Assembly: GCF_000328685.1 (NCBI RefSeq)
Contig: NC_019974.1
Span: 2,347,001 to 2,411,000 of the forward strand
DNA length: 64,000 nt
Source of the DNA: Natronococcus occultus SP4
Lineage (GTDB): Archaea > Halobacteriota > Halobacteria > Halobacteriales > Natrialbaceae
Direction: 5' to 3'
In this document: positions 1 to 64,000 of the stretch, piece after piece
Layout: the number at the start of each line of letters is the position of its first letter
Numbering within the stretch: position 1 is the stretch's first letter
The notes under the pieces: generated by a model
The model's input: only the letters and a program-made list of their open reading frames with translations
The model's database searches: none
What the model was told of the DNA's origin: nothing
Position numbers and translations under genes: made by a program

Positions 1-733
1 CGGTCGCTCCGTCACCGGCGCCACGGAGGAACGTCGTCTCGAGTTCGCCCTCGCTGAACTGGTACGGTCCGTCGACGACGAGCGCGCTATCCTGCGGGCT
101 CACCGGGAGGTTGTAGTCGTGAAATCCGTAGTTCGCCGGCGACTGGATCACGAGCCGCTGATCGTCGGCGAGCGTCGATAGCCACGGACCGTCCGTGCCC
201 TGAAACGCGTCGCCGACATGGACCCGGTTCCCGTCGACCGCCGCGAACCCGGTCCAGGTAAACGAGTACGTGAGGACGCCGACCATCGGCTCCGACTCGT
301 CGCTCGCGGAGTCGCCGTCGTCGTACACCGCCGGCTCCTCCCAGCCGTCTTCCCGGAGTGTCATCTCTCGGTCCGTCGTCTCCTCGGCCGCCTCGACATG
401 GGGCTCGAACAGCCCGCGGTCGTAGACATCCCCGCGTTCGCCGTCGCGGATCTCCTCGGCGTACTCGAGGAACGCGTCGGTCTCCTCGTCGTCGCTCAAC
501 AGGAACCGACTCTCGATCTGCCAGACGGCGTCCCCGCCTTCGGTGACGTTGATTCGGATCACCTGTGCGGGGTCGGTGGTCTCGAGGACGGAATCGTTCC
601 CGACCGCGAACTGTGTCGATCGGTCCTGGGGCGAACTCGCCGATCCGTCGGCGGCCGCTACTGCCGGGACGACGGCGACCGAGCCGGCGAGGAGAACCAC
701 AAGGACGACTGACAAGACGGTCGAGATCCGCAT
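1..733 (-). CDS. Secreted DUF7345-type protein, 3' end outside window
   Basis: The frame is open from the ATG at 733 to the window edge, so the C-terminus is missing. The product starts with a signal peptide (MRISTVLSVVLVVLLAGSVA, then an Ala-rich cleavage region). A beta-rich extracellular domain follows, with the segments VWQIESRFLLSDDEE and LTYSFTWTGFAAVDGNRV. I recognise this as the haloarchaeal DUF7345 domain, which often precedes a membrane helix and a C-terminal winged helix in membrane-anchored regulators; that part would lie outside the window. A T-rich box around 757-764 lies about 28 bp upstream of the ATG, consistent with a leaderless transcript. The family assignment is from memory of the domain; the ligand and target are unknown. 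Confidence 0.7.
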   Translation of the reverse strand, partial: MRISTVLSVVLVVLLAGSVAVVPAVAAADGSASSPQDRSTQFAVGNDSVLETTDPAQVIRINVTEGGDAVWQIESRFLLSDDEETDAFLEYAEEIRDGERGDVYDRGLFEPHVEAAEETTDREMTLREDGWEEPAVYDDGDSASDESEPMVGVLTYSFTWTGFAAVDGNRVHVGDAFQGTDGPWLSTLADDQRLVIQSPANYGFHDYNLPVSPQDSALVVDGPYQFSEGELETTFLRGAGDGAT

Positions 734-850
734 GCATACCACCGTTATTCTCAGAGTAAAAAACACTTTCTATGAGAAATAAAACAGTACAGCACCGTTC
801 GACCCGTCTCGGTCCCTCTCGGCCGATGCCGAGACCAGCAAGCCGGTCAT

Positions 851-859
851 ATTTTATAT
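851..859 (+). promoter_or_regulatory. TATA box for the 882 gene
   Basis: The sequence ATTTTATAT is centred 27 bp upstream of the ATG at 882. This is the archaeal TATA-to-start distance and places transcription initiation at that codon, so 882 is preferred over the in-frame ATG at 861. Confidence 0.6.
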
Positions 860-881
860 CATGAGTTCTTACGGTGTATCG

Positions 882-2099
882 ATGAAGCGTGCGATGGCCG
901 TCCTTCTCGCGGGGCTGCTCGTCCTCTCGCTGCCGGCGGTCGCCGTCTCGGCGACCGATTCGAGTGAAACGGACGAGACTGCCCTCGAAACGGACGAGCC
1001 GAGCCAGCCGTTCGTCGAAACGAACGGAACGACGAACCGTCTCGATCCCGGCGCTGACCCGCGAAGCGAGCGCACCGAACACGGCGACGATCTCGGAACG
1101 ACGCTGATGAGCGCCGACGACGAGCTCAGAGTCGACTACGAACAGGAGGCTATCGTCCGGAACGGGTTCGAGAACGCCTCGAGCGGGGATCGCGAGGAGA
1201 TGGTCCAGCTGGGGTACGAACGACTGCAGGAACGGACCGACGTCCTCGAGGAGCGCGAACGAGCGGCAGTACGGGAACACGCGGCCGACGATCGGTCGAC
1301 GACCAGACTGTTACAGACGTTCTCGCGGAACTATCACGAGTCGAGCGTGATCGCGAGCGCACTCGACGAACTGGTCGGGTACGCGGATCGGGTCCCGGAG
1401 TACTCGCTTTCGATCCGTGACGACAAGAGCGTCCTGGAGATGTATCGCACCGACGTCCGTTCACAGCTCGATGCGACGTCTGATCGAGGCGAGAGTGACC
1501 GAACGCACCTGGCCGTCAGAACCGCCGAAACCGGCTACTCCCTCTCCGTGCTCGATCGAAACTACGTTCGGGAGGCGACCCGGTTCGACAGCCGGAACGC
1601 GAGTCAGCCCGACCAGTTCAACGACATCACCGACGCACACGGAACGGCCCAGGAGCTGTACCCGTGGGTATTCGAGGCCGATCACGAAACCCACTCATCG
1701 ATGGCCGAGAGCAGAACCGTCCAGCTGTACCGAATTCAGGCAATCCACGATCAGGGTCAGCTAACCGCGTATCTCGACGGCGGAACGGGTACGGTCCACC
1801 GAGAGCTGCAAACCCTCGATCACGAGCAGTTGCCGCCGATCGACGACGATCGGTGGACCGAGGACGGCCTCGAGCTCTCGATAACCGAAACCGCCGCGAA
1901 CGGCCCGGCCGAAGTGTCGGTCGCGGACGCCGACACCGGCGACCCGGTGGCAGCGACGGTCTCAATCGAGGGAGCGTTCGCCGGCGAAACGGGGTCGAGC
2001 GGATCGCTGTGGGTGCTTCCGCCCGACGGCGAGTTCGACCTGCGGGCCGACGCAGACGGCGACAGCGTCGCAGGGACGGTTTCGGACACCGACTCGTAG
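882..2099 (+). CDS. Secreted haloarchaeal protein (DUF7096-like)
   Basis: This encodes a 405-residue exported protein. It has an N-terminal signal peptide (MKRAMAVLLAGLLVLSLPAV), an acidic linker, a helical middle region with several charged segments, and a C-terminal Ig-like/carboxypeptidase-regulatory-like portion (about residues 330-405). No transmembrane helix is seen after the signal. An in-frame ATG at 861 would add seven residues, but the TATA box at 851-859 points to 882. A type IV pilin gene follows 48 bp downstream, and a DUF7345-type surface protein is divergent upstream, so a cell-surface role is likely. The DUF7096 link is from memory of this neighbourhood and is not certain. Confidence 0.6.
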   Translation: MKRAMAVLLAGLLVLSLPAVAVSATDSSETDETALETDEPSQPFVETNGTTNRLDPGADPRSERTEHGDDLGTTLMSADDELRVDYEQEAIVRNGFENASSGDREEMVQLGYERLQERTDVLEERERAAVREHAADDRSTTRLLQTFSRNYHESSVIASALDELVGYADRVPEYSLSIRDDKSVLEMYRTDVRSQLDATSDRGESDRTHLAVRTAETGYSLSVLDRNYVREATRFDSRNASQPDQFNDITDAHGTAQELYPWVFEADHETHSSMAESRTVQLYRIQAIHDQGQLTAYLDGGTGTVHRELQTLDHEQLPPIDDDRWTEDGLELSITETAANGPAEVSVADADTGDPVAATVSIEGAFAGETGSSGSLWVLPPDGEFDLRADADGDSVAGTVSDTDS

Positions 2100-2147
2100 T
2101 CGTCGGTCCGACGGTTTATCTCGGAAGACGAGGCCAGCGGACGCGTA

Positions 2148-2636
2148 ATGGGACTCCCGTTCACTCGATCACTCCGCGAGCGCGGCGTCGCGCCGGTAGT
2201 CGGCGTCGTGCTGTTGGTCGGGGTCACCGTCGCACTGGCGACGGTCGTCGCGGTCGCTATCGGCGGGCTGAGTCCGGACTCCGTCCAGACGACGGCGGCG
2301 TTCGAACTCAGGGCCGACGGCGAGGACGGGACGATCACCGTCGAGCACGTCGCCGGCGACCCGATCGACGTCGAGGAGCTCTCGGTGACGGTCGCGGTAA
2401 ACGGCGATCCGCTTGCTCACCAGCCTCCGGTCCCGTTCACGGGAGCGACGGGCTTCGATCAGGCGCCAAGCGGCCCGTTCAACTCGGCGAGCGGGTCGAG
2501 CTGGACCACCGGTGAACGATCCACGCTCTCGATAGCGGGAACCAACGGCCCCGCGATCGAGCCTGGTGACACGGTCTCCGTGACACTCGCCGTCGACGGC
2601 CAGCGGATCGCTGCGCTCGAGACGACCGCCGACTAA
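2148..2636 (+). CDS. Type IV pilin / archaellin N-terminal domain protein
   Basis: The 162-residue product begins with a short basic leader followed by RGVAPVVGVVLLVGVTVALA. This is the class III signal and hydrophobic helix typical of haloarchaeal type IV pilins (PF07790 type), normally processed by the prepilin peptidase PibD. The remainder is a small beta-rich pilin head. A TATA-like GGTTTATC at 2113-2120 lies about 31 bp before the ATG. The stop codon abuts, with no gap, the stop of the convergent methyltransferase gene. Its role in adhesion or surface pili is inferred from the family. Confidence 0.85.
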   Translation: MGLPFTRSLRERGVAPVVGVVLLVGVTVALATVVAVAIGGLSPDSVQTTAAFELRADGEDGTITVEHVAGDPIDVEELSVTVAVNGDPLAHQPPVPFTGATGFDQAPSGPFNSASGSSWTTGERSTLSIAGTNGPAIEPGDTVSVTLAVDGQRIAALETTAD

Positions 2637-3260
2637 CTACTCGGGGGCGCGGGCGACCGTCGTGATCGCGACCTCGGGCTCGTACTCCGGCCCCATGAAG
2701 GCATGGCGGACGTCCTCGAAGCCGGCCCGCTTGAACATCCGATCGGCCTCGTACTCGTCGTAAAACAGCATCATCGCGTCGGCCAGCCGCTGTGCGATCG
2801 GGCTGTCCGGGTAGTTCGGACCGACGACGAGGACTTGGCCGCCGGGTTTCAACACGCGGCGAAACTCCCGGAGCGCGAGGATCGGGTTCGGCCAGTACTC
2901 GATCGAGCCCGACGACCAGACGACGTCGAACGTGTCGGTCGCGAACGGGAGCCGCTCGGCGTCGCCGCGGTGGAAGTGGACCGGCGGAGATCGCTTCCCG
3001 AACTTCGCGTAGGCCTGCTCGAGCTGGTGCTCGCTCTGGTCGAGAGCGTACACTTCCTCGACGTGCTCGAGCAGCCCCTCGGTGGCGAACCCGGTTCCAC
3101 AGCCGACGTCGAGCACCGTCGACTCGGGTTCGAGATCGAGCAGTTCGAGGGCGTCAGTTCGCATCTGCTCGTTCCAGATGAACGGGTTGATTCGATCGTA
3201 CACCGTCGAGAGGTACTTATAGAACAGCCGCGCCCGGGCCTTGTTCTCGAGAACTCCCAT
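2637..3260 (-). CDS. Class I SAM-dependent methyltransferase (UbiE-like)
   Basis: This is a 207-residue Rossmann methyltransferase with motif I VLDVGCGTGFATEG, an acidic motif II region (VYALDQSE), motif III HRGDAERLPFATDTFDVVW, and the post-motif LREFRRVLKPGGQVLVVGPN. The N-terminus MGVLENKARARLFYKYLSTV resembles quinone or menaquinone ring methyltransferases. The start at 3260 fits that conserved N-terminus better than longer readings. The substrate is not proven; a role in menaquinone-type quinone methylation is inferred from similarity. Confidence 0.75.
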   Translation of the reverse strand: MGVLENKARARLFYKYLSTVYDRINPFIWNEQMRTDALELLDLEPESTVLDVGCGTGFATEGLLEHVEEVYALDQSEHQLEQAYAKFGKRSPPVHFHRGDAERLPFATDTFDVVWSSGSIEYWPNPILALREFRRVLKPGGQVLVVGPNYPDSPIAQRLADAMMLFYDEYEADRMFKRAGFEDVRHAFMGPEYEPEVAITTVARAPE

Positions 3261-3414
3261 TGGAAACGGATTACGATCGAACCGGCATATGTCTGCTGTT
3301 CCCCGACGACTGCAGGAGATTCGGGGTCGACTTCTCCCATTGTGGATGCCGTTCGGCTGGGATACTTTCGCAACTACCATATACGCGTTGCTTCAAACTT
3401 CGCTTGCTTAGAGT

Positions 3415-3747
3415 ATGCCGAGGCCACAGGTTCTCGAACGAATACAGTCGGCGGAGGAAGAGGCCGACGAAATCGTCGCACAGGCAGAAGACGACCGCGA
3501 CGAGCGAATCGCCGAGGCCCGGAAACGCGCCGAGGAGATTCGCACGGAAGCGGAACAGGAGGCGCAGGATCTCAAGGAGCGTCGCCTCGAAGAGGCGCGC
3601 GACGAGATCGATGAGGAGTGCGAGCGCGTCCTTCGCGAGGGCGAACAGGAGCGCGAGGCGCTCGCCGAGCGTGCCCAGAGCCGGGTCGACGAGGTGACCG
3701 ACTACGTCGTCGAACTGTTCCAGGAGGACGTTCATGCTCAGACCTGA
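3415..3747 (+). CDS. atpH: A-type ATP synthase subunit H
   Basis: This 110-residue, almost entirely coiled-coil protein is rich in Glu, Arg and Ala heptads, with many segments of the kind EEADEIVAQAEDD. It opens the ATP synthase cluster. In A-type ATP synthases subunit H pairs with E to form the peripheral stalks linking A1 to the membrane sector. A CATATA-like box near 3379-3384 may be the promoter for the first transcription unit. The last 14 bp overlap the start of atpI, which indicates co-transcription and translational coupling. Confidence 0.9.
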   Translation: MPRPQVLERIQSAEEEADEIVAQAEDDRDERIAEARKRAEEIRTEAEQEAQDLKERRLEEARDEIDEECERVLREGEQEREALAERAQSRVDEVTDYVVELFQEDVHAQT

Positions 3748-5989
3748 GCGGATGAGCAAGGTCTCGGTGGCCGGTTCCAAGGGCGTCATGCCCACGGTCA
3801 TCGAGACGATTCACGATCTGAATCTGGTTCATCTCTCGGACTACGACGGCTCGTGGGAGGGCTTTGATAACGGGACGCCGATCGAGGGGGCCGACGACGC
3901 TTCCGAGAAACTGGTTACTGTCCGCGCCCTGGAGAGCACCCTCGAGCTGTCGGCCGACGAGACGACCATCGGGTCGGTCGACGACGACTGGGAACAGCGA
4001 CTCGAGGAAACGCGGACACGGGTCAACGAACTCGACGACAACCGCAGCGAGATCCGCGAAGAGCTCCGACAGGTCGAGGAGCGGCTCGACCGCGTCGAGC
4101 CCTTCGCGGAACTCGGGGTGGATCTCGATCTGCTCTCGGGCTACGAGACGGTCGACGTCGTTGTCGGCGAAGGACCCGCCAACGAGATCGAAGCCGCTCT
4201 CGAGACGGCCGACGAGATTCGGGCGTTCGAGACGTTTACTGGCGGTGACGTCGTCGCCATCGTGGCTGCACCCGCCGAGGACGTCGCTGCCGACGACGGC
4301 CTGATCGACGACGCGCTCGTCGGCGTCGAGTTTACGCGCCACGAGGTGCCCGAGACCGCCCGCACTCCGGAAGCGTACGTCGCCGAGCTCGAGGAGGAAA
4401 AGCGGGAACTGGAGTCTCGCACCGACGAGCTCGACGCGGAGCTCGAACGGATCAAGGCCAACGAAGGGTCGTTCCTGCTCGCGCTCGAGGCGGAACTGAC
4501 CATCGAGGTCCAGCGTGCCGAAGCGCCCCTGCAGTTTGCGACGACCGACCGGGCGTTTATCGCCGAGGGATGGATTCCCACCGAGCAGTACGACGAGCTC
4601 GTTACCGCGTTGCGCGATACGGTCGGTGAAAGCGTCGAAATCGAGGAACTCGAGCGAGCCGAGTACGACGAGCACGAACACGGTTCCGTCGAGCACACCG
4701 ACGACACGGAGACGGACACCGACGCCGACGCCGACTCCGACGAAGCGTCCTCGCCCAAGCAGAAGGCGGCGACCGACGGCGGACAGCCCACACGCGCCGA
4801 TGGCGGCGGACACGGCAACCGTGCCGTAACGATGGACAGCGAGCCGCCGGTCAGGCTCGACAACCTCACGCCGGCAAAGCCGTTCGAGCTGATGGTGAAG
4901 ATGGTCAGCCAGCCCAAGTACAGCGAGCTGGACCCAACCTTCTTCATCTTCCTGACCTACCCGTTCGCGTTCGGCTTCATGATCGGTGACATCGGCTACG
5001 GGATCCTCTACATGCTGATGGGCTGGGGAGCCTGGAAGGTCTTCGACTCCGACGCCGGCAAGGCCCTCGGTACTATCGGCATCTGGGCCGGTGTCTTCAC
5101 GATCATCTTCGGGTATCTGTACGACGACATCTTCGGCGTCTATATGAGCGACCTGGGAATCCACCTGCCGCTTGCCGGCTCGCTCACCAAGGGTCTGCAA
5201 CATCCCGAGAGCTGGGCGATGCTGTGGATCATCCTGAGCGTCGTGTTCGGGATCGTCCACCTCAACATCGGCCTGGTGCTGGGCTTCGTCAACGAGCTCA
5301 AACACAGCCTGAAGGCGGCCGTCATGGAGAAGTTCTCCTGGATCCTCGCGATGAACGGCCTGTTCCTCTGGCTGTTCAGCACCCACCTGGAGGGCCAGAA
5401 GCCCGACTTCCTCGTCGGGACCGAGAGCGTCCTCTACGAGACGGAGCAGTTCGCGCTCGGATTCGAAGGACTTCCGGAGATCGTCGGCCTCGCGGGGCTC
5501 GCGATGTTGCTCGTCGGCGTCGTCATGGTCGGCAGCGCCGAGGGCGTCGCCGGCCTCCTCGAGACGCCGGCCTGGGCGTTCGGTCACGTCCTCTCGTATC
5601 TCCGGATGGTCGCCGTCCTGCTCGCGAAGGGTGGGATGGCGTTCGTCGTGAACCTCCTGGTCTTCGGTGCTGCGGCCGACGAGACCGGCTACATGGAGTT
5701 CGCGTACTTCGACGCGCCGATGGCTCCCGAGGCTGGTGAAGTCGTCTTCGAAGGCCTCGTCTGGATCGGGCTCGACGGCGGCCCCATCGTGATGGCGCTG
5801 GCGCTGCTCGGCGCCGTCGTGGTGTTCGTCCTCGGTCACATCGTGGTCCTGCTGCTGGGGATCACCGCAGCCGGGATCCAGATGCTCCGCCTGGAGTACG
5901 TGGAGTTCTTCCAGAAGTTCTACGACGGCGGCGGCGAGGAGTACGATCCGTTCGGCCACGACGGCCAGTCCGCTCCGCAGGCGGACTGA
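3734..5989 (+). CDS. atpI: A-type ATP synthase subunit I (a-subunit)
   Basis: The 751-residue stator subunit has a soluble N-terminal half with two long coiled coils and a C-terminal half of about seven to eight membrane helices. The segment FGHVLSYLRMVAVLLAKGG carries the essential arginine expected for ion translocation against the c-ring. An acidic linker of about 60 residues (roughly 318-375, rich in Asp and Thr) joins the two halves; it is probably a halophilic loop. The gene overlaps atpH by 14 bp. It is followed by a 234-bp gap, whereas the later subunits are packed tightly. Confidence 0.95.
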   Translation: MLRPERMSKVSVAGSKGVMPTVIETIHDLNLVHLSDYDGSWEGFDNGTPIEGADDASEKLVTVRALESTLELSADETTIGSVDDDWEQRLEETRTRVNELDDNRSEIREELRQVEERLDRVEPFAELGVDLDLLSGYETVDVVVGEGPANEIEAALETADEIRAFETFTGGDVVAIVAAPAEDVAADDGLIDDALVGVEFTRHEVPETARTPEAYVAELEEEKRELESRTDELDAELERIKANEGSFLLALEAELTIEVQRAEAPLQFATTDRAFIAEGWIPTEQYDELVTALRDTVGESVEIEELERAEYDEHEHGSVEHTDDTETDTDADADSDEASSPKQKAATDGGQPTRADGGGHGNRAVTMDSEPPVRLDNLTPAKPFELMVKMVSQPKYSELDPTFFIFLTYPFAFGFMIGDIGYGILYMLMGWGAWKVFDSDAGKALGTIGIWAGVFTIIFGYLYDDIFGVYMSDLGIHLPLAGSLTKGLQHPESWAMLWIILSVVFGIVHLNIGLVLGFVNELKHSLKAAVMEKFSWILAMNGLFLWLFSTHLEGQKPDFLVGTESVLYETEQFALGFEGLPEIVGLAGLAMLLVGVVMVGSAEGVAGLLETPAWAFGHVLSYLRMVAVLLAKGGMAFVVNLLVFGAAADETGYMEFAYFDAPMAPEAGEVVFEGLVWIGLDGGPIVMALALLGAVVVFVLGHIVVLLLGITAAGIQMLRLEYVEFFQKFYDGGGEEYDPFGHDGQSAPQAD

Positions 5990-6014
5990 TCGCGCTGCTG
6001 TCGGTCGTTCTCAC

Positions 6015-6021
6015 CGTTTTT
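6015..6021 (+). terminator. Oligo-T tract after atpI
   Basis: A T5 run follows the atpI stop by about 30 bp. In archaea a short U-rich tract can suffice for termination, and a new TATA box follows before atpK. The function is inferred. Confidence 0.35.
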
Positions 6022-6154
6022 GTCTCTCAGTCCGAGACGAGCTGTCTCGATACGTTTCGGTGTCGAAGATCATCGGTGAACGTTACCTTGGTAATAGATA
6101 CCAGCTCTGGCTGAATCGGTGGGATAGCACGGCTCCGTCGATTCGTTTCGAGAG

Positions 6155-6162
6155 TTTTATAG
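6155..6162 (+). promoter_or_regulatory. TATA-like box upstream of atpK
   Basis: TTTTATAG lies about 65 bp before the atpK ATG. It predicts a start site near 6185 and a 5' leader of about 40 nt. With the T5 run after atpI, this suggests that atpK onward can be transcribed separately. Confidence 0.45.
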
Positions 6163-6223
6163 GGTGTGCAGAGACAGATACGCTTGTTCGGAGCAATCGA
6201 CCCACAGAGAACATCTATAACCC

Positions 6224-6487
6224 ATGATGGAAGAACTTGTACTCGCGACCGAGACCGTGCTACAGAATGGAGCCGTCGAAGAGTCCCCGTTCCTGACCGA
6301 TGAAGGTGCAGCCGCCCTCGCCGTCGGTCTGTCGGCGCTCGCAGCCGGATACGCCGAGCGTGGTATCGGGGCCGCTGCAGTCGGCGCAATCGCGGAAGAC
6401 GACGACCTCTTCGTGCCGGGCCTGATTATGACAGTCCTGCCGGAGACGCTCGTCATCTTCGCGCTCGTCGTCGTCTTCGTTATCTAA
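6224..6487 (+). CDS. atpK: A-type ATP synthase subunit K (proteolipid, c-ring)
   Basis: This is an 87-residue, two-helix proteolipid. The first helix is Ala/Gly-rich (AALAVGLSALAAGYAERGIG). The second contains the ion-binding glutamate E74 in VLPETLVIFALVV. It forms the rotating c-ring of the membrane sector. The first 20 residues form a short N-terminal extension before helix 1. Two adjacent ATG codons (6224 and 6227) are both possible starts. The gene leads a tightly spaced series atpKECFAB. Confidence 0.93.
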   Translation: MMEELVLATETVLQNGAVEESPFLTDEGAAALAVGLSALAAGYAERGIGAAAVGAIAEDDDLFVPGLIMTVLPETLVIFALVVVFVI

Positions 6488-6508
6488 GCATACCCCCTTC
6501 TCCCACCA

Positions 6509-7090
6509 ATGAGTTTGGACACAGTCGTCGAGGACATCAGAGAAGAGGCCCACGCGCGTGCGGAGGAACTGCGCGAAGAGGGCGAATCTCGCGCCGAGGA
6601 GATCATCTCGGAAGCCGAGGACGATGCCGACGAAATCCTCGAGGAGGCCGAGGGAAACGCCGAGCGCGAGATCGAGCAACTGCGTGAACAGCGACTCTCC
6701 AGTGCCAAACTGGAGGCGAAACAGAAACGCCTGGAGGCCAGACGCGACGTCCTCAGTGACGTCCGCGAGCACGTCGAAGCCGAACTCGCCAACCTCGAAG
6801 GCGAGACCCGCGAGGAGCTTACGCGAGCACTCGTCGAGACATCCAGCGCCGAGTTCGAGAACGCAGACACCGTTCGCGTCTACGGCCGTGCTGACGACGA
6901 GGAGCTGATCGAGTCGATTCTCGAGGATTACGACGGCTACGAGTACGCCGACGAATACGACTGTCTCGGCGGCGTCGTCGTCGAAAGCGACCAATCCCGC
7001 GTTCGAGTCAACAACACCTTCGACTCGGTGCTCGAGGACGTCTGGGAGGACAACCTCCAGGAGATCAGCAACCGGCTCTTCGAGCAATGA
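6509..7090 (+). CDS. atpE: A-type ATP synthase subunit E
   Basis: The 193-residue peripheral-stalk subunit has an N-terminal coiled coil (about residues 5-85, dense in Glu, Arg and Ala) and a globular C-terminal domain with CLGGVVVESDQSRVRVNNTFD. The latter is the recognisable E-subunit signature that contacts the A3B3 head. The stop overlaps the atpC start by 4 bp (ATGA), indicating translational coupling. Confidence 0.93.
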   Translation: MSLDTVVEDIREEAHARAEELREEGESRAEEIISEAEDDADEILEEAEGNAEREIEQLREQRLSSAKLEAKQKRLEARRDVLSDVREHVEAELANLEGETREELTRALVETSSAEFENADTVRVYGRADDEELIESILEDYDGYEYADEYDCLGGVVVESDQSRVRVNNTFDSVLEDVWEDNLQEISNRLFEQ

Positions 7091-8139
7091 GCTTAGGCGC
7101 CTCGAACACGGAATACGTCAGCGCTCGTGTCCGTGCACGCAAAGCAGCGCTGTTCACGGACGAGGATTATCGCAAACTCGTCCGTATGGGGCCAAGCGGA
7201 ATCGCACGCTTTATGGAGGAGTCGGAGTACGAACGCGAGATCAACGAACTCGGTGCGCGGTTTTCGGGTGTCGACCTGATCGAACACGCCCTCAACCGCA
7301 ATCTCGCGAAACACTTCGGAGACCTGCTCGAGTGGTCCGAGGGTCGACTGTACGACCTCATCGCTCGGTATCTCCGAAAGTTCGACGTCTGGAACATCAA
7401 GACGATTATCCGTGGGATCTACACGGACACACCTGCCGAAGAGATCCGGACGGACCTGATTCGTGCTGGCGAACTCGAGGATGCGACGCTAGATCGGCTG
7501 CTCGAGGTCGAAGCGATCGAAGACGTCGTTGAACTGCTCGATGGGACGACCTACGCCGAGCCGCTCGAGGACGCCTCCGAGGAGTTCGAAGAAACGAACA
7601 CGCTCGTTCCCCTCGAGAACGCTCTCGACCGGGAGTTCTACGAGCATCTGCTCGACGACCTCGGCCGCCCACAGGAAGGTCCGGAGGCCAAATACGTCGA
7701 GTTCCTCCAGGCCGAGATCGACTTCCGAAACGCACGAAACGCCCTGCGGCTTGCCCGCAGTGGCGCGGATCTGGATCCGGCCAGTTACTACATCGAAGGA
7801 GGTGTGCTGTTCGACGAGTCCGACCTCAACCAGCTTGTCGCCAACCCTGACGAGCTCGTCGATCACATCGCCGAGAGCAAGCGCTACGGCAACCGACTCT
7901 CGCAGGCGCTGTCACGGTTGCGCGATGCTGATAGCCTTATCCAGTTCGAGCACGCACTAGACGCTGCGTTGCTCGAGTACGCTGACATGCTCTCGAGTAT
8001 CTACCCGACCTCCGTGTCGGCCGTCCTGTCGTACATCCTCGCGAAGGAACGCGAGGTCGAGAACATCCGTGCGATCGCACGCGGCCGCGAGGTCGGGCTT
8101 TCCGAAAGCGAGATCGAGGAGGAACTGGTGATCCAATGA
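7087..8139 (+). CDS. atpC: A-type ATP synthase subunit C
   Basis: The 350-residue, largely helical protein belongs to the V/A-ATPase d/C-subunit family. It forms the socket between the central stalk and the c-ring. Its N-terminus (SNTEYVSARVRARKAALF) and the repeated three-helix domains with FDVWNIKTIIRG are typical. It overlaps atpE upstream and atpF downstream by 4 bp each, so the E-C-F trio should be translated in a coupled manner. Confidence 0.93.
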   Translation: MSLGASNTEYVSARVRARKAALFTDEDYRKLVRMGPSGIARFMEESEYEREINELGARFSGVDLIEHALNRNLAKHFGDLLEWSEGRLYDLIARYLRKFDVWNIKTIIRGIYTDTPAEEIRTDLIRAGELEDATLDRLLEVEAIEDVVELLDGTTYAEPLEDASEEFEETNTLVPLENALDREFYEHLLDDLGRPQEGPEAKYVEFLQAEIDFRNARNALRLARSGADLDPASYYIEGGVLFDESDLNQLVANPDELVDHIAESKRYGNRLSQALSRLRDADSLIQFEHALDAALLEYADMLSSIYPTSVSAVLSYILAKEREVENIRAIARGREVGLSESEIEEELVIQ

Positions 8140-8474
8140 GCCAGGAAATCGCAGTCGTCGGCAGTCCGGAGTTCACCACCGGATTCCGCCTCGCGGGCGT
8201 TCGCCGCTTCGAGAACGTTCCCGAGGACGAGAAGGAGGAATCGCTCGACGACGCCGCGACGGCTGCCCTTGAGGACGAGGGGGTCGGGATCGTCGTCATG
8301 CACGACGACGACCTCGAGTACCTCTCGCGGGGCGTCCGTCAGGACGTCGAGACGAGCGTCGAACCGGTCGTCGTCACGATCGGTAGCGGAACCGGTGGCG
8401 GCGGGCTGCGCGACCAGATCAAGCGCGCGATCGGTATCGACCTCATGGACGAGGACGAGCAAGAGGACACGTAA
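8136..8474 (+). CDS. atpF: A-type ATP synthase subunit F
   Basis: The 112-residue central-stalk subunit begins [21 protein letters not shown], the usual start of the CheY-like F-subunit fold. It contains [14 protein letters not shown] and ends in an acidic tail after [10 protein letters not shown]. It works with subunit D in the rotor. It is separated from atpA by only 2 bp and overlaps atpC by 4 bp. Confidence 0.93.
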
Positions 8475-8476
8475 CT

Positions 8477-10240
8477 ATGAGCCAGGCAGAAGACATCGAA
8501 TCCGTCGACGAAGACGGTGTAATCGAAAGCGTGAGCGGTCCGGTCGTGACCGCCACGGACCTCGACGCCCGGATGAACGACGTCGTCTACGTCGGCGACG
8601 AAGGACTGATGGGCGAGGTCATCGAGATCGAAGGGAACCTGACCACGATTCAGGTGTACGAGGAGACCTCCGGTGTTGGTCCGGGAGAACCCGTCGAGAA
8701 CACGGGCGAGCCGCTCTCGGTCGACCTCGGACCTGGGATGCTAAACGCCATCTACGACGGCGTCCAGCGTCCCCTCGACGAGCTCGAGGAGAAGATGGGG
8801 TCGGCGTTTCTCGACCGTGGGGTCGACGCGCCCGGCATCGACTTCGAGAAGGAGTGGGAGTTCACTCCCTCCGTCGCCGAGGGCGAGATCGTCGAACCCG
8901 GCGACGTGATCGGCGAGGTCCCCGAGACGGAGAGTATCACCCACAAGGTGATGGTGCCGCCGAACTACGAGGGCGGGGAGATCACCTCGATCGAGCGCGG
9001 CGAGTTCACGGTCGACGAAGTGATCGCCGAACTCGACTCGGGCGAGGAGATCACGATGCACCAGGAGTGGCCCGTCCGCCGGGCCCGCCCGTCCGACGAG
9101 AAGGAGACGCCGACGGTGCCGCTGGTTTCGGGACAGCGGATCCTCGACGGCCTGTTCCCGATCGCGAAGGGCGGAACCGCGGCGATTCCCGGTCCCTTCG
9201 GCTCCGGAAAGACCGTCACCCAACACCAGCTCGCGAAGTGGGCCGACGCTGATATCGTCGTCTACGTCGGCTGTGGCGAGCGTGGCAACGAGATGACGGA
9301 AGTCATCGAGGACTTCCCCGAACTCGAGGACCCGAAGACGGGGAAGCCGCTGATGTCCCGGACGTGTCTCATCGCGAACACGTCCAACATGCCGGTGGCA
9401 GCCCGCGAGTCCTGTATCTACACGGGGATCACCATCGCAGAGTACTTCCGCGACATGGGCTATGACGTCGCGCTGATGGCAGACTCCACCTCCCGGTGGG
9501 CCGAGGCGATGCGAGAGATCTCGAGCCGACTCGAGGAGATGCCCGGCGAGGAGGGGTACCCCGCCTATCTCGCCGCGCGGCTCTCGGAGTTCTACGAGCG
9601 CGCCGGCAAGTTCCAGCTGATCAACGGCGACGAGGGATCGATTTCGGTCATCGGCGCCGTCTCCCCGCCCGGCGGGGACTTCTCGGAGCCGGTCACCCAG
9701 AACACGCTGCGTATCGTGAAGACGTTCTGGGCGCTCGACGCCGACCTCGCCGAGCGACGCCACTTCCCCTCGATCAACTGGAACGAGTCGTACTCGCTGT
9801 ACCGCCAGCAGCTCGATCCGTGGTTCCGGGAGAACGTCGCCGACGACTGGCCCGAGCGACGCCAGTGGGCGATCGACGTCCTCGACGAGGAGGACGAGCT
9901 CCAGGAGATCGTTCAGCTCGTCGGGAAGGACGCCCTGCCGGAGGACCAGCAGCTGACCCTCGAGGTCGCTCGCTACCTGCGCGAGGCGTGGCTCCAGCAG
10001 AACGCGTTCCACGACGTCGACACCTACTGCGATCCGGAGAAGACCTACCGGATGCTCGGCGCGATCAAGACGTTCAACGACGAGGCGTTCGAGGCCCTCG
10101 AGGCCGGCGTTCCCGTCGAGGAGATCCAGGACGTCGACGCTGCACCCCAGCTCAACCGGATGGGCGTCGCCGACGACTGGAACGAGTTCATCGACGAGCT
10201 CGAATCGGATCTCAAAGAGCAGATCAGAGCACTGTACTAA
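8477..10240 (+). CDS. atpA: A-type ATP synthase catalytic subunit A
   Basis: The 587-residue catalytic subunit has a beta-barrel N-domain, the A-specific non-homologous insert, and a nucleotide-binding domain. The P-loop is [11 protein letters not shown] at about residue 238. Further signatures are GCGERGNEM and [21 protein letters not shown]. The C-terminal helical domain is complete and the length is normal for the family. No intein interrupts the P-loop, a site where some archaeal A subunits carry one. atpB follows after a 1-bp gap. Confidence 0.97.
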
Positions 10241-10241
10241 C

Positions 10242-11657
10242 ATGAAAGAGTACCAGACAATCACGGAAGTCAGCGGTCCGCTGGTGTTCGCCGAGGTCGA
10301 CGAACCCGTCGGGTACGACGAGATGGTCGAGATCGAAACGCCACAGGGCGAGACCCTTCGTGGGCAGGTCCTGGAGTCCAGCGACGGACTCGTCTCGATC
10401 CAGGTGTTCGAGGGAACGGGCGGTATCGACCGTAACGCCTCCGTTCGGTTCCTCGGTGAGACGATGAAGATGCCCGTCACCGAGGACCTGCTCGGGCGGG
10501 TGCTGGACGGCTCCGGAAACCCGATCGACGGCGGCCCGGAGATCGTTCCCGACGACCGCGTCGACATCGTCGGCGAAGCGATCAACCCCTACTCCCGGGA
10601 GTACCCGGAGGAGTTCATCCAGACCGGCGTCTCCGCCATCGACGGCATGAACACGCTGGTCCGGGGCCAGAAGCTGCCGATCTTCTCCGGCTCGGGGCTG
10701 CCTCACAACGAGCTCGCGCTCCAGATCGCCCGGCAGGCGACGGTGCCGGAAGAGGAGGAGGGCGACGACGAGGACGGCTCCGAGTTCGCAGTCATCTTCG
10801 GCGCGATGGGGATCACCCAGGAGGAGGCAAACGAGTTCATGCAGGACTTCGAGCGCACGGGTGCGCTCGAGCGATCGGTCGTCTTCATGAACCTCGCGGA
10901 CGACCCGGCCGTCGAGCGCCAGGTCACGCCGCGGCTCGTGCTCACCACGGCCGAGTACCTCGCCTTCGAGAAGGATTACCACGTGCTGGTCATCCTGACC
11001 GACATCACCAACTACTGCGAGGCACTGCGCGAGATCGGTGCGGCCCGCGAGGAGGTTCCGGGCCGGCGTGGCTACCCCGGTTACATGTACACCGACCTGG
11101 CACAGCTCTACGAGCGTGCGGGCCGGATCGAGGGCAAGGAAGGATCGGTCACGCAGATTCCGATCCTGACGATGCCCGGCGACGACGACACCCACCCGAT
11201 TCCGGACCTGACCGGCTACATCACGGAGGGGCAGATCGTGATGGACCGGGACCTGAACAGTCAGGGCGTCGAGCCGCCGGTAAACGTCCTGCCGAGCCTC
11301 TCGCGGCTGATGGACGACGGGATCGGCGAGGGCCTGACCCGTGAGGACCACGGCGACGTCTCCGACCAGATGTACGCCGCTTACGCGGAGGGTGAAGACC
11401 TTCGTGACCTGGTGAACATCGTCGGTCGCGAGGCGCTATCCGAGCGCGACAACAAGTTCCTCGACTTTGCCGACCGCTTCGAGGCGGAGTTCGTCCAGCA
11501 GGGGTACGACACCGACCGTTCGATCGAGGAAACACTCGATCTCGGCTGGGACCTGCTGTCGATGCTGCCCAAGGAGGCGCTCAACCGGATCGACGAGGAC
11601 CTCATCGAGAAGTACTACCGCGACGAGGAAGCCGAGACCGCCGAAGTCGAGGCCTAG
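10242..11657 (+). CDS. atpB: A-type ATP synthase subunit B
   Basis: The 471-residue non-catalytic regulatory subunit of the A3B3 head begins [19 protein letters not shown]. It has the degenerate P-loop region [20 protein letters not shown] expected of B subunits, then [20 protein letters not shown]. The C-terminus ends in an acidic tail. It is the last gene of the tight run, and the downstream hairpin and T6 tract suggest the transcript ends there rather than running into the ligase gene. Confidence 0.97.
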
Positions 11658-11658
11658 C

Positions 11659-11706
11659 GCGGCGAAACGCCGCAAACGCGTCCGCGGCCTGCAGGTTCGG
11701 TTTTTT
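11659..11706 (+). terminator. Hairpin and T6 tract after atpB
   Basis: An inverted repeat GCGGCG-AAA-CGCCGC begins directly after the atpB stop (11659-11673). A T6 run follows at 11701-11706. The arrangement suggests transcription termination of the atpKECFAB unit, since archaeal termination relies chiefly on T-rich tracts. Confidence 0.5.
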
Positions 11707-11798
11707 CAGACGACCGTCGTACACGGCCCGATCACCGATGACTCCGTCCGCCGTCGGAATCAAAACGAACATAACGATCGTTGCTTGAGGTTGACTCG

Positions 11799-13442
11799 AT
11801 GCAGAAACCACTGCTCGTCACGGAGTTTCTCGATCGGGCGCGAACCCACTACGGCGAGACGGAAGCCGTCGTCGGTACTGACGGCGAACGGTTCACCTAC
11901 GACGAACTCGGCGAGCGTGCTGATCGGTTCGCCGCGGCGCTGCAGGAGCGCGGTATCGAGAAGGGTGACCGCGTGGCGGTGCTCGACCCGAACACCCACT
12001 ACCACCTCGCGGCGGCCTACGGCTCGATGCAAATCGGCGCGGTTCACACGCCGCTGAACTACCGGCTCACGCCCGAGGACTTCGCGTACATCCTCGAGGA
12101 CGCCGGCGTCGACGCCATCTATGCCGACTACGAGTACGCCGACCGGATCGAGGAGATCCGCGACGAGGTACCGACGGAGACGTTCATCACGAACGACGTC
12201 GACGCCATCGAAGGCGGGCGATCCTCGTCGGACTCGTCCGACGGTGACTGGGAGGACTTCGAGCAGGTCCTCGAGGACGCCACGCCCGAGTACGACCGTC
12301 CTGAAATGCACGAAGACGAGATCATCACGATCAACTACACCTCGGGGACGACGGGCGATCCGAAGGGCGTCTGCCGGACCCATCGTGGCGAGACGATCCA
12401 CGCCTACCTGGTCGCGGTCCACCAGAACCTCACCGACGACGATATCTACCTCTGGACGCTGCCGATGTTCCACGTCAACGGCTGGGGACATATCTACGCC
12501 GTCACGGGGATGGGCGCGAAACACGTCTGTACCCGCGGGGTCGACGCCGAGTGGCTCTTCGAGACGATCCGCGAGGAGGACGTCTCCTACCTCTGTGGGG
12601 CGCCGACGGTGTTGAACATGCTGATCGACTACTACGGGGACAACGCAGTCGAGACGACGGGCGCGAACGACGTCCGGATCGCGACCGCGGGGTCGGCGCC
12701 GCCGGAGGCGACGCTGCGGACCGTCGAGGACGAGTTCGGCTGGTACCTGAAACACGTCTACGGCGCCACCGAGACCGGGCCGCTGATCACGACCTCGGAC
12801 GCCCGGCGCCACTTCGACGACGGCAGCGACGGCCGGTTCGCGGTCAAGAAACGCCAGGGACTTGGCTTCATGGGTACCGAGGTTCGGGTCGTCGACGAGG
12901 ACGGCGAGGACGTTTCCCGGGACGGCGAGACGCTCGGCGAGGTCGTCGTCCGCGGGAACCAGGTCATGGAGAGATACTGGAACAAACCCGAGGAGACCGA
13001 GGAGGCCTTCTCGGATCGCGTGGAGGGCTACTACCACACCGGTGACCTCGCGACGATCGACGAGAACGGGATGATCGCGATCCAGGACCGCAAGAAAGAT
13101 ATCATCATCTCCGGCGGGGAGAACATCTCGAGCATCGAACTCGAGGACACCCTCTTCGACCACCCGGAGGTCTCCGACGCTGCCGTCATCCCCTCACCCA
13201 GCGAGCAGTGGGGCGAGACGCCGAAGGCGTTCGTCGTTCCGGAGAGCGGCGATCCGGACCAGCCGGGCGTCAGCGAGGACGGCCTCGTCGCGTTCACCCG
13301 GGAACACCTCGCGAACTACAAGACCGTCCAGCGAATCGAGTTCGTCGCCGAACTCCCGACGACCGCGACCGGGAAAGTCCAGAAGTACGAACTTCGCGAG
13401 CAGGAGTGGGACGAGGAAGAGGGGATGGTCGGTCAGGGGTAG
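11799..13442 (+). CDS. AMP-dependent acyl-CoA synthetase/ligase
   Basis: The 547-residue member of the ANL superfamily has a P-loop-like motif YTSGTTGDPKG near residue 180. The adenylate motif is YGATETGPL. The hinge region is GDLATIDENGMIAIQDRKKD, followed by IIISGGENISSIELED. The C-terminal catalytic lysine lies in TATGKVQKYELRE. Such enzymes activate a carboxylic acid with ATP and transfer it to CoA; the chain length cannot be told here. The ATG at 11799 is chosen over an upstream TTG because it gives the usual N-terminus. It sits between atpB and atpD but has its own upstream spacer, so it is probably an independent unit. Confidence 0.85.
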   Translation: MQKPLLVTEFLDRARTHYGETEAVVGTDGERFTYDELGERADRFAAALQERGIEKGDRVAVLDPNTHYHLAAAYGSMQIGAVHTPLNYRLTPEDFAYILEDAGVDAIYADYEYADRIEEIRDEVPTETFITNDVDAIEGGRSSSDSSDGDWEDFEQVLEDATPEYDRPEMHEDEIITINYTSGTTGDPKGVCRTHRGETIHAYLVAVHQNLTDDDIYLWTLPMFHVNGWGHIYAVTGMGAKHVCTRGVDAEWLFETIREEDVSYLCGAPTVLNMLIDYYGDNAVETTGANDVRIATAGSAPPEATLRTVEDEFGWYLKHVYGATETGPLITTSDARRHFDDGSDGRFAVKKRQGLGFMGTEVRVVDEDGEDVSRDGETLGEVVVRGNQVMERYWNKPEETEEAFSDRVEGYYHTGDLATIDENGMIAIQDRKKDIIISGGENISSIELEDTLFDHPEVSDAAVIPSPSEQWGETPKAFVVPESGDPDQPGVSEDGLVAFTREHLANYKTVQRIEFVAELPTTATGKVQKYELREQEWDEEEGMVGQG

Positions 13443-13533
13443 CCGCGCGTCGTCTCGCTTCGAGTCACGGCGCCGGATCGACGGCCAGTGACCGGACGGA
13501 GACGGTCGAGACGCCGTCTTCCGCACCAACGAA

Positions 13534-13552
13534 AACTGTAAACAGTTATCCG
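13534..13552 (+). promoter_or_regulatory. Inverted repeat and AT-rich promoter region before atpD
   Basis: A perfect AACTGT-AA-ACAGTT palindrome at 13534-13547 runs into TTATCC about 30 bp upstream of the atpD ATG. It could be an operator overlapping the promoter, which would allow atpD to be transcribed on its own. Confidence 0.35.
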
Positions 13553-13577
13553 ACTGGGAACGTAATCCATCCACAAG

Positions 13578-14333
13578 ATGGCCAAGGACGTCAAACCGAC
13601 CCGCAAGAATCTGATGGAGATCGAGGACCGAATCGAACTCTCCGAGCGCGGGCACGGGACCCTGGAGAAGAAACGGGACGGGCTGATCATGGAGTTCATG
13701 GACATCCTGGACAAGGCCCAGGACGTCCGTGGCGACCTCGCCGACGACTACGAGGACGCCCAGAAGAAGATCAACATGGCCCGGGCGATGGAGGGCGACG
13801 TCGCCGTTCGGGGCGCCGCCGCGGCCCTGCAGGAACACCCCGAGATCACCACCGAGTCGAAAAACATCATGGGCGTCGTCGTTCCGCAGATCGAGTCCTC
13901 GCGAGTCACGAAGAGCCTCGATCAGCGCGGCTACGGGATCATGGGCACCTCCGCGCGCATTGACGAGGCCGCCGAGGCCTACGAGGACCTCCTCGAGAGC
14001 ATCATCCTCGCCGCCGAGGTCGAGACGGCGATGAAGAAGATGCTCCGGGAGATCGAGACCACCAAACGGCGCGTCAACGAGCTGGAGTTCAAGCTCCTGC
14101 CCGACCTCTACGACAGCCAGGAGTACATCGAGCAGAAACTCGAGGAGCAAGAGCGCGAGGAGACGTTCCGGATGAAGAAGATCAAACAGAAAAAAGAGGA
14201 AGAAGAGAAGGCTGAGCGCGAGGCCAAAGACGACGTCGAGGAAACCGAGGAGGCCGCGACCGGCGACACCGCTGGGACCGAATCCGAGGAGATGGGGCAG
14301 TCGACCGCGGGCGGCGTCCCCGGCGGCGACTGA
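13578..14333 (+). CDS. atpD: A-type ATP synthase subunit D
   Basis: The 251-residue central-stalk subunit begins [20 protein letters not shown]. It forms the long antiparallel coiled coil that rotates inside the A3B3 head. The segment [14 protein letters not shown] is a strong family signature. The C-terminal 60 residues form a highly charged tail ending in Gly and Asp. Unlike in compact operons, it is separated from atpB by the acyl-CoA ligase gene and has its own promoter-like sequence. Confidence 0.93.
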
Positions 14334-14339
14334 GACCCG

Positions 14340-14741
14340 ATGGCCTGTTCGGCGTGTGGTTCCGACGCGACGATCGCACTCTCCCTTTCTGCCGAGTACC
14401 GCGACCACGCGCCGTCGAACGCCGCGATAATTAGCGTCTGCACGCGCTGTCTCACTGTCGATCCAGTCGAGCCCGCCGCCGAGCCCGCCGACCCCGACTT
14501 CGGCCGGATCAGCGACGCCGTCCCGACCCGTCCCGAGCGGGCAGTTCCGCTGGTTCTCGCGATCGATCTGTGCTCGTCGCTTGCGACCAACCGCGCCGCG
14601 ATCTAGTCGCTGCTCGAGGACGTCGAACGCGCCGGAGCGGACCCGTTGCTGGTGATCGATCGACTCGTCGCGGATCCCGACCTCGAGCCGGCCGTCGACC
14701 TCGAACGGCGACGCCACCAGCTCGAACAGTTGCTGTACTGA
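14340..14741 (+). pseudogene. DUF6276-like protein gene interrupted by an in-frame TAG
   Basis: The gene starts 6 bp after atpD with MACSACGSDATIAL and has a CxxC pair followed by VCTRC, a small zinc ribbon. At 14604-14606 a TAG stops it after 88 codons (ATNRAAI). The same frame then continues for 44 more codons with coherent protein sequence (SLLEDVERAGADPLL to HQLEQLLY) and ends at TGA 14739-14741. I recognise both halves as one haloarchaeal family (DUF6276, about 130 residues), in which a Glu codon would be expected at the stop. A GAG-to-TAG change is the simplest explanation. It may be a true pseudogene, a sequencing error, or a readthrough site. Confidence 0.75.
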
Positions 14742-14766
14742 CGGCGAGAGCCGCTAACCGCTACCG

Positions 14767-15159
14767 CTACTTCGCAGTCGGCGTCACGTTGTCGCTGACG
14801 GCCTGTTTGACCTGCAAGGCGGCGCTGGCTGCCAGTCCGCGGGCGACCTCGTCGCGCTCGTCGGCCGGGATGAGCTCCTCGGCCGCGTCCTCGAGGTCGG
14901 GACGGAAGCCGGCGCTGACGGGGTGACCGACCGGGGGCTGGACGGCGACGGTGACCTGGAAGCCGGCCTGACCAGTGGCGACGTCGGCGTCGACGACGTA
15001 CTCGTCGGGCAGAAACTCCCGGGTTCGGGCGGCGATCCGCGAAACGTCGCGGCTGAGCGTTCGCTTCTGGGTCCGCGAGAGCTCGGGCACGTCCGCCGCG
15101 GCGCGCTGACCGGCACCAGTCTCGCCCGGCAGCCCTGCATACGGCGTATTTCCGTTCAT
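14767..15159 (-). CDS. DUF5811 family protein
   Basis: The 130-residue soluble protein starts MNGNTPYAGLPGETGAGQRA. It contains SRTQKRTLSRDVSRIAARTR, VTVAVQPPVGHPVSAGF and a C-terminal helix (VARGLAASAALQVKQAV). I recognise these as the haloarchaeal DUF5811 family; its function is unknown. The ATG at 15159 is supported by the conserved N-terminus. It lies on the same strand as the pyruvoyl arginine decarboxylase gene upstream and may be co-transcribed with it. Confidence 0.8.
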   Translation of the reverse strand: MNGNTPYAGLPGETGAGQRAAADVPELSRTQKRTLSRDVSRIAARTREFLPDEYVVDADVATGQAGFQVTVAVQPPVGHPVSAGFRPDLEDAAEELIPADERDEVARGLAASAALQVKQAVSDNVTPTAK

Positions 15160-15217
15160 GAGAAGTTGTATCCTGTGTATAGGGCTTCCGAGTGAAAAGC
15201 GTTCGCTTTGAGGCAGC

Positions 15218-15697
15218 TCAACAGATCGGCTCGCTTTCGCCGTAAACCGCAAGCGCCAGCGCCGTCGTGTACGTCCCCGCCTCGGCTCGGCTGCTTTCGA
15301 CGATGACGCTTGGCTCGTCGAACGGCCAGTCTCGCAGCTCCTGGCCGGACTCGAGACCCTCCCGGACGCGACGTTCGACGTCCTCGCGGTCCATCTCGCC
15401 GGACGTCTCGTAGAACAGCCCCGGTCCGCCGTCGACGGACTGGTTCCAGGCCAGTGCCGCGCTCGCCCGGCCCGGCCCGGCGGTGGTCGCACGCGCTTCG
15501 ACGACCGTCAGACGCTCGCCGACCGGGCCCAGATCGGGCGCGGTGCCGACGGCCTCGACGTCAGTGTTCGCCGGGATAACGGACGACACCGAGACGAGGT
15601 TGTAGTTCTCGACGCCGGCTGCGGCCAGCGCGGCGTCGTAAGAGGCCATCTTCGTGGGCGCCGAGCCGGTTCCCCAGACGACGCGAATCATGCTCAT
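15218..15697 (-). CDS. pdaD: Pyruvoyl-dependent arginine decarboxylase
   Basis: The 159-residue proenzyme contains NYNLVSVSSVIPANTDVEAV. The adjacent serines mark the self-cleavage site that creates the pyruvoyl group and splits the chain into beta and alpha subunits. The rest of the fold (RLTVVEARATTAGPG, ALALAVYGE) is typical. It converts arginine to agmatine, used in archaea for polyamines and for agmatidine in tRNA-Ile2. Two start codons (15697 and 15691) are equally plausible. Confidence 0.88.
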   Translation of the reverse strand: MSMIRVVWGTGSAPTKMASYDAALAAAGVENYNLVSVSSVIPANTDVEAVGTAPDLGPVGERLTVVEARATTAGPGRASAALAWNQSVDGGPGLFYETSGEMDREDVERRVREGLESGQELRDWPFDEPSVIVESSRAEAGTYTTALALAVYGESEPIC

Positions 15698-15790
15698 GGC
15701 TGCGGTTGGGGCCGCGCGGCGTAAGGCGTTGCGATCCGTCGCTACGGGAGGCCACTCCGCGTCTGTGAACGGCGAAGAGAGAACGACGTC

Positions 15791-17020
<1,230 letters not shown>

Positions 17021-17123
17021 CTGTTATAGGCGGTTAGTTTTCGACGATAAATGTGCCTTTGGGTCCCGGAGGAAGATCGTCGCCGAATTCCGTTGCTCGA
17101 GGACGGACGAATCCGTTCACGGG

Positions 17124-18065
17124 CTACTCGAGATCGAGCTGGGAGACGGGGTACTCGAAGAGCCGCTCGCCCGTCTCGCCACAGGAGACGGCGATGACCT
17201 CGTGGGAGCGACAGCACGACTCGACGGTCTCCTCGCCCATGACGACCTCGCCCCCGCTCGTCGGACAGGTCTCGAGGAACAGTCGCAGGCCGTTGAGCAA
17301 CTCGCCTTTCGTCCGGGGCTCGTAGCTCGGCCAGTCGTCGTCCCGGGACTCGAGGACGCGGGCGGCGGTGACGTCGGCGACGAGGGCGGCCTGCGAGGGC
17401 CACTTGCCGAGCAGCCGTCCGTCCCGCCGAAGCGTCCGCGCGTCGTCGCCGTGGCTGTCGATCTCGAACTCGCCAGCGTCGACATCGAACCCCAGCGCCG
17501 CGGCGGCGTCCGCGGCCGCGAGGACGTCGGCGTCGACCCGGTCGATCGCCGCGCTCCAGTCGTCCTCGAACGACGCGGTCAGACAGAGGTCGTCGATCTC
17601 CGCGCATGGTTCGACGACGCCGGTTTCGAGGAAGTACGTCTCGGGGTCGGATGACTGCGGACGGTCGGTGTCGTCCTGGCGCCCGCGTTCGGAAGCAGCG
17701 CCGTCGACCCCCGGGGTCGCGCTCGAGAGCGCGGCGTCCTCGCGCTCGGGATCGGGGTCGGCCGCGTCCTCGCCCGCGCCGAGTCCGCTGTGCAGTTCCG
17801 GCTCGGGGTCCTTGCCGAACAGGCGCAGCACCGAGGACGGCAGGTAGCGCTTCGTCAGTTCGGGCGTTCCCGGGACGAGGTACCCCCGCAGCCAGATCGC
17901 GGCGGCGGAGACGCCGACGGCGACCAGGCCCGCGGCTCTGGATCGGCGAGCGAGGACGGCACCGATCGCGGCGGCGATCGCAGCGTTGAGTGCCGTACAC
18001 GGCGTACACCGGTTCTCGCCCGTGTACTCCGGCTGTCGAAGGATGTCGACGATTCGCTCTCGCAT
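17124..18065 (-). CDS. Unknown membrane protein with C-terminal cysteine cluster
   Basis: This 313-residue protein is not assigned to a family. The N-terminus has ENRCTPCTALN followed by two hydrophobic segments (about residues 26-62), so it is probably membrane-attached. A low-complexity acidic linker spans about 88-150. The C-terminal domain has a Cys-rich stretch: FLETCPTSGGEVVMG, then ESCCRSHEVIAVSCGETG, which resembles a zinc-ribbon-like fold. It reads as a conserved haloarchaeal hypothetical protein. Its function is unknown. Confidence 0.65.
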   Translation of the reverse strand: MRERIVDILRQPEYTGENRCTPCTALNAAIAAAIGAVLARRSRAAGLVAVGVSAAAIWLRGYLVPGTPELTKRYLPSSVLRLFGKDPEPELHSGLGAGEDAADPDPEREDAALSSATPGVDGAASERGRQDDTDRPQSSDPETYFLETGVVEPCAEIDDLCLTASFEDDWSAAIDRVDADVLAAADAAAALGFDVDAGEFEIDSHGDDARTLRRDGRLLGKWPSQAALVADVTAARVLESRDDDWPSYEPRTKGELLNGLRLFLETCPTSGGEVVMGEETVESCCRSHEVIAVSCGETGERLFEYPVSQLDLE

Positions 18066-18138
18066 TCTTTCGAAACGTCAACCGGTAATCGTATCGCTCT
18101 TTCGGTGGTTCCGTCGGATCCGACAGCCCGAGGACGAA

Positions 18139-18147
18139 CGATATATC
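18139..18147 (+). promoter_or_regulatory. TATA box for the 18172 microprotein
   Basis: CGATATATC is centred about 28 bp before the GTG at 18172. The spacing fits a leaderless transcript and is the main reason for choosing that start. Confidence 0.55.
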
Positions 18148-18171
18148 GGCCCCGCGTTCGTCCGGGCGAAC

Positions 18172-18330
18172 GTGAACCGGGAACGTCGGCGGCCGCTGAT
18201 CGTCGCCTCGCACGGGCTCGCCGGGATCGCGATGGTCGGCTACGGGCTGCTCGTCGAGGAACTCCTCGTCGCTGGCTTCGGCGCGGTACTGATCGCGGTC
18301 GGAGTCGCGTACCTTCGGCTCGACCGCTGA
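18172..18330 (+). CDS. 52-residue two-helix membrane microprotein
   Basis: The predicted product has a basic start (MNRERRRPLIVASHG) followed by two hydrophobic helices (GIAMVGYGLLVEELLVAG and FGAVLIAVGVAYLRL). It starts with GTG directly 28 bp downstream of a TATA box. A longer reading from 17986 would contain a non-conserved, Arg-rich extension and is not favoured. Its function is unknown. Confidence 0.6.
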   Translation: MNRERRRPLIVASHGLAGIAMVGYGLLVEELLVAGFGAVLIAVGVAYLRLDR

Positions 18331-18354
18331 CGGAAACGTAGCGTCGGCAGCGGT

Positions 18355-20148
18355 CTACGCGAGCAGTTCCTCGAGTTCGTCGAGGCGCTGGCCGTAGGTT
18401 TCGAGCGCGCGGCCGATCGGCTCCGCGCTCCCCATATCGACGCCGGCGATCCGTAGCAGCTCGAGGGGGTACTCGCGGGAGCCCCGTCGGAGAAAGTCGA
18501 GGTAGCTCTCGGCTGCCTCCTGGCCGTCGTCCTCGATGCCGTCGGCGATCGCCAGCGCGGCGGAGATCCCCGTCGAGTACTGATAGACATAGAAGGCCCG
18601 GTAGAAGTGGGGAATGCGCATCCACTCGCGGGCGATGCGGTCGTCGATCGCGGCCGGCTCGTAGTACCGTTCCTTGAGTCCGCCGTAGATCTCGTCGAGG
18701 CGGTCGGCGGTGAGCGGTTCGCCCTGCTCCTCGAGGCGGTGGGCCTCGTGTTCGAACTCCGCGAACAGCGTCTGGCGATACAGCGTCGAGCGAACCCGTT
18801 CGAGGAACTCGTTCAGGACGTGCTTGCGGAAGTGCGGGTCCTTGACGGTCTCGAGGAGGTGGCTCGTCAACAACGCCTCGTTGACCGTGCTGGCGACCTC
18901 GGCCACGAAGATCTCGTAGTCGGAGTAGACGTAGGGCTGTTCTTCCCTCGTGAGCTCGGAGTGCATGGAGTGACCCAGCTCGTGGGCCAGGGTGTACATC
19001 GAGGCGATGTCGTCCTGGTAGTTCATCAGGATAAAGGGCTGGGTGTCGTACGTCCCGCCAGAGTACGCGCCCGACTGTTTCCCCTCGCTCTCGTAGACGT
19101 CGACCCAGCGCGAATCGAGTCCCTCGTCGACGCGGGACCGGTACTCCTCGCCCAGGGGCTCGAGCGCGTCGACGACGTACTCGGTCGCCTGGTCGTACTC
19201 GACCGTCGGCCCCTCGTCTGCGGTCAGGGGCATGTACAGGTCCCACATCCGCAGCTCGTCGACCTCGAGCGCATCGCGTTTGAGCTCGGCGTGGCGGTGG
19301 AGCTTGTCGAGGTTGTCGTTGACGGTGTCGACGAGGTTGTCGTAGACTTCGACGGGGACGTTCGGCCCGTCGAGGGCCGCCTCGCGGGCGGTGTCGTAGT
19401 CACGCGCCCGGGCCATCTTGACGTCGGCCTTGACGCTGTTCTTGTAGGACGCCGCGACCGTGTTCCGGACGTCGCTCCACTCGTCGAAGTACGCCTCGTA
19501 GACTTCCTTGCGGAACTCGCGGTCGGGACGCTTGAGCAGGTTCGTGAAGTTGCTCTGGGTGATCTCGACGGGCTCGCCCGAGGGGTCCTCGACGGTCGGG
19601 AACGACATGTCCGCGTTCGAGAGCATGTTGTACACCTCTCCCGTCGCGCCCGTTACTTCGCTCAGGTCGGCCAACAGCGCCTCGACCTCCGACGATCGCG
19701 TGTGGGGTTTCATCCGCAACACGTCGTCGACGTAGTGGTCGTAGGTCTGGAGTTCGGGAACGTCGTCGACCATCGCCTCGAACTCCTCGCGGGTCAGCTC
19801 CTGGAGTTCGGGCTCGATGAACGACGCGGCCGACTGGGCGTCGGCCGCAAGCGACTGTGCCCGGGCGGTCATCGCCTGGGCCTCCTGGTCGGTCGTGTCC
19901 TCGTCGCGTCGCATCCGCGCGTAGGAAAACACCGTCGCCACCTCCCGCATGATCTCGTCGCGAAGCTCGAGGACGGCATACAGCGTCTCGGCGTCCTCGG
20001 TCGCCTCCCCCTCGTAGGCTTCGAGTTCGTCGACGCGCTCGGCGACCGCCTCGTAGGCCTCCTCCCAGTCGTCGTCGGTCGCGTAGATGCTCTCGAGATC
20101 CCACGTGTACTCCTCGTCGATCTCCGAGCGCTCCGGAACGGAACTCAT
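18355..20148 (-). CDS. pepF: Oligoendopeptidase F (M3 metallopeptidase)
   Basis: The 597-residue zinc peptidase has the catalytic HExxH motif in YTLAHELGHSMHS near residue 387 and the downstream glutamate region IFVAEVASTVNEALL. The N-terminal domain matches the oligoendopeptidase F family (YTWDLESIYATDDDWE). It degrades cytosolic oligopeptides of roughly 7-17 residues. The start at 20148 gives the normal family length; upstream in-frame sequence is Arg-rich and unlike the family. Confidence 0.93.
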   Translation of the reverse strand: MSSVPERSEIDEEYTWDLESIYATDDDWEEAYEAVAERVDELEAYEGEATEDAETLYAVLELRDEIMREVATVFSYARMRRDEDTTDQEAQAMTARAQSLAADAQSAASFIEPELQELTREEFEAMVDDVPELQTYDHYVDDVLRMKPHTRSSEVEALLADLSEVTGATGEVYNMLSNADMSFPTVEDPSGEPVEITQSNFTNLLKRPDREFRKEVYEAYFDEWSDVRNTVAASYKNSVKADVKMARARDYDTAREAALDGPNVPVEVYDNLVDTVNDNLDKLHRHAELKRDALEVDELRMWDLYMPLTADEGPTVEYDQATEYVVDALEPLGEEYRSRVDEGLDSRWVDVYESEGKQSGAYSGGTYDTQPFILMNYQDDIASMYTLAHELGHSMHSELTREEQPYVYSDYEIFVAEVASTVNEALLTSHLLETVKDPHFRKHVLNEFLERVRSTLYRQTLFAEFEHEAHRLEEQGEPLTADRLDEIYGGLKERYYEPAAIDDRIAREWMRIPHFYRAFYVYQYSTGISAALAIADGIEDDGQEAAESYLDFLRRGSREYPLELLRIAGVDMGSAEPIGRALETYGQRLDELEELLA

Positions 20149-20240
20149 GGACGGCAGTTCGGAACGAAGCTGGTAAAGGGTATCGAAGCCCCACATCGAC
20201 CACCCGACGGCTTTTGATCGTCGACGCGAAACGCCAGGAT

Positions 20241-21632
20241 ATGGACGACGACGCCGGAGCGACGACTCGCGACCGCGACCCGACCCTCGAGCGAGCGCTC
20301 GGCCGCGCGTGGGCCGACGACCGACCCTGGGAGCTGCTGACCCGACTGACGGCACTTCCCCACCGGATGGGGGGATCCCCGAGCGAACGGCGAGCCGCAG
20401 CGATCGTCGGGGACGCTCTCGAGGACGCGGGCGTCTCGGGGCGCCGAACCGACGAGTTCCCGATGCAGTACTGGGAGCGGGGGGCGACCGAGTTCGCGAT
20501 TACCGACGTCGACGACGGCGCGGCCGACGCCGTCGCGAGTGAGCGTTCCTTCGAGGCGACGGCGCTCCCGTACTGTCCGCCGGGCGACCTCGAGGGACCG
20601 CTGGTCGACGTCGGCTACGGCACCCCCGAAGAGATCGAGGACGTCGACCTCCAGGGTACGATCGCGGTCGCGAGCACGACGACGCCCCCGGAGCGGCGGT
20701 TCGTCCACCGGATGGAGAAGTTCGGCCACGCGGTCGCTGCGGGGGCCGAGGCCTTCGTCTTCGCTAACCACGTCCCCGGCCAGCTACCGCCGACGGGCGC
20801 CCTGAAGTTCGATGCCGAGGCCGCGATTCCCGGCGTCGGCGTCAGCGCCGAAACCCACGACTGGCTCGTCGAGTACGCCGACCGCGGCGCCCGGGCTCGG
20901 CTGCGCGTCGACGCCGCGACGACCGACGGCACGAGCCGGAACGTCCACGGGACGCTGGGCCCCGAGACCGACGAGGAAGTCCTCGTTCTGGCCCACTACG
21001 ACGCCCACGACATCGCCGAGGGCGCGCTGGACAACGGCTGCGGGATCGCGACCGTCGCCGGCGCCGCGTCGATTCTGGCCGACATCGAGGACGTCCTCGA
21101 CTGTCGGGTTCGGATCGCCGGGGTCGGCTGCGAGGAGATCGGGCTGCTGGGCGCCGAGGCGCTGGCCCTGGACGTCGACCCCGAGTCGGTACGGGCGGTC
21201 GTCAACGTCGACGGCGCCGGCCGTTTCCGGAATCTGAAGGCGCTCTCGCACGCCTCGGCGACGCTGGCGGACCTCGCGGCGGACGTCGCCGAGTCGGTCG
21301 GTCAGCCGATCGTTCACGACCGTGACCCGCACCCGTTCAGCGACCACTGGCCGTTCCTCCGGGCGGGTGTCCCCTCGCTACAGCTTCACAGCGAGCCGGC
21401 CGACGGCGGGGAGCGCGGGCGGGGCTGGGGCCACACCGCGGCCGACACCCGCGACAAGGTCGAGCCGCGCAACCTGCGGGAGCACGCTATGCTGACCGCG
21501 CTACTGGTCCGCGAGCTGACCCGGACCGAGGTCCCACGGGTGTCGGCCGACGAGCTTCGCGAGCGCTTCGAGGCCCAGAACTACGTCGCCGGGATGCGCG
21601 CGGCCGAGGTCTGGCCGTCGGAGTGGGACTGA
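20241..21632 (+). CDS. M28 family aminopeptidase-like zinc peptidase
   Basis: The 463-residue protein has the di-zinc ligand set of M28 peptidases: LAHYDAHD, ALDNGCGIAT, GCEEIGLLGAE, VVNVDGAG and a final HTAADTRD. A PA-like insert occupies roughly residues 100-230. No signal peptide is seen, so it is probably cytoplasmic. The ATG at 20241 is preferred over an upstream TTG. A TTTTGAT box lies about 29 bp upstream. The gene is divergent from pepF, with a short shared promoter region between two peptidases. Confidence 0.88.
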   Translation: MDDDAGATTRDRDPTLERALGRAWADDRPWELLTRLTALPHRMGGSPSERRAAAIVGDALEDAGVSGRRTDEFPMQYWERGATEFAITDVDDGAADAVASERSFEATALPYCPPGDLEGPLVDVGYGTPEEIEDVDLQGTIAVASTTTPPERRFVHRMEKFGHAVAAGAEAFVFANHVPGQLPPTGALKFDAEAAIPGVGVSAETHDWLVEYADRGARARLRVDAATTDGTSRNVHGTLGPETDEEVLVLAHYDAHDIAEGALDNGCGIATVAGAASILADIEDVLDCRVRIAGVGCEEIGLLGAEALALDVDPESVRAVVNVDGAGRFRNLKALSHASATLADLAADVAESVGQPIVHDRDPHPFSDHWPFLRAGVPSLQLHSEPADGGERGRGWGHTAADTRDKVEPRNLREHAMLTALLVRELTRTEVPRVSADELRERFEAQNYVAGMRAAEVWPSEWD

Positions 21633-21711
21633 GACCCGCCCCGACACCGTGGTGCGGTTGCGAGCACATGCAGGCTGTATCGGTTTGCCCGTTCTCGACG
21701 AGCATGAGAAC

Positions 21712-21888
21712 ATGACATTCGACCCACCAGTTTCGTGTCCGGTCTGCGAGGAGGTACTGGAGCTAGACCGGGATCTCGAGGAGCATCTGGTCGGCAAACA
21801 CACCCAGCGGGAGGTCGTTCGGTACGTCGTCTCGCGGGAGGAGCGAGCCGAGATCGGGTCGGTCGGTGAGTCCGCGGCACCGAACTAG
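21712..21888 (+). CDS. 58-residue zinc-finger protein
   Basis: The small protein MTFDPPVSCPVCEEVLELD continues with EEHLVGKHTQREVVRYV. Two Cys and two His are spaced as in a C2H2-like finger (CPVC, then H-x4-H). A GTG at 21649 would add 21 residues without similarity. Haloarchaea encode many such zinc-finger microproteins; the role of this one is unknown. Confidence 0.65.
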   Translation: MTFDPPVSCPVCEEVLELDRDLEEHLVGKHTQREVVRYVVSREERAEIGSVGESAAPN

Positions 21889-21894
21889 CCGTTT

Positions 21895-22137
21895 TCAGCG
21901 CATTTCCGCGTCGACGGCGGTTCTGACGACCCGGGCGATTCCGAGCATCGCGACGACACAGCCGACGAAGGTCACCGCTCCGAACAGGAACACTCCGACC
22001 GCGATCGGTCCGCCCTCGGACTGGGCGAACAGCGTCGAGATGACGAATCGATAACTCAGAACGACCAGCACGACGCCCGCGGCGACGTAGATCGAGGCGC
22101 GCCAGTAGGCGCCGTACTCCTCCGGCGAGAGCTCCAT
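21895..22137 (-). CDS. Small two-helix membrane protein
   Basis: The 80-residue product has a soluble start (MELSPEEYGAYWRASI), a first helix (YVAAGVVLVVLSYRFVI), and a second helix (AVGVFLFGAVTFVGCVVAML). Its stop lies 6 bp from that of the convergent zinc-finger gene. No family is recognised. The upstream neighbour on the same strand is truA. Confidence 0.65.
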   Translation of the reverse strand: MELSPEEYGAYWRASIYVAAGVVLVVLSYRFVISTLFAQSEGGPIAVGVFLFGAVTFVGCVVAMLGIARVVRTAVDAEMR

Positions 22138-22179
22138 ACCCGTCCGTCGAACGGGGGCGTGAAAAACGCTCTCCCCGAG

Positions 22180-23043
22180 TCACCGCAGCCCGTCCCCGAG
22201 TTCGCCCGCGACCCGGGCCCCCGTCCGTCGCTCGACCCGACGGGCGTCGAACACCGTCCGAGCGCTCGCTGCGGCCGTCTCGTCGACCGTAAACTCGAGG
22301 CCGGGGTAGTCGACGTCGGTAAGCACGAGCGGCTCGGGCGGGGCCGGTGCGATCCCCTCGTGGCCGGGCAACGGCTCGGGCGCGAGCGCGCGCTCGAGGT
22401 CCGCACGCGTACGCTCGCCGGCCCCGACCGCACGCGCGAGCGAGACGAGCCGACGGACGAGTTCGCGGGCGAAACCGTCGGCCGTCACGGTGACGACGAG
22501 GTAGTTGCCGTCCCGCGTCGCCTCGAGGGTCGGTGAGCGCTCGGTGTTGTGATTGTCGGGCGTGAGGTTGTGAAAGTCGTGGGCATCCGAGAGCGCGTCA
22601 CAGGCCGCGTGGAACCGCTCGTCGTCGACCCGCGAGGACGTCGCCGTCGCCTCGGGGTCGTCGACGTCCTCGGCGGGGTGGGCCGGGGGAGCGTGGAGGT
22701 GGTAGGTGTACTCGCGCCGGCTCGCGTGGTGGGTCGCGTGGAAGTCGGCGGGCGCGTCGGCGACCGCCCAGGCCCGGACGTCGGCGGGGAGTTCGCCGTT
22801 AAACGCCCGCGGCGCGAGCCAGTCGGGCGCCTCGAACGCGATCGTCTGGGAGAGCGCCGAGACGCCCGCGTCGGTTCGGCCCGCCGCCGCGTACCCCGTC
22901 GGTTTGTCGGCGTCGGGCTCGAGGACGCCATGCGCCCGCAACGCGTCGAACAGGACGTCCTCGACGGTCGGGACGTCGGGCTGGGGCTGGCGCTGGAAGC
23001 CGCGGTAGTCGCTTCCGTCGTAGGCGATCCGGTACGCGCGCAT
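22180..23043 (-). CDS. truA: tRNA pseudouridine(38-40) synthase
   Basis: The 287-residue TruA family enzyme isomerises uridines in the anticodon stem-loop. The N-terminus MRAYRIAYDGSDYRGFQRQP and the catalytic aspartate motif AAGRTDAGVSALSQ are diagnostic. Later family motifs RREYTYHL, DAHDFHNLT and DGFARELVRRLV are present. The start at 23043 is chosen; an in-frame ATG at 23049 would add two residues. It borders the accessory patch at 23.05-25 kb. Confidence 0.93.
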   Translation of the reverse strand: MRAYRIAYDGSDYRGFQRQPQPDVPTVEDVLFDALRAHGVLEPDADKPTGYAAAGRTDAGVSALSQTIAFEAPDWLAPRAFNGELPADVRAWAVADAPADFHATHHASRREYTYHLHAPPAHPAEDVDDPEATATSSRVDDERFHAACDALSDAHDFHNLTPDNHNTERSPTLEATRDGNYLVVTVTADGFARELVRRLVSLARAVGAGERTRADLERALAPEPLPGHEGIAPAPPEPLVLTDVDYPGLEFTVDETAAASARTVFDARRVERRTGARVAGELGDGLR

Positions 23044-23049
23044 CGGCAT

Positions 23050-23568
23050 CGCGTAACCCTAGGGGAGCCGACGTGTTAGCTGTAATGGAGGGCGCTAAGC
23101 CCCCTTTCCTCAACGCCCGAGCAACGCGAGGGCGTAGGGAGGGGATACAGCGCCCGCCAGCTCGGCCAACACGTTTAATCCAGCACGACGATCCCGTTTG
23201 TTCCACCCAAAATCAGTGAACCCTGTGGCCAAAACAAGGTGAAGTACCTCGGGGACAAGCCCTGAGGCTTCACCGTTTTGCCCATGCCGTCCAGAAACGG
23301 ACGGGTGGGCGCAGGCGAATTTAATTCCCCTCGACCTTCCCGAAATGGGTCGGTTGGAATTAACACCCGAACGCTCGGTGCGTCCGTGGGGGTCGGTCGC
23401 TCCACCACGACCCGACAACACCCGTCTCACCACGTCAAGGACGCGGGTTTTGAGAGGTGTCGCATTCCTCGCAACTGCGCGCAGTTGCTTCGGATTACGG
23501 TCTTTAATCCACGTCGCAACTGTACTCGTCAATACGGTGGGATGCGTCATATAGCTTACGCGATTCTC
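23050..23568. other. Gene-free structured region, probable decayed transposon
   Basis: No convincing intact gene is present. The region carries several inverted repeats: ACGCCC/GGGCGT at 23113-23135, a 51-nt palindrome at 23230-23280, CCGTCC/GGACGG at 23287-23304, TTAATTCC/GGAATTAA at 23321-23363, and a perfect 18-nt palindrome at 23471-23488. Short plus-strand readings such as GRLELTPERSVRPWG and CFGLRSLIHVA look like eroded protein sequence. The region ends at a hairpin repeat. A remnant of an IS200/IS605-type (TnpB) element is my best guess, from memory of similar haloarchaeal sequences, and is not demonstrated. Confidence 0.4.
23230..23280. repeat. 51-nt palindrome carrying a hairpin repeat half (copy A)
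   Basis: Arms CAAAAC/GTTTTG, GGTGAAG/CTTCACC and CCTCGGGG/CCCTGAGG nest around a short ACAAG loop, with a two-base AA bulge on one side and a single G-T mispair. The left 31 nt (23238-23268) match the repeat at 38730 with one mismatch and then diverge. The structure could act as a terminator or as a transposon-end hairpin. Confidence 0.7.
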
Positions 23569-23613
23569 CCTCGGGGTCAAGCCCCGAGGCACTCTCGCTG
23601 TATCTCTGTAGAA
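23569..23613 (+). repeat. 45-bp hairpin direct repeat (copy D)
   Basis: The unit begins CCTCGGGGTCAAGCCCCGAG, an 8-bp stem with a 5-nt loop, and ends with GCTGTATCTCTGTAGAA. It is identical over 45 bp to 24316-24360. Together the two copies bracket the DUF7344/HalOD1 cassette in direct orientation. Confidence 0.85.
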
Positions 23614-23683
23614 TTTTCTTTCCCGATAGTATGCCGCATTATCGATTGGCAAGCCTGAATAGATTGGAGAAACTGGGAATGGT

Positions 23684-24073
23684 ATGTCATTCAATTCACC
23701 TAATGAACAGAAATGGGCAGAGCGGTGGGATCAGTTATTTGATGTTCTTTCGGCCGAGCCACGACGAGAGATCATTATTTCGTTGCGGGATGCGCCCCCG
23801 GATCAACGGGTTCCACTACCTGACGCTGCAGAGTCGCCCAACCAATCAATGGATTCCGAAACGTTAGCCATCAAGCTGCGACATCACCACCTTCCGAAGC
23901 TCGCCGACGTAGGATACGTTCATTGGGAGTCTGAACCGTTCTGTGCCCAGCGTGGACCCAATTTTGCCGAAGCGGAATTCATCGTTGAGAAGGTGTTCGA
24001 ATCGATAGAGGAGATTCCCGATTCCTTGCTCAAAAACTGTCGGGTTTTAGGGGAACTAGGTGCAGATGACTGA
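23684..24073 (+). CDS. DUF7344-type winged-helix protein
   Basis: The 129-residue protein has WDQLFDVLSAEPRREIIISL near the N-terminus and later LAIKLRHHHLPKLADVGYVHW. This is the architecture of the ArsR-like winged-helix DUF7344 family common in haloarchaea. Base composition and codon use are visibly more AT-rich than in the flanking genes, suggesting recent acquisition. It overlaps the HalOD1 gene by 14 bp, so the pair should be co-expressed. The DNA target is unknown. Confidence 0.75.
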   Translation: MSFNSPNEQKWAERWDQLFDVLSAEPRREIIISLRDAPPDQRVPLPDAAESPNQSMDSETLAIKLRHHHLPKLADVGYVHWESEPFCAQRGPNFAEAEFIVEKVFESIEEIPDSLLKNCRVLGELGADD

Positions 24074-24311
24074 GACTGACCTCGTCGTCAAAGTCGTCGA
24101 AGCGATAGCTAACGTGGATGGCGTAGATCAAGAAGAACTCGACCCGCTTTACACATACATCGACCCAGGAATGTTAGAGAATCTATCTGGACCAGAAAAG
24201 GGCGAATGGAGCTTTACGTTCCAATATGCTGCTCATCAAGTCACCATAACCCAGGACGAACAGATATTCGTTGACGGAGAACTGTATACCTCGAGCAAGG
24301 TGACGCGGTGA
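24060..24311 (+). CDS. HalOD1 output domain protein
   Basis: The 83-residue product contains ETDLVVKVVEAIANVDGVD, LYTYIDPGMLENL and VTITQDEQIFVDG, which fit the halobacterial output domain HalOD1. This is a small domain proposed as an output module in haloarchaeal signalling. It overlaps the DUF7344 gene, forming a two-gene regulator cassette. Its TGA stop lies inside the hairpin repeat at 24307, and the last sense codon CGG uses the first two bases of that repeat. It is AT-rich compared with surrounding genes. Confidence 0.75.
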   Translation: MQMTETDLVVKVVEAIANVDGVDQEELDPLYTYIDPGMLENLSGPEKGEWSFTFQYAAHQVTITQDEQIFVDGELYTSSKVTR

Positions 24312-24360
24312 AGTACCTCGGGGTCAAGCCCCGAGGCACTCTCGCTGTATCTCTGTAGAA
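24307..24360 (+). repeat. Hairpin repeat with stop codon (copy B)
   Basis: The unit starts GGTGAAGTACCTCGGGG and ends GCTGTATCTCTGTAGAA. It differs by one base from 38730-38782 over 53 bp, and its last 45 bp equal 23569-23613. The TGA of the HalOD1 gene is its third to fifth base. Confidence 0.85.
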
Positions 24361-24715
24361 GATATGCGACCATACTTGATCCAATCACTTTGCTTTGGGC
24401 CGGAATTCTTGCCAGGTTAAAGTCTGACTCTAAATATTCATCAATTGTCCTACCAGTTAGGGGACAGATCGCAGCACGCGCCGTTAGATCCTTCGCCTGT
24501 ACTGATCAATCGCCACTGTCTCAAATTAAGCCGGATCTCGTGCAACATTCGCGCGCTGTATTCAGCACGGTTCTATCAACACCACGGATAGCTGATAGAA
24601 GTAACAGCGTTACGTTCGCACGCTCTCCATAACGATCGACCGTTCTGGGTTCGACATCACGACCAGACAAAAAATCGGATTACCAACTACCGGTAACGGA
24701 AATCCGGTTTTACGC
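24361..24715. other. AT-rich intergenic stretch without a gene
   Basis: The sequence is clearly lower in GC than the rest of the window and contains no reading frame that I find credible on either strand. It lies between the hairpin repeat and the orphan radical SAM tail. It probably belongs to the same acquired patch. Confidence 0.5.
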
Positions 24716-24846
24716 TTAGTCCGACGCTTCCGCCGCCGCAACCGGTTCGACGGCGATCTCCATCGTCACGCCCTCGACCTCCCACTCCTTGCGGTGGCCG
24801 TCCTCGACGGTCCGGAGCTCGTCGGCTCGGACGAACTCCGTTACGC
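24716..24846 (-). pseudogene. Orphan C-terminal frame next to the duplicated radical SAM end
   Basis: On the minus strand, directly after the distal duplicate, a coherent 42-codon frame reads VTEFVRADELRTVEDGHRKE, then WEVEGVTMEIAVEPV, and ends at TAA near 24716. It has no start codon of its own and is out of frame with the TPLA-stop ending of the duplicate. It may be the ancestral C-terminus of the radical SAM protein cut off by a frameshift or insertion, or the tail of another lost gene. Confidence 0.4.
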
Positions 24847-24889
24847 CAGCGGCGTCCGCTCGACGACCTGCCCGTCGTATGTTGGATAC
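24843..24889 (-). repeat. Distal 47-bp copy of the radical SAM gene 3' end
   Basis: This is a perfect direct repeat of 24998-25044. It encodes on the minus strand the same terminal residues (YPTYDGQVVERTPLA) but is followed by TAA instead of TGA. It lies 108 bp beyond the genuine gene end. Confidence 0.95.
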
Positions 24890-24997
24890 CGCGTCGCGAA
24901 CTTTTTCCGTTCGGGTGCGCCCTTGGCGCACCACTCACGCAAAAACTTCGATGAAAAAGACCGCTCGCTCACGCTGTTCGCTCGCGGTACAGAAGTC
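24890..24997 (-). other. 108-bp spacer element between duplicated gene ends
   Basis: Read on the plus strand it contains CTTTTTCC-nn-TCGGGT, a perfect 8-bp stem GGTGCGCC/GGCGCACC, then CTC-nn-GCAAAAA-nn-TCGA-nn-AAAAAGACCGC. The same core occurs in the spacer at 28249-28421 after etfA. On the strand of the radical SAM gene it gives two T5 tracts within about 60 bp of the stop, a possible terminator. Confidence 0.75.
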
Positions 24998-25991
24998 ACG
25001 CCAGCGGCGTCCGCTCGACGACCTGCCCGTCGTATGTTGGATACTGCTCGACGATCTCGCCGTCCTCGAGATCCCCTTCCTCGATCATCTCCTCTAAGAG
25101 CCACCAGGCGACCTCGACGTGGTCGGATTTGACGGTGTAGAACTCCTCGGGGACGCCGAGCTCGACGAACTGCTGGGGATCGGCGTACGTCTTCCCGTAG
25201 ACGAGCGTGCCGTCGTCGGTGACGTCGTCGAACTCCCGGCGGACGTTACGGGCGGCCCGCTTCAGTCGACGGCGGTGCTGGGCCGCGTCCTTGAAAACGG
25301 AGGTACAGAAGTAGACCCGTTCGTGGTCGCCCATCACTTCGAGGATCTCCTCGCGGGAGCCGTCGACGGCGCTCATGTGACCCTCCTTGAGCTCGTATCC
25401 CTCCTCTTGCATCCGGCGGTAGTTCCCGTCGGACATCTCGAACTCGTTGACGTTACAGAAGTCGGCGGCACCCTCGTCGAGAAACTCGAGGAACTCCTCC
25501 TCGGCGCGGATGCCGGGGATCTCGAAGGCCGGCGTTAGCCCCTCCTCGCGGGCGATGTAGAGAATCTCCTCCCACTCAGTGCCGTGCATGTCGCCCCACA
25601 GCTCGTAGGGCGGGTGGAAGCGGATCTCGTCTAAGCCGGCTTCCGAGAGTTTGCGCATGTTCTCGCGACCGCCCGTGATTCCGGTGTAGAGGTGGGTGTG
25701 GTGGTCCTCGCCGAACTCCTCCTTGAGCAGTTCGAGGTAGTGACAGGTGCGCTCTAAGGCCTCCTGGGGTTCGCCGCCGGTGATCGAGGTTCCCAGAGCG
25801 TCCATCCGGTGGGCCTCCTCGAGGACGTCCGCGTCGTCCTCGACCTGCCGTTCGTTCGCGTAGACGTCGGTGACGTTCTTGCGGTTCTCGCCGAGCGGGC
25901 AGTAAAAGCAGTCGCGCTGGTCGCAGTAACCGTAGACGAACAGCACCATCTTGCCGCCTTTCGCGCACTGCTCACAGCCCTTCGATATCAT
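24996..25991 (-). CDS. Radical SAM protein with CX4CX2C cluster motif
   Basis: The 331-residue protein has three cysteines at 23, 28 and 31 (GYCDQRDCFYCPLGEN), spaced CX4CX2C instead of the canonical CX3CX2C. The glycine-rich SAM motif is SITGGEPQEAL near residue 70. An extra N-terminal CxxC lies in CEQCAKGGK (6 and 9). The barrel motifs LYTGITGG and DEIRFHPP support the family. The reaction is unknown. The start at 25991 is divergent from the DUF373 gene. The last 45 codon bases are duplicated downstream. Confidence 0.83.
   Translation of the reverse strand: MISKGCEQCAKGGKMVLFVYGYCDQRDCFYCPLGENRKNVTDVYANERQVEDDADVLEEAHRMDALGTSITGGEPQEALERTCHYLELLKEEFGEDHHTHLYTGITGGRENMRKLSEAGLDEIRFHPPYELWGDMHGTEWEEILYIAREEGLTPAFEIPGIRAEEEFLEFLDEGAADFCNVNEFEMSDGNYRRMQEEGYELKEGHMSAVDGSREEILEVMGDHERVYFCTSVFKDAAQHRRRLKRAARNVRREFDDVTDDGTLVYGKTYADPQQFVELGVPEEFYTVKSDHVEVAWWLLEEMIEEGDLEDGEIVEQYPTYDGQVVERTPLA
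24998..25044 (-). repeat. Proximal 47-bp repeat at the radical SAM gene 3' end
   Basis: This segment is the authentic end of the gene (codons for YPTYDGQVVERTPLA) and is identical to 24843-24889. Such a long perfect repeat of coding sequence is too long for an ordinary transposon target-site duplication. Confidence 0.95.
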
Positions 25992-26142
25992 TCGATGGGA
26001 CGTAACCGGCCAAGCCCCAAAAACTGTGCGGAACGGCCGCGTCCGATCCTGTCCGAGGTTCACACGGGCCGATCAGCGACGATGGCCCGGAGTTTCGTCG
26101 CTCCCAGAAGACCGAAATACCGTGGTATCCAACCACGACCCG

Positions 26143-27255
26143 ATGCTGTTGGTCCTGTGTGTCGATCTCGACGACGACCTCGGCCGGAAGACCGAGTTCA
26201 CGACGCCGGTGATCGGTCGGGACGCCGTCGAGGAGGCAGCCGTCGCGCTGGCGACCACGGACCCCGAGGACTCCGACGTCAACGTCGCCTTCCAGGGTGT
26301 CCACATCTACGACGACCTCGCCGCTCGCGGCGAGAGCGTCGAGGTCGCCATCGTCACGGGCAACGAGGACGGCGACGTCGACGCCAACCGCGAGGTCGGC
26401 GACGAGGTCGACACCGTCCTCGCGAGCCTCTCGACGGCCGAGGACGTCACCGCCCTGGTCGTCACCGACGGCGCACAGGACGAGTCGGTGATTCCGGTCA
26501 TCCGCTCGCGGGTCCCCATCGACGGCGTGCGCCGTGTCGTCGTCAGGCAGGCCCAGAACCTCGAATCGATGTACTACACGTTCAAGCAGGTACTGAACGA
26601 TCCCGAGACCCGCGGCACCGTCCTCATTCCGATCGGGATCCTCCTGTTGATCTACCCGCTCGCGCTGATCGGCACCGTCCTCGAGATGCCCGGCGTCGTG
26701 CTAGGCGTGACCTCGACGCTGCTTGGCTTCTACCTGATCTCCCGGGGGCTCGGGCTCGGCGAGCGCCTCGACGAGGCCGTCGAGGGCGCCAGGCGGTCGC
26801 TGTACGCCGGCCGAACGACACTGCTTGCGTACGTTGTCGCCGCCGCCCTGCTCGTTCTCGGCGGCGTCAGTGGAGCCAACGAGCTCGAACGGATCCAGGC
26901 CGAAGCTGCCGGCGAGGTCGGCGTTCCCGTCATGCTGTCGGCGCTGCTGTACGGCTCGGTCCAGTGGTTCGCCGCCGCCGGCGTCACGACGAGCCTCGGC
27001 CAGATCACCGACGAGTACATCGCGGGTCGCCTCGAGTGGCGCTACCTCAACGCACCGTTTTACGTCGTCTCGATCGCGATCGTCCTCTATGCGGTGAGCG
27101 CGTACTTCCTGGGTATCGTCGGGCTCACCGTCCTCGCGACCGCGCTGACCGCGGGGACGCTGCTCGGTATCGTGAGCACGCTCACCTTCGCGGTCGCCGA
27201 GTCACACTTCTCGGAGGACGATGGCGAGGAGCCACGCCGGACCGAAAGCGCCTGA
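26143..27255 (+). CDS. DUF373 family membrane protein
   Basis: The 370-residue protein has a cytoplasmic N-terminal domain starting MLLVLCVDLDDDLGRKTEF, with VTALVVTDGAQDESVIPVI. It is followed by a C-terminal membrane domain of about six helices (from RGTVLIPIGILLLIYPLALI onward). This matches the archaeal DUF373 family, whose function is unknown. A GAAATACC box about 26 bp before the ATG at 26143 supports this start as leaderless; a GTG seven codons upstream is the alternative. Confidence 0.83.
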   Translation: MLLVLCVDLDDDLGRKTEFTTPVIGRDAVEEAAVALATTDPEDSDVNVAFQGVHIYDDLAARGESVEVAIVTGNEDGDVDANREVGDEVDTVLASLSTAEDVTALVVTDGAQDESVIPVIRSRVPIDGVRRVVVRQAQNLESMYYTFKQVLNDPETRGTVLIPIGILLLIYPLALIGTVLEMPGVVLGVTSTLLGFYLISRGLGLGERLDEAVEGARRSLYAGRTTLLAYVVAAALLVLGGVSGANELERIQAEAAGEVGVPVMLSALLYGSVQWFAAAGVTTSLGQITDEYIAGRLEWRYLNAPFYVVSIAIVLYAVSAYFLGIVGLTVLATALTAGTLLGIVSTLTFAVAESHFSEDDGEEPRRTESA

Positions 27256-27276
27256 AGCGGTACGAGCGGCGCTGAA

Positions 27277-28119
27277 CTACTGTTCGCGTTCGACGACGAA
27301 CTCCGCGAGCTCGCGCAGATACTCCCGTGCCTCCCGGTCGACGGCGTCGACCCGTTCGAGGGCATCGATCGCCCGATCGGCCTCCTCGCGGGCGCGGGCG
27401 TTTGCCTCCTCGGGACTGAGATCGGTTACCTGAACCACCGAGGGGCGCTCGAGGGCGGCGTCGTGACCCGTCGGCTTTCCTAGCTCGTCGGGATCGGCGA
27501 CGGCGTCGAGGACGTCGTCGCGGATCTGGAAGGCGACGCCGACGCGTTCGGCGTACTCGCCGAGCGCCTCCACGGCGAACGGATCCGAGTCGGCCGCGAT
27601 CGCGCCGAGCTCGGCTGCAGCCCGGAACAGGGCACCGGTCTTTCGCCTGGCGAGGGTCATGTACTCCGCCTCGTTGGTCGGCTGGGAGGCGAGCTCGGTC
27701 GCCTCGCCGACGCCGAGCTCGACCATCGCCTCGGCGACGACCTGGGTGGCCTGGGGATCAGCAGAAAAGAGGGCGAACGCCTCCCCGAGCAGTCCGTCGC
27801 TGGTGATAATCGCGGGACCGTGACCGAACTCCGCCCAGGCGCTTGTGGTGCCGCGGCGCAGGTCCGAGCGGTCGATAATGTCGTCGATCACCAGCGACGC
27901 GTTGTGGACGAGCTCGATCCCGACGCCGAAGTCGACGGCGTCCTCGGGGTCGCCGCCGACGGTCTCGCAGGCAAGCAGCGTCACCATCGGTCGGACGCGC
28001 TTGCCCCCCGAGAGCGCGACGTGGCGTACCTCTTCGTTGAGCGTCTCGGGATCGACCCCGTCGACGACGGCGACGAGACGCTCCTCGATCAGCGCCCGTC
28101 GGCGCTCCAGCCGTTCCAT
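27277..28119 (-). CDS. Polyprenyl diphosphate synthase (IdsA-like)
   Basis: The 280-residue trans-isoprenyl diphosphate synthase has GGKRVRPMV, the first Asp-rich motif in LVIDDIIDRSDLRRG, and the second in FQIRDDVLDAVAD. It condenses isopentenyl diphosphate with allylic diphosphates. In haloarchaea such enzymes supply C20/C25 chains for archaeal lipids or longer chains for quinones. The region between the motifs is of normal length. The chain length cannot be read reliably from the sequence. The distal copy of the etfA end lies about 100 bp from its start. Confidence 0.88.
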   Translation of the reverse strand: MERLERRRALIEERLVAVVDGVDPETLNEEVRHVALSGGKRVRPMVTLLACETVGGDPEDAVDFGVGIELVHNASLVIDDIIDRSDLRRGTTSAWAEFGHGPAIITSDGLLGEAFALFSADPQATQVVAEAMVELGVGEATELASQPTNEAEYMTLARRKTGALFRAAAELGAIAADSDPFAVEALGEYAERVGVAFQIRDDVLDAVADPDELGKPTGHDAALERPSVVQVTDLSPEEANARAREEADRAIDALERVDAVDREAREYLRELAEFVVEREQ

Positions 28120-28216
28120 TACCCGCGCTTAGGAGAGGGCGAAAAAGTAGGTGACGGTTATCGACGGCGCCTCGCGTTCCGCGTTCGGACGTCCCTTGTC
28201 GAGCCGGACGGTCGGC

Positions 28217-28248
28217 TACTGGAACTCTTCGGTAAGTGCGGGGACGAC
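28217..28248 (-). repeat. Distal 32-bp copy of the etfA 3' end
   Basis: This is a perfect direct repeat of 28422-28453. On the minus strand it encodes the etfA ending [10 protein letters not shown] and is followed by a TAG stop, whereas the genuine copy is followed by TAA. Confidence 0.95.
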
Positions 28249-28421
28249 GTCAGAACGACCTTTTTCCACTCGGGTCACTCACTTCGTTCGTGACCTCTCG
28301 TGCAAAAATCTCGACCAAAAAGACCGCACTCGCTCCCTCACGGACGCTTCACGTCCGTTCGGTTGTCGCGGTTCTCGTTCACGGGCTCACTTCGAACCGC
28401 GCACCGCTCGTGCGAAACAGT
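28249..28421 (-). other. 173-bp spacer element between duplicated etfA ends
   Basis: The plus strand carries the same core as 24890-24997: CTTTTTCC-nn-TCGGGT, a GGTCAC/GTGACC stem, CTC-nn-GCAAAAA-nn-TCGA-nn-AAAAAGACCGC. The stem sequence differs entirely but still pairs. An extra 65 bp arm nearest etfA contains GGACG/CGTCC repeats. There is no reading frame of interest. Confidence 0.75.
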
Positions 28422-29374
28422 TACTGGAACTCTTCGGTAAGTGCGGGGACGACCTCGAAGAGGTCGTCGTGGATCGCGTAGTCGGCGATATCCATGATCG
28501 GGGCGTTGGGATCGGTGTTGATCGCGACGATCGTATCCGACCCCTTCATGCCGGCGACGTGCTGGACGGCACCCGAGATGCCGATCGCGATGTAGACGTC
28601 GGGCGTGACGACCTTCCCGGACTGGCCGACCTGGCGGTTCTTGGGCAGCCAGCCGTTGTCGACGATCGGACGCGACGAGGAGATCGTCGCGTCGAGTGCG
28701 TCCGCGAGCTCTTCGATGAGCTCCAGGTTCTCCTCCTCCTCGATCCCCCGACCGACGGAGACGAGGACGTCGGCCTCGCTGATGTCGACGTCGCCACCGC
28801 CGACCTCCTCGAAGCCGGTGACCGTCGAGCGGACGGCGTCCTCGTCGATCTCGGCGTGGAACTCCTCGATCGCGGCGTTACCGGTTCCCTCGGCGCCGGG
28901 CCACTCGGCTCCGCGGATCGTGACGACGGCGCTGCCGGTCAGCTCGGTGGTCGTCTCGACCTTGCCGCCGTACATCTCGCGGGTCGCAGTCAGGGTGTCG
29001 CCGTCGGTCTCGAGGGCGACCGTGTCGGTGACGATCGGCAGATCCAGCGCGTTCGCGACGGCGGGCGCGTAGTCGAGTCCGTTGACGCTGTTGGGCGCCA
29101 GCACGTACTGGGGTGCGAGGTCGTCGTAGAGCTGCGTAAGCGTCTGGGTGTAGACGTCGTGGTTGAACTCCTCGCCGTACTCGACGGTGTGGACGGCGTC
29201 GACGCCGTTTCGGTCGAGCTTCTCGGCGAACTCCTCGACGGGGCCGCTGATGACCGCGACGTGGAGCTCGCCGCCGGTCTCGTCGGCCAGCTGACGACCC
29301 GCCGTGATGACCTCGTAGCTGACGTCGCGCAGCTCGCCGCGGCGGTGGTCTGCTACGGCCAGTACATCAGTCAT
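28421..29374 (-). CDS. etfA: Electron transfer flavoprotein alpha subunit
   Basis: The 317-residue FixB/EtfA protein starts [20 protein letters not shown]. It has the C-terminal FAD-binding domain with [40 protein letters not shown] and [20 protein letters not shown], a strong family signature. It carries electrons from acyl-CoA or other flavin dehydrogenases to an ETF:quinone oxidoreductase. The start overlaps the etfB stop by 4 bp. Its 3' end is duplicated downstream around an unusual spacer. Confidence 0.95.
28422..28453 (-). repeat. Proximal 32-bp repeat at the etfA 3' end
   Basis: This is the authentic end of etfA (codons for [10 protein letters not shown] plus two bases of the stop). 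It is identical to 28217-28248. Confidence 0.95.
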
Positions 29375-30162
29375 GGTGCCACCCCCTTCTCGCGGAGCAG
29401 TTCACCGAGCTCCGCGGCGGTCTCCTCGGCGCTGCCCTCCCAGACGGTGGCGTCGCTCTCGCTTTCGGGCTCGTACATCTCCGTTACCGTCACCGCACCC
29501 TCGACGGCACCCTCGTCGACGCCGAGGTCGCCGAGCGTCTGGACGTCGAGCTCCTTGCGCTGGGCCTGCCGGATCCCGCGCAGGCTGGCGTAGCGGGGCT
29601 CGTTGATCCCCGTCTGGATCGTCAGGGCGGCGGGAAGCTCGATCTCGGTCAGCTCCTCGACCCCACCCTCGAGCTCGCGTCGAACCGAGGCGACGCCGTC
29701 CTCGAGATCGTGCTCGAGGTGGTTGACGACGGCGCCCCACTCGAAGCCCAGCTCCTCGGCCAGGGAGACGCCGGTGCCGCCCCAGCTGTCGTCGCCCGAC
29801 TGGACGCCCGTCAGGACGAGGTCCGGGTCCTCGGCCTCGACGACCGCCCGGAGGATCTCGGTTTTCGCGCCGACGTCGAGCAGGTCGACGTCCGCGAGAG
29901 CGTCGTCCCAGACGCGGATCGCCCGGTCGGCGCCCTTCGCGAGCGCCTGGCGGATCGTCTGCTCGCAGTCCTCGGGACCGATCGTCACCGTCACGACCTC
30001 GTCGGCGATCCCGTCTTCCTGGAGCTGGACGGCCTCCTCGACGGCGTAGTCGTCCCACTCGTTGAGATCGGCGCCGAGGTACTGGTCGGCGATGGTCGTT
30101 CCCTCGATCTCGAACTCGTCTTCGACGGTCGAGACCTCCTTGACCGTTACGAGGATCTTCAT
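29371..30162 (-). CDS. etfB: Electron transfer flavoprotein beta subunit
   Basis: The 263-residue FixA/EtfB protein starts MKILVTVKEVSTVEDEFEIE. It has EWDDYAVEEAVQLQE, VTIGPEDCEQTIRQALAKGA and LVLTGVQSGDDSWGGTGVSL. These are the AMP-binding and signature regions of the beta subunit. It forms a heterodimer with EtfA. A preceding ATG at 30165 would add one Met. Confidence 0.95.
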   Translation of the reverse strand: MKILVTVKEVSTVEDEFEIEGTTIADQYLGADLNEWDDYAVEEAVQLQEDGIADEVVTVTIGPEDCEQTIRQALAKGADRAIRVWDDALADVDLLDVGAKTEILRAVVEAEDPDLVLTGVQSGDDSWGGTGVSLAEELGFEWGAVVNHLEHDLEDGVASVRRELEGGVEELTEIELPAALTIQTGINEPRYASLRGIRQAQRKELDVQTLGDLGVDEGAVEGAVTVTEMYEPESESDATVWEGSAEETAAELGELLREKGVAP

Positions 30163-30362
30163 CATTTATCGATCGCACGCCCCACCCGTAAACGTTTTCG
30201 AAACACCGTGTCACGAAGTTCCAGTTGATTCGGTGTTCGTTCCAAGAACGGGACGCGTGTTCGGCACGCGTTGCGCGTCCTGGTGACGGATCAAGCGGCA
30301 GACGGGCCAGTCGGCAGTCTCGAGACGGAAACGGTTTAACGACGCCGCCGGTAGTACGCCGC

Positions 30363-30854
30363 ATGGCAGACTGTCCACTCGCTGATGACTGCCCGAGCTT
30401 CTCCGAGCGTATCTCGGGGATGGGCTGTCAACACTACGGCGATCGGGGTGGGAAGGAGTGGTGTAACCACTACAACCAGCCGATCGAGGACCTGAAGACC
30501 CAGCCCGTCAAACCCAGCGAGGAGATCGTCATCGACGTCGTCGACATGCACGAGAGCGGCGCCGGCGTCGGACGAACCGAGGACGGATTCATCGTGCTGG
30601 TCGACGGCGTCCTCCCGGAAGCGCGCGCCCGCGTCGAGGTGACGCAGGTCCACAGCAACCACGCTCGCGCCGAAAAGCTCGAGCTGCTACCGATGGACGA
30701 GGACGACGCCGACGACGACGCCGAGGACGACGCCGACGACGCCGAAGCCGAGGCGGACGCGGCCGACGACGCGTCGACAGACACGACCGACGGATCGAAC
30801 GCGAGGGCCAAGCGCGAACGGCTCGGAAGCCGCGAGAACTTCTGGGGATCGTAG
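30363..30854 (+). CDS. TRAM domain RNA-binding protein
   Basis: The 163-residue protein has an N-terminal cysteine-bearing segment (MADCPLADDCPSFSER, GMGCQHYGD, WCNHY). A TRAM domain follows at about residues 50-105 (EEIVIDVVDMHESGAGVGRT, DGFIVLVDGVLPEARARVEV). The tail is low-complexity Asp/Ala. TRAM proteins are small RNA chaperone or tRNA/rRNA-binding modules. A GGTTTAACG box about 27 bp before the ATG supports leaderless expression from 30363. Confidence 0.85.
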   Translation: MADCPLADDCPSFSERISGMGCQHYGDRGGKEWCNHYNQPIEDLKTQPVKPSEEIVIDVVDMHESGAGVGRTEDGFIVLVDGVLPEARARVEVTQVHSNHARAEKLELLPMDEDDADDDAEDDADDAEAEADAADDASTDTTDGSNARAKRERLGSRENFWGS

Positions 30855-30987
30855 CGCCTACCGAGTGGACAGCCACCTTGTAGCGCCGTCCAGATCGACC
30901 CGCGACCGTGGGAGCTTTCATCCCGCCGACGGCTACTGTTTCGTATGTCGACGCGAGCCCTACCGAGTGCGGCCGGAGGGGATCGCC

Positions 30988-31446
30988 GTGATCGATGACG
31001 TCGCGGCCGTCCTCGAGGAGATCGGTTTCGATCCAGACGACAGCGTGTTAACCTACCGACAGGCGCAGGTGCTCGCGTTGCGCGAACGGGACGTTTCTCA
31101 GGCCGACATCGCCGACGCGCTGGGGACCTCCCGCGCGAACGTCTCCTCGATCGAGGCCAGCGCCCGCGAGAACGTCGCGAAAGCGAGAGAGACCGTCGCG
31201 TTCGCCGAGGCGCTCCAGGCGCCAGTGCGAGTGCGCGTCCCCGAGGGGACCGACCTCTACGACGTCCCCCAGCTCGTCTACGAGGCCTGCGACGAGGCCG
31301 GCGTCAAGGTCGACCACACTGCCCCCGATCTGATGAAGGTCGTCAGCGACGCCGCGGGCAACGCGATCACGGGCCGGCAGGTCGCCGCCCCGCTGACCGT
31401 CAGCGTCAGCGCCGAGGGCGTCGTCCGAGTGCGCCACCAGGAGTGA
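30988..31446 (+). CDS. Tfx family DNA-binding protein
   Basis: The 152-residue regulator has an N-terminal helix-turn-helix (LTYRQAQVLALRERDVSQAD, then IADALGTSRANVSSIEASAR) and the Tfx C-terminal domain (VPEGTDLYDVPQLVYEACDE). The GTG at 30988 is preceded at 6 nt by GGAGGGG, a clear Shine-Dalgarno sequence, rare in this window and the reason for this start. Tfx was first described as a regulator near formylmethanofuran dehydrogenase in methanogens; the target here is unknown. Confidence 0.85.
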   Translation: MIDDVAAVLEEIGFDPDDSVLTYRQAQVLALRERDVSQADIADALGTSRANVSSIEASARENVAKARETVAFAEALQAPVRVRVPEGTDLYDVPQLVYEACDEAGVKVDHTAPDLMKVVSDAAGNAITGRQVAAPLTVSVSAEGVVRVRHQE

Positions 31447-31493
31447 CTGCCGGAGTCCGGAGGGCTTTGTACGGGGCGTCCGTCAGTCGCGGT

Positions 31494-32279
31494 ATGGAGC
31501 TCGAACTCGACGGAACGACCGCGCTGGTAACGGCGTCCTCGAGCGGCCTCGGGTTCGCGAGCGCCCGGGCGCTGGCCGAGGCGGGAGCGAACGTGACGAT
31601 CTGTGGCCGCGACGCCGACCGACTCGCAGACGCACGCGAGGAACTCGAGGCGACCGCGGCGGGCGAGGTGCTGGCCCTCGAGGCCGATATCACCGATCCC
31701 GATCACGTCTCGCGGCTCGTCGACGAGACCGTCGAGACGTTCGGCGGCCTCGATCACCTCGTGACCTCCGCGGGCGGTCCCCCGAGCACGACCTTCCTCG
31801 AGACGAGCGAACAGGACTGGTACCAGGCCTACGACCTGCTAGTGATGAGTGTCGTCTGGACGATCGAGGAGGCCCACCCCCACCTGCTCGACTCCGAACA
31901 CGGGACGATCACCTGTATCACCTCCCGGACTGTCCGAGAGGCCGCGGACGGCCTCCTGCTGTCGAACTCCGTACGCCGAGGCGTGATCGGGTTGGTCAAG
32001 ACGGTCTCGCGGGAGTTCGCGCCCGAAATACGCGCCAACGCCGTCCTGCCGGGGACGATCGAGACGCCCCGCATCGAGGAGCTCGTCGAGGCCCGGGTCG
32101 ACCGCGGCGACTACGCGGACTACGAGTCGGGACTGACTGAGATGGCCAGCGACATCCCGATGGATCGCATCGGCGACCCCGAGGAACTCGGCGAGGTCGT
32201 CGCCTTCCTCGCGAGCCCGCGGGCGAGCTTCGTCAACGGCGCCGAGGTGCCGATCGACGGCGGCCTGTTGCGAAGCTAG
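31494..32279 (+). CDS. SDR family protein lacking the catalytic tyrosine
   Basis: The 261-residue Rossmann protein has a modified dinucleotide motif TASSSGLGFASARALAEAGA and the SDR motif TSAGGPPSTTF. At the YxxxK position it reads LLLSNSVRRGVIGLVKTV, so the catalytic Tyr is absent. It resembles the atypical FabG-like subgroup that departs from the catalytic tetrad. It may still be an oxidoreductase with altered chemistry or a binding protein. A CTTTGTACG box about 27 bp before 31494 supports that start. Confidence 0.8.
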   Translation: MELELDGTTALVTASSSGLGFASARALAEAGANVTICGRDADRLADAREELEATAAGEVLALEADITDPDHVSRLVDETVETFGGLDHLVTSAGGPPSTTFLETSEQDWYQAYDLLVMSVVWTIEEAHPHLLDSEHGTITCITSRTVREAADGLLLSNSVRRGVIGLVKTVSREFAPEIRANAVLPGTIETPRIEELVEARVDRGDYADYESGLTEMASDIPMDRIGDPEELGEVVAFLASPRASFVNGAEVPIDGGLLRS

Positions 32280-32476
32280 GTCGGCGGTCGCGTGGCGGTG
32301 GTCCACACCGCGATCGCTCGAACGAAGCGTGGCGCGAACGCCTCGAAAGCGCTTCCTCGGTTGCGTTCGCGCTCCGCCGTTTCGACGGTTCACCCCCTCG
32401 TAACCCCTATTCTATTTGTTTCATTCTTCCTATAACTTTTCGACCAGTTCTCGCTCAACCAACTGTTTCGAAAGTG

Positions 32477-32484
32477 TATAAATA
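32477..32484 (+). promoter_or_regulatory. Consensus TATA box before the beta-helix gene
   Basis: TATAAATA is centred about 41 bp upstream of the ATG at 32522. It predicts a 5' leader of roughly 12-15 nt. The surrounding 32400-32480 is unusually AT-rich. Confidence 0.65.
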
Positions 32485-32521
32485 GCCGGTAACAATACGG
32501 GCACCGTCTCGGCATTCGACT

Positions 32522-33724
32522 ATGCGAGACGACAGCACAACGGCGTCGAGTCTCGGTCGACGAACGCTTCTGCGTCAAGGAACCGTCGCCACGGCGGGGT
32601 TGGTCGCGCTCGGCACGAGCGCCAGCGCCGACGAATCTGACGACCCGACCGTCATCACGGAGTGTACGACGATCACCGAACCGGGTGACTACGTCCTCGG
32701 CGATGATCTGACGGCGCCCGAGGACGAATCGGGTCTCACCATCCGAGCGAGCAACGTCACGCTCGACGGGCGCGGACACACGATCACTCGACCCGGCGAC
32801 CGTCCGCTTCCAAATCCTGACCGTCCGAATCCGGAGACGGCCGGTGTAGGGACGGCATCGCCCGGTGCAGGAACGCTCTCGAACGTGACCGTGACGAACG
32901 TGACCGTCGAGAACTTCGAAGCGGGAGTTCACTTCGTTCGCGTACGAAACGGTCGGATCAGTACAACGACAACCCGCGAGAACAACGTCGGTCTCTGTCT
33001 CGAATCGTCGACTTCGAACGCGGTCGTCGACAACGAGGGGGTTCGAAACGGGTGGCGAGGAATCGCGCTGTTCGAGTCGGACGAGAATACGATCACGGAA
33101 AACACCAGCAGCGACGGGAGCCATCCCCTCAGTCGCGGAATCGAACTGCTCCACTCGAACCGGAACGCGATCGAGGAAAACACGTTCGACGACAATCAGA
33201 TCGGCGTCGAACTCGACAGTTCGGACGACAACGAAATCGAGCGAAACACCGTCCGCGATAACTTCCGGAACATCGTCCTTCGAGAGGACGACGAGAACAC
33301 GCTCCGTGACAACACCGTTACGGGAGCCGACATGGTCGGCGTCGAGGTGTCAGGAACGGGGAACGAACTCGTCGGCAACGAGGTGCGCGACACGCGAGGA
33401 TTCGGTTGCAGGATCTCCGGCGCCGAGAACCTGCTCCGGGAGAACGAGGTCACCGACAGCGCCGCGTTCGGGATCACCGTCGAGGGCGAAGAGGGTCGTC
33501 TCGAGGCGAACACGGCCTCGGCGAACGAACTGTCCGGAATCCGGGTCAGCGGCCGTGCGTACGCACTCGAGGACAACGTCGCGACCGACAACGGCCAGGC
33601 GGGGCTGTTGCTCGACGAGGAATCGGCCGACAACACGGGGGACGGAAACGTCCTCGCTGACAACGAGGACGCGGAGTTCATCGACGAGGGGACGAACAAC
33701 AGCGTCGGGTACACCACCGAGTAG
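32522..33724 (+). CDS. Tat-exported right-handed beta-helix protein
   Basis: The 400-residue protein has a twin-arginine signal (SLGRRTLLRQGTVATAGLVA) and then NosD/pectate-lyase-like beta-helix repeats. Segments such as NTITENT, NAIEENTFDDNQIGVELD and NEIERNTVRDNFRNIVL recur about every 22 residues between roughly 75 and 385. Export folded through Tat is usual in haloarchaea. Such repeats often bind or cut polysaccharide, but catalytic residues cannot be assigned here. The C-terminus lacks a sorting signal. Confidence 0.83.
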   Translation: MRDDSTTASSLGRRTLLRQGTVATAGLVALGTSASADESDDPTVITECTTITEPGDYVLGDDLTAPEDESGLTIRASNVTLDGRGHTITRPGDRPLPNPDRPNPETAGVGTASPGAGTLSNVTVTNVTVENFEAGVHFVRVRNGRISTTTTRENNVGLCLESSTSNAVVDNEGVRNGWRGIALFESDENTITENTSSDGSHPLSRGIELLHSNRNAIEENTFDDNQIGVELDSSDDNEIERNTVRDNFRNIVLREDDENTLRDNTVTGADMVGVEVSGTGNELVGNEVRDTRGFGCRISGAENLLRENEVTDSAAFGITVEGEEGRLEANTASANELSGIRVSGRAYALEDNVATDNGQAGLLLDEESADNTGDGNVLADNEDAEFIDEGTNNSVGYTTE

Positions 33725-33801
33725 TCGCTCCGACCTCGGCGAGGACGCCGCGTCGGCGTCGAAAGACTCCTCGAAGGGGCTCGTCGCGCTCGAACCCGGA
33801 G

Positions 33802-34731
33802 TTACACAACCCGGTTCGTCGCCGCCTCGCCCTCGGCGAACCGTTCGACGTTCTCCCGAACGAGGTCCCCGATAGCCCGGTAGTAGTCCTCGGTGAACGC
33901 CGCGCAGTGGGGCGTGACGATCACCTCGTCCATCTCCCACAGCGGCGACTCCGCGGGGAGCGGTTCGGTCTCGAAGACGTCCAGCGCCGCACCCGCGAGG
34001 CCGTCCGCCTCGAGGGCGTCGATCAGGGCGTCCTCGTCGACCACCGGACCGCGGCCGACGTTGACGAGGTAGGCGTCGTCGGCCATTGCCCCGAAGACGT
34101 CGGCGTCGAACAGGTGGCGGGTGGCCTCGGTCAGCGGGAGCGTGACGATCACGAAGTCGGCGTCGGCAACGGCGTCCTCGAGGTCCTCGCTCGCGTAGAC
34201 CTCCGCGAACCCTTCGACGGGGTCGCCCGAGCGGCGAACGCCCGTGATCCGAACGCCCAGCGAGCCAAGCACCTCGGCGACGCCGCTGCCCAGTGTTCCG
34301 GTACCGACGACGCAGGCGGTCGTCCCCGGGAGGGTGAAGCCGTCGTCCCACGCGGGCTGTTCCCAGCGGCGCTCCTGCTGGTTCGCGACGTGCTCGTGGA
34401 GCCGTCTGGCGAAGGCAAGGAGGTAGCTCGCGACGGTCTCGCCGACCCACCGGTCGTGGATTCCGGTGCTGTTGGTCAACAGGACGCCGCGTTCTTCGAG
34501 GTCGTCGAACGGGAAGCGGTCGACGCCGGCCTGGATCGAGTGGATCCACGCCAGCTCGAGGAAGGCGTCGCGATGTTCGAGGGTGACGACGGCGTCACAG
34601 GAGTCGATCTCGTCGTCGCCGATAACGGCGACCTCGACGGGGAGGTCCGAGAGGGAGTCCGCGAGCTCCGACGGCGGAAACACCGATTCAACGGAGTCGT
34701 GGACGCCGAGTCGCTCGATGTCGGGTTGCAT
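33802..34731 (-). CDS. D-2-hydroxyacid dehydrogenase
   Basis: The 309-residue NAD(P)-dependent enzyme has the Rossmann motif VVGTGTLGSGVAEVLGSLGV. Catalytic Arg is in YLVNVGRGPVVDE, Glu in LDVFETEPLP, and His in VIVTPHCAAF. It reduces 2-keto acids or oxidises D-2-hydroxy acids. The substrate is not evident. It is a single gene, convergent with the beta-helix gene and separated from the Nudix/eIF2B gene by about 200 bp. Confidence 0.92.
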   Translation of the reverse strand: MQPDIERLGVHDSVESVFPPSELADSLSDLPVEVAVIGDDEIDSCDAVVTLEHRDAFLELAWIHSIQAGVDRFPFDDLEERGVLLTNSTGIHDRWVGETVASYLLAFARRLHEHVANQQERRWEQPAWDDGFTLPGTTACVVGTGTLGSGVAEVLGSLGVRITGVRRSGDPVEGFAEVYASEDLEDAVADADFVIVTLPLTEATRHLFDADVFGAMADDAYLVNVGRGPVVDEDALIDALEADGLAGAALDVFETEPLPAESPLWEMDEVIVTPHCAAFTEDYYRAIGDLVRENVERFAEGEAATNRVV

Positions 34732-34938
34732 GGCCGACCGGTACGAACGACTCGAGGATCAAGCTTTGCACGAAGATGTGGGCGGCTCGGAGAAAATCCC
34801 TCGTCACAAGGGGCTCGGTGGGGGTAACACTTCGTCACGGCCGCCACGGCCGGGAGTACGCCGGTCGCACGCAAAAACCCCACGCAACGGACTGCCGAAC
34901 GAGTTCGACGGGTCGGTGGTCGCCGTCTTCCGAGCCCG

Positions 34939-36255
34939 TTACGACCGCCAGTCCTCGAGCTCGCGCAGCTCCTCGACGACGTCCTCGAGTCCTTCCGGAT
35001 CGAGGCGCCCACGTTCGGTCGCGACCTCGGTCACGCAGTCCGGCGGGGTTACGTCGAAGGTTGGGTTCGCCACGTCGAGGTCGGCATCGCCGTCGTACAC
35101 CGCCGAGCGGTCGCCGGACTCGAGGTTCAGCTCCGCGCGGGTCGAGAGCTTGTCCGTGGCCGCGACGACCGTCACCGGGACGTCCTCGCGGACGGCAGCG
35201 ACCGAAAGCGCTCGTGTCCCGGTCTTGTTCACGACGGCACCGTCGGCCCGGATCGTGTCGGCGCCGACGAGGACGCGGTCGACGTCCTCGGTCGCGAGCA
35301 GGTGGGCCGCGGCCGCGTCGGTGTGGAGCGTGACGGGGACGTCCTCGGCCAGCGTCTCGGCGACGGCGACGCCCTCCCGGGCGGGGCGGGATTCGGCGAC
35401 GAGGACGCGTCTGGGGTCGCCCGCCCGGATCGCCTCGAGGACGGTACCCGACCGGGAAACGGTCATGACGCTGCCCTCGAGGACGTCGGCCGCGGTCGCC
35501 GCGGCCTCGGTGTCGGCCTCGAGGGCGCGGTCGATGCCCGCAAGCGCCGCGGCAAGCACCTCGGGGGCGCCGGCCTGTGTCCCGTTGGCTGCGGCCTCGG
35601 CGTCGGCCATCGTCCGGTTCACGCGGTTCCGGAGGACGGCCATCGACGGGCGGGCCTCGAGCAGCCGACGGGCGAGTTCTGCGAGCTCGTCCCACTCCTC
35701 GTCGGCCTCGGCGCCGTCGGTCGCGCGCTCGGCGACGAGTAGCCCGGCGCGGTCACGAACCACCTCGAGGGCACGGATCGACAGCGCGGCCGCGCCGTGT
35801 TCGTCGTCGGCCGCGATCGAGCGTCCCGTCGGCGCGACCCGCTCGTAGGCCGTCCAGAGCTGCGGGACCGTCTCGTAGCCCGAGTCGGGGACCACGATGT
35901 CGGTCGGGGGAACCCACTCGGCGGCGTCGTGTTCCTCGCTCAGTTCGACCTCGCGGTCCTCGCAGTCGAAGAGATAGGGGTGGACGACCCACTCCCGATC
36001 GAGCTCCGGGTCGGCGAACTCGACGGGTCTGCCCGAACGGACCAGCGAGGCGGCGTCCTCGAGGCTCGTTTCCTCGCGGATCTCCGTTCTGACCTGTTCG
36101 TCGGGGTCACCCTCCGCGAAGCCGGAGACGCCGCCCCACCGGCCCGTGTAGGTTCCAACGGCGTCACTGCGGCACAACAGGAGCACGTCACCGTCGTGTC
36201 GGAGGAAGGCGGTGACGACGTGGGTACGGTCGCGATCGTTGGTGGTCCCGGTCAT
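34939..36255 (-). CDS. Nudix hydrolase fused to an eIF2B-like isomerase domain
   Basis: The 438-residue fusion has an N-terminal Nudix domain (about 8-140) with GFAEGDPDEQVRTEIREETS and a C-terminal IF-2B domain (about 190-430) with VLEGSVMTVSRSGTVLEAIR, VLVGADTIRADGAVVNKTGT and ATDKLSTRAELN. The latter group includes eIF2B alpha/beta/delta, ribose-1,5-bisphosphate isomerase and MtnA. The fusion suggests that a nucleotide or sugar-phosphate is first hydrolysed and then isomerised. The substrate is unknown. The start at 36255 is divergent from cofE. Confidence 0.85.
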   Translation of the reverse strand: MTGTTNDRDRTHVVTAFLRHDGDVLLLCRSDAVGTYTGRWGGVSGFAEGDPDEQVRTEIREETSLEDAASLVRSGRPVEFADPELDREWVVHPYLFDCEDREVELSEEHDAAEWVPPTDIVVPDSGYETVPQLWTAYERVAPTGRSIAADDEHGAAALSIRALEVVRDRAGLLVAERATDGAEADEEWDELAELARRLLEARPSMAVLRNRVNRTMADAEAAANGTQAGAPEVLAAALAGIDRALEADTEAAATAADVLEGSVMTVSRSGTVLEAIRAGDPRRVLVAESRPAREGVAVAETLAEDVPVTLHTDAAAAHLLATEDVDRVLVGADTIRADGAVVNKTGTRALSVAAVREDVPVTVVAATDKLSTRAELNLESGDRSAVYDGDADLDVANPTFDVTPPDCVTEVATERGRLDPEGLEDVVEELRELEDWRS

Positions 36256-36368
36256 ACTCGGGTGGACGATCGGCCCCCTGGAGTCGCTTTCGGAGCGCCG
36301 CGCTCGACGGGGGCGGTCGAAAGCTCCGGTGACGGTGCGCTTTTGGCGGCGCTTCCCCACCCTCCGGT

Positions 36369-37139
36369 ATGGAACTGACAGCGGTCACGGATCTGCCCGA
36401 GGTCCGCCCCGGCGACGACCTCGCCGAACTCGTCACCGATCGGGCCGTCCTCGAACCGGGCGACGTGCTCACCGTCGCGAGCACGGTCGTCTCGAAGGCA
36501 GAGGGACGGACGGCGGACCTCGAGGAGTTCCCCGTCAGCGGTCGTGCGAAGGAGCTCGCCGAGCGCATCGGAGCGGCCGCGGGCGAGCAGAAAGATCCCC
36601 GGTTCGCCCAGGCCGTCCTCGAGGAGAGCACCGAACTCCTGATCGAGTGTCCGTTCATGCTGACCGAGACGCGGTTCGGACACATCTGTGTCAACGCGGG
36701 GATCGATCGCTCGAACGTCCCGGAGCACGATCTCCTCTTGCTCCCGCGCAAACCGGCCGAGAGCGCCGAGCGCATCCGGGCGGGACTCGCGGACCGAGGC
36801 CACGAGGACGTCGCCGTGATCGTCACCGACACCTGCGGGCGACCGTTCCGTCACGGCCAGCGCGGCGTCGCGCTCGGCTGGGCCGGGATGTCCGCGAGCC
36901 GCGACTGGCGCGGCGAGCCCGACCGCGACGGCCGCGAGCTGGGCGTCACCGTCCAGTCGGTGGTCGACGAGCTGGCAAGCGCCGCGAACCTCGTCACCGG
37001 CGAGGGTGCGGGCGGTACCCCCGCGGTCGTCGTCAGCGACTGGGAGTTCGGCGAGCTCGAGGGGAGCGACGAGCTGTTTCGGGACGTCGAGGACGACCTG
37101 GTTCGCCAGGCCCTGCGGAACTGGAGGTTCGACCCATGA
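36369..37139 (+). CDS. cofE: Coenzyme F420:L-glutamate ligase
   Basis: The 256-residue ligase starts MELTAVTDLPEVRPGDDLAE. It contains TVVSKAEGRTADLEEF, the long catalytic motif region ETRFGHICVNAGIDRSNVP and VIVTDTCGRPFRHGQRGVAL. It adds glutamate residues to F420-0 using GTP. It overlaps the downstream F420-dependent oxidoreductase gene by 4 bp (ATGA), consistent with a cofactor-plus-user unit. Confidence 0.95.
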   Translation: MELTAVTDLPEVRPGDDLAELVTDRAVLEPGDVLTVASTVVSKAEGRTADLEEFPVSGRAKELAERIGAAAGEQKDPRFAQAVLEESTELLIECPFMLTETRFGHICVNAGIDRSNVPEHDLLLLPRKPAESAERIRAGLADRGHEDVAVIVTDTCGRPFRHGQRGVALGWAGMSASRDWRGEPDRDGRELGVTVQSVVDELASAANLVTGEGAGGTPAVVVSDWEFGELEGSDELFRDVEDDLVRQALRNWRFDP

Positions 37140-38194
37140 CCGACGAAACAACGACCAACGAGCCGACCAGCGGTATCGAACTCACGCCGGAACACTCGCC
37201 CGATCGGATGGGCGAACTCGCCGCGACGGCCGAACGCGAGGGGTTCGACGTCGCGTTCGCGAGCAGCCACTACTTCAACCGCGACCCGTTCGTCGCGCTC
37301 TCGCGGATGGCCGAGGCGACCGAGACGATCGAACTGGGGCCGGGAATCGTCAACCCCTACGACACCCACCCGGTAAAGCTTGCAAGCCAGGCCGCGACGA
37401 TCGACGAGATCAGCGACGGCCGCGGCGTCTTCGGGATCGGCGCGGGCGATCGCTCCGCGCTCTCGAATCTCGGCTACGACCACGAGCGACCGCTCCGGCG
37501 CGTCCTCGAATCGTTCGATGTGGCCCGGGATCTCTGGGCCGGCGAGACGATTACCCACGAGGGGACGTTCACCGCACGGGACGCCTCGCTCAACTTCGAT
37601 CGCCGCGAGCTGCCCGTCTACGTCGGCGCGCAGGGGCCGCACATGCTCCGGATGAGCGCGAAACACGCCGACGGCGTGCTGATCAACGCGGCCCACCCCG
37701 ACGACCTCGAGTGGGCTGCCGAACGGATCGGGGAGGGGCTCGACGATCGTCCCGAGGAGAGCGAGGCGCAAAGCGCCTCGGGACAGTCGAGCGGGGAGCG
37801 AAGCGACCCGCGAGAGAGCGCCTTCGAATCGCTCGCGTTCGCCAGCACCAGCGTCGCCGCCGACGAGGACGTGGCCCGCGAGGCGGCCCGACCGCCCGTG
37901 GCCTTCATCGTCGGCGGGGCGGCTGACCCCGTCATCGATCGCCACGACATCGACCGCGAGGCCGCGGCTGCCGTCGGCGACGCCGTCGAGCGCGGCGAGC
38001 TGGGCGAGGCGTTCGAGCACGTGACTCCGCGGATGATCGATCGCTTCTGTATCGCCGGCACGACCGATACCGTCGCCGACCGCTTCGCGGACGTCCTCGA
38101 GCACGTCGACGGGATCGTGGTCGGCTCGCCACTGGGGCCGGAGATCGAGGACGCGATCGAGCGGGCGAGCGCGGCGCTCGAGGACGTCGCGTAG
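37136..38194 (+). CDS. F420-dependent methylene-H4MPT reductase-like oxidoreductase
   Basis: The 352-residue luciferase-like TIM-barrel protein is related to Mer. It has FDVAFASSHYFNRDPFVALS, ATETIELGPGIVNPYDTHPV and VFGIGAGDRSALSNLGYDHE. It should use F420H2; in haloarchaea, which do not make methane, the substrate could be methylene-tetrahydrofolate or another C1 carrier. A hydrophilic insert at about 204-232 (EESEAQSASGQSSGERSD) is encoded by palindromic DNA at 37763-37811 and is probably a surface loop gained by a small insertion. Confidence 0.85.
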   Translation: MTDETTTNEPTSGIELTPEHSPDRMGELAATAEREGFDVAFASSHYFNRDPFVALSRMAEATETIELGPGIVNPYDTHPVKLASQAATIDEISDGRGVFGIGAGDRSALSNLGYDHERPLRRVLESFDVARDLWAGETITHEGTFTARDASLNFDRRELPVYVGAQGPHMLRMSAKHADGVLINAAHPDDLEWAAERIGEGLDDRPEESEAQSASGQSSGERSDPRESAFESLAFASTSVAADEDVAREAARPPVAFIVGGAADPVIDRHDIDREAAAAVGDAVERGELGEAFEHVTPRMIDRFCIAGTTDTVADRFADVLEHVDGIVVGSPLGPEIEDAIERASAALEDVA

Positions 38195-38212
38195 CCCGAA
38201 AACGGAGTGCGG

Positions 38213-38407
38213 TCAGTTCGAGGTGAAGACGTTGCCGACGGCGCCGAGCGTCAACGCGCCGAAGACGCCCACCGAGAAGACGATCAGCAGCGTTCCTACG
38301 AACACGAGCAGGGGGGCGAGTCCGTCGCCCATCGCGACGTCGGTGAAGTACTCGTTCATCTCCTGGACGTTGTCGATGATGACGTTCATCACTACGGCGG
38401 CGTTCAT
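38213..38407 (-). CDS. 64-residue single-helix membrane protein
   Basis: The product has a hydrophilic N-terminal half (MNAAVVMNVIIDNVQEMNEY) and one strong membrane helix (LAPLLVFVGTLLIVFSVGVF) with a Gly-rich end. It is convergent with the F420-dependent enzyme gene. It reads as a small conserved haloarchaeal membrane protein, but I do not recognise a named family. Confidence 0.6.
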   Translation of the reverse strand: MNAAVVMNVIIDNVQEMNEYFTDVAMGDGLAPLLVFVGTLLIVFSVGVFGALTLGAVGNVFTSN

Positions 38408-38497
38408 AGGTGGGTGTTGTCAGGGGTGGTACTTGGCGGTGCCGATCCGATCGGGGGAGGGCCGAACTTAACCCGTTCCCGATCGTCGGTCGAACCG

Positions 38498-38734
38498 ATG
38501 ACCGAGGACGAGACGCTGTCGGCGTTTACGGGGTCGACCGAGCACGGAGACAGGAGCGAAGACGGAAGGAGCGTCGACGAGCCGGAACCGGATCGGGGGA
38601 CAGAGACGGAGGCCGGAACCGGGCTATCGACCTACGCGTGGGGGTCGTACAGCTGTCGGCGCTGCGATCGCGAGGTCGAGCGCGTCTGGCGCGACGACGG
38701 CGCGTTCGTCTGTCCGGACTGCAAGTCCTGGTGA
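38498..38734 (+). CDS. DUF7573-type zinc-ribbon protein
   Basis: The 78-residue protein has an acidic disordered first half and a C-terminal zinc ribbon (YSCRRCDREVERVWRDDGAF, VCPDCKSW). Two CxxC pairs bind the metal. It fits the haloarchaeal DUF7573 family. An ACTTAA box 29 bp before the ATG suggests leaderless expression. The stop codon TGA lies within the hairpin repeat at 38730, and the final Trp codon borrows its two G bases, as in the HalOD1 gene. Confidence 0.78.
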   Translation: MTEDETLSAFTGSTEHGDRSEDGRSVDEPEPDRGTETEAGTGLSTYAWGSYSCRRCDREVERVWRDDGAFVCPDCKSW

Positions 38735-38782
38735 AGTACCTCGGGGACAAGCCCCGAGGCACTCTCGCTGTATCTCTGTAGA
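38730..38782 (+). repeat. Hairpin repeat with stop codon (copy C)
   Basis: The unit starts GGTGAAGTACCTCGGGGACA and ends GCTGTATCTCTGTAGA. It matches 24307-24359 at 52 of 53 positions, 14.4 kb away. The stem is CCTCGGGG/CCCCGAGG. It directly follows the zinc-ribbon coding region and precedes the cspA promoter. Confidence 0.88.
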
Positions 38783-38847
38783 TGTCCCTCGGAGCGGCCG
38801 CACGCTCCCGAACATTTATATCTCTGTCGCGGCTTTATAGACCTGCA

Positions 38848-39042
38848 ATGGCGAAAGGTACGGTCGCATTCTTCAACGACACTGGCGGTTACGGATTCAT
38901 CGAAACCGAGGACGCGGACGAGGACGTGTTCTTCCACATGGAAGACATCGGCGGCCCTGATCTGGAGGAGGGCCAGGAGGTCGAGTTTGAGATCGTGGAA
39001 GCCGAGAAGGGTCCGCGAGCGAACGACCTCGAACGGCTCTGA
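38848..39042 (+). CDS. cspA: Cold shock domain protein CspA
   Basis: The 64-residue OB-fold protein has MAKGTVAFFNDTGGYGFIET, including the RNP1-like GYGFIE, and RNP2-like VFFHM. It binds single-stranded nucleic acid and acts as an RNA chaperone. A TATA sequence ATTTATATC near 38813-38821 lies about 31 bp before the ATG at 38848. Confidence 0.95.
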   Translation: MAKGTVAFFNDTGGYGFIETEDADEDVFFHMEDIGGPDLEEGQEVEFEIVEAEKGPRANDLERL

Positions 39043-39162
39043 GGCGACACAGCGGGGGTATCGTTCTCTGAGTGTTCGATCCCCGAGTGACAACGCCAAC
39101 CCGAACGTCGTCGGAAGGACTCGAGCACGAGGAGCGCGACCCTCACCCCGACCGACACAAAA

Positions 39163-39169
39163 CCTATAG
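39163..39169 (+). promoter_or_regulatory. TATA-like box upstream of the moxR leader
   Basis: CCTATAG is centred 28 bp before an ATG at 39194. It would give a transcript that starts at a small leader reading frame instead of at moxR itself. Confidence 0.45.
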
Positions 39170-39193
39170 TCGCAACTCTCCGAAGACGTACCC

Positions 39194-39244
39194 ATGAGTC
39201 ACTCGGCCGGGTGTCGTACGGAGCTGGTCCCGACCCATGACTGA
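39194..39244 (+). CDS. Putative 16-residue leader peptide overlapping moxR
   Basis: A frame encoding MSHSAGCRTELVPTHD starts 28 bp after a TATA-like box and ends at TGA 39242-39244. The moxR ATG (39237) lies within its last codons in another frame. The arrangement would suit translational coupling or attenuation. It may also be chance; there is no conservation evidence. Confidence 0.3.
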   Translation: MSHSAGCRTELVPTHD

Positions 39245-40214
39245 GCCGACCCCCTCCTCCACGGCCGACCGCGAGCCGTCCGCACCGGAGTCCCTCTCTC
39301 TTTCGACGCTCGAATCGCTCTGTGCGGATATCGAGGCGAACGTCTCCCGGGTTATCGTCGGCCACGACGACGCGATCGAGCACGTGATCACGGCCGTGCT
39401 CGGTCGCGGACACGTCCTGCTCGACGACGTCCCCGGCGTCGGCAAGACGATGCTCGCCCGATCGATCGCGCGCTCGGTCGACTGTACGTTCCGTCGCATC
39501 CAGTTTACCCCTGACCTGTTGCCGGCCGACGTCACCGGCGTCAACGTATTCAACGAGAAGACCCGCGAGTTCGAGTTCAACGCGGGGCCGGTGTTCGCGA
39601 ACGTCGTGTTGGGCGACGAGATCAACCGCGCGCCCCCGAAGACCCAGTCGGCCCTGCTCGAGGCGATGGCCGAGGAGCAGGTCACTGTCGACGGCGAGAC
39701 CCGCGAGCTGCCCGACCCGTTTACCGTGATCGCGACCCAGAACGCCGTCGAACCCAACCAGACCTACGAGCTGCCGTTCGCCGAGATCGACCGGTTCATG
39801 AAAAAGCTCAGCCTGGGGTATCCCGACGCCGACGAGGAGACAGAGCTGCTCGGACGCGCGGTCGGCCACCACCCGATCGACTCTCTCGAACCGGTGACCG
39901 ACCTCGAGACGATCGTTCGCGCCCGCGAGACCGTCGCCAGGATCCGCGTCGAGGAGCCGGTCCGGGCCTACGCGACGCGGCTGGCGCGGTACACCCGCGA
40001 GCACGCCCACATCGGCGTCAGTCCGCGGGCGACGATCTCGCTGCTGCGGGCCGCCCAGGCACGGGCCGCCCTCGACGGGCGGGACTACGTCGTTCCGGAC
40101 GACGTCCAGGCGGAGGCCCCCGTCGTCCTGAGCCACCGGATCAGAACCGAGGGACGCGACCGGGACGGCGAATCGGTCGTCGCACACGCCCTCGAACGCA
40201 CCAGCGTCGAATGA
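39237..40214 (+). CDS. MoxR-type AAA ATPase
   Basis: The 325-residue AAA+ protein has Walker A DVPGVGKTMLARSIA, Walker B FANVVLGDEINRAPPKTQSA, and the sensor region VIATQNAVEPNQTYELPFAE. MoxR ATPases act as chaperones for maturation of proteins or complexes, typically with DUF58/VWA and transglutaminase partners, as here. The stop overlaps the DUF58 gene start by 4 bp. Confidence 0.92.
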   Translation: MTEPTPSSTADREPSAPESLSLSTLESLCADIEANVSRVIVGHDDAIEHVITAVLGRGHVLLDDVPGVGKTMLARSIARSVDCTFRRIQFTPDLLPADVTGVNVFNEKTREFEFNAGPVFANVVLGDEINRAPPKTQSALLEAMAEEQVTVDGETRELPDPFTVIATQNAVEPNQTYELPFAEIDRFMKKLSLGYPDADEETELLGRAVGHHPIDSLEPVTDLETIVRARETVARIRVEEPVRAYATRLARYTREHAHIGVSPRATISLLRAAQARAALDGRDYVVPDDVQAEAPVVLSHRIRTEGRDRDGESVVAHALERTSVE

Positions 40215-41272
40215 GACCCACGAGCCGCGGCTGGGGCGTCCTCGCGGTCGTCGCGTTCGGCACCGCGATGAGCTGGCAGTACGGACCGCGGTCGCTCGAC
40301 GCCGTCGTCATCCCGCTTGCGGTCGTGCTGGTCGCCGGCGCGCTCACGACGATCCGTACCGATCGACCCGAGAGCCGACGGGAACCGGTTCCGGACGGGT
40401 TCCCCGGCGAGAGCCGAACCGTCGCCGTCGAGATCGAGAGCGACTCGAGCGCGGCCGCGACCGTCACCGACACGCTCGACGACGGGCTCGCGGCGGCGGA
40501 CACGACCGTGGAAACGACCCTTGCCGATCCCGCGGCCGAGTACGAACTGACCCTCGAGGACCGGGGCGAGCACCGAATCGGACCGCTCTCGATCGCGGTC
40601 CGGGACGTCTTCGGGCTCTGGGAACGGCGCTTCGCGGACGAGGAGACGACGACCGTCGTCGTCTACCCGCGGATCGACGACCTCCACCGAACGGGTGGGC
40701 GTGGCCTCGACGTCCTCGCGGATCTCGCGCGCCGGGCGAACCGCGAGGAGTTTACCCACCTCCGGGAGTACCGCCGTGGCGACCCGCTCCGGGACGTCTC
40801 CTGGAAGGCCGCCGCCAAACGCCCTGACGACGAGCTCGTCGTCAGGGAGTTCGACGACGACGGAACCGTCGGCGCGGCCACGATCGCGGCCGAGTGTATC
40901 CCCGGCCGCGAGGACGAGCTGGCCGTCGCCGTCGCCAGCGTCGCGACCTACCTGCTCGAGTGTGAGGTGCGGGTCGGACTCACCGTCGGCGCCGACCACC
41001 ACCCCCCGGACGACGGCCGTCGACACCACCGCTCGCTGCTTCGGTCGCTGGCCCGCTTCGAGACTCGCGAGCTCGAGGACGGGGACCGTGCCGAGGCCGA
41101 CGTCTTGATCCAGTCGGACGCGACCGGGACGCGAGTCGTCGTCGACGACCGCGAGGTCGCGTTCGATCGGCTTCGTGGCGCCGACGAATCGACGGAAGTC
41201 GACGGCCGAGGCGTCGAGGACGGCTCGACGGACGACGAGTCCGCGGACGGCTCGTGGGAGGTGGTCGCGTGA
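40211..41272 (+). CDS. DUF58 domain protein
   Basis: The 353-residue protein has two N-terminal hydrophobic segments (about 5-45). A DUF58 core follows with THLREYRRGDPLRDVSWKAA and KRPDDELVVREFDDDG, typical of proteins encoded with MoxR ATPases. The C-terminus is acidic and disordered. It probably forms part of a membrane-linked complex with the MoxR ATPase and the transglutaminase-like protein. Overlaps of 4 bp on both sides indicate one operon. Confidence 0.88.
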   Translation: MRPTSRGWGVLAVVAFGTAMSWQYGPRSLDAVVIPLAVVLVAGALTTIRTDRPESRREPVPDGFPGESRTVAVEIESDSSAAATVTDTLDDGLAAADTTVETTLADPAAEYELTLEDRGEHRIGPLSIAVRDVFGLWERRFADEETTTVVVYPRIDDLHRTGGRGLDVLADLARRANREEFTHLREYRRGDPLRDVSWKAAAKRPDDELVVREFDDDGTVGAATIAAECIPGREDELAVAVASVATYLLECEVRVGLTVGADHHPPDDGRRHHRSLLRSLARFETRELEDGDRAEADVLIQSDATGTRVVVDDREVAFDRLRGADESTEVDGRGVEDGSTDDESADGSWEVVA

Positions 41273-43536
41273 GCACCGACGCTCGCGGGCGAACCGTCTC
41301 GCTCGATCTAGAGCGGGCGGTCGGAACCGGCCCGTTCCGGCTGCTCGCGCTCGCGTGCGTGGCGGCGCTGATCGGCTCGTACGTCTGGGTGTTGCGCGAC
41401 GTTACCCAGGTCGTCGGCGGGACCGACGCGTTGCTGGTGCTCGTCGGCTCGATGCTCGTCGCGGCGACGATCCTCGCGCGGGCGATCCGGCCCCGAACCG
41501 CGACGGCCGCGGCGGTCGTGCTGGTCGTCCTCGGGTTTACTTACTACCTCGAGGCCAGCGGGGCCGGCGTCGGCACCGCGCTCGGGGCTACCGAGACGAT
41601 CCTCACCGACACCGCCGCGCTCGCGACCGGGCTCCCGCTGTTGCGGATGGTCGAGGCGGGGCTCTGGACGCTCGGGTTCGCTCCGGGGCCCGCCTTCCTC
41701 TCGTGGTATCTGGCTGTTCGCGGCCGGTACGCGCTGAGCGCCGTGCCCGCGGGCCTCGCGTTGCTGTTTCTCGTCCTGACCGGCGACGCCGGAACGACGG
41801 TCACCCTGATCGGCACCGTCGGCGCGATCGGTGCCGTCGGCTTCGGCGAGCTCGAGCGCCGCGGCGGCTCGATCGCCCAGGCCGACCTGCTCGCGGTGGT
41901 GTTCGCGGCGATCGTCGTCCTCTCGCTGTCGGTCACGATCCTTCCCGGCGAGGACGCTGGACCGACGTTCACCGGCGGCGGAGACGGCACCCTCGAGGGA
42001 ACGATCGACACCGCGGGCGAGCGGTCCGGAATCAGCGGGCAGGTCGATCTCTCGCCGGAGGTTCGGTTCACCGTCGAGTCCGACGAGCGGTCGTACTGGC
42101 GCACCGGGGTCTACGACCGGTTCGCCGGCGACGAGTGGGTTCGGTCGGGTCCGCTCTCGGAGTACGACGGCTCGATCGACGGTCCGCCCGGCGAGGGCGA
42201 GACCGTCACCCAGCGGGTGACCGCCGAGACGGAACTGGGCGTGCTACCCGGTGCGGCCCAGCAGGTCGAACTCGAGGGACCGCCGACCAGACACGCCGAA
42301 GTCTCGAGTCACGGCCAGCCCCAGCCGGCCGACACGCTCGTCGCGGGCGACGAGTACGCCGTCGAGAGCGTGGTGGTCGATCCCGATCCCGACGAGCTCC
42401 GCGCGGCGGGGACCGACGACCCCGAGCACGTGACCGAGGATCACGACTACCTGCAGCTGCCCGAGGACACCTCCGACGAGTTCGAGGCACGCGCCGCCGA
42501 GCTGACCGCGGACGCCGATACGCGCTACGACGCCGCCGTCGCGATCGAAGACTACCTCCGCTCGTCGAAGTCGTACTCGCTCGACGTCGAGCAGCCCCCG
42601 GGTAACGTCGCCGAGGAGTTCCTCTTCGAGATGGACGAGGGGTACTGTGTCTACTTCGCGACGTCGATGGTCCAGCTGCTTCGCGCCGAGGAGATCCCCG
42701 CCCGGTACGCCACTGGCTACACCGAGGGCCAGGAGATCGACGACGGCGAGTACGTCGTCCGCGGACTCGACGCCCACGCCTGGGTCGAGGTCTACTTCCC
42801 CGACCACGGCTGGGTTGCGTTCGAGCCGACCCCGGGCGACGCCCGCGAGGACGTCCACAACGACCGCCTCGAGGACGCCCGGGAGGACGGCCACGACGAC
42901 GTCGACACCGAGGACAGCGAGGACGTCCCGGTCTCGGACGACGAAGCTGAGAACGAGTCCGAGGCCGAATCCGACGACGAGCCCGACGGAACCGACGACG
43001 CACCCGACGGAACCGACGACGCACCCGACGGAACCGACGACGGCGAAACCGACGAAACGTCCGACGACGGAACCGACGACGCACCCGACGAAAGCGTCGG
43101 TGCCGACGACGGCATCGACCCGAGCGAGCTCGTGACGATCAGCCGCGAGCAACTCGCGCTTGCGCTCGTCGGACTCGTCGGCCTGGCGGCGGCGGTTCGA
43201 CACACCGGCGCGACCGCGCGGGCCCGCCGGGAGCTTCGGCTCTACTGGCACGGCCGCCGCGGCGAGCCCGACGAGGACGCCCGACGAGCCTACCGTCGGC
43301 TCGAGGAGCTGCTGGCCCGCGAGTACCGGCCGCGCCGTCGCGGCGAGTCGAGCCGGCAGTATCTGGCGGCGCTGTCGGCCGAACACGATATCGACGAGCG
43401 CGCGAAACGGGTCGCTCGACACTACGAGCGGGCGACCTACGGCGGGGGCGTCGATCGGGAGGAGGCCGACGAGGCGGTCGACATCGTCGACGAGCTCGCG
43501 CGGGAGCGACTGTCGCTCCGTCGACGACTACATTAA
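41269..43536 (+). CDS. Transglutaminase-like membrane protein
   Basis: The 755-residue protein has about six N-terminal membrane helices (residues 20-235). An external transglutaminase-like domain carries the catalytic Cys in DEGYCVYFATSMVQLLRAEE and His in VRGLDAHAWVEVYFPDHGW. After an acidic linker of Asp-Gly-Thr repeats comes another helix (QLALALVGLVGLAAAVRHTG) and a DUF4129-like cytoplasmic tail. The GTG start at 41269 overlaps the DUF58 stop (GTGA). Such proteins work with MoxR/DUF58, perhaps in cell-surface protein processing. Confidence 0.85.
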   Translation: MSTDARGRTVSLDLERAVGTGPFRLLALACVAALIGSYVWVLRDVTQVVGGTDALLVLVGSMLVAATILARAIRPRTATAAAVVLVVLGFTYYLEASGAGVGTALGATETILTDTAALATGLPLLRMVEAGLWTLGFAPGPAFLSWYLAVRGRYALSAVPAGLALLFLVLTGDAGTTVTLIGTVGAIGAVGFGELERRGGSIAQADLLAVVFAAIVVLSLSVTILPGEDAGPTFTGGGDGTLEGTIDTAGERSGISGQVDLSPEVRFTVESDERSYWRTGVYDRFAGDEWVRSGPLSEYDGSIDGPPGEGETVTQRVTAETELGVLPGAAQQVELEGPPTRHAEVSSHGQPQPADTLVAGDEYAVESVVVDPDPDELRAAGTDDPEHVTEDHDYLQLPEDTSDEFEARAAELTADADTRYDAAVAIEDYLRSSKSYSLDVEQPPGNVAEEFLFEMDEGYCVYFATSMVQLLRAEEIPARYATGYTEGQEIDDGEYVVRGLDAHAWVEVYFPDHGWVAFEPTPGDAREDVHNDRLEDAREDGHDDVDTEDSEDVPVSDDEAENESEAESDDEPDGTDDAPDGTDDAPDGTDDGETDETSDDGTDDAPDESVGADDGIDPSELVTISREQLALALVGLVGLAAAVRHTGATARARRELRLYWHGRRGEPDEDARRAYRRLEELLAREYRPRRRGESSRQYLAALSAEHDIDERAKRVARHYERATYGGGVDREEADEAVDIVDELARERLSLRRRLH
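42985..43086 (+). repeat. 21-bp tandem repeat in the transglutaminase gene
   Basis: The unit GACGGAACCGACGACGCACC(C) encodes DGTDDAP. Two perfect copies, a partial copy and a later copy lie in the linker between the catalytic domain and the last helix. Such in-frame repeats can vary in number by slippage. Confidence 0.85.
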
Positions 43537-43603
43537 AAAGATCGCCGGACGGGACGCAGGTCCCGATAGTGTTTAATATGCGCATTCCCTACTTTCGATC
43601 GTA

Positions 43604-43897
43604 ATGTCGGAAGTCTGCTCGACGTGCGGGCTGCCCGAGGAGCTCTGCGTCTGCGAGGACGTAGCCAAGGGACAACAGCAACTCAACATCCGCATTGACG
43701 AGCGCAGATACGGAAAAGAGGTAACGATCGTCGAAGGATTCGATCCGAAGGACGTCGATCTGGACAGTCTCTCGTCGGATCTCAAGTCCAAGTTCGCCTG
43801 CGGCGGCACCGTCGAAGACGGCCAGATCGAACTCCAGGGCAACCACACCGGTCGCATCGAGGAGTTCCTTCGGGACCGCGGCTTCAACGTCGCCTGA
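43604..43897 (+). CDS. Translation initiation factor aIF1 (SUI1)
   Basis: The 97-residue SUI1-domain protein has a short zinc-binding start ([15 protein letters not shown]) and the core [20 protein letters not shown] and [20 protein letters not shown]. It helps start-codon selection on the small ribosomal subunit. A strong TTTAATAT box at 43572-43579 lies 29 bp upstream of the ATG, so the mRNA is likely leaderless. Confidence 0.95.
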
Positions 43898-44045
43898 TCC
43901 AGCCCGCGATGCTCTGAGACGACTTCCGAACCCGCGACCGACTCGCGCATCGCTTCCGTACTACCGCTTTTCACGACCCCGACCGCCGGCGAGCCGTCGG
44001 CTCGTCACGAAGTAAAACCGTGAGCCGGCAGTCCGTCGATCGCAG

Positions 44046-44417
44046 TCAGAACGGTGACTCCGTCGGCTCGGCGTCCCCCGAGGACCGGTCGTCCTCGCTG
44101 CGAACGAGACCGTACTTCATCCCGTACTCCTCGAGCCCGCCGGCCATACTCTCGACGCGGGCGTCGGCGGTCCCCTCGTAGGAGCCGATGAGCTGGGCCG
44201 CCTGGACGCTTGCTTTCCCGTGGGGACAGACCGTGACGATACGGTCGGCGTCCTCGAGTTCCTCGACTCGACTGGAGAGCTCCTGAAACGGAAGGTTCTC
44301 GCTGCCCGGAATCCGACTGTGTCCGAAGCTGCGTTGGTCGCGGATGTCGACGACGCGAACGTCGGCGTCTTCGTCCAACAGCTGCTTTACCTCTTCCGTC
44401 GAAATTTCGCCGTCCAT
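44046..44417 (-). CDS. Rhodanese-like domain protein
   Basis: The 123-residue single rhodanese domain has DVRVVDIRDQRSFGHSRIPG, a typical first half, and the active-site cysteine loop VTVCPHGKASVQAA. It could act in sulfur transfer or redox sensing. The C-terminal 20 residues are acidic and disordered. It follows the broken epimerase gene on the same strand, 48 bp away. Confidence 0.88.
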   Translation of the reverse strand: MDGEISTEEVKQLLDEDADVRVVDIRDQRSFGHSRIPGSENLPFQELSSRVEELEDADRIVTVCPHGKASVQAAQLIGSYEGTADARVESMAGGLEEYGMKYGLVRSEDDRSSGDAEPTESPF

Positions 44418-44465
44418 CGGGCCGGGGTTGGGACGGCACGCGAATAAGCACCACGGCTGAGGTCG

Positions 44466-45511
44466 CTACTCGGGGTTCGCGTTCTCGGTCGCGGCCGCGG
44501 CCACTGAGGCGCGTTCGGGTGCGGACGGCTCCTGCCACGCGTCTCCGTCCTCGGAACGCGGGTCGAGCAGGTCACGCTCGAGCCACCGATCGACGACCGC
44601 GGCGAACCCCTCACGGACGGACGGATACCGCGGACTCCAGTCGACCGCGCGGCCGAAGCGATCGTTCGTCGTGGGGAACCCCTGCGTGAGGAACCGAACG
44701 GCGTCGGGACCGATCAGCGGGCGGACGAGCCAGCCGGGGATCCGCAAGGGGGTGTCGGCTCCGAGCGCGTCGGCGAACGTCTCGAAGAACGTTCGCGTCG
44801 TAACGGGGTGATCATCGACGACGTGGTACGTTCCGGTCGCGCCGTCCTCGAGGGCGGCGACTATCGCCCGCGCGGCGTCTGCCGCATGGATCGGCGAGAC
44901 GAACGCCTCCTGCCGGCCGAGGACCCGCCGCCGACGATCGGGAGCCGACCCCCGAGCAGCCGCCGACCGAACGAGCGGGTCTGTGCCGACGTCGGGCCGT
45001 AGACCCAGCCGTACCGGAGGATCGTCGCCTCGAGAGCACCGTCGGCCGCGGCGCGTCGAAGCAGTCGCTCGGTTGCGACCGCGGATCGGGTCGTCCGGTC
45101 GGGGTTCGGCGGACCGTCGACGGCGACTGCACCGCAGTCCGGGTGCCGGTAGGCCCAGACGACGCTCGGGAACGCGAACCGGTCGATCCCGACGGAGTCG
45201 GCGATCGCGAGAAGCGAGCGGGCGCCGTCCAGGCGGACCCGATCGTTGCGCCGCCAGTCCGCGGCGGTCGGCCTGGGACCGGTGGGGAGCCGCGTCGCGG
45301 CGTGAACGATCGCGTCGACGCTGTCGACTCCCGCATGAAGCGAGGCGGGATCGAGGACGTCCCCGCGGTGTGGCGTTCCGCCGGCCCGGGCGACCCGTCG
45401 CTCGCCCGCTTCGTCCCGCGCGAGCCCGACGACGTCGTGGCCGCCGTCGGCGAGGGTGCGAACGAGGTGGCGTCCGAAGACGCCAGTCGCACCGGCGACG
45501 AAGACGCGCAT
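44466..45511 (-). pseudogene. Atypical SDR/NAD-dependent epimerase with a frameshift
   Basis: The first frame starts MRVFVAGATGVFGRHLVRTL at 45511 and runs to a premature stop after FGRRLLGGRLPIVGGGSSAG. From about 44913-44917 the correct sequence resumes in another frame (RQEAFVSPIHAADAARAIVA, then GTYHVVDDHPVTTRTFFETF) and ends at 44466. One missing base in the GGCCGG run would explain it: SSA-RQEAF reads through if one C is restored. Joined, the protein would be about 348 residues, a normal epimerase length. It is either a pseudogene or a sequencing error. Confidence 0.8.
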
Positions 45512-45581
45512 GCGATCCGGGAGGGGCCGAACCGGGTTGGCGCTACGGCCGCAACGATGAGGCCCAGCACGGCCGCGCCGA

Positions 45582-46148
45582 TCAGAGCAGACCGTCTTCC
45601 TTCGCGAGCAACAGCGCGGTCAGCGTCGAGTCGTTGGCCGGCTGCTCGCGGGCGCGCTCCAGGGCCTCGGCGACAGGAACCGTCCGCACCTCGAGGAACT
45701 CGTTGTTGTCGAGCTCCCGCTCGCCGGGTTCCAGTCCCTCGGCGTAGACGACCGCACGGTCGTGACGGAGCACGCCGGTCGCAACGGCGTACTCCTGGAG
45801 GAGCGCGGTGCTCGAGGGACGGAACCCCGTCTCCTCCTCGAGTTCGCGGGCGGCGGCCGTCGTGTACGACTCGTCGTCCTCGACGATCCCCGCCGGAAGC
45901 TCGAGGTGGGTCTCCCGGATCGTCGGTCGGTACTGCTCGACGAACAGCAGGCGATCGCCGTCGCCGTCACCGTCCTCAAGGACGTCGGCGTCGATCCGGG
46001 CGACCACGACGACCGCGGGCGGGAGGTCGGCCCAGTAGTACCGTTTCTCGGAGCCGTCGGGTTGGCGGAGCCGATCGTAGCCGCCCTCGTACCAGGGGGT
46101 GTCGTACTCGGTCGCTTCCTCCAGAAGTTCCCACTCGTCGTCGGGCAT
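45582..46148 (-). CDS. Nudix hydrolase (ADP-ribose pyrophosphatase-like)
   Basis: The 188-residue protein has the Nudix box GIVEDDESYTTAAARELEEE followed by TGF, and a preceding LFVEQYRPTIRETHLELPA typical of ADP-ribose pyrophosphatases. The N-terminus (YDTPWYEGGYDRLRQPDGSE) fits the NudF-like group. It probably cleaves ADP-ribose or related sugar nucleotides. It is a single gene on the minus strand. Confidence 0.87.
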   Translation of the reverse strand: MPDDEWELLEEATEYDTPWYEGGYDRLRQPDGSEKRYYWADLPPAVVVVARIDADVLEDGDGDGDRLLFVEQYRPTIRETHLELPAGIVEDDESYTTAAARELEEETGFRPSSTALLQEYAVATGVLRHDRAVVYAEGLEPGERELDNNEFLEVRTVPVAEALERAREQPANDSTLTALLLAKEDGLL

Positions 46149-46274
46149 GGGAAACGCCTGCGTGCTCGAGGACGGAATAGATGTCGCCTCGGCTCGAGAG
46201 GGTTACTGTACCTCATTCCGACGCAACCCCGATCCGGCGGCGGTTGCGCCGGGAACTCGGTACAGCAACCCGTA

Positions 46275-46691
46275 TCAGTCCTCGAGGACGTCCCGGTAGA
46301 GCCGGCCGAACGCCTGGCGGCGAAGCGTCGCGACGGCGGCGTCCGCCTCGTCCTGGAAGGTCGCGGCGACGGCCTTGCCGGTGGGGGCGGCGTGCCAGAC
46401 GACCCGATCGACCCGCTCGTGACCGACCTCGGTCACCTCGCCATCGTAGGACTCGCGCCACTCCTCGTACTCCTCGCGGGAGCCGACCTGCACCGCCAGC
46501 AGGCTCGCGAACAGGGCGTCGCGGGCGGTTTCGACGACGTCGTCGGTGACCCGCTCGTCGTACTCCTCGCGGTCGAAGGCCATCGCCTTCGCGACCTCGC
46601 GGACGACCGTCTGGGCCGCGGGGCCAACCGACTCGTACTGCTCGCGCGCTTCCTCGACCGACTCGAACGTGAACGTCCCCGCCGTTTGCAT
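46275..46691 (-). CDS. DUF5809 family protein
   Basis: The 138-residue helical protein starts MQTAGTFTFESVEEAREQYE. It has VVREVAKAMAFDREEYDERV and VVWHAAPTGKAVAATFQDEA. These match the haloarchaeal DUF5809 family, which is usually encoded with DUF5810, as here (25 bp apart). The function is unknown. Confidence 0.8.
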   Translation of the reverse strand: MQTAGTFTFESVEEAREQYESVGPAAQTVVREVAKAMAFDREEYDERVTDDVVETARDALFASLLAVQVGSREEYEEWRESYDGEVTEVGHERVDRVVWHAAPTGKAVAATFQDEADAAVATLRRQAFGRLYRDVLED

Positions 46692-46716
46692 GCGCGGTTC
46701 ATCGGCCGACTGCCAG

Positions 46717-47094
46717 TTACGCGTTTTCGTTTTCGTCGGCGTCGTCGGCCATTCGCTCGGTCAGCTCACGGGCCTCCCGGAGCACCTGCTCGGCCTCGGC
46801 GGTTAGCGACCCGCGCCCGCGCTGGCGGGTCTGGTGGGCGAGTTCGTCCTCGAACCCCGACGGGCGGCCCCGTTCGTGATCGTGGTCGTCGAACTCCGGC
46901 GTCTCGACCTCGGTCGCGTGGTCGGCGACGATCTCGCCGAGCTCCTCGGGGCCACAGTCGGCCCACCCGGGGGCGTGTTCTTCGAGCCAGGTCGCGTGGT
47001 CCTCGCGCCCGAGCGAGGCGGTCACCGCGAGATGGTTCGCGAGGTGTTCCGCGTCGGCCTCCTCGACGTCACAGACCGGACAGCGATATCCCAT
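46717..47094 (-). CDS. DUF5810 family zinc-finger protein
   Basis: The 125-residue protein has an N-terminal zinc-finger-like segment (MGYRCPVCDVEEADAEHLAN, then H). A helical region HATWLEEHAPGWADCGPEEL and a charged coiled C-terminus follow. It matches the haloarchaeal DUF5810 family and precedes DUF5809 in a probable two-gene unit downstream of rimI. Confidence 0.8.
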   Translation of the reverse strand: MGYRCPVCDVEEADAEHLANHLAVTASLGREDHATWLEEHAPGWADCGPEELGEIVADHATEVETPEFDDHDHERGRPSGFEDELAHQTRQRGRGSLTAEAEQVLREARELTERMADDADENENA

Positions 47095-47139
47095 GCTCGC
47101 GGGTACGGTCGGCGAGCGGAAAACGTCCCCGACCGCGGC

Positions 47140-47613
47140 TCACTCGAGTTTCCGAACCATCACGATCGCGTCCTCGTCGTCGTAGTAGCCCGGAACCCGA
47201 CGGAGCGGTTCGAAGCCGAACTGTCGGTAGAGCCGTTTTGCCGGGTCGTTCGACTCCCGGACCTCGAGTTTGACCGAGTCGGCGCCGTGAGAGAGCAACA
47301 CGGCGACGATCCGGGACAGCAGTGCGGAGCCGACGCCGTCGCCCCGGCTGTCGGGGCGGACGGCGATGTCCTTGACGTGACCGCGGTTGCGGCCGTACTG
47401 GCGGTTGACGTCGGCGACGACGTACCCCGCCACCGCACCCGTCGGCTCGGTCGCGACGAGAAACCCCGGCTCGCCGAGAAAGCGCTCGAACGCGTCGTAG
47501 GGCCAGGGCTGGGAGAACGACGCCTGCTCTATGCGGACGACCGCGAGCAGGTCAGCGCGCTCGGCGGGCCGGATCGTGATCTCGTCGTCCCCGGGCGAAA
47601 CCGACGTCGTCAC
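47140..47613 (-). CDS. rimI: Ribosomal protein S18-alanine N-acetyltransferase-like (RimI)
   Basis: The 157-residue GNAT acetyltransferase has the acetyl-CoA motif region VKDIAVRPDSRGDGVGSALL (R/Q-x-x-G-x-G/A variant RGDGVG) and VKLEVRESNDPAKRLYRQFG. In archaea this family carries out N-terminal acetylation of many proteins. It is probably the first gene of the rimI-DUF5810-DUF5809 series. Confidence 0.88.
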   Translation of the reverse strand: MTTSVSPGDDEITIRPAERADLLAVVRIEQASFSQPWPYDAFERFLGEPGFLVATEPTGAVAGYVVADVNRQYGRNRGHVKDIAVRPDSRGDGVGSALLSRIVAVLLSHGADSVKLEVRESNDPAKRLYRQFGFEPLRRVPGYYDDEDAIVMVRKLE

Positions 47614-47651
47614 ACTCGCCCTACCGCCTCGAGCGATAAAAGAGCTACCGC

Positions 47652-47969
47652 TCAGACCCGCTCGAGACGGTCGATCTCCTCGTCTGACCAGTCATAGAAT
47701 CGGTCGTCGGTCCCTCTGAGCGTCTCGACGCACTCGTTGTGGCGCCGTCGCGCGTCGTCGACGAGCGGATCGTCGGGGTTGTCCTCGATCCACTCCCGCA
47801 GCTCCGCCAGCGCCGTCGGCGAGTAGGTGTCGATCCGGTCCTGACGCTCGAGCAGTTCGACCTTTCGACTCTCCTGGCGCATCGTCCGCACGAGCGCCCA
47901 GGTTGCCACACCCCAGAACGCCGTTAGCGTGAACACGAGCATCGCGACGACTTCGATCGTGAGCACCAT
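47652..47969 (-). CDS. Small membrane partner of the NSS transporter (MetS-like)
   Basis: The 105-residue protein has one N-terminal helix (MVLTIEVVAMLVFTLTAFWG, then VATWALVRTMRQE). A charged cytoplasmic domain ending DDRFYDWSDEEIDRLERV follows. Its start overlaps the transporter stop by one base (TGATG). The helix with its G-x-x-T/W pattern recalls MetS-type small subunits of bacterial NSS transporters, but the soluble tail is longer. The link is inferred from position and from this limited similarity. Confidence 0.65.
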   Translation of the reverse strand: MVLTIEVVAMLVFTLTAFWGVATWALVRTMRQESRKVELLERQDRIDTYSPTALAELREWIEDNPDDPLVDDARRRHNECVETLRGTDDRFYDWSDEEIDRLERV

Positions 47970-49423
47970 CAGTCGTCACCTCCGGTTACGTCGGTCGTTT
48001 CTGGACCGCCGCCCCTGCCCTCGAGGACCGACATCAGGCCGTAGCCGATGATCGGGAACAGGACGATGACGAGCATCCCGCCGACCATCTCTGCCGACCC
48101 GAAATCCTCCCAGGCGTAGTAGGCCATGATGAAGATCATGACCAGCGGAATGACGTACTTGATCACGGGATCCCACCACTTGCCGACGTGGATCCCGGCG
48201 TTGCGGTTGACCGCGAGCAGCCGAAGCCGTTCGGGACCGAGGACCCAGCCGATGATCCCGATGATCGCGAGCGTCGCGAGGGGGAGCCCCCAGTTACCGA
48301 AGACGAAATCGAGGTAGTCGAGAATGTCGACGGAATAGGCGCTCGGAATTCCGAGCAGCCAGATCCCGCCGCAGACGCCGAGGACGGTCTGGGACCGGCT
48401 GAATCGGGTCTCCTCGGCCAGCGTCGTGACGCTGACTTCGGTGATGACCACTCCCGAGGTGAACGTCGCCAGGAAAAAGCCGACGAAAAACAGGATCGCG
48501 ACGAGCCCGCCGAGGGGAATCTCCGGGAAGACCTGCACGAGTGAGACGAACGCGAGCCCCGCCCCGGCGTCGGGTTCGACGCCGACCGCGAAGACGACGG
48601 GGAAGATCGCCAGCGCCGCGAGAATCCCGATGCTCGATTCGCCGATCGCGGTGAAGACGCCCCCACCGAGGGGGACGTCGTCGTACTCACGAAGGTAGCT
48701 CCCGACCGTCAGCGCGATCCCCCAGCCCAGCCCCGTCGAGAACAGGGCCTGTCCGAGTGCGGCGATCCAGGTCGACCCCTCGAACAGGTACCCCCACTGG
48801 ACGCCGAACGTAAAGGCGATCCCCTCGTTCGCACCCGGAAGGGTGAGGCCTCGGATCGTCATGATCGCGAGCGCGATCACCAGCGCCGGCACGGCATAGA
48901 CGACGAGCCGTTCGACGCCACGTCGAATGCCAAGCAGGAGCACCGCTGCGACCGTACCCATCACGACGGTGTGGAGTCCGATCATCAGGGCCGAATTCGC
49001 GAAGAACGCCTCCATGAACGGCTCGGCCTCGAACCCGGTTGCAGTAAACGTAAACAGCAGTGAGTGAACCGCGTAGTACAGGGTCCATCCGATCAGCGGC
49101 GAGTAGTACGACATCAGCGCGATGTTGACCAGCAGGACGATCACCCCGAGCCCGACCATCCCGCCACGACCGAGGACGTCCCGGAACGCGCCGATGACGC
49201 CCTTGTTCGTGTAGCGGCCGAGCGCGACCTCGGCCATCAGTCCCGGTACTGCAAGCAAGAACAGCAGGACCAGGAAGGCAAGAACGAACGCGCCGCCACC
49301 GTTCTCGCCCATTACGTACGGAAACCGCCAGATGTTCCCGGCGCCGACCATCGCGCCGATCATCGCCATCAGGAAGCCGAATCTCGTTCCCCACTCCGCT
49401 CGAGCGGTCTTGGCGTCTGCCAT
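47969..49423 (-). CDS. Sodium-dependent transporter (NSS/SNF family)
   Basis: The 484-residue protein has about twelve membrane helices. The first carries the unwound sodium/substrate site LMAMIGAMVGAGNIWRFPYV, which is diagnostic of LeuT-fold NSS transporters. Later helices include TGLGWGIALTVGSYL and FFLATFTSGVVITEVSVTTL. It probably imports an amino acid with sodium. The start at 49423 gives the conserved MADAKTARAEWGTRFGFL. A TATATGTG-like AT patch lies upstream near 49461-49470. It is coupled to the small membrane protein downstream. Confidence 0.9.
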   Translation of the reverse strand: MADAKTARAEWGTRFGFLMAMIGAMVGAGNIWRFPYVMGENGGGAFVLAFLVLLFLLAVPGLMAEVALGRYTNKGVIGAFRDVLGRGGMVGLGVIVLLVNIALMSYYSPLIGWTLYYAVHSLLFTFTATGFEAEPFMEAFFANSALMIGLHTVVMGTVAAVLLLGIRRGVERLVVYAVPALVIALAIMTIRGLTLPGANEGIAFTFGVQWGYLFEGSTWIAALGQALFSTGLGWGIALTVGSYLREYDDVPLGGGVFTAIGESSIGILAALAIFPVVFAVGVEPDAGAGLAFVSLVQVFPEIPLGGLVAILFFVGFFLATFTSGVVITEVSVTTLAEETRFSRSQTVLGVCGGIWLLGIPSAYSVDILDYLDFVFGNWGLPLATLAIIGIIGWVLGPERLRLLAVNRNAGIHVGKWWDPVIKYVIPLVMIFIMAYYAWEDFGSAEMVGGMLVIVLFPIIGYGLMSVLEGRGGGPETTDVTGGDD

Positions 49424-49618
49424 CTTGTATCCCTCCGCGGGATCTACCCCGACCAGGATTATATGTGTTATGTGCCAGCACGAACCTCGGGAACGGCGAA
49501 TCGAACCCGGCGACGCCACCTGGTAGCCGCGGTCGATATGGCGGAGTTCGCCCGTGACGTTCCCGTACCGTCACACGTCAGAAAGAGCGCGGCGTCGTCC
49601 GCCGGCGTTTCGGGTCGG

Positions 49619-49729
49619 TTACTCCTCGTCGTCTTCGTCGTCTTCGCCGTCTTCGTCGATCGACGTTTCAGGCTGTTCGTCCTCGGTACCGCCGTACTGG
49701 GTCTGCTCGTCGTCGGTCTCGTCGGTCAT
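49619..49729 (-). CDS. 36-residue highly acidic microprotein
   Basis: The frame MTDETDDEQTQYGGTEDEQP continues with an Asp/Glu-rich tail. It starts 4 bp after the stop of the ferritin-like gene, so it is likely co-transcribed. Over half the residues are Asp or Glu. It is too short for a family call; the tight coupling is the main support. Confidence 0.5.
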   Translation of the reverse strand: MTDETDDEQTQYGGTEDEQPETSIDEDGEDDEDDEE

Positions 49730-49733
49730 GGAA

Positions 49734-50228
49734 TCATTCCGCGGGGATCGCGTCCATCTCGAAGGATTCGGTCAGCTCCGTCAGTTCGTCGAGGGCCTCC
49801 TGCTCCTCTCGAAGGTTCTCCTCGAGGAGGTCGGCCGCCTCGTCCATCCCGAGCTGATCCGCGAGCGGGATGAGGTTTCCGTATGCCGCGATCTCGTAGT
49901 GTTCGGTCTTCTCCGCGGCGGCCATGCTGTGATAGTCGAGGACTTCCTGAGAGGGATCCTCGTCGACGAACTCCTCGTACTCCCGAATCAGGCCCTTGAT
50001 CCCCTCACACTCCTCTTTCTCCGGCGGCTCACCGAAGATCTCGAACACCTCCTCGAGGCGGTCGATGTGGGCCTCGGTTTCCTCGCGGTGTTCGGCGAAC
50101 GCCGACGAGATCTCCTCCCGTTCGGTGTTTTCCTCGAGATCCGCGAGCGCCTCGAGCAGTTCGTGCTCGGCGTGGTAGACGTCCTCGAGACCGTGCTCGA
50201 ACAGCTCCTGGATGGTTTCGACTGTCAT
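49734..50228 (-). CDS. YciE/YciF-type ferritin-like protein (DUF892)
   Basis: The 164-residue four-helix protein starts MTVETIQELFEHGLEDVYHA. It has ELLEALADLEENTEREEISS, FAEHREETEAHIDRLEEVFE and HYEIAAYGNLIPLADQLGMD. The Glu and His residues typical of DUF892 iron-binding helices are present. These proteins are linked to stress responses. A GACTTTTTCTC sequence 30-37 bp upstream of the start may be the promoter. The acidic microprotein follows at once. Confidence 0.85.
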   Translation of the reverse strand: MTVETIQELFEHGLEDVYHAEHELLEALADLEENTEREEISSAFAEHREETEAHIDRLEEVFEIFGEPPEKEECEGIKGLIREYEEFVDEDPSQEVLDYHSMAAAEKTEHYEIAAYGNLIPLADQLGMDEAADLLEENLREEQEALDELTELTESFEMDAIPAE

Positions 50229-50691
50229 CGTTTCGCCACCGTCTCCGCCGGCGGAGAGAAAAAGTCGACTCCCTGCGAGGACAAGCGGCAGTGGAGCGAC
50301 GGTACACTCGAACGAGAATCCCCAACACGCCGGAGCCTCCGCGGTCTGCACCGCAGGAGCCATCCCGGTTCGCGCTACTCCACTCGTCCCCATGCGTACC
50401 GGTAAAATTTTCCTGCTCTTGTTCTGCCTACGAAAGCCGGGAGACCAGTCCTCGTGTCGTCTCCGGCGAGATCGGACCTGGAGTTGACGTCGATCGGGAA
50501 CACCGAGCGTTCGAACGTCGGTTTCGGCCCGAAAACTCCGTTCGATCGGCGCTGACAGACCGTCGCCAGCGCTGGCCCGTCGAACGACCGGTCGGTAGAT
50601 GCTCCGAGATAGCGGCACCATTGTCCGAGACGGGTGAGCACGGGTATCCTTTGCGGCTGAAGCGTCACTTATTCCCTCAGCCTTCCAACGG
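50229..50691. other. Intergenic region with divergent promoters
   Basis: No convincing gene is present. It holds the promoter of the ferritin-like gene on the minus strand and a CACTTATTC box near 50664-50672 serving the microprotein on the plus strand. Short frames on both strands lack protein-like composition. Confidence 0.5.
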
Positions 50692-50832
50692 ATGTCCATG
50701 GCACACTCCCCGGACTGCAAACCGGAACCGACCGAAGACGACGATTCCGACGATTCACACCTCGACGGACTGGAAGAGGGTGCCGGTTGCACAGAGATCT
50801 GGGAACACCTCGCCGAAAAGCGAGACGAATGA
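50692..50832 (+). CDS. 46-residue haloarchaeal microprotein
   Basis: The frame reads MSMAHSPDCKPEPTEDDDSD and ends GCTEIWEHLAEKRDE. The C-terminal GCTEIWEHL is familiar to me as a conserved ending of small haloarchaeal proteins. Two ATGs (50692 and 50698) are possible; a CACTTATTC box is centred 24 or 30 bp upstream, which fits 50698 slightly better. Two cysteines could bind metal. The function is unknown. Confidence 0.6.
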   Translation: MSMAHSPDCKPEPTEDDDSDDSHLDGLEEGAGCTEIWEHLAEKRDE

Positions 50833-50890
50833 GAGTTGAGCGCCGCAAAAAACCTCGTTCTTTTTGGCTTCACGGCCCATCCATTACGTC

Positions 50891-51589
50891 ATGACTGACG
50901 ATCGCTCTCGGAAGCACACCGGGGACGACGCCGACGGGGCTCCCGACCCCATCCCCACCGACCGGGAGTCGCCGGTCGGCGCACCCGTTATTCGAGGTGA
51001 CGAGTCGGTCGCCGGGCCACACGCCCGCGAGGCCGTCCAGTTCGACCCCGACGACCCGGACCGCCTCGCCGACGCCGCCGACACCGTCCGCCAGTTTGCG
51101 AGCGGTGATACCAACGACGATCATCTCTACATGCTTCGTGGCGCTGCCGCCTGTGCCGCACTCGTCCGCGGCGAGGGATCCTACAAGGCTGCGGCCGAAC
51201 GCGCCGGCGGGAACGCGACCGTCTCGTTCATTCGCAAGTGGGCTCGGGTCCACGACCTCCCCCGATCGGTTCGGAAACAGGTCGCGCTCGGCCGTATCGC
51301 GCCGACGGCTGCCAAACACATCGCCCGCGTCGGCGGCGAAGCGCGTCTCCTGCTTGCCTGGGCGACCCTCGACGGCGGCCTCACCGTCCGAGAGGTTCGG
51401 AGCGTCGCGAGCGCGGTCAACGACGACGTTCCGATAGCACGGGCGTTAGCGGAGTACGACGTCGAACTCGGCCGGATCGAGCTCACGCTCGCCCCGGAGA
51501 GGTACCGCGACCTCCGCCGCCGTGCGTCTATCAACGACGTCGATCCCGGCGAACTCGTCACTGATGCACTCGATGAGTACTTCGACTAA
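50891..51589 (+). CDS. DUF7119-like helix-turn-helix protein
   Basis: The 232-residue protein has a variable acidic start (MTDDRSRKHTGDDADGAPDP). A helical core follows: MLRGAAACAALVRGEGSYKA, AAERAGGNATVSFIRKWARV and LGRIAPTAAKHIARVGGEAR, resembling KorB/ParB-like helix-turn-helix segments. A C-terminal ribbon-helix-like tail ends it (YRDLRRRASINDVDPGELVT). I associate it with haloarchaeal DUF7119. A DNA-binding role is inferred. The ATG at 50891 is used. Confidence 0.65.
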   Translation: MTDDRSRKHTGDDADGAPDPIPTDRESPVGAPVIRGDESVAGPHAREAVQFDPDDPDRLADAADTVRQFASGDTNDDHLYMLRGAAACAALVRGEGSYKAAAERAGGNATVSFIRKWARVHDLPRSVRKQVALGRIAPTAAKHIARVGGEARLLLAWATLDGGLTVREVRSVASAVNDDVPIARALAEYDVELGRIELTLAPERYRDLRRRASINDVDPGELVTDALDEYFD

Positions 51590-51653
51590 TATCCTCGCTG
51601 TCACAAGCTCAGAGAGAAACGTTTAACCGATACTCCCCGAAAGTAGAAATCGA

Positions 51654-51727
<74 letters not shown>

Positions 51728-51730
51728 CTT

Positions 51731-51849
51731 TGCTGTCGCGAACAAATCCGTGAGCGACAGGTAACGGAACCGGCGCGATTTGAAGGTGACGAGTCACAGC
51801 CCGGGAAGCGAGCGTAGCGAGCAACCCGGAATGTCTCGGCGTAGTTCAC
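51731..51849 (+). other. 119-bp spacer between duplicated tRNA-Lys ends
   Basis: The spacer has TGTCGC/GCGACA arms (about 51734-51759) and CCGGCGCGATTTGAAG at 51770-51785, an inverted copy of the tRNA T-arm with one base missing. A CCCGGG/CCCGG stem around AGCGAGCGTAGCGAGCAA follows. It does not share the T5 core of the other two spacers. It resembles sequences I have seen downstream of other haloarchaeal tRNA genes. Confidence 0.65.
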
Positions 51850-51868
51850 AATCGCGCCCGGCCCGCTT
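51850..51868 (+). repeat. 19-bp 3' end of tRNA-Lys (distal repeat)
   Basis: This is identical to 51712-51730. Similarity extends left as GTTCA with one extra C. It lies just before the pheA 3' end and resembles an attachment-site pair with a very short insert. Confidence 0.9.
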
Positions 51869-51912
51869 CTGTGAAGAACGGTTCGTGATGAGCGGAGTGG
51901 CCCGTGTTCCCG

Positions 51913-52731
51913 TCACTCGACGACGTGTTCGGTATCGTACGATCCCAGCCGACGAACCCAACCGTTCGTTGCCAGTTCCTCGATCTCCTCGAGGGCCTCC
52001 GTCGTCCGGGACTCGTACAGCCCCGCCTCGATGTCGATGTGGAAGACGTAGTCGCCGAGTCGCTGGCCGCTCGGGCGCGATTCGACGCGAGTAAGGTTGA
52101 TATCTCGGTCCGCAAACGGCTCGAGTAGCTCGAGCAGGAGGCCGGGGTAGTTCGCGTTCGGGTAGACGACGAGCGTCGTCTTCCCGCCGCCCTTCGAGCG
52201 CTCCTCGGCGGGCGCGAGCGCGAAAAACCGCGTCGCGTTCGAGTCCTGGTCCTGGATGTCCTCGGCGAGGACCTCAAGCCCGTTCTCGAGGTCGGCGTTC
52301 GCGGGGTGGCCGATTCCCGCGACCGAGGGGTCGTCGCGAGCGAACTCGACGCCCTGGGCGGTGCTGGCGACGGCTTCCAGCGTCGCGTCGGGGTGCTCGC
52401 GCTCGAGGTAGGACCGACACTGCGCCAGCGCCTGGGAGTGGCTGGCGATCGTGTCGAACGCCGGCCCCTGGGCCAGCAGCGCGTGACGGATCGGAGTGAC
52501 GATCTCGCGGACGATCGCGACGTCGTACTCGGCGACGGCGTCGAGACTCTCCGTAACGCTGCCCTCGATACTGTTCTCGATGGGGACGATCCCGCGGTCG
52601 TAGTCGCCGGTCGCGACGGCCTCGACGATCGAGGTGACCGACTGTCGGAAACCGATCTCGTCGTCGTCGGCGATCGCACTCGCTGCCCGATGCGAGTAGG
52701 TCCCTTCCGGACCGAGCGTGACTGTGCGCAT
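51913..52731 (-). CDS. pheA: Prephenate dehydratase
   Basis: The 272-residue enzyme starts MRTVTLGPEGTYSHRAASAI. The catalytic-domain motif VPIENSIEGSVTESLD and the TRF motif (DSNATRFFAL) are present. The C-terminal ACT domain includes NLTRVESRPSGQRLGDYVF, the ESRP phenylalanine-binding motif. It makes phenylpyruvate for phenylalanine synthesis and should be feedback regulated by Phe. It is not linked to other aromatic genes here. Confidence 0.95.
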   Translation of the reverse strand: MRTVTLGPEGTYSHRAASAIADDDEIGFRQSVTSIVEAVATGDYDRGIVPIENSIEGSVTESLDAVAEYDVAIVREIVTPIRHALLAQGPAFDTIASHSQALAQCRSYLEREHPDATLEAVASTAQGVEFARDDPSVAGIGHPANADLENGLEVLAEDIQDQDSNATRFFALAPAEERSKGGGKTTLVVYPNANYPGLLLELLEPFADRDINLTRVESRPSGQRLGDYVFHIDIEAGLYESRTTEALEEIEELATNGWVRRLGSYDTEHVVE

Positions 52732-52864
52732 CGGCTCACTCTTTGCCGGACCACGCCAAAAGAGCGTCGGAGCGGTCCGTCTCACAGACGGAAACCGGGC
52801 CGTCGATCGGTCGACCTACGGGCCGGGCGGCGATCCCCCCACAAAACAGTCGCCGTTCGGGACG

Positions 52865-53188
52865 CTACTCCTCGAGGTGTTCGATCCCCTTCTTTGCGAC
52901 GTTGGCCTCCGTGATCTCCTCGGGCATCCAGTCGGGCTTGTCGTCGGGAGCGGTCTCCTCCCACGCCCAGCCGTCGTAGATGTGGACCTTGTCGGTACCC
53001 TTCTCGCGGAGCCGGAGCTCGATGCGATCCGCCGCGTCCTCGCTCGAGCCCGGCTCGAGGCGCCGAGCCGCCTTGAGCGCCGCCTGTCGGGGAGTGTTTC
53101 CCGAGAAGACGCTGGTCTCGTCGCCGCCCGATTCTCGCAGTGCGAAGTTTCGCTTTCCGTCTTCACGTACCATAGTTTCGGCCTCCAT
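52865..53188 (-). CDS. Chromosomal protein MC1
   Basis: The 107-residue protein matches archaeal MC1: RNFALRESGGDETSVFSGNT, PRQAALKAARRLEPG, RLREKGTDKVHIYDGWAWEE and DWMPEEITEANVAKKGIEHL. MC1 bends and compacts DNA. A TCTTTATG box on the minus strand (about 53209-53218) lies about 25 bp upstream of the ATG at 53188, so that start is preferred to 53173. It is divergent from the small AbrB-like gene. Confidence 0.9.
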   Translation of the reverse strand: MEAETMVREDGKRNFALRESGGDETSVFSGNTPRQAALKAARRLEPGSSEDAADRIELRLREKGTDKVHIYDGWAWEETAPDDKPDWMPEEITEANVAKKGIEHLEE

Positions 53189-53391
53189 GTCAGTTCTGCA
53201 CACGATCCGACATAAAGATATCCCCCAAAATCGACGGACTGCGCCCGCCCATTTAAGTACGGTCGGCGGATCGAAGACGCCGTCCGGCCCGTTCGAACCG
53301 AGCCGGCCGAGGGCACGAACCGGAGTCATTTGCTGTGTCGTAGAAAACACTTAAGTATATCCTACGGCGAAGTGCGACCTAGAATCCCGCG

Positions 53392-53589
53392 ATGGTCCGG
53401 AAAAAGAAGTTGAGTCCAAGCGGTGCGAAAGACGAAGACGGCAACTACCACAACGTCCATCTGAACCTCCACGAGGACGAACTCGCAGTCGCGGGTATGG
53501 ATATCGGCGACGAGGTTTTCGTTCGCGTTCGGGACGGGAAGATCATCATCCAGAAAGCCAATGAGGAAGAAGTAGAACACGAGTTTTAG
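53392..53589 (+). CDS. Small AbrB-like conserved protein
   Basis: The 65-residue protein reads MVRKKKLSPSGAKDEDGNYH, NVHLNLHEDELAVAGMDIGD and EVFVRVRDGKIIIQKA. The pattern of a beta-strand pair with GDEVFVRVRDGKIII resembles SpoVT/AbrB swapped-hairpin domains. A TTAAGTATAT promoter box lies at 53351-53360. Its role is unknown; DNA binding is possible. Confidence 0.7.
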   Translation: MVRKKKLSPSGAKDEDGNYHNVHLNLHEDELAVAGMDIGDEVFVRVRDGKIIIQKANEEEVEHEF

Positions 53590-53722
53590 GCGTTCTTCCG
53601 GGACGAAGCTCCGTTTTGCTAGCGGTTGCGTTCGTTTCGGCCGACCGGTCCTGTTCTCGCGCGTCGTGGGACCATCACGCCGTCACGTCCGCTTGCGTTC
53701 GAACCGACCGTCGTTCGGCCAG

Positions 53723-55546
53723 CTACCGGAGCGCCTTGAGATCAAACTCGAACGCGGCGACGGGGACCTCGAGATCGTGTTCGACGAGGACCTTCGGATG
53801 AATCTCGCCGACGACGCCGACGACCTCGCCGTCGAGGACGACGTCGGCCGCCCGACCCGGGATGAAGGTCGGATGCTCGGTCGCGGGCGTCTCGAGGGTG
53901 GCGTCGAAGTCGCGAGCGATCGCCTGGAGACGCGCCTTGGCGTCCTCGTAGCCGGCCTCGTGGTCGGCGAGGACGGCGCCGACGTGACGTCCCTCGGCGA
54001 CGCCGGTGTTCTCGGTTTCGTCGAGTTTGGCGGCGAAGCCGACCTCCGAGAGATGTTGGGGATACGCGCGGTGGGTGTTGTTCTCGAGGACCTGCAACAG
54101 CGAGGGCAGCGTCCAGGTTCGTAGCATCGTGAAGTCCTCGCTGTAGGGTTCTTTGATCGTCGCGGGCTCGCCCGTGCCGTAGGCGTCCGTTCCCGGTTCC
54201 ACGTCGAGGCGCTCGTAGTTCTGTTCCTCGTCGATCATGTGGAAGTTCAGCAGGTCCTCGAAGCCCAGTCCGACGAGCTGCGTTCGGACCGCGCGCTCGA
54301 GCCGGGATCGGTCGTGGCGGCCGCCGACGGTGCCGACCTCGGGATACCGGGGCTCGAGGTCGTTGAACCCGTAGGCCCGCCCGAGGTCGTCGATCACGTC
54401 CAGCGGGTGGAGGACGTCGACGCGATAGGGCGGGATCGTAACCTCGTAGACGAGGTCGTCCGTCGACGCGGCGTCGTCGGCTTCCGACTCGCTCGAACCC
54501 TCCGTGCCACCCCGTTCCTCGAGCCCGTCTCGGTCTTCCAGGGGTGTGATGGTGCTCTCGTCGTCATCCGTCGCTCCGTCCTCGCTTCTCGCGGCGTCGA
54601 GCCCCGAGCGTTCGGCCAGGTCGATCACTTCGTCAGGGTCGAGGCCGATCCCGAGGATGCTCTCGATGCGGTCGTGGGGGATTCGCTTCGTCTTCGTCGA
54701 GAGGTCGGGACGCACTAACTCGCCGTCGTGGTACTCAACCCGAACGTCTTCGAGGGTCGCACCTCGTGCCGCGAGCGCGTAGCAGACGATGTTGAGCATC
54801 TTGTCGATCGTCCACTGATCGGTGCCGGTCATCTCGACGAACAGATCGCGCGAATCGGTCGAGACCTCGGTCCGACGACCGTTGATCACCGGCGGAAACG
54901 AGAACAGCCCGAGATCGTCGTAGATCGCGGGGTAGCGCTCGTACTCGCTGACCAGCTCGGCGTACTCGCGGCCCGTCTGGTGCTCCTCGAGGACCTCCCC
55001 GGGCGTCATCTCGGTGTCGGCATCGAGGGGCACGAACCGGTCCTCGTCGGGCTCGACGCCGACGTACCGGATCGTCGGATTACCTTCGGTGGCCGGACTG
55101 CCCCGCAGCATCGTCAGATCGTGAATCCCGATCGCGCCCTTCGCGCGCTTGCGGCCCATCGTCGCGTGGAGCTTCTCCTGGAGCTGGATGAGCGAGTCCA
55201 GACCGTCCTCGTCGAGATCGACGTCGCGGATCACCGCGCCCGTGACGTACGGTCGCTCGTCGGGTACCGACTCCTCGACCTCGATGGTCCAGTCGGCGCT
55301 GTTCGTCGAGGGAACGTGAACGCCTTGGGCGTCGCCGTACTGGTACCGCATCGAGCGCGCGACGCCCTCGACCGAGAGCCGGTCCAGACGGTCGGGTGCG
55401 AACTCGAGTTCGAACTCGTCGTCCTCGGTCCAGCCCTCGAACTCGAGGCCGAGCCCGAACAGATCCTCCTGCAGTTCCTCGTCGCTTTTCTCCTCGTGGC
55501 CGGTCAGCTCGCGCAGCTCGTCGGGGTCGATGTCGACGGTTGGCAT
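53723..55546 (-). CDS. pheT: Phenylalanine-tRNA ligase beta subunit
   Basis: The 607-residue beta subunit starts MPTVDIDPDELRELTGHEEK. It has the B3/B4 domain (KGAIGIHDLTMLRGSPATEG), B5 (RVDVLHPLDVIDDLGRAYGF), and the catalytic-like core (SEDFTMLRTWTLPSLLQVLE). An acidic insert at about 310-370 is a halophilic feature. The start overlaps the pheS stop by one base (TGATG), giving coupled expression of the heterotetramer. Confidence 0.95.
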   Translation of the reverse strand: MPTVDIDPDELRELTGHEEKSDEELQEDLFGLGLEFEGWTEDDEFELEFAPDRLDRLSVEGVARSMRYQYGDAQGVHVPSTNSADWTIEVEESVPDERPYVTGAVIRDVDLDEDGLDSLIQLQEKLHATMGRKRAKGAIGIHDLTMLRGSPATEGNPTIRYVGVEPDEDRFVPLDADTEMTPGEVLEEHQTGREYAELVSEYERYPAIYDDLGLFSFPPVINGRRTEVSTDSRDLFVEMTGTDQWTIDKMLNIVCYALAARGATLEDVRVEYHDGELVRPDLSTKTKRIPHDRIESILGIGLDPDEVIDLAERSGLDAARSEDGATDDDESTITPLEDRDGLEERGGTEGSSESEADDAASTDDLVYEVTIPPYRVDVLHPLDVIDDLGRAYGFNDLEPRYPEVGTVGGRHDRSRLERAVRTQLVGLGFEDLLNFHMIDEEQNYERLDVEPGTDAYGTGEPATIKEPYSEDFTMLRTWTLPSLLQVLENNTHRAYPQHLSEVGFAAKLDETENTGVAEGRHVGAVLADHEAGYEDAKARLQAIARDFDATLETPATEHPTFIPGRAADVVLDGEVVGVVGEIHPKVLVEHDLEVPVAAFEFDLKALR

Positions 55547-57057
55547 CAGTAGGTCACCTCCGCGTTCCGCAGGAACTCGAGGTCGGCAAGCGTCCCGTGG
55601 AGGTCGCGGATGTCCTCCGCACCGGTCGTGAGCATGGCGAGCCGTTCGAGGGCCAGCCCCCAGGCCATGACGTCACAGTCGACTCCGAGCGGTTCTAACA
55701 TCTCCTCGCGGAAGATCCCGGAGTTGCCGATCTCGATCAGTTCGCCCGTCGTGGGGTGAGTACCGAACAGCTCGAAGCTCGGTTCGGTGTAGGGGTTGTA
55801 GTGGGGTTTAAATCGGATGTCCTCGATCCCGAACTGGGCGTAGAACTCCTCGAAGGTGCCCATCAGATCTCGAACGGAGAGATCCTCGGCCATCACCCAG
55901 CCCTCGATCTGGTAGAATTCGAGCAGGTGGGTCGCGTCCAGGGTGTCGTTGCGGTAGGCCTTCTCGACGCTGAAAAAGCGGGCGGGCGGTTCGATCTCGC
56001 CGATCTCTTCGCCCGAGAGGTACCGCGTGGACAGCGAGGTCGTGTGTCCGCGCAGCGCGAGCGCGCGGGCGAACTCTTCGTCCCACGGGGAGTGGTAACC
56101 CTCGCCATCTTCGCCGACGCCCTCGCGGTGGGCACGCTCGACGGCGTCGACGAGGTCCTCGGGGAGGTCGTCGATGTGAGTCGGCTGTTCCAGGGCGAAT
56201 CGATCCCAGTGCGTGCGGGCGGGGTGGTCCTGGGGCATAAACAGGCAGTCGTTGATCCAGAAGTCCGCGTCGACGTGGGGGCCGTCCATCTCCTCGAACC
56301 CCATCCCGACGAGGACGTCCTTGACCCGTTCAGACATCTCCCGAAGGACGTGTACCCGACCGCCCTCGACGGTTTCGGCGTCGGCCTCGACGTTGTACTC
56401 GGCGAACTCGACCTCGTCCCACTCGCCGCTGGTGAGTAGCTCGGGCGTTACCTGGCCGACCGTCTCTGCGGTCTCGACACCAGCCATCAGCTCCGTGACG
56501 CCTTGCTCGGTGAGTTCGACCTCGCGGACCGTCGATTCTGTGACCTCGGCGAGCCCGCGGCGCTCGAGCTGTTCGAGGACGTCCTCGCTCCCCTCGAGTG
56601 TTCCCTCGTCGACGAGCGATTCGAGGGCGGTGGCCTCCGGATCCGCGGCGGGGTCGGCGTCGGGATCGGCCGTGAGCTCGCCGCTGTCGATCGAGCCGTA
56701 CCCCTTCCGAGCGTAGTTCGAGAGCGCGATGTCGACCTCGTCGCCCTCGAGTCCGGAGGTGCCGATGACCTGCCCCATCTGGGCGGGGTCGGCGTCGGCA
56801 CTGGCCTCGAGGGCGGCCTCGTAGAGCCGAACCTCGGGCAGGCCGTCCTCGACGTACGTGCGTCCCTCGTTGGTGAGCGAGATCGTTTCGTCGACGCGCT
56901 CCGTGACGGCGACCAGTTCCTGCTCCTCGAGCTCGAAGGCCGCCCCGGTGACGGTTTCGGGCGGCAGGTCGGTCGCCGCGGCGAGGGCGTCGACGGGCGT
57001 CGCCTCGTCGGCGTTCGCGGCCTCCAAGACCGCGACCTGTGATTCTGGTAGTTGCAT
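55546..57057 (-). CDS. pheS: Phenylalanine-tRNA ligase alpha subunit
   Basis: The 503-residue class II synthetase subunit has an N-terminal winged-helix region (about 1-200, archaeal/eukaryal type). The catalytic core includes DATHLLEFYQIEGWVMAED, FKPHYNPYTEPSFELFGTHP, GNSGIFREEMLEPLGVD, and motif 3 MAWGLALERLAML. It charges tRNA-Phe together with PheT. A 550-bp gene-free region with inverted repeats lies upstream. Confidence 0.95.
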   Translation of the reverse strand: MQLPESQVAVLEAANADEATPVDALAAATDLPPETVTGAAFELEEQELVAVTERVDETISLTNEGRTYVEDGLPEVRLYEAALEASADADPAQMGQVIGTSGLEGDEVDIALSNYARKGYGSIDSGELTADPDADPAADPEATALESLVDEGTLEGSEDVLEQLERRGLAEVTESTVREVELTEQGVTELMAGVETAETVGQVTPELLTSGEWDEVEFAEYNVEADAETVEGGRVHVLREMSERVKDVLVGMGFEEMDGPHVDADFWINDCLFMPQDHPARTHWDRFALEQPTHIDDLPEDLVDAVERAHREGVGEDGEGYHSPWDEEFARALALRGHTTSLSTRYLSGEEIGEIEPPARFFSVEKAYRNDTLDATHLLEFYQIEGWVMAEDLSVRDLMGTFEEFYAQFGIEDIRFKPHYNPYTEPSFELFGTHPTTGELIEIGNSGIFREEMLEPLGVDCDVMAWGLALERLAMLTTGAEDIRDLHGTLADLEFLRNAEVTY

Positions 57058-57614
57058 TCGCTTGTCTGAATGGCTGTCGGTCGGTCAGTTAGCGGTTCCG
57101 ACTCCGTTCGGCGCGCGCTCCTCGATCGGACTGCCCGACTCGGGCGCTGCTCGAGGGCGCGACGGTCGCGGACGGTTTCGCTGAGGACGATCGGTGTGGT
57201 CGTCCTCGGCTCTACCGGCCCGGTTACCGGGCGAAAAAGAAGCCGAACCCCTGAGCCGTAGCTGACTGGCGGACGACGCACCGATCGCCGGGTTCGGATG
57301 CCATATGCGAACGATTGCAACTGTGGTGCAAAAGCGTTACGCAACGTTCACTAGTCGGGATTCATCCTTCGGCCGGTAGTGTTCCACGCGACAGCACTAC
57401 TCCGAAAGTCCCACCCAGCGGCGGCTGACGAGGGGCCGTCACGGAGAAACAATACGGGTAGCTGGAGGAAAGCGTGTCATAGAGTTATTCTCGTGGAGCT
57501 GCTCTCATCCTTATTCCAGTGTACCAACCGCTACGTACAGATATGTACGTACCGTCTGTCGAGTGGTTGAAAAGAGGTATAGGAACCGGTCTATGACTCC
57601 CTCGGAGGAGTTAA
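57058..57614. other. Gene-free region between trpS and pheS
   Basis: No credible gene is found. It contains a GCCCGGT-T-ACCGGGC hairpin at 57218-57232 followed by an A-rich stretch, and a TACGTAC/GTACGTA inverted repeat at 57532-57551. It should hold the pheST promoter and leader; I see no clear TATA box near the pheS ATG, so the leader may be long. Confidence 0.5.
57532..57551. repeat. Inverted repeat TACGTAC-n6-GTACGTA
   Basis: Two perfect 7-bp arms are separated by AGATAT, just beyond the trpS 3' end. Its size suits a dimeric regulator binding site, but no regulated gene starts close by. Confidence 0.4.
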
Positions 57615-59195
57615 TCAGGCCGTCCGCGGCGACTCGAGCTCGATGTCGGCGTCCTCGAGCAACCCTTCGACCTCGTCGCGTTTCTCCTGGTGTTCCTCGA
57701 GGAACTCCTTCATGAGCTGGGCGGCCTGTTCCTTGCAGTCGCCACAGAGCCGTTCGCCGCCGACGCACTCGTCGTACACTCGCTTTGCGAACTCGTCGTC
57801 GTCGCTCGCCAGTAGGTAGGCGTACAGCTCGTAGACGGGACACTCGTCGGCCTTCCCACCTTTTTCGCGTTGTTCCTCCGCGGTCTCGCGACCGCCCGTC
57901 GTGGCGGCCTTGACCTTGTCGTAGCCGTCCTCGGGATCGTCCAGCAGGGAGATGTGACTCGCCGGCACCGAGGAGGACATCTTCCCGCCGGTCAACCCAG
58001 TCATGAAGCGGTGGTAGATCGAGGACGGCGGGCGGAACCCGTAGCCGCCGTTCTCGACCTCGACCTCGCGGGCCAGCTCCTCGGCCGCGCCGACCTCGAG
58101 CTCGAAGGCGTCGACGTGGTTCTCGTAAACGCGTTTCTCGCCGTCGATCGCGTCGATCAGCGCGTCGAACGCCTCGTCGGTCGCCCGGCGGTCGAAAAAG
58201 CGCGTCCGCGGGCGGACGGGCTCCATACCGGCTTCCTCGAGTTTCGTCAGGACCGAACTGAGCGTGTCGGCGGGGACGGCGAGCTCCTCGAGGGGGGTCT
58301 CCTCGATCGCCTCGGCGACGTGGACACAGCGCAGCTGGTCGTCGTCGAAGGCTTCCGGGTCGAGTTTCTCGTGAAAGTCGGCGACGAGGTCGCGCTCTTC
58401 GGGCTCGAGCTCGAAGCTCGCGTAGGCCTTCGAGACCTTGAAAAAGCGGGTGCGCTCGGCCAGATCGCGGGCCAGGCGAACGTGGGGGTCCTGATCGGGA
58501 CCGACCGGGATGACGGTCGGTTTGGGCTCCTCGAGCTGGGGGTAGAGGATGTCGGCCATCTGGGTGACGACCGACTGCATGTGCGAGACGTCGGTCTCGC
58601 CGTCGAAGCCGTAGATCGACTCCAGCTCCGAGAAGTTGGCGTCGGCGCCGAGCTCGAAGGCCAGATCCTGCAGCTCGCGGTTCGTCGACTGGCGGTACAG
58701 CGTTCCCTCGTCGGGGTCGAACCCGAGCGCGAGCAAAGAGAGGAGGTAGTCCCGAGCGTGCTCGTCGATCTCGTCCCAGCTCATCCCGCGGGCCGAGTTC
58801 GCCTCGAGGTCGGCGATTAGCCCGTAGGCGTCGGCACCCTGCTGCTGGTGCCAGATGATCTCGTCGAAGACCAGCTTGTGGCCGATGTGGGGGTCGCCGG
58901 TGGGCATAAAGCCCGAGAGGACGGCGGCGTCCTCGCCCTCCCGCAGCGCTTCGGCGACGGGTCGGTAGTCCCGGTGGCCGAAGATGACCCCGCGACGCAT
59001 CAGGTAGTGGGGGTTCGGCACCTCCTCGAGGACGTCGTCGAACTTCTCGATGCCGAACTCCTCGAACAGCTTCCGGTAGTCGGAGACGGCCGAGGAGCCC
59101 CACGGATCCAGCGCGACGTCATCCGCGCCTGCTGCTCCACCATCCGCGAGCGGTTCCCCTGACTCGGACTCCTCGACTGACTCGTCTCCGGTCAT
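57615..59195 (-). CDS. trpS: Tryptophan-tRNA ligase
   Basis: The 526-residue class I synthetase has the HIGH-like motif GFMPTGDPHIGHKLVFDE and the KMSKS-like motif TGLTGGKMSSSVPASHISLL. A cysteine pair RLCGDCKEQAAQLMKEFL lies near the C-terminus. The N-terminal 40 residues are an acidic extension. The archaeal/eukaryal type is suggested by WGSSAVSDYRKLFEEFGIEK. It lies upstream of pheST on the same strand but with a long gap. Confidence 0.93.
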   Translation of the reverse strand: MTGDESVEESESGEPLADGGAAGADDVALDPWGSSAVSDYRKLFEEFGIEKFDDVLEEVPNPHYLMRRGVIFGHRDYRPVAEALREGEDAAVLSGFMPTGDPHIGHKLVFDEIIWHQQQGADAYGLIADLEANSARGMSWDEIDEHARDYLLSLLALGFDPDEGTLYRQSTNRELQDLAFELGADANFSELESIYGFDGETDVSHMQSVVTQMADILYPQLEEPKPTVIPVGPDQDPHVRLARDLAERTRFFKVSKAYASFELEPEERDLVADFHEKLDPEAFDDDQLRCVHVAEAIEETPLEELAVPADTLSSVLTKLEEAGMEPVRPRTRFFDRRATDEAFDALIDAIDGEKRVYENHVDAFELEVGAAEELAREVEVENGGYGFRPPSSIYHRFMTGLTGGKMSSSVPASHISLLDDPEDGYDKVKAATTGGRETAEEQREKGGKADECPVYELYAYLLASDDDEFAKRVYDECVGGERLCGDCKEQAAQLMKEFLEEHQEKRDEVEGLLEDADIELESPRTA

Positions 59196-59720
59196 TAGCT
59201 GCGTTTTGGCGCGCCAGCGCGCAAAAGGCTTCGGCTTCGCGACTCGAGGTCGATCCGTCGAGAGTCGGCTCGTGAAACGGTTGTCGCCATCTCCACGAAT
59301 CGTACCCTCGATCGCCGTCGAACGACGCGTCGACCCTCGTTCGACGCAGGTTTTTGTCGGATTATGAGAGTATGCACGTACTGAACTGATCCCGAATATC
59401 GAACACTCTCCGGACCATATCGCTCACAAACTGGTTACAAACACCGACTCTCCCGCCAGAATCCACTTAACGGACGAGACGCTCACGGTACCCACGAAAC
59501 CGTATCGAAGCGGAACGCCGCCGACCATCGAACTGTCCGTTTCGCACCTCGATGCCGTGATCGAGCGTGCTGACGTAGTCGATGGTGGGCGCAACGTCGC
59601 AGGTTCGGCGGCCTCCACATACCGGCGTCGGAGTGGGAGCGAACCGGACTCGGATGACACTGGAACGCGGACGGCGCCGCCGTCGGCGAACCGTTTTCGA
59701 ACACCGCCCGACGGCTCGAG
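59196..59720. other. Upstream region with eroded protein-like frames
   Basis: Besides the trpS promoter region, the plus strand has protein-like sequence without a start codon. From about 59367 one frame reads TDETLTVPTKPYRSGTPPTI and ELSVSHLDAVIERADVVDGG. After about 59600 another frame reads LHIPASEWERTGLG, a TGA at 59655-59657, and GEPFSNTARRLEVWAS running into the next gene. This looks like a decayed N-terminal part of the 59721 gene or of a neighbour. Confidence 0.4.
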
Positions 59721-60626
59721 GTGTGGGCCAGTCGGGAGGATGCGCTCTACGAAAGCGAGCGCGACGATTGGTCGTTCGACCACCTCGAGCCGATTCCGGA
59801 GGCGTCACCGCTGATCCAGGAGTGGGAACCCCCCGCTGATGACGGACCCGATCGGCCGCCGGTTCCGCTATCGACCCCGGAGCTCGTTCTCTCCGTTCTG
59901 CACGCCGAGGACGCAGCGTCGCGAACCAACGGCTTCGACCGGCTCGAGGTCGGCCGAATCAGCGGTGTCGAAATCCTCGATGAGCTAGAAGAGTGGCCGA
60001 CCGAGCCCGAGGTCGAGACGGTGGATATCGACCCGTCGCCTCGACACCCGCGCGTCGACTACGAGGCGCTCGACCCGTTGCCACAGACCGACGACGTCCT
60101 CGCGGCGGTTCACGCGATCAATCGCCACGCGAAACGGTTCGACACCGAAGCCGATCGAGCGTACCGGATCGGCGACGGTGCCCGGGCTCGCGTCTACTCG
60201 CTCAGGAAGAAGGCCCTGTACAGAACGAAGACGGTCGCGGTTCACCGGCTCGTCAAGGCGGATCCGGAGCGAACGCGGGTGGTCCGTCACGATCTCAACG
60301 GCGTCGACGAGATGTACTGCTTCTATTTCGGGGACGAGTATTCGTTCCATCAGCCGATCCCTGCGGTCGCTGACGAGCTACTGGATGGTATCGCCGCCGA
60401 CGATTTGGAGACGACGGCGATTGATTTCGAGCCGTCGGCGGAGACGCAGGATCTCGAGTACTCGCTCGGCGAAACGTTGCGTTTCCTCGCGAGTCACCGG
60501 CTCGACGCTACCGACTACCTGGACGCGACGACCGTCGAAGACTACGACTGGGGAGTCGAGCTCTCGACGACGTTCGACTGCCTCGAGACGGACGCCCCGA
60601 GTGAGTCAAGCCACGGCGATCGGTAG
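59721..60626 (+). CDS. Unknown acidic protein, N-terminus uncertain
   Basis: The 301-residue product starts at a GTG with VWASREDALYESERDDW. It has LSTPELVLSVLHAEDAASRT, a basic helical segment ARVYSLRKKALYRTKTVAVH and VDEMYCFYFGDEYSFHQPIP. No family is recognised. The same frame is open back to a TGA at 59655 with plausible protein sequence before the GTG, so the true N-terminus may lie upstream and be broken. It precedes ogt by 32 bp on the same strand. Confidence 0.5.
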   Translation: MWASREDALYESERDDWSFDHLEPIPEASPLIQEWEPPADDGPDRPPVPLSTPELVLSVLHAEDAASRTNGFDRLEVGRISGVEILDELEEWPTEPEVETVDIDPSPRHPRVDYEALDPLPQTDDVLAAVHAINRHAKRFDTEADRAYRIGDGARARVYSLRKKALYRTKTVAVHRLVKADPERTRVVRHDLNGVDEMYCFYFGDEYSFHQPIPAVADELLDGIAADDLETTAIDFEPSAETQDLEYSLGETLRFLASHRLDATDYLDATTVEDYDWGVELSTTFDCLETDAPSESSHGDR

Positions 60627-60658
60627 CGTGAACCGTCAGCGAACCCAACCGGGACCGA

Positions 60659-61060
60659 ATGTGGAGTCACGTGTTCGACCACGGGATCGAAATCGACGAC
60701 TCGAGAATCGAGGCGTCCTCGGAGACGATTCGCGACCAGCTCCGTGAGTACGAGGACGGTGCCCGCGAGACGTTCGTCCTCGAGATAGCGTACCCCGACG
60801 ATTTCACGGGAGCCGTTATGCGACCGATCGCGGCGATTCCGTTCGGCGAGACCCGCACCTACGGCGACCTCGCGGCCGACCTCGAGACGGCACCGATCGC
60901 CGTCGGGCAGGCCTGCGGCCGGAACCCGGTCCCCGTCGTCGTCCCCTGTCACCGCGTCGTGGGTCACGACTCGCTCGGCGGGTACGCCGGCGGCCTGGCG
61001 CTGAAACGGCGCCTGCTCGAGCACGAAGGGGGTTCGATTCCGGGACTCGAACACCAGTAG
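60659..61060 (+). CDS. ogt: Methylated-DNA-protein-cysteine methyltransferase
   Basis: The 133-residue alkyltransferase has the helix-turn-helix segment IPFGETRTYGDLAADLETAP and the active-site motif NPVPVVVPCHRVVGHDSLGG, with the acceptor Cys near residue 98. It repairs O6-alkylguanine by one-time transfer to the cysteine. The N-terminal domain is short, but the length is usual for the haloarchaeal versions I know. Confidence 0.92.
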   Translation: MWSHVFDHGIEIDDSRIEASSETIRDQLREYEDGARETFVLEIAYPDDFTGAVMRPIAAIPFGETRTYGDLAADLETAPIAVGQACGRNPVPVVVPCHRVVGHDSLGGYAGGLALKRRLLEHEGGSIPGLEHQ

Positions 61061-61138
61061 CCGGGATTCGAACCTGAACTCTCTCGTGGTACTTGGAACG
61101 GTAATTATCTCGCCTGTAGGCAACGGTCGTGGAATTCC

Positions 61139-62176
61139 TCAGGGCGTCAGCCGCTCGACCGACCACCACTCGATGTCGTCCTCGGCGACCAGCGCGAACA
61201 CCATCGTCTTGCGGACCCCGTGGGCCAGCCGAACGTCGAGGGCGATGTCGCGAGGCTCGAAGACGTGATCGGCGGGATGGACCCGCACCAGCAGTTCGGA
61301 GTGACCGAGATCCTCGACGCTCTCGACGTCGGCGTAGGTCCGGAAGTCCGCGCCGAACTTGTATCCGGTCTTGGGGACGATATTGCGCTCGCGGAGTTCG
61401 GCGTAGACCCGCAGTCGGCGATCGAACCGCTCGCCCTCGACCTCGCGGCCCCGCTCCCGGACCGCCGCGGGATCGAGGCCGAGCGCGCCCCGCTCGGCGA
61501 GGTAGGTCGCCTCGAGCAGGGAACACTGCAGCGTCGGCTCGTCGTACTCCCGACCCTCGAGGGGCTGGCCGTAGAACGTCCGTTCGTACAGCTCCAGGGG
61601 CGGCTCCCAGACGACGACCCGGTCGGCGAGCAGATCCGCGCTACAGCCGTCAGGGAGTCCCGTCGCGGAGGATCCCGACGGGTCCCGTCGGCTCACCTCG
61701 AAGTACGTGATCTCGCTTTCCTCGTCGACGACCGCGAGGACGCCGTCCTCGAGGTCCCGTCCGGCGACGTCGGTTCGCTCTCCGAGAACCTGCAGGGCGT
61801 AGGCGATCTCGCCGTCGTCGGGTCCTTTTCCGCGGGGAAAGACGGCGAACTCCGTCTCCGGTGGATCCTCGATCCACGGCTCGGCGGCCGGCGAAAGGTA
61901 GAAGCCTCGCTCACGGAGGTCGGCATAGACCAGAAAGCGAACCCCGAAGTCGGGGCCGGGCTCGCGGGCCAACAACGATCGGAAGTCGAGTCGCTCGTCG
62001 CCGTCGACGACGGCCGCGAGATCGCCCCGGTAGAGTAGATGTGCCGCCTCGACCGGCGCGAGGGCGATCTCGTTGCCCGCAAGCGGGTAGCCGTAGCCCC
62101 GCGAGTCGTGATAGCGCTGGCGGGCGTCGCCACCGACGCGGACGACGCCGTCCTCGAACCGCCCCTCGAGTGACAT
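61139..62176 (-). CDS. endA: tRNA-splicing endonuclease EndA
   Basis: The 345-residue protein contains two tandem endonuclease-like repeats, the dimeric archaeal (alpha-prime 2) form. The C-terminal repeat has the catalytic triad: Tyr in TGYKFGADFRTYADV, His in GHSELLVRVHPADH, and Lys in HGVRKTMVFALV. The first repeat lacks these residues and is structural. It cuts bulge-helix-bulge introns in tRNA and rRNA. The start at 62176 gives MSLEGRFEDGVVRVGG; an upstream ATG at 62200 adds eight residues. Confidence 0.93.
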   Translation of the reverse strand: MSLEGRFEDGVVRVGGDARQRYHDSRGYGYPLAGNEIALAPVEAAHLLYRGDLAAVVDGDERLDFRSLLAREPGPDFGVRFLVYADLRERGFYLSPAAEPWIEDPPETEFAVFPRGKGPDDGEIAYALQVLGERTDVAGRDLEDGVLAVVDEESEITYFEVSRRDPSGSSATGLPDGCSADLLADRVVVWEPPLELYERTFYGQPLEGREYDEPTLQCSLLEATYLAERGALGLDPAAVRERGREVEGERFDRRLRVYAELRERNIVPKTGYKFGADFRTYADVESVEDLGHSELLVRVHPADHVFEPRDIALDVRLAHGVRKTMVFALVAEDDIEWWSVERLTP

Positions 62177-62254
62177 ACGCGATTCTTTGCCGGACATCAC
62201 TAAGTGGCTGTGGATCGCGCCCGGACACGAGCTGTCCGTGGCGATCCGGCCGGA

Positions 62255-63019
62255 TCAGTCGTCGACGCCGGCCTCGACCCGGTACTCGCCGACCCGCCCG
62301 CAGGTCGCGTCGAGACAGCGCGCGCCGGTTCCGGTCTCGAAGGTCGGTAGCCCGCAACCGCAGTCGCCGTCGAGGACGCCGGCGGGGATCGCGAACCCGG
62401 TGTCGCAGTCGGGGTAGTGCTCGCAGCCGGCGATCAGCCCGCCCCGGCGGAGGATCCGCAGGTCGCCGTCGCAGTTCGGCTCCGGACAGTTCCACTCGCG
62501 GTCGAACGCCTCGCGGACGGCCTCGTCCAGCGACTCGCAGCCCCGGTCGAGACAGACGTCGAACGCGAGCCCGCGCTCGACGCGCATTCGCGGGAGGCCA
62601 CAGCCACAGCGTTCCTCGCGGATCGTCGCGTCGGAGGGGATCCCGTACCGGTCGCCGCAGTCGACGCAGTGGACCCCCGAGGAGCGAACGAGTGCACCGC
62701 CACAGTCCGGACAGGAACCGACGGGCGTCCCCGCCGCCGAGGACGGGTAGTGGGCGAACCCGTCCTGATCGTGGGCGGCGATCCGCAGGGTCTGGGTGTC
62801 TTTCTTCGCGACGAGCGTGAAGTCGTTCGCCCGGTCGCTCGAGACGCTGTCGGCCCGGGTGAGCCAGGCGACTGGCTGGTAGCCGTCGACGTCGTGGACG
62901 AGGACGGTGTTGTCGGGCTTGACGAGAGTCGTCACTCGGCCGCGGTACTCCGATTGATCGCTGTCCTCCGCGATGACGGTACAGTCGCCCGCGAGGACGC
63001 GGATGGCGTCGTCGATCAC
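62255..63019 (-). CDS. NucS-N-terminal-like protein with C4 zinc ribbons
   Basis: The 254-residue protein has an N-terminal half (about 1-90; VIDDAIRVLAGDCTVIAEDS, VKPDNTVLVHDVDGYQPVAW) resembling the NucS/DUF91 DNA-binding domain. Several cysteine clusters follow: CPDCGGALVRSSGVHCVDCG, WNCPEPNCDGDLRILRRGGL and CEHYPDCDTGF, the last a topoisomerase-type C4 finger. The nuclease core of NucS is absent. It probably binds single-stranded or damaged DNA. The GTG start at 63019 is set by a TTTAAGTAC box 28 bp upstream. Confidence 0.8.
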   Translation of the reverse strand: MIDDAIRVLAGDCTVIAEDSDQSEYRGRVTTLVKPDNTVLVHDVDGYQPVAWLTRADSVSSDRANDFTLVAKKDTQTLRIAAHDQDGFAHYPSSAAGTPVGSCPDCGGALVRSSGVHCVDCGDRYGIPSDATIREERCGCGLPRMRVERGLAFDVCLDRGCESLDEAVREAFDREWNCPEPNCDGDLRILRRGGLIAGCEHYPDCDTGFAIPAGVLDGDCGCGLPTFETGTGARCLDATCGRVGEYRVEAGVDD

Positions 63020-63041
63020 GGACGGTGTTGGCCGCGCTTCG

Positions 63042-63050
63042 GTACTTAAA
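63042..63050 (-). promoter_or_regulatory. TATA box for the GTG start at 63019
   Basis: On the minus strand TTTAAGTAC is centred about 28 bp upstream of the GTG. It supports a leaderless transcript and this start codon. Confidence 0.6.
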
Positions 63051-63119
63051 TTCGAATCCGGAGTCGACACCGTAGCTACAACGCCACACCTTTCTCTCTG
63101 CTCGCGGATCGGCCACTGT

Positions 63120-63827
63120 ATGGCGGATTCGAACGAGGACGTCGATGTGGTAGACGCCGACGGACTCGAAGAGGAGGTCACGGCCCTGATAGGGGCGCTA
63201 CGAACGGCCGAGGAGCCCGACGACGAGCTTCGGCGTCGAGCGGAGTCGGTCGTCGGGGAGCTGCAGGATCTCCTCGCGGCGGCCGACGGCGGACACGCAC
63301 CGATCGACACCCGGACTGGCGGGACGATCACGCCGCTCTCGCCGACGCCAGAGCGGATCGACCTCGTCGACGTGGCCCACGCGCTCTCGAATCTCAGTCG
63401 GTTCACTGGACAGGGGAAGTACTTCTACAGCGTCGCTCGCCACTCGGTCCACGTCAGCCGCGAGGTCGAGGCCCGCGGCGGGGATCGGTCGGCACAGCAG
63501 TGGGGACTGCTCCACGACGCCAGCGAGGCCTACCTCTCGGACGTCCCCGCGCCGGTCAAGCGGAGCCTCCCCGGATACACGCGCGCCGAGCGACGGCTCC
63601 AGACGGCCGTCCGCGACGCCGTCGGGCTCGAGCTGACGGCCAACGCGGAACGGCTCGTCGACACGGTCGACGCCGACGTCGGCCGCTACGAGCTCGCGGT
63701 TCACTTTCCGAACGAGATCCGCGAGAAGCCCGCCCTCAAGTACGTCCCCGACGATATCGATCCCGCTACGGACGCGAAGACGCTGTTTCTCGAACGAGCG
63801 CGATCGCTCGGAATCGAGATCGACTGA
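63120..63827 (+). CDS. HD domain phosphohydrolase (YfbR-like)
   Basis: The 235-residue protein has a variable N-terminal helical part. The HD domain includes HSVHVSREVEARGGDRSAQQ, the HD pair in WGLLHDASEAYLSDVPAPVK and SLPGYTRAERRLQTAV. Similar proteins are nucleotide phosphohydrolases (YfbR/5'-nucleotidase type). No signal or membrane helix is seen. It is divergent from the NucS-like gene. Confidence 0.83.
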   Translation: MADSNEDVDVVDADGLEEEVTALIGALRTAEEPDDELRRRAESVVGELQDLLAAADGGHAPIDTRTGGTITPLSPTPERIDLVDVAHALSNLSRFTGQGKYFYSVARHSVHVSREVEARGGDRSAQQWGLLHDASEAYLSDVPAPVKRSLPGYTRAERRLQTAVRDAVGLELTANAERLVDTVDADVGRYELAVHFPNEIREKPALKYVPDDIDPATDAKTLFLERARSLGIEID

Positions 63828-63848
63828 AAAGAGCGCCGGCGAGCGGTT

Positions 63849-64000
63849 CTACTTGACGGCCGATTCCGCCATCCGCTGTGGGAAGCCGACGATGAGCGCG
63901 ATCAGTCCGTCGGCCTCCTCGTCGTCCCGGAGGTACGAACGGATCCGCTGGCTGATCATCTCGACGACGACGATCAGCACGAAGACGACCAGAATGCCGG
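63849..64000 (-). CDS. C-terminal end of a membrane protein, possibly an ABC permease
   Basis: Only the last 50 codons are in the window. They encode a helix (GILVVFVLIVVVEMISQRIR) and a cytoplasmic tail SYLRDDEEADGLIALIVGFP ending MAESAVK. The pattern VVEMISQRIRS recalls the end of phosphonate-type ABC permeases (PhnE). The call is tentative because most of the gene is outside. Confidence 0.45.
   Translation of the reverse strand, partial: GILVVFVLIVVVEMISQRIRSYLRDDEEADGLIALIVGFPQRMAESAVK

Follow-up and report, generated by a model that had tools for sequence, protein, structure and literature searches.

Short hairpin inserts between two copies of a gene end: candidate gene-restoring mini-elements in haloarchaea

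The end of a radical SAM gene in Natronococcus occultus SP4 is repeated on both sides of a short, hairpin-bearing insert, and the layout recurs at other genes. The insert is best explained as a non-autonomous mini-element that enters in an att-like manner and whose upstream copy of the gene end restores the gene, a reading to which we give a probability of about 45%. Such an element would consist of two DNA or RNA hairpins (SL1, then a T5/A5 core), carry no gene of its own and sit exactly at the gene end, flanked upstream by the working copy and downstream by the original end that it has displaced. In the likeliest course of events it arrives with a mimic, its own version of the final codons and stop of the target. 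Recombination close to the repeat's left edge would then make the mimic the end of the gene and move the host end downstream. The scheme would further involve a trans-acting enzyme that catalyses site-specific recombination, a mobile form of the element, circular or otherwise, and a means of acquiring new target genes.

The locus lies in a 64,000-nucleotide stretch of the home genome, N. occultus SP4 (the window). The radical SAM gene (24996..26063, minus strand, as for all parts of the locus; Radical_SAM PF04055 by Pfam match) has its working stop, TGA, at 24996-24998. As the original prediction described, a 47-bp gene-end sequence (24998..25044) recurs exactly at 24843..24889, around a 108-bp insert (24890..24997) and 155 bp apart start to start. 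Its other observations also hold, namely that the proximal copy ends in TGA and the distal copy in TAA (24841-24843), and that the C-terminus is intact in both, each translating as YPTYDGQVVERTPLA. By repeat alignment the match extends to 53 bp at 96% (24840-24892 and 24995-25047), and identity ends within the stop codon. Read in gene order, the insert contains SL1 (CCGCGAGCGAACAGCGTGAGCGAGCGG, with a GAAC..GTGA type loop; 24961..24987, fold z -2.5), followed by the T5/A5 core hairpin (TTTTTCATCGAAGTTTTTG...GGAAAAAGTTCG; 24897..24958, fold z -5.2), which belongs to a covarying family. Directly past the distal copy is an ectopic ileS 3' end (24716..24838, by sequence match), roughly the last 120 bp of that gene. 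Intact ileS stands at G000:C1:72775 and has no insert in the home genome; ileS inserts are present in G008 and G011.

Three trivial origins are ruled out. Within 450 kb around the locus only two other direct repeats of at least 45 bp occur at a spacing of 800 or less, and this rarity, together with gene-end controls, excludes chance. An assembly artefact is excluded by the presence of the arrangement in most relatives in the genus, each with its own sequence, and simple tandem gene duplication by an insert that is not gene sequence. A search for distant copies of the radical SAM tail bounding a large island returned weak matches only.

The second carrier in the window is the ETF-alpha gene (28421..29374, minus strand). 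Here a 32-bp repeat, with its proximal copy at 28422-28453 and its distal copy at 28217..28248 by repeat alignment, encloses a 173-bp insert (28249..28421) with a TTTTTGGTCGAGATTTTTG core at about 28304-28321; the distal copy is followed by TAG and flank as at a congener's empty site. No genes were found inside inserts, those of the window (108 and 173 bp) being too short for any. The original prediction had proposed a genome-wide search for repeats that overlap gene stops. In a census spanning about half of the home genome, 1299 gene ends in 1.65 Mb were scanned with interior gene pieces as controls; radical SAM and pta alone beat all controls downstream, once a spurious ORF covering a tRNA tail and a stretch of low complexity are set aside; ETF-alpha had not passed the ORF filter. 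This makes pta the third carrier (44 bp at 95%, within the scanned 1.65 Mb). A purH-like gene outside that portion is the fourth, with a repeat of 51 bp. A comparison of inserts between genes within single genomes, made in search of the high identity that would prove recent jumping, gave 84% at best.

The direction of the event can be read from empty sites. Among nine genomes of the genus the pta insert occurs in the home genome only, and the nearest congeners have TAGTCGA at the stop and no insert. In the home genome the downstream pta copy runs into the junction TAGTCGAAC, equal to that of the congeners, and the upstream copy ends TAACACCCGCG. Similarly, the hisH insert is confined to G005, and its downstream copy enters a flank seen in G006 and other sisters. 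At ETF-alpha, G005 has a plain junction, TAGCCGATCG, similar to what follows the home downstream copy. By this comparison, the upstream stop at pta and ETF-alpha is the new one, supplied by the insert, and the downstream stop the original. At pta, hisH and ETF-alpha, then, the target end is restored and the original end displaced, as in integrative elements. At the radical SAM locus the distal copy is followed by the ileS fragment, which was not seen there in any relative inspected, and this precludes a clean empty-site comparison.

These comparisons bear on an alternative in which the duplication is local: replication stalls at a terminator hairpin past the stop, a copy of the gene tail arises on its far side by slippage or by recombination between short repeats, and repeated expansion and contraction keep the copies alike. 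The congeners' pta and hisH stops pass into the flank with no hairpin in between; where the insert is present, the original stop and flank stand at the distal copy. Hairpin and gene-end copy thus arrived together, which argues against pure slippage. Nor would swapped stops and a third-position bias be expected of a non-coding copy.

Both features are present. The 159 differences between the gene-end copies of 64 units split 28/27/104 over first, second and third codon positions. Of the 64 downstream copies, 59 still have a stop, which in 23 is of another type than upstream, and five have lost it. A rough neutral-decay expectation places 46% of differences at third positions and has lost stops outnumbering swapped ones; against it the binomial p is about 6e-7 for positions and 2e-8 for stops, values overstated in that the units are not phylogenetically independent. 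Because of the third-position bias, and because stops are swapped far more often than lost, both copies appear to have a coding history. An ETF-alpha integrase island in G002 serves as a positive control for this signature: a PF00589 tyrosine integrase adjoins the gene end, and between a 50-codon mimic (a gene-end copy of about 155 nt) and the original end that it displaced there are 12 differences, all of them at third positions, with TAA versus TAG as stops. Archaeal integrated elements are known to behave in this way, bringing a new stop with them (PMC6563490). Counting the island of G002, phage-type integrase islands start at the ETF-alpha stop at four loci of other Natronococcus (PF00589 shown for L350; homologues in L351, L354 and L356). 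No recombinase gene was found in or beside the mini-inserts, the integrase islands being confined to ETF-alpha of other Natronococcus.

The same data weigh on a second alternative, MITE-like transposition with a very long staggered target duplication in the manner of IS1549/IS1634, surviving only where the duplicate spans a gene end. The direct repeats that flank the inserts are indeed long and variable (about 28-122 bp; reach upstream of the stop, median 33 nt, range 14-177), IS1549 and IS1634 make repeats of 8-514 bp (PMC2266710), the polarity of insertion at pta and hisH would fit, and a case at a gene 5' end would survive as well. However, copies that are identical at insertion, one of which then drifts as non-coding sequence, do not predict the observed bias in differences and stops; swapped stops and synonymous changes imply that each copy has a coding past, which argues against plain target-site duplication. 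The repeat also often ends within the stop codon (27 of 62 units) rather than anywhere past it, terminal inverted repeats are not shared, and long repeats were not seen at any intergenic insertion. By reading, the insert ends at pta, radical SAM and ETF-alpha have no inverted terminal repeats, such as a MITE would share with an autonomous transposon. We regard this alternative as improbable. An inverted-repeat-like right end appears in one case, the intergenic copy L005.

The hairpin itself defines a family. The core pattern TTTTTGGTNNAGATTTTT gives 68 matches in 41 genomes, versus none for the reversed control; a strict arm-matching scan for cores proved too narrow. Of 183 outer-arm pairs in 61 distinct cores, 173 are complementary, versus 50-69 when the arms are slid; the core arms covary by C-G/G-C swaps, and single cores fold with z of about -4 to -5. 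From its T5 runs and hairpins, the core is probably also a two-way transcription terminator. A direct repeat flanks 30 of 40 distinct core sites in the home family; in other families it does so at 3 of 21, with 22 of 305 for control positions at the same loci. Seven haloarchaeal plasmids bear the hairpin, and the end repeat is absent in those inspected; the intergenic copies seen likewise have no long repeat. Two intergenic hairpins on different replicons, L005 (C1:623480) and L006 (C3:52376), have in common an extended left part starting CAGGCGGAACAGGTAACG. A viral source was considered and rejected: the 29 pattern matches in IMG/VR lie nearly all on AT-rich contigs and are read as chance, the one at 54% GC is without the right arm, and a phage collection gave no match. 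A mirrored layout, with the 5' coding part of a gene (about 24 codons) repeated across the core, is seen at L309, L305 and L273 (in G002, G001 and G005), so gene starts can be involved too. This mirrored case, unequal recombination in tandem arrays, and the repeat-less intergenic and plasmid copies count against a mini-element.

The radical SAM end was compared in 31 genomes and 80 named loci, and its repeat is frequent, not universal, among them. By a strict count an end copy is present at 25 of the 80 loci, versus none for shuffled tails. It is found in Natrialbaceae, Haloferax, Salinigranum, Haloplanus and Halomarina; no repeat was found in the congeners G004 and G001 or in G011 of the same family. 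Whole units also stand in tandem, as two exact 136-bp units in G017 and at least five in L204. The arrangement at this gene is old and recurrent across several families, repeatedly lost and turned over. At 16 of the 25 loci, the best or tied match of the distal copy is its own gene, and lineage-specific synonymous states are common to both copies. This sharing requires recent capture or gene conversion, and with the tandem arrays it indicates that recombination between copies is also active; the copies at one gene are homogenised or turned over. The original prediction, in which an element carrying or copying the target end keeps the gene functional, gives the best fit and is supported in part. 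Empty sites at pta and hisH, new upstream stops at pta and ETF-alpha and the coding signature strengthen it. It is qualified by the absence of any gene from the insert, by the turnover of copies, and at radical SAM by an arrangement that is old, recurrent and marked by losses, and so no fresh insertion.

Local duplication draws its support from these observations: the whole-unit arrays, the match to the own gene, core-only sites that exist without a tail copy, and ETF-alpha copies that are identical in G000 and not in G007. Set against the joint arrival at pta and hisH, this leaves slippage a possible, if rather unlikely, origin. That the arrangement persists at radical SAM and ETF-alpha in different families, and that an integrase island uses the ETF-alpha end, would also agree with maintenance by the host, the displaced end serving as a decoy attachment site or as part of a regulatory 3' structure with its identity under selection. 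That explanation is highly improbable, as many close relatives lack the arrangement at these genes and decayed end copies exist at OTC.

The proposed mini-element would have a wide choice of targets. In genomes of relatives, hairpin and gene-end repeat occur also at dph6, OTC, ileS and a hisH-like amidotransferase, among others, and the targets further include a KH-domain protein gene and metallo-lactamase, SDR and citrate synthase-like genes; in all, more than 10 protein genes and many tRNA genes show a hairpin between two gene-end copies. One integrase normally serves one target, so that finding a single type of hairpin at the ends of many unrelated genes counts against an integrase-like reading.

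In the window, the 3' end of a tRNA-Lys gene (51712..51730, plus strand) is repeated past a hairpin insert at 51850..51868 (plus strand), as found by repeat search. Among 72 home-genome tRNAs searched, the last 19-23 bases recur after about 85-140 bp in about 12, a count that excludes two true tandem tRNAs. The inserts hold a GAAC..GTGA-like hairpin and an inverted copy of the tRNA end. In home units such as those at C1:3406811 and C1:2398712 an inverted T-arm copy is present; together with the repeated tRNA end it would fold as a hairpin, in some units with a bulged T or C. The bulged base recalls the extrahelical bases of integron attC sites. Compared with the gene, many downstream copies contain one additional T or C (or CC) immediately within their left edge (TTC^T^GAGACG at dph6, TTC^T^GACGTC at ETF-alpha, GTC^T^AACC at pta), as do some tRNA copies (GTTCA^T^AATCCC). 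Among 50 junction types a left-edge extra nucleotide is found in 25, versus 8 for a mirrored shift (p=2.6e-4), and it could mark the recombination point. A broader proposal would be a Halobacteria-wide class of protein-less mini-elements that move with 20-120 bp of the targeted tRNA or protein gene end, the bulged-base hairpin being the recombination site and one type of enzyme serving many targets, rather as if integron cassettes worked the other way round. We consider this generalisation doubtful.

Known systems match the inserts in part. Thaumarchaeal iMGEs use tyrosine recombinases at the 3' ends of tRNA and protein genes, and NitEve-E2 brings a new stop, TAG to TAA (PMC6563490); crenarchaeal att sites measure 29-69 bp. 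The inserts resemble such archaeal integrative elements in the 3'-end direct repeat, the restored gene, the new stop and overlapping targets, including a diphthamide gene. In contrast, those elements are far larger and gene-carrying, many with an integrase, whereas the inserts are about 50-170 bp, geneless, encode no recombinase and bear one hairpin type at many targets. The PATE, SMR and MITE repeats of Haloquadratum are short, transposase-free and mobile, with palindromes (SMR-A, about 110 bp) (PMC3119063). Unlike the inserts with their flanking repeats, PATEs and SMRs do not duplicate their target, nor are they reported at gene stops, and the MITEs there carry terminal inverted repeats that link them to a transposon (PMC3119063). 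A PATE- or IS605-like origin, which entails no target duplication, is thus at odds with the repeats found. IS1549 and IS1634 produce long, variable repeats as here, but are full IS with a transposase, and their repeats, simple duplications of the target, have not been described as copies of gene ends (PMC2266710). Archaeal U-tract terminators likewise have U-runs past the stop, and no gene-end copy is described for them (PMC8716108). In a literature search with subscription journals largely outside its coverage, no description of the hairpin and gene-end-copy arrangement was found. Its recurrence at protein and tRNA genes suggests a miniature insert that restores gene ends, of a kind that is, provisionally, new. 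If so, a non-coding element would restore the gene it enters at many targets, a strategy so far represented by much larger integrative elements. It would explain widespread, apparently undescribed gene-end duplications in haloarchaea, and it bears on archaeal 3' ends and terminators; the empty sites and stop swaps offer a clean system for the origin and spread of gene-end mimics.

Two further repeats deserve mention. By reading, the end of a dnaK-like gene near G000:C1:3652262 (L002) looks tripled, with other stem-loops and different stops. In the window, a 45-bp exact repeat, CCTCGGGGTCAAGCCCCGAGGCACTCTCGCTGTATCTCTGTAGAA, lies at 23569-23613 and 24316-24360 (spacing 747) around two small ORFs; this pair is possibly a small element unrelated to the gene-end inserts.
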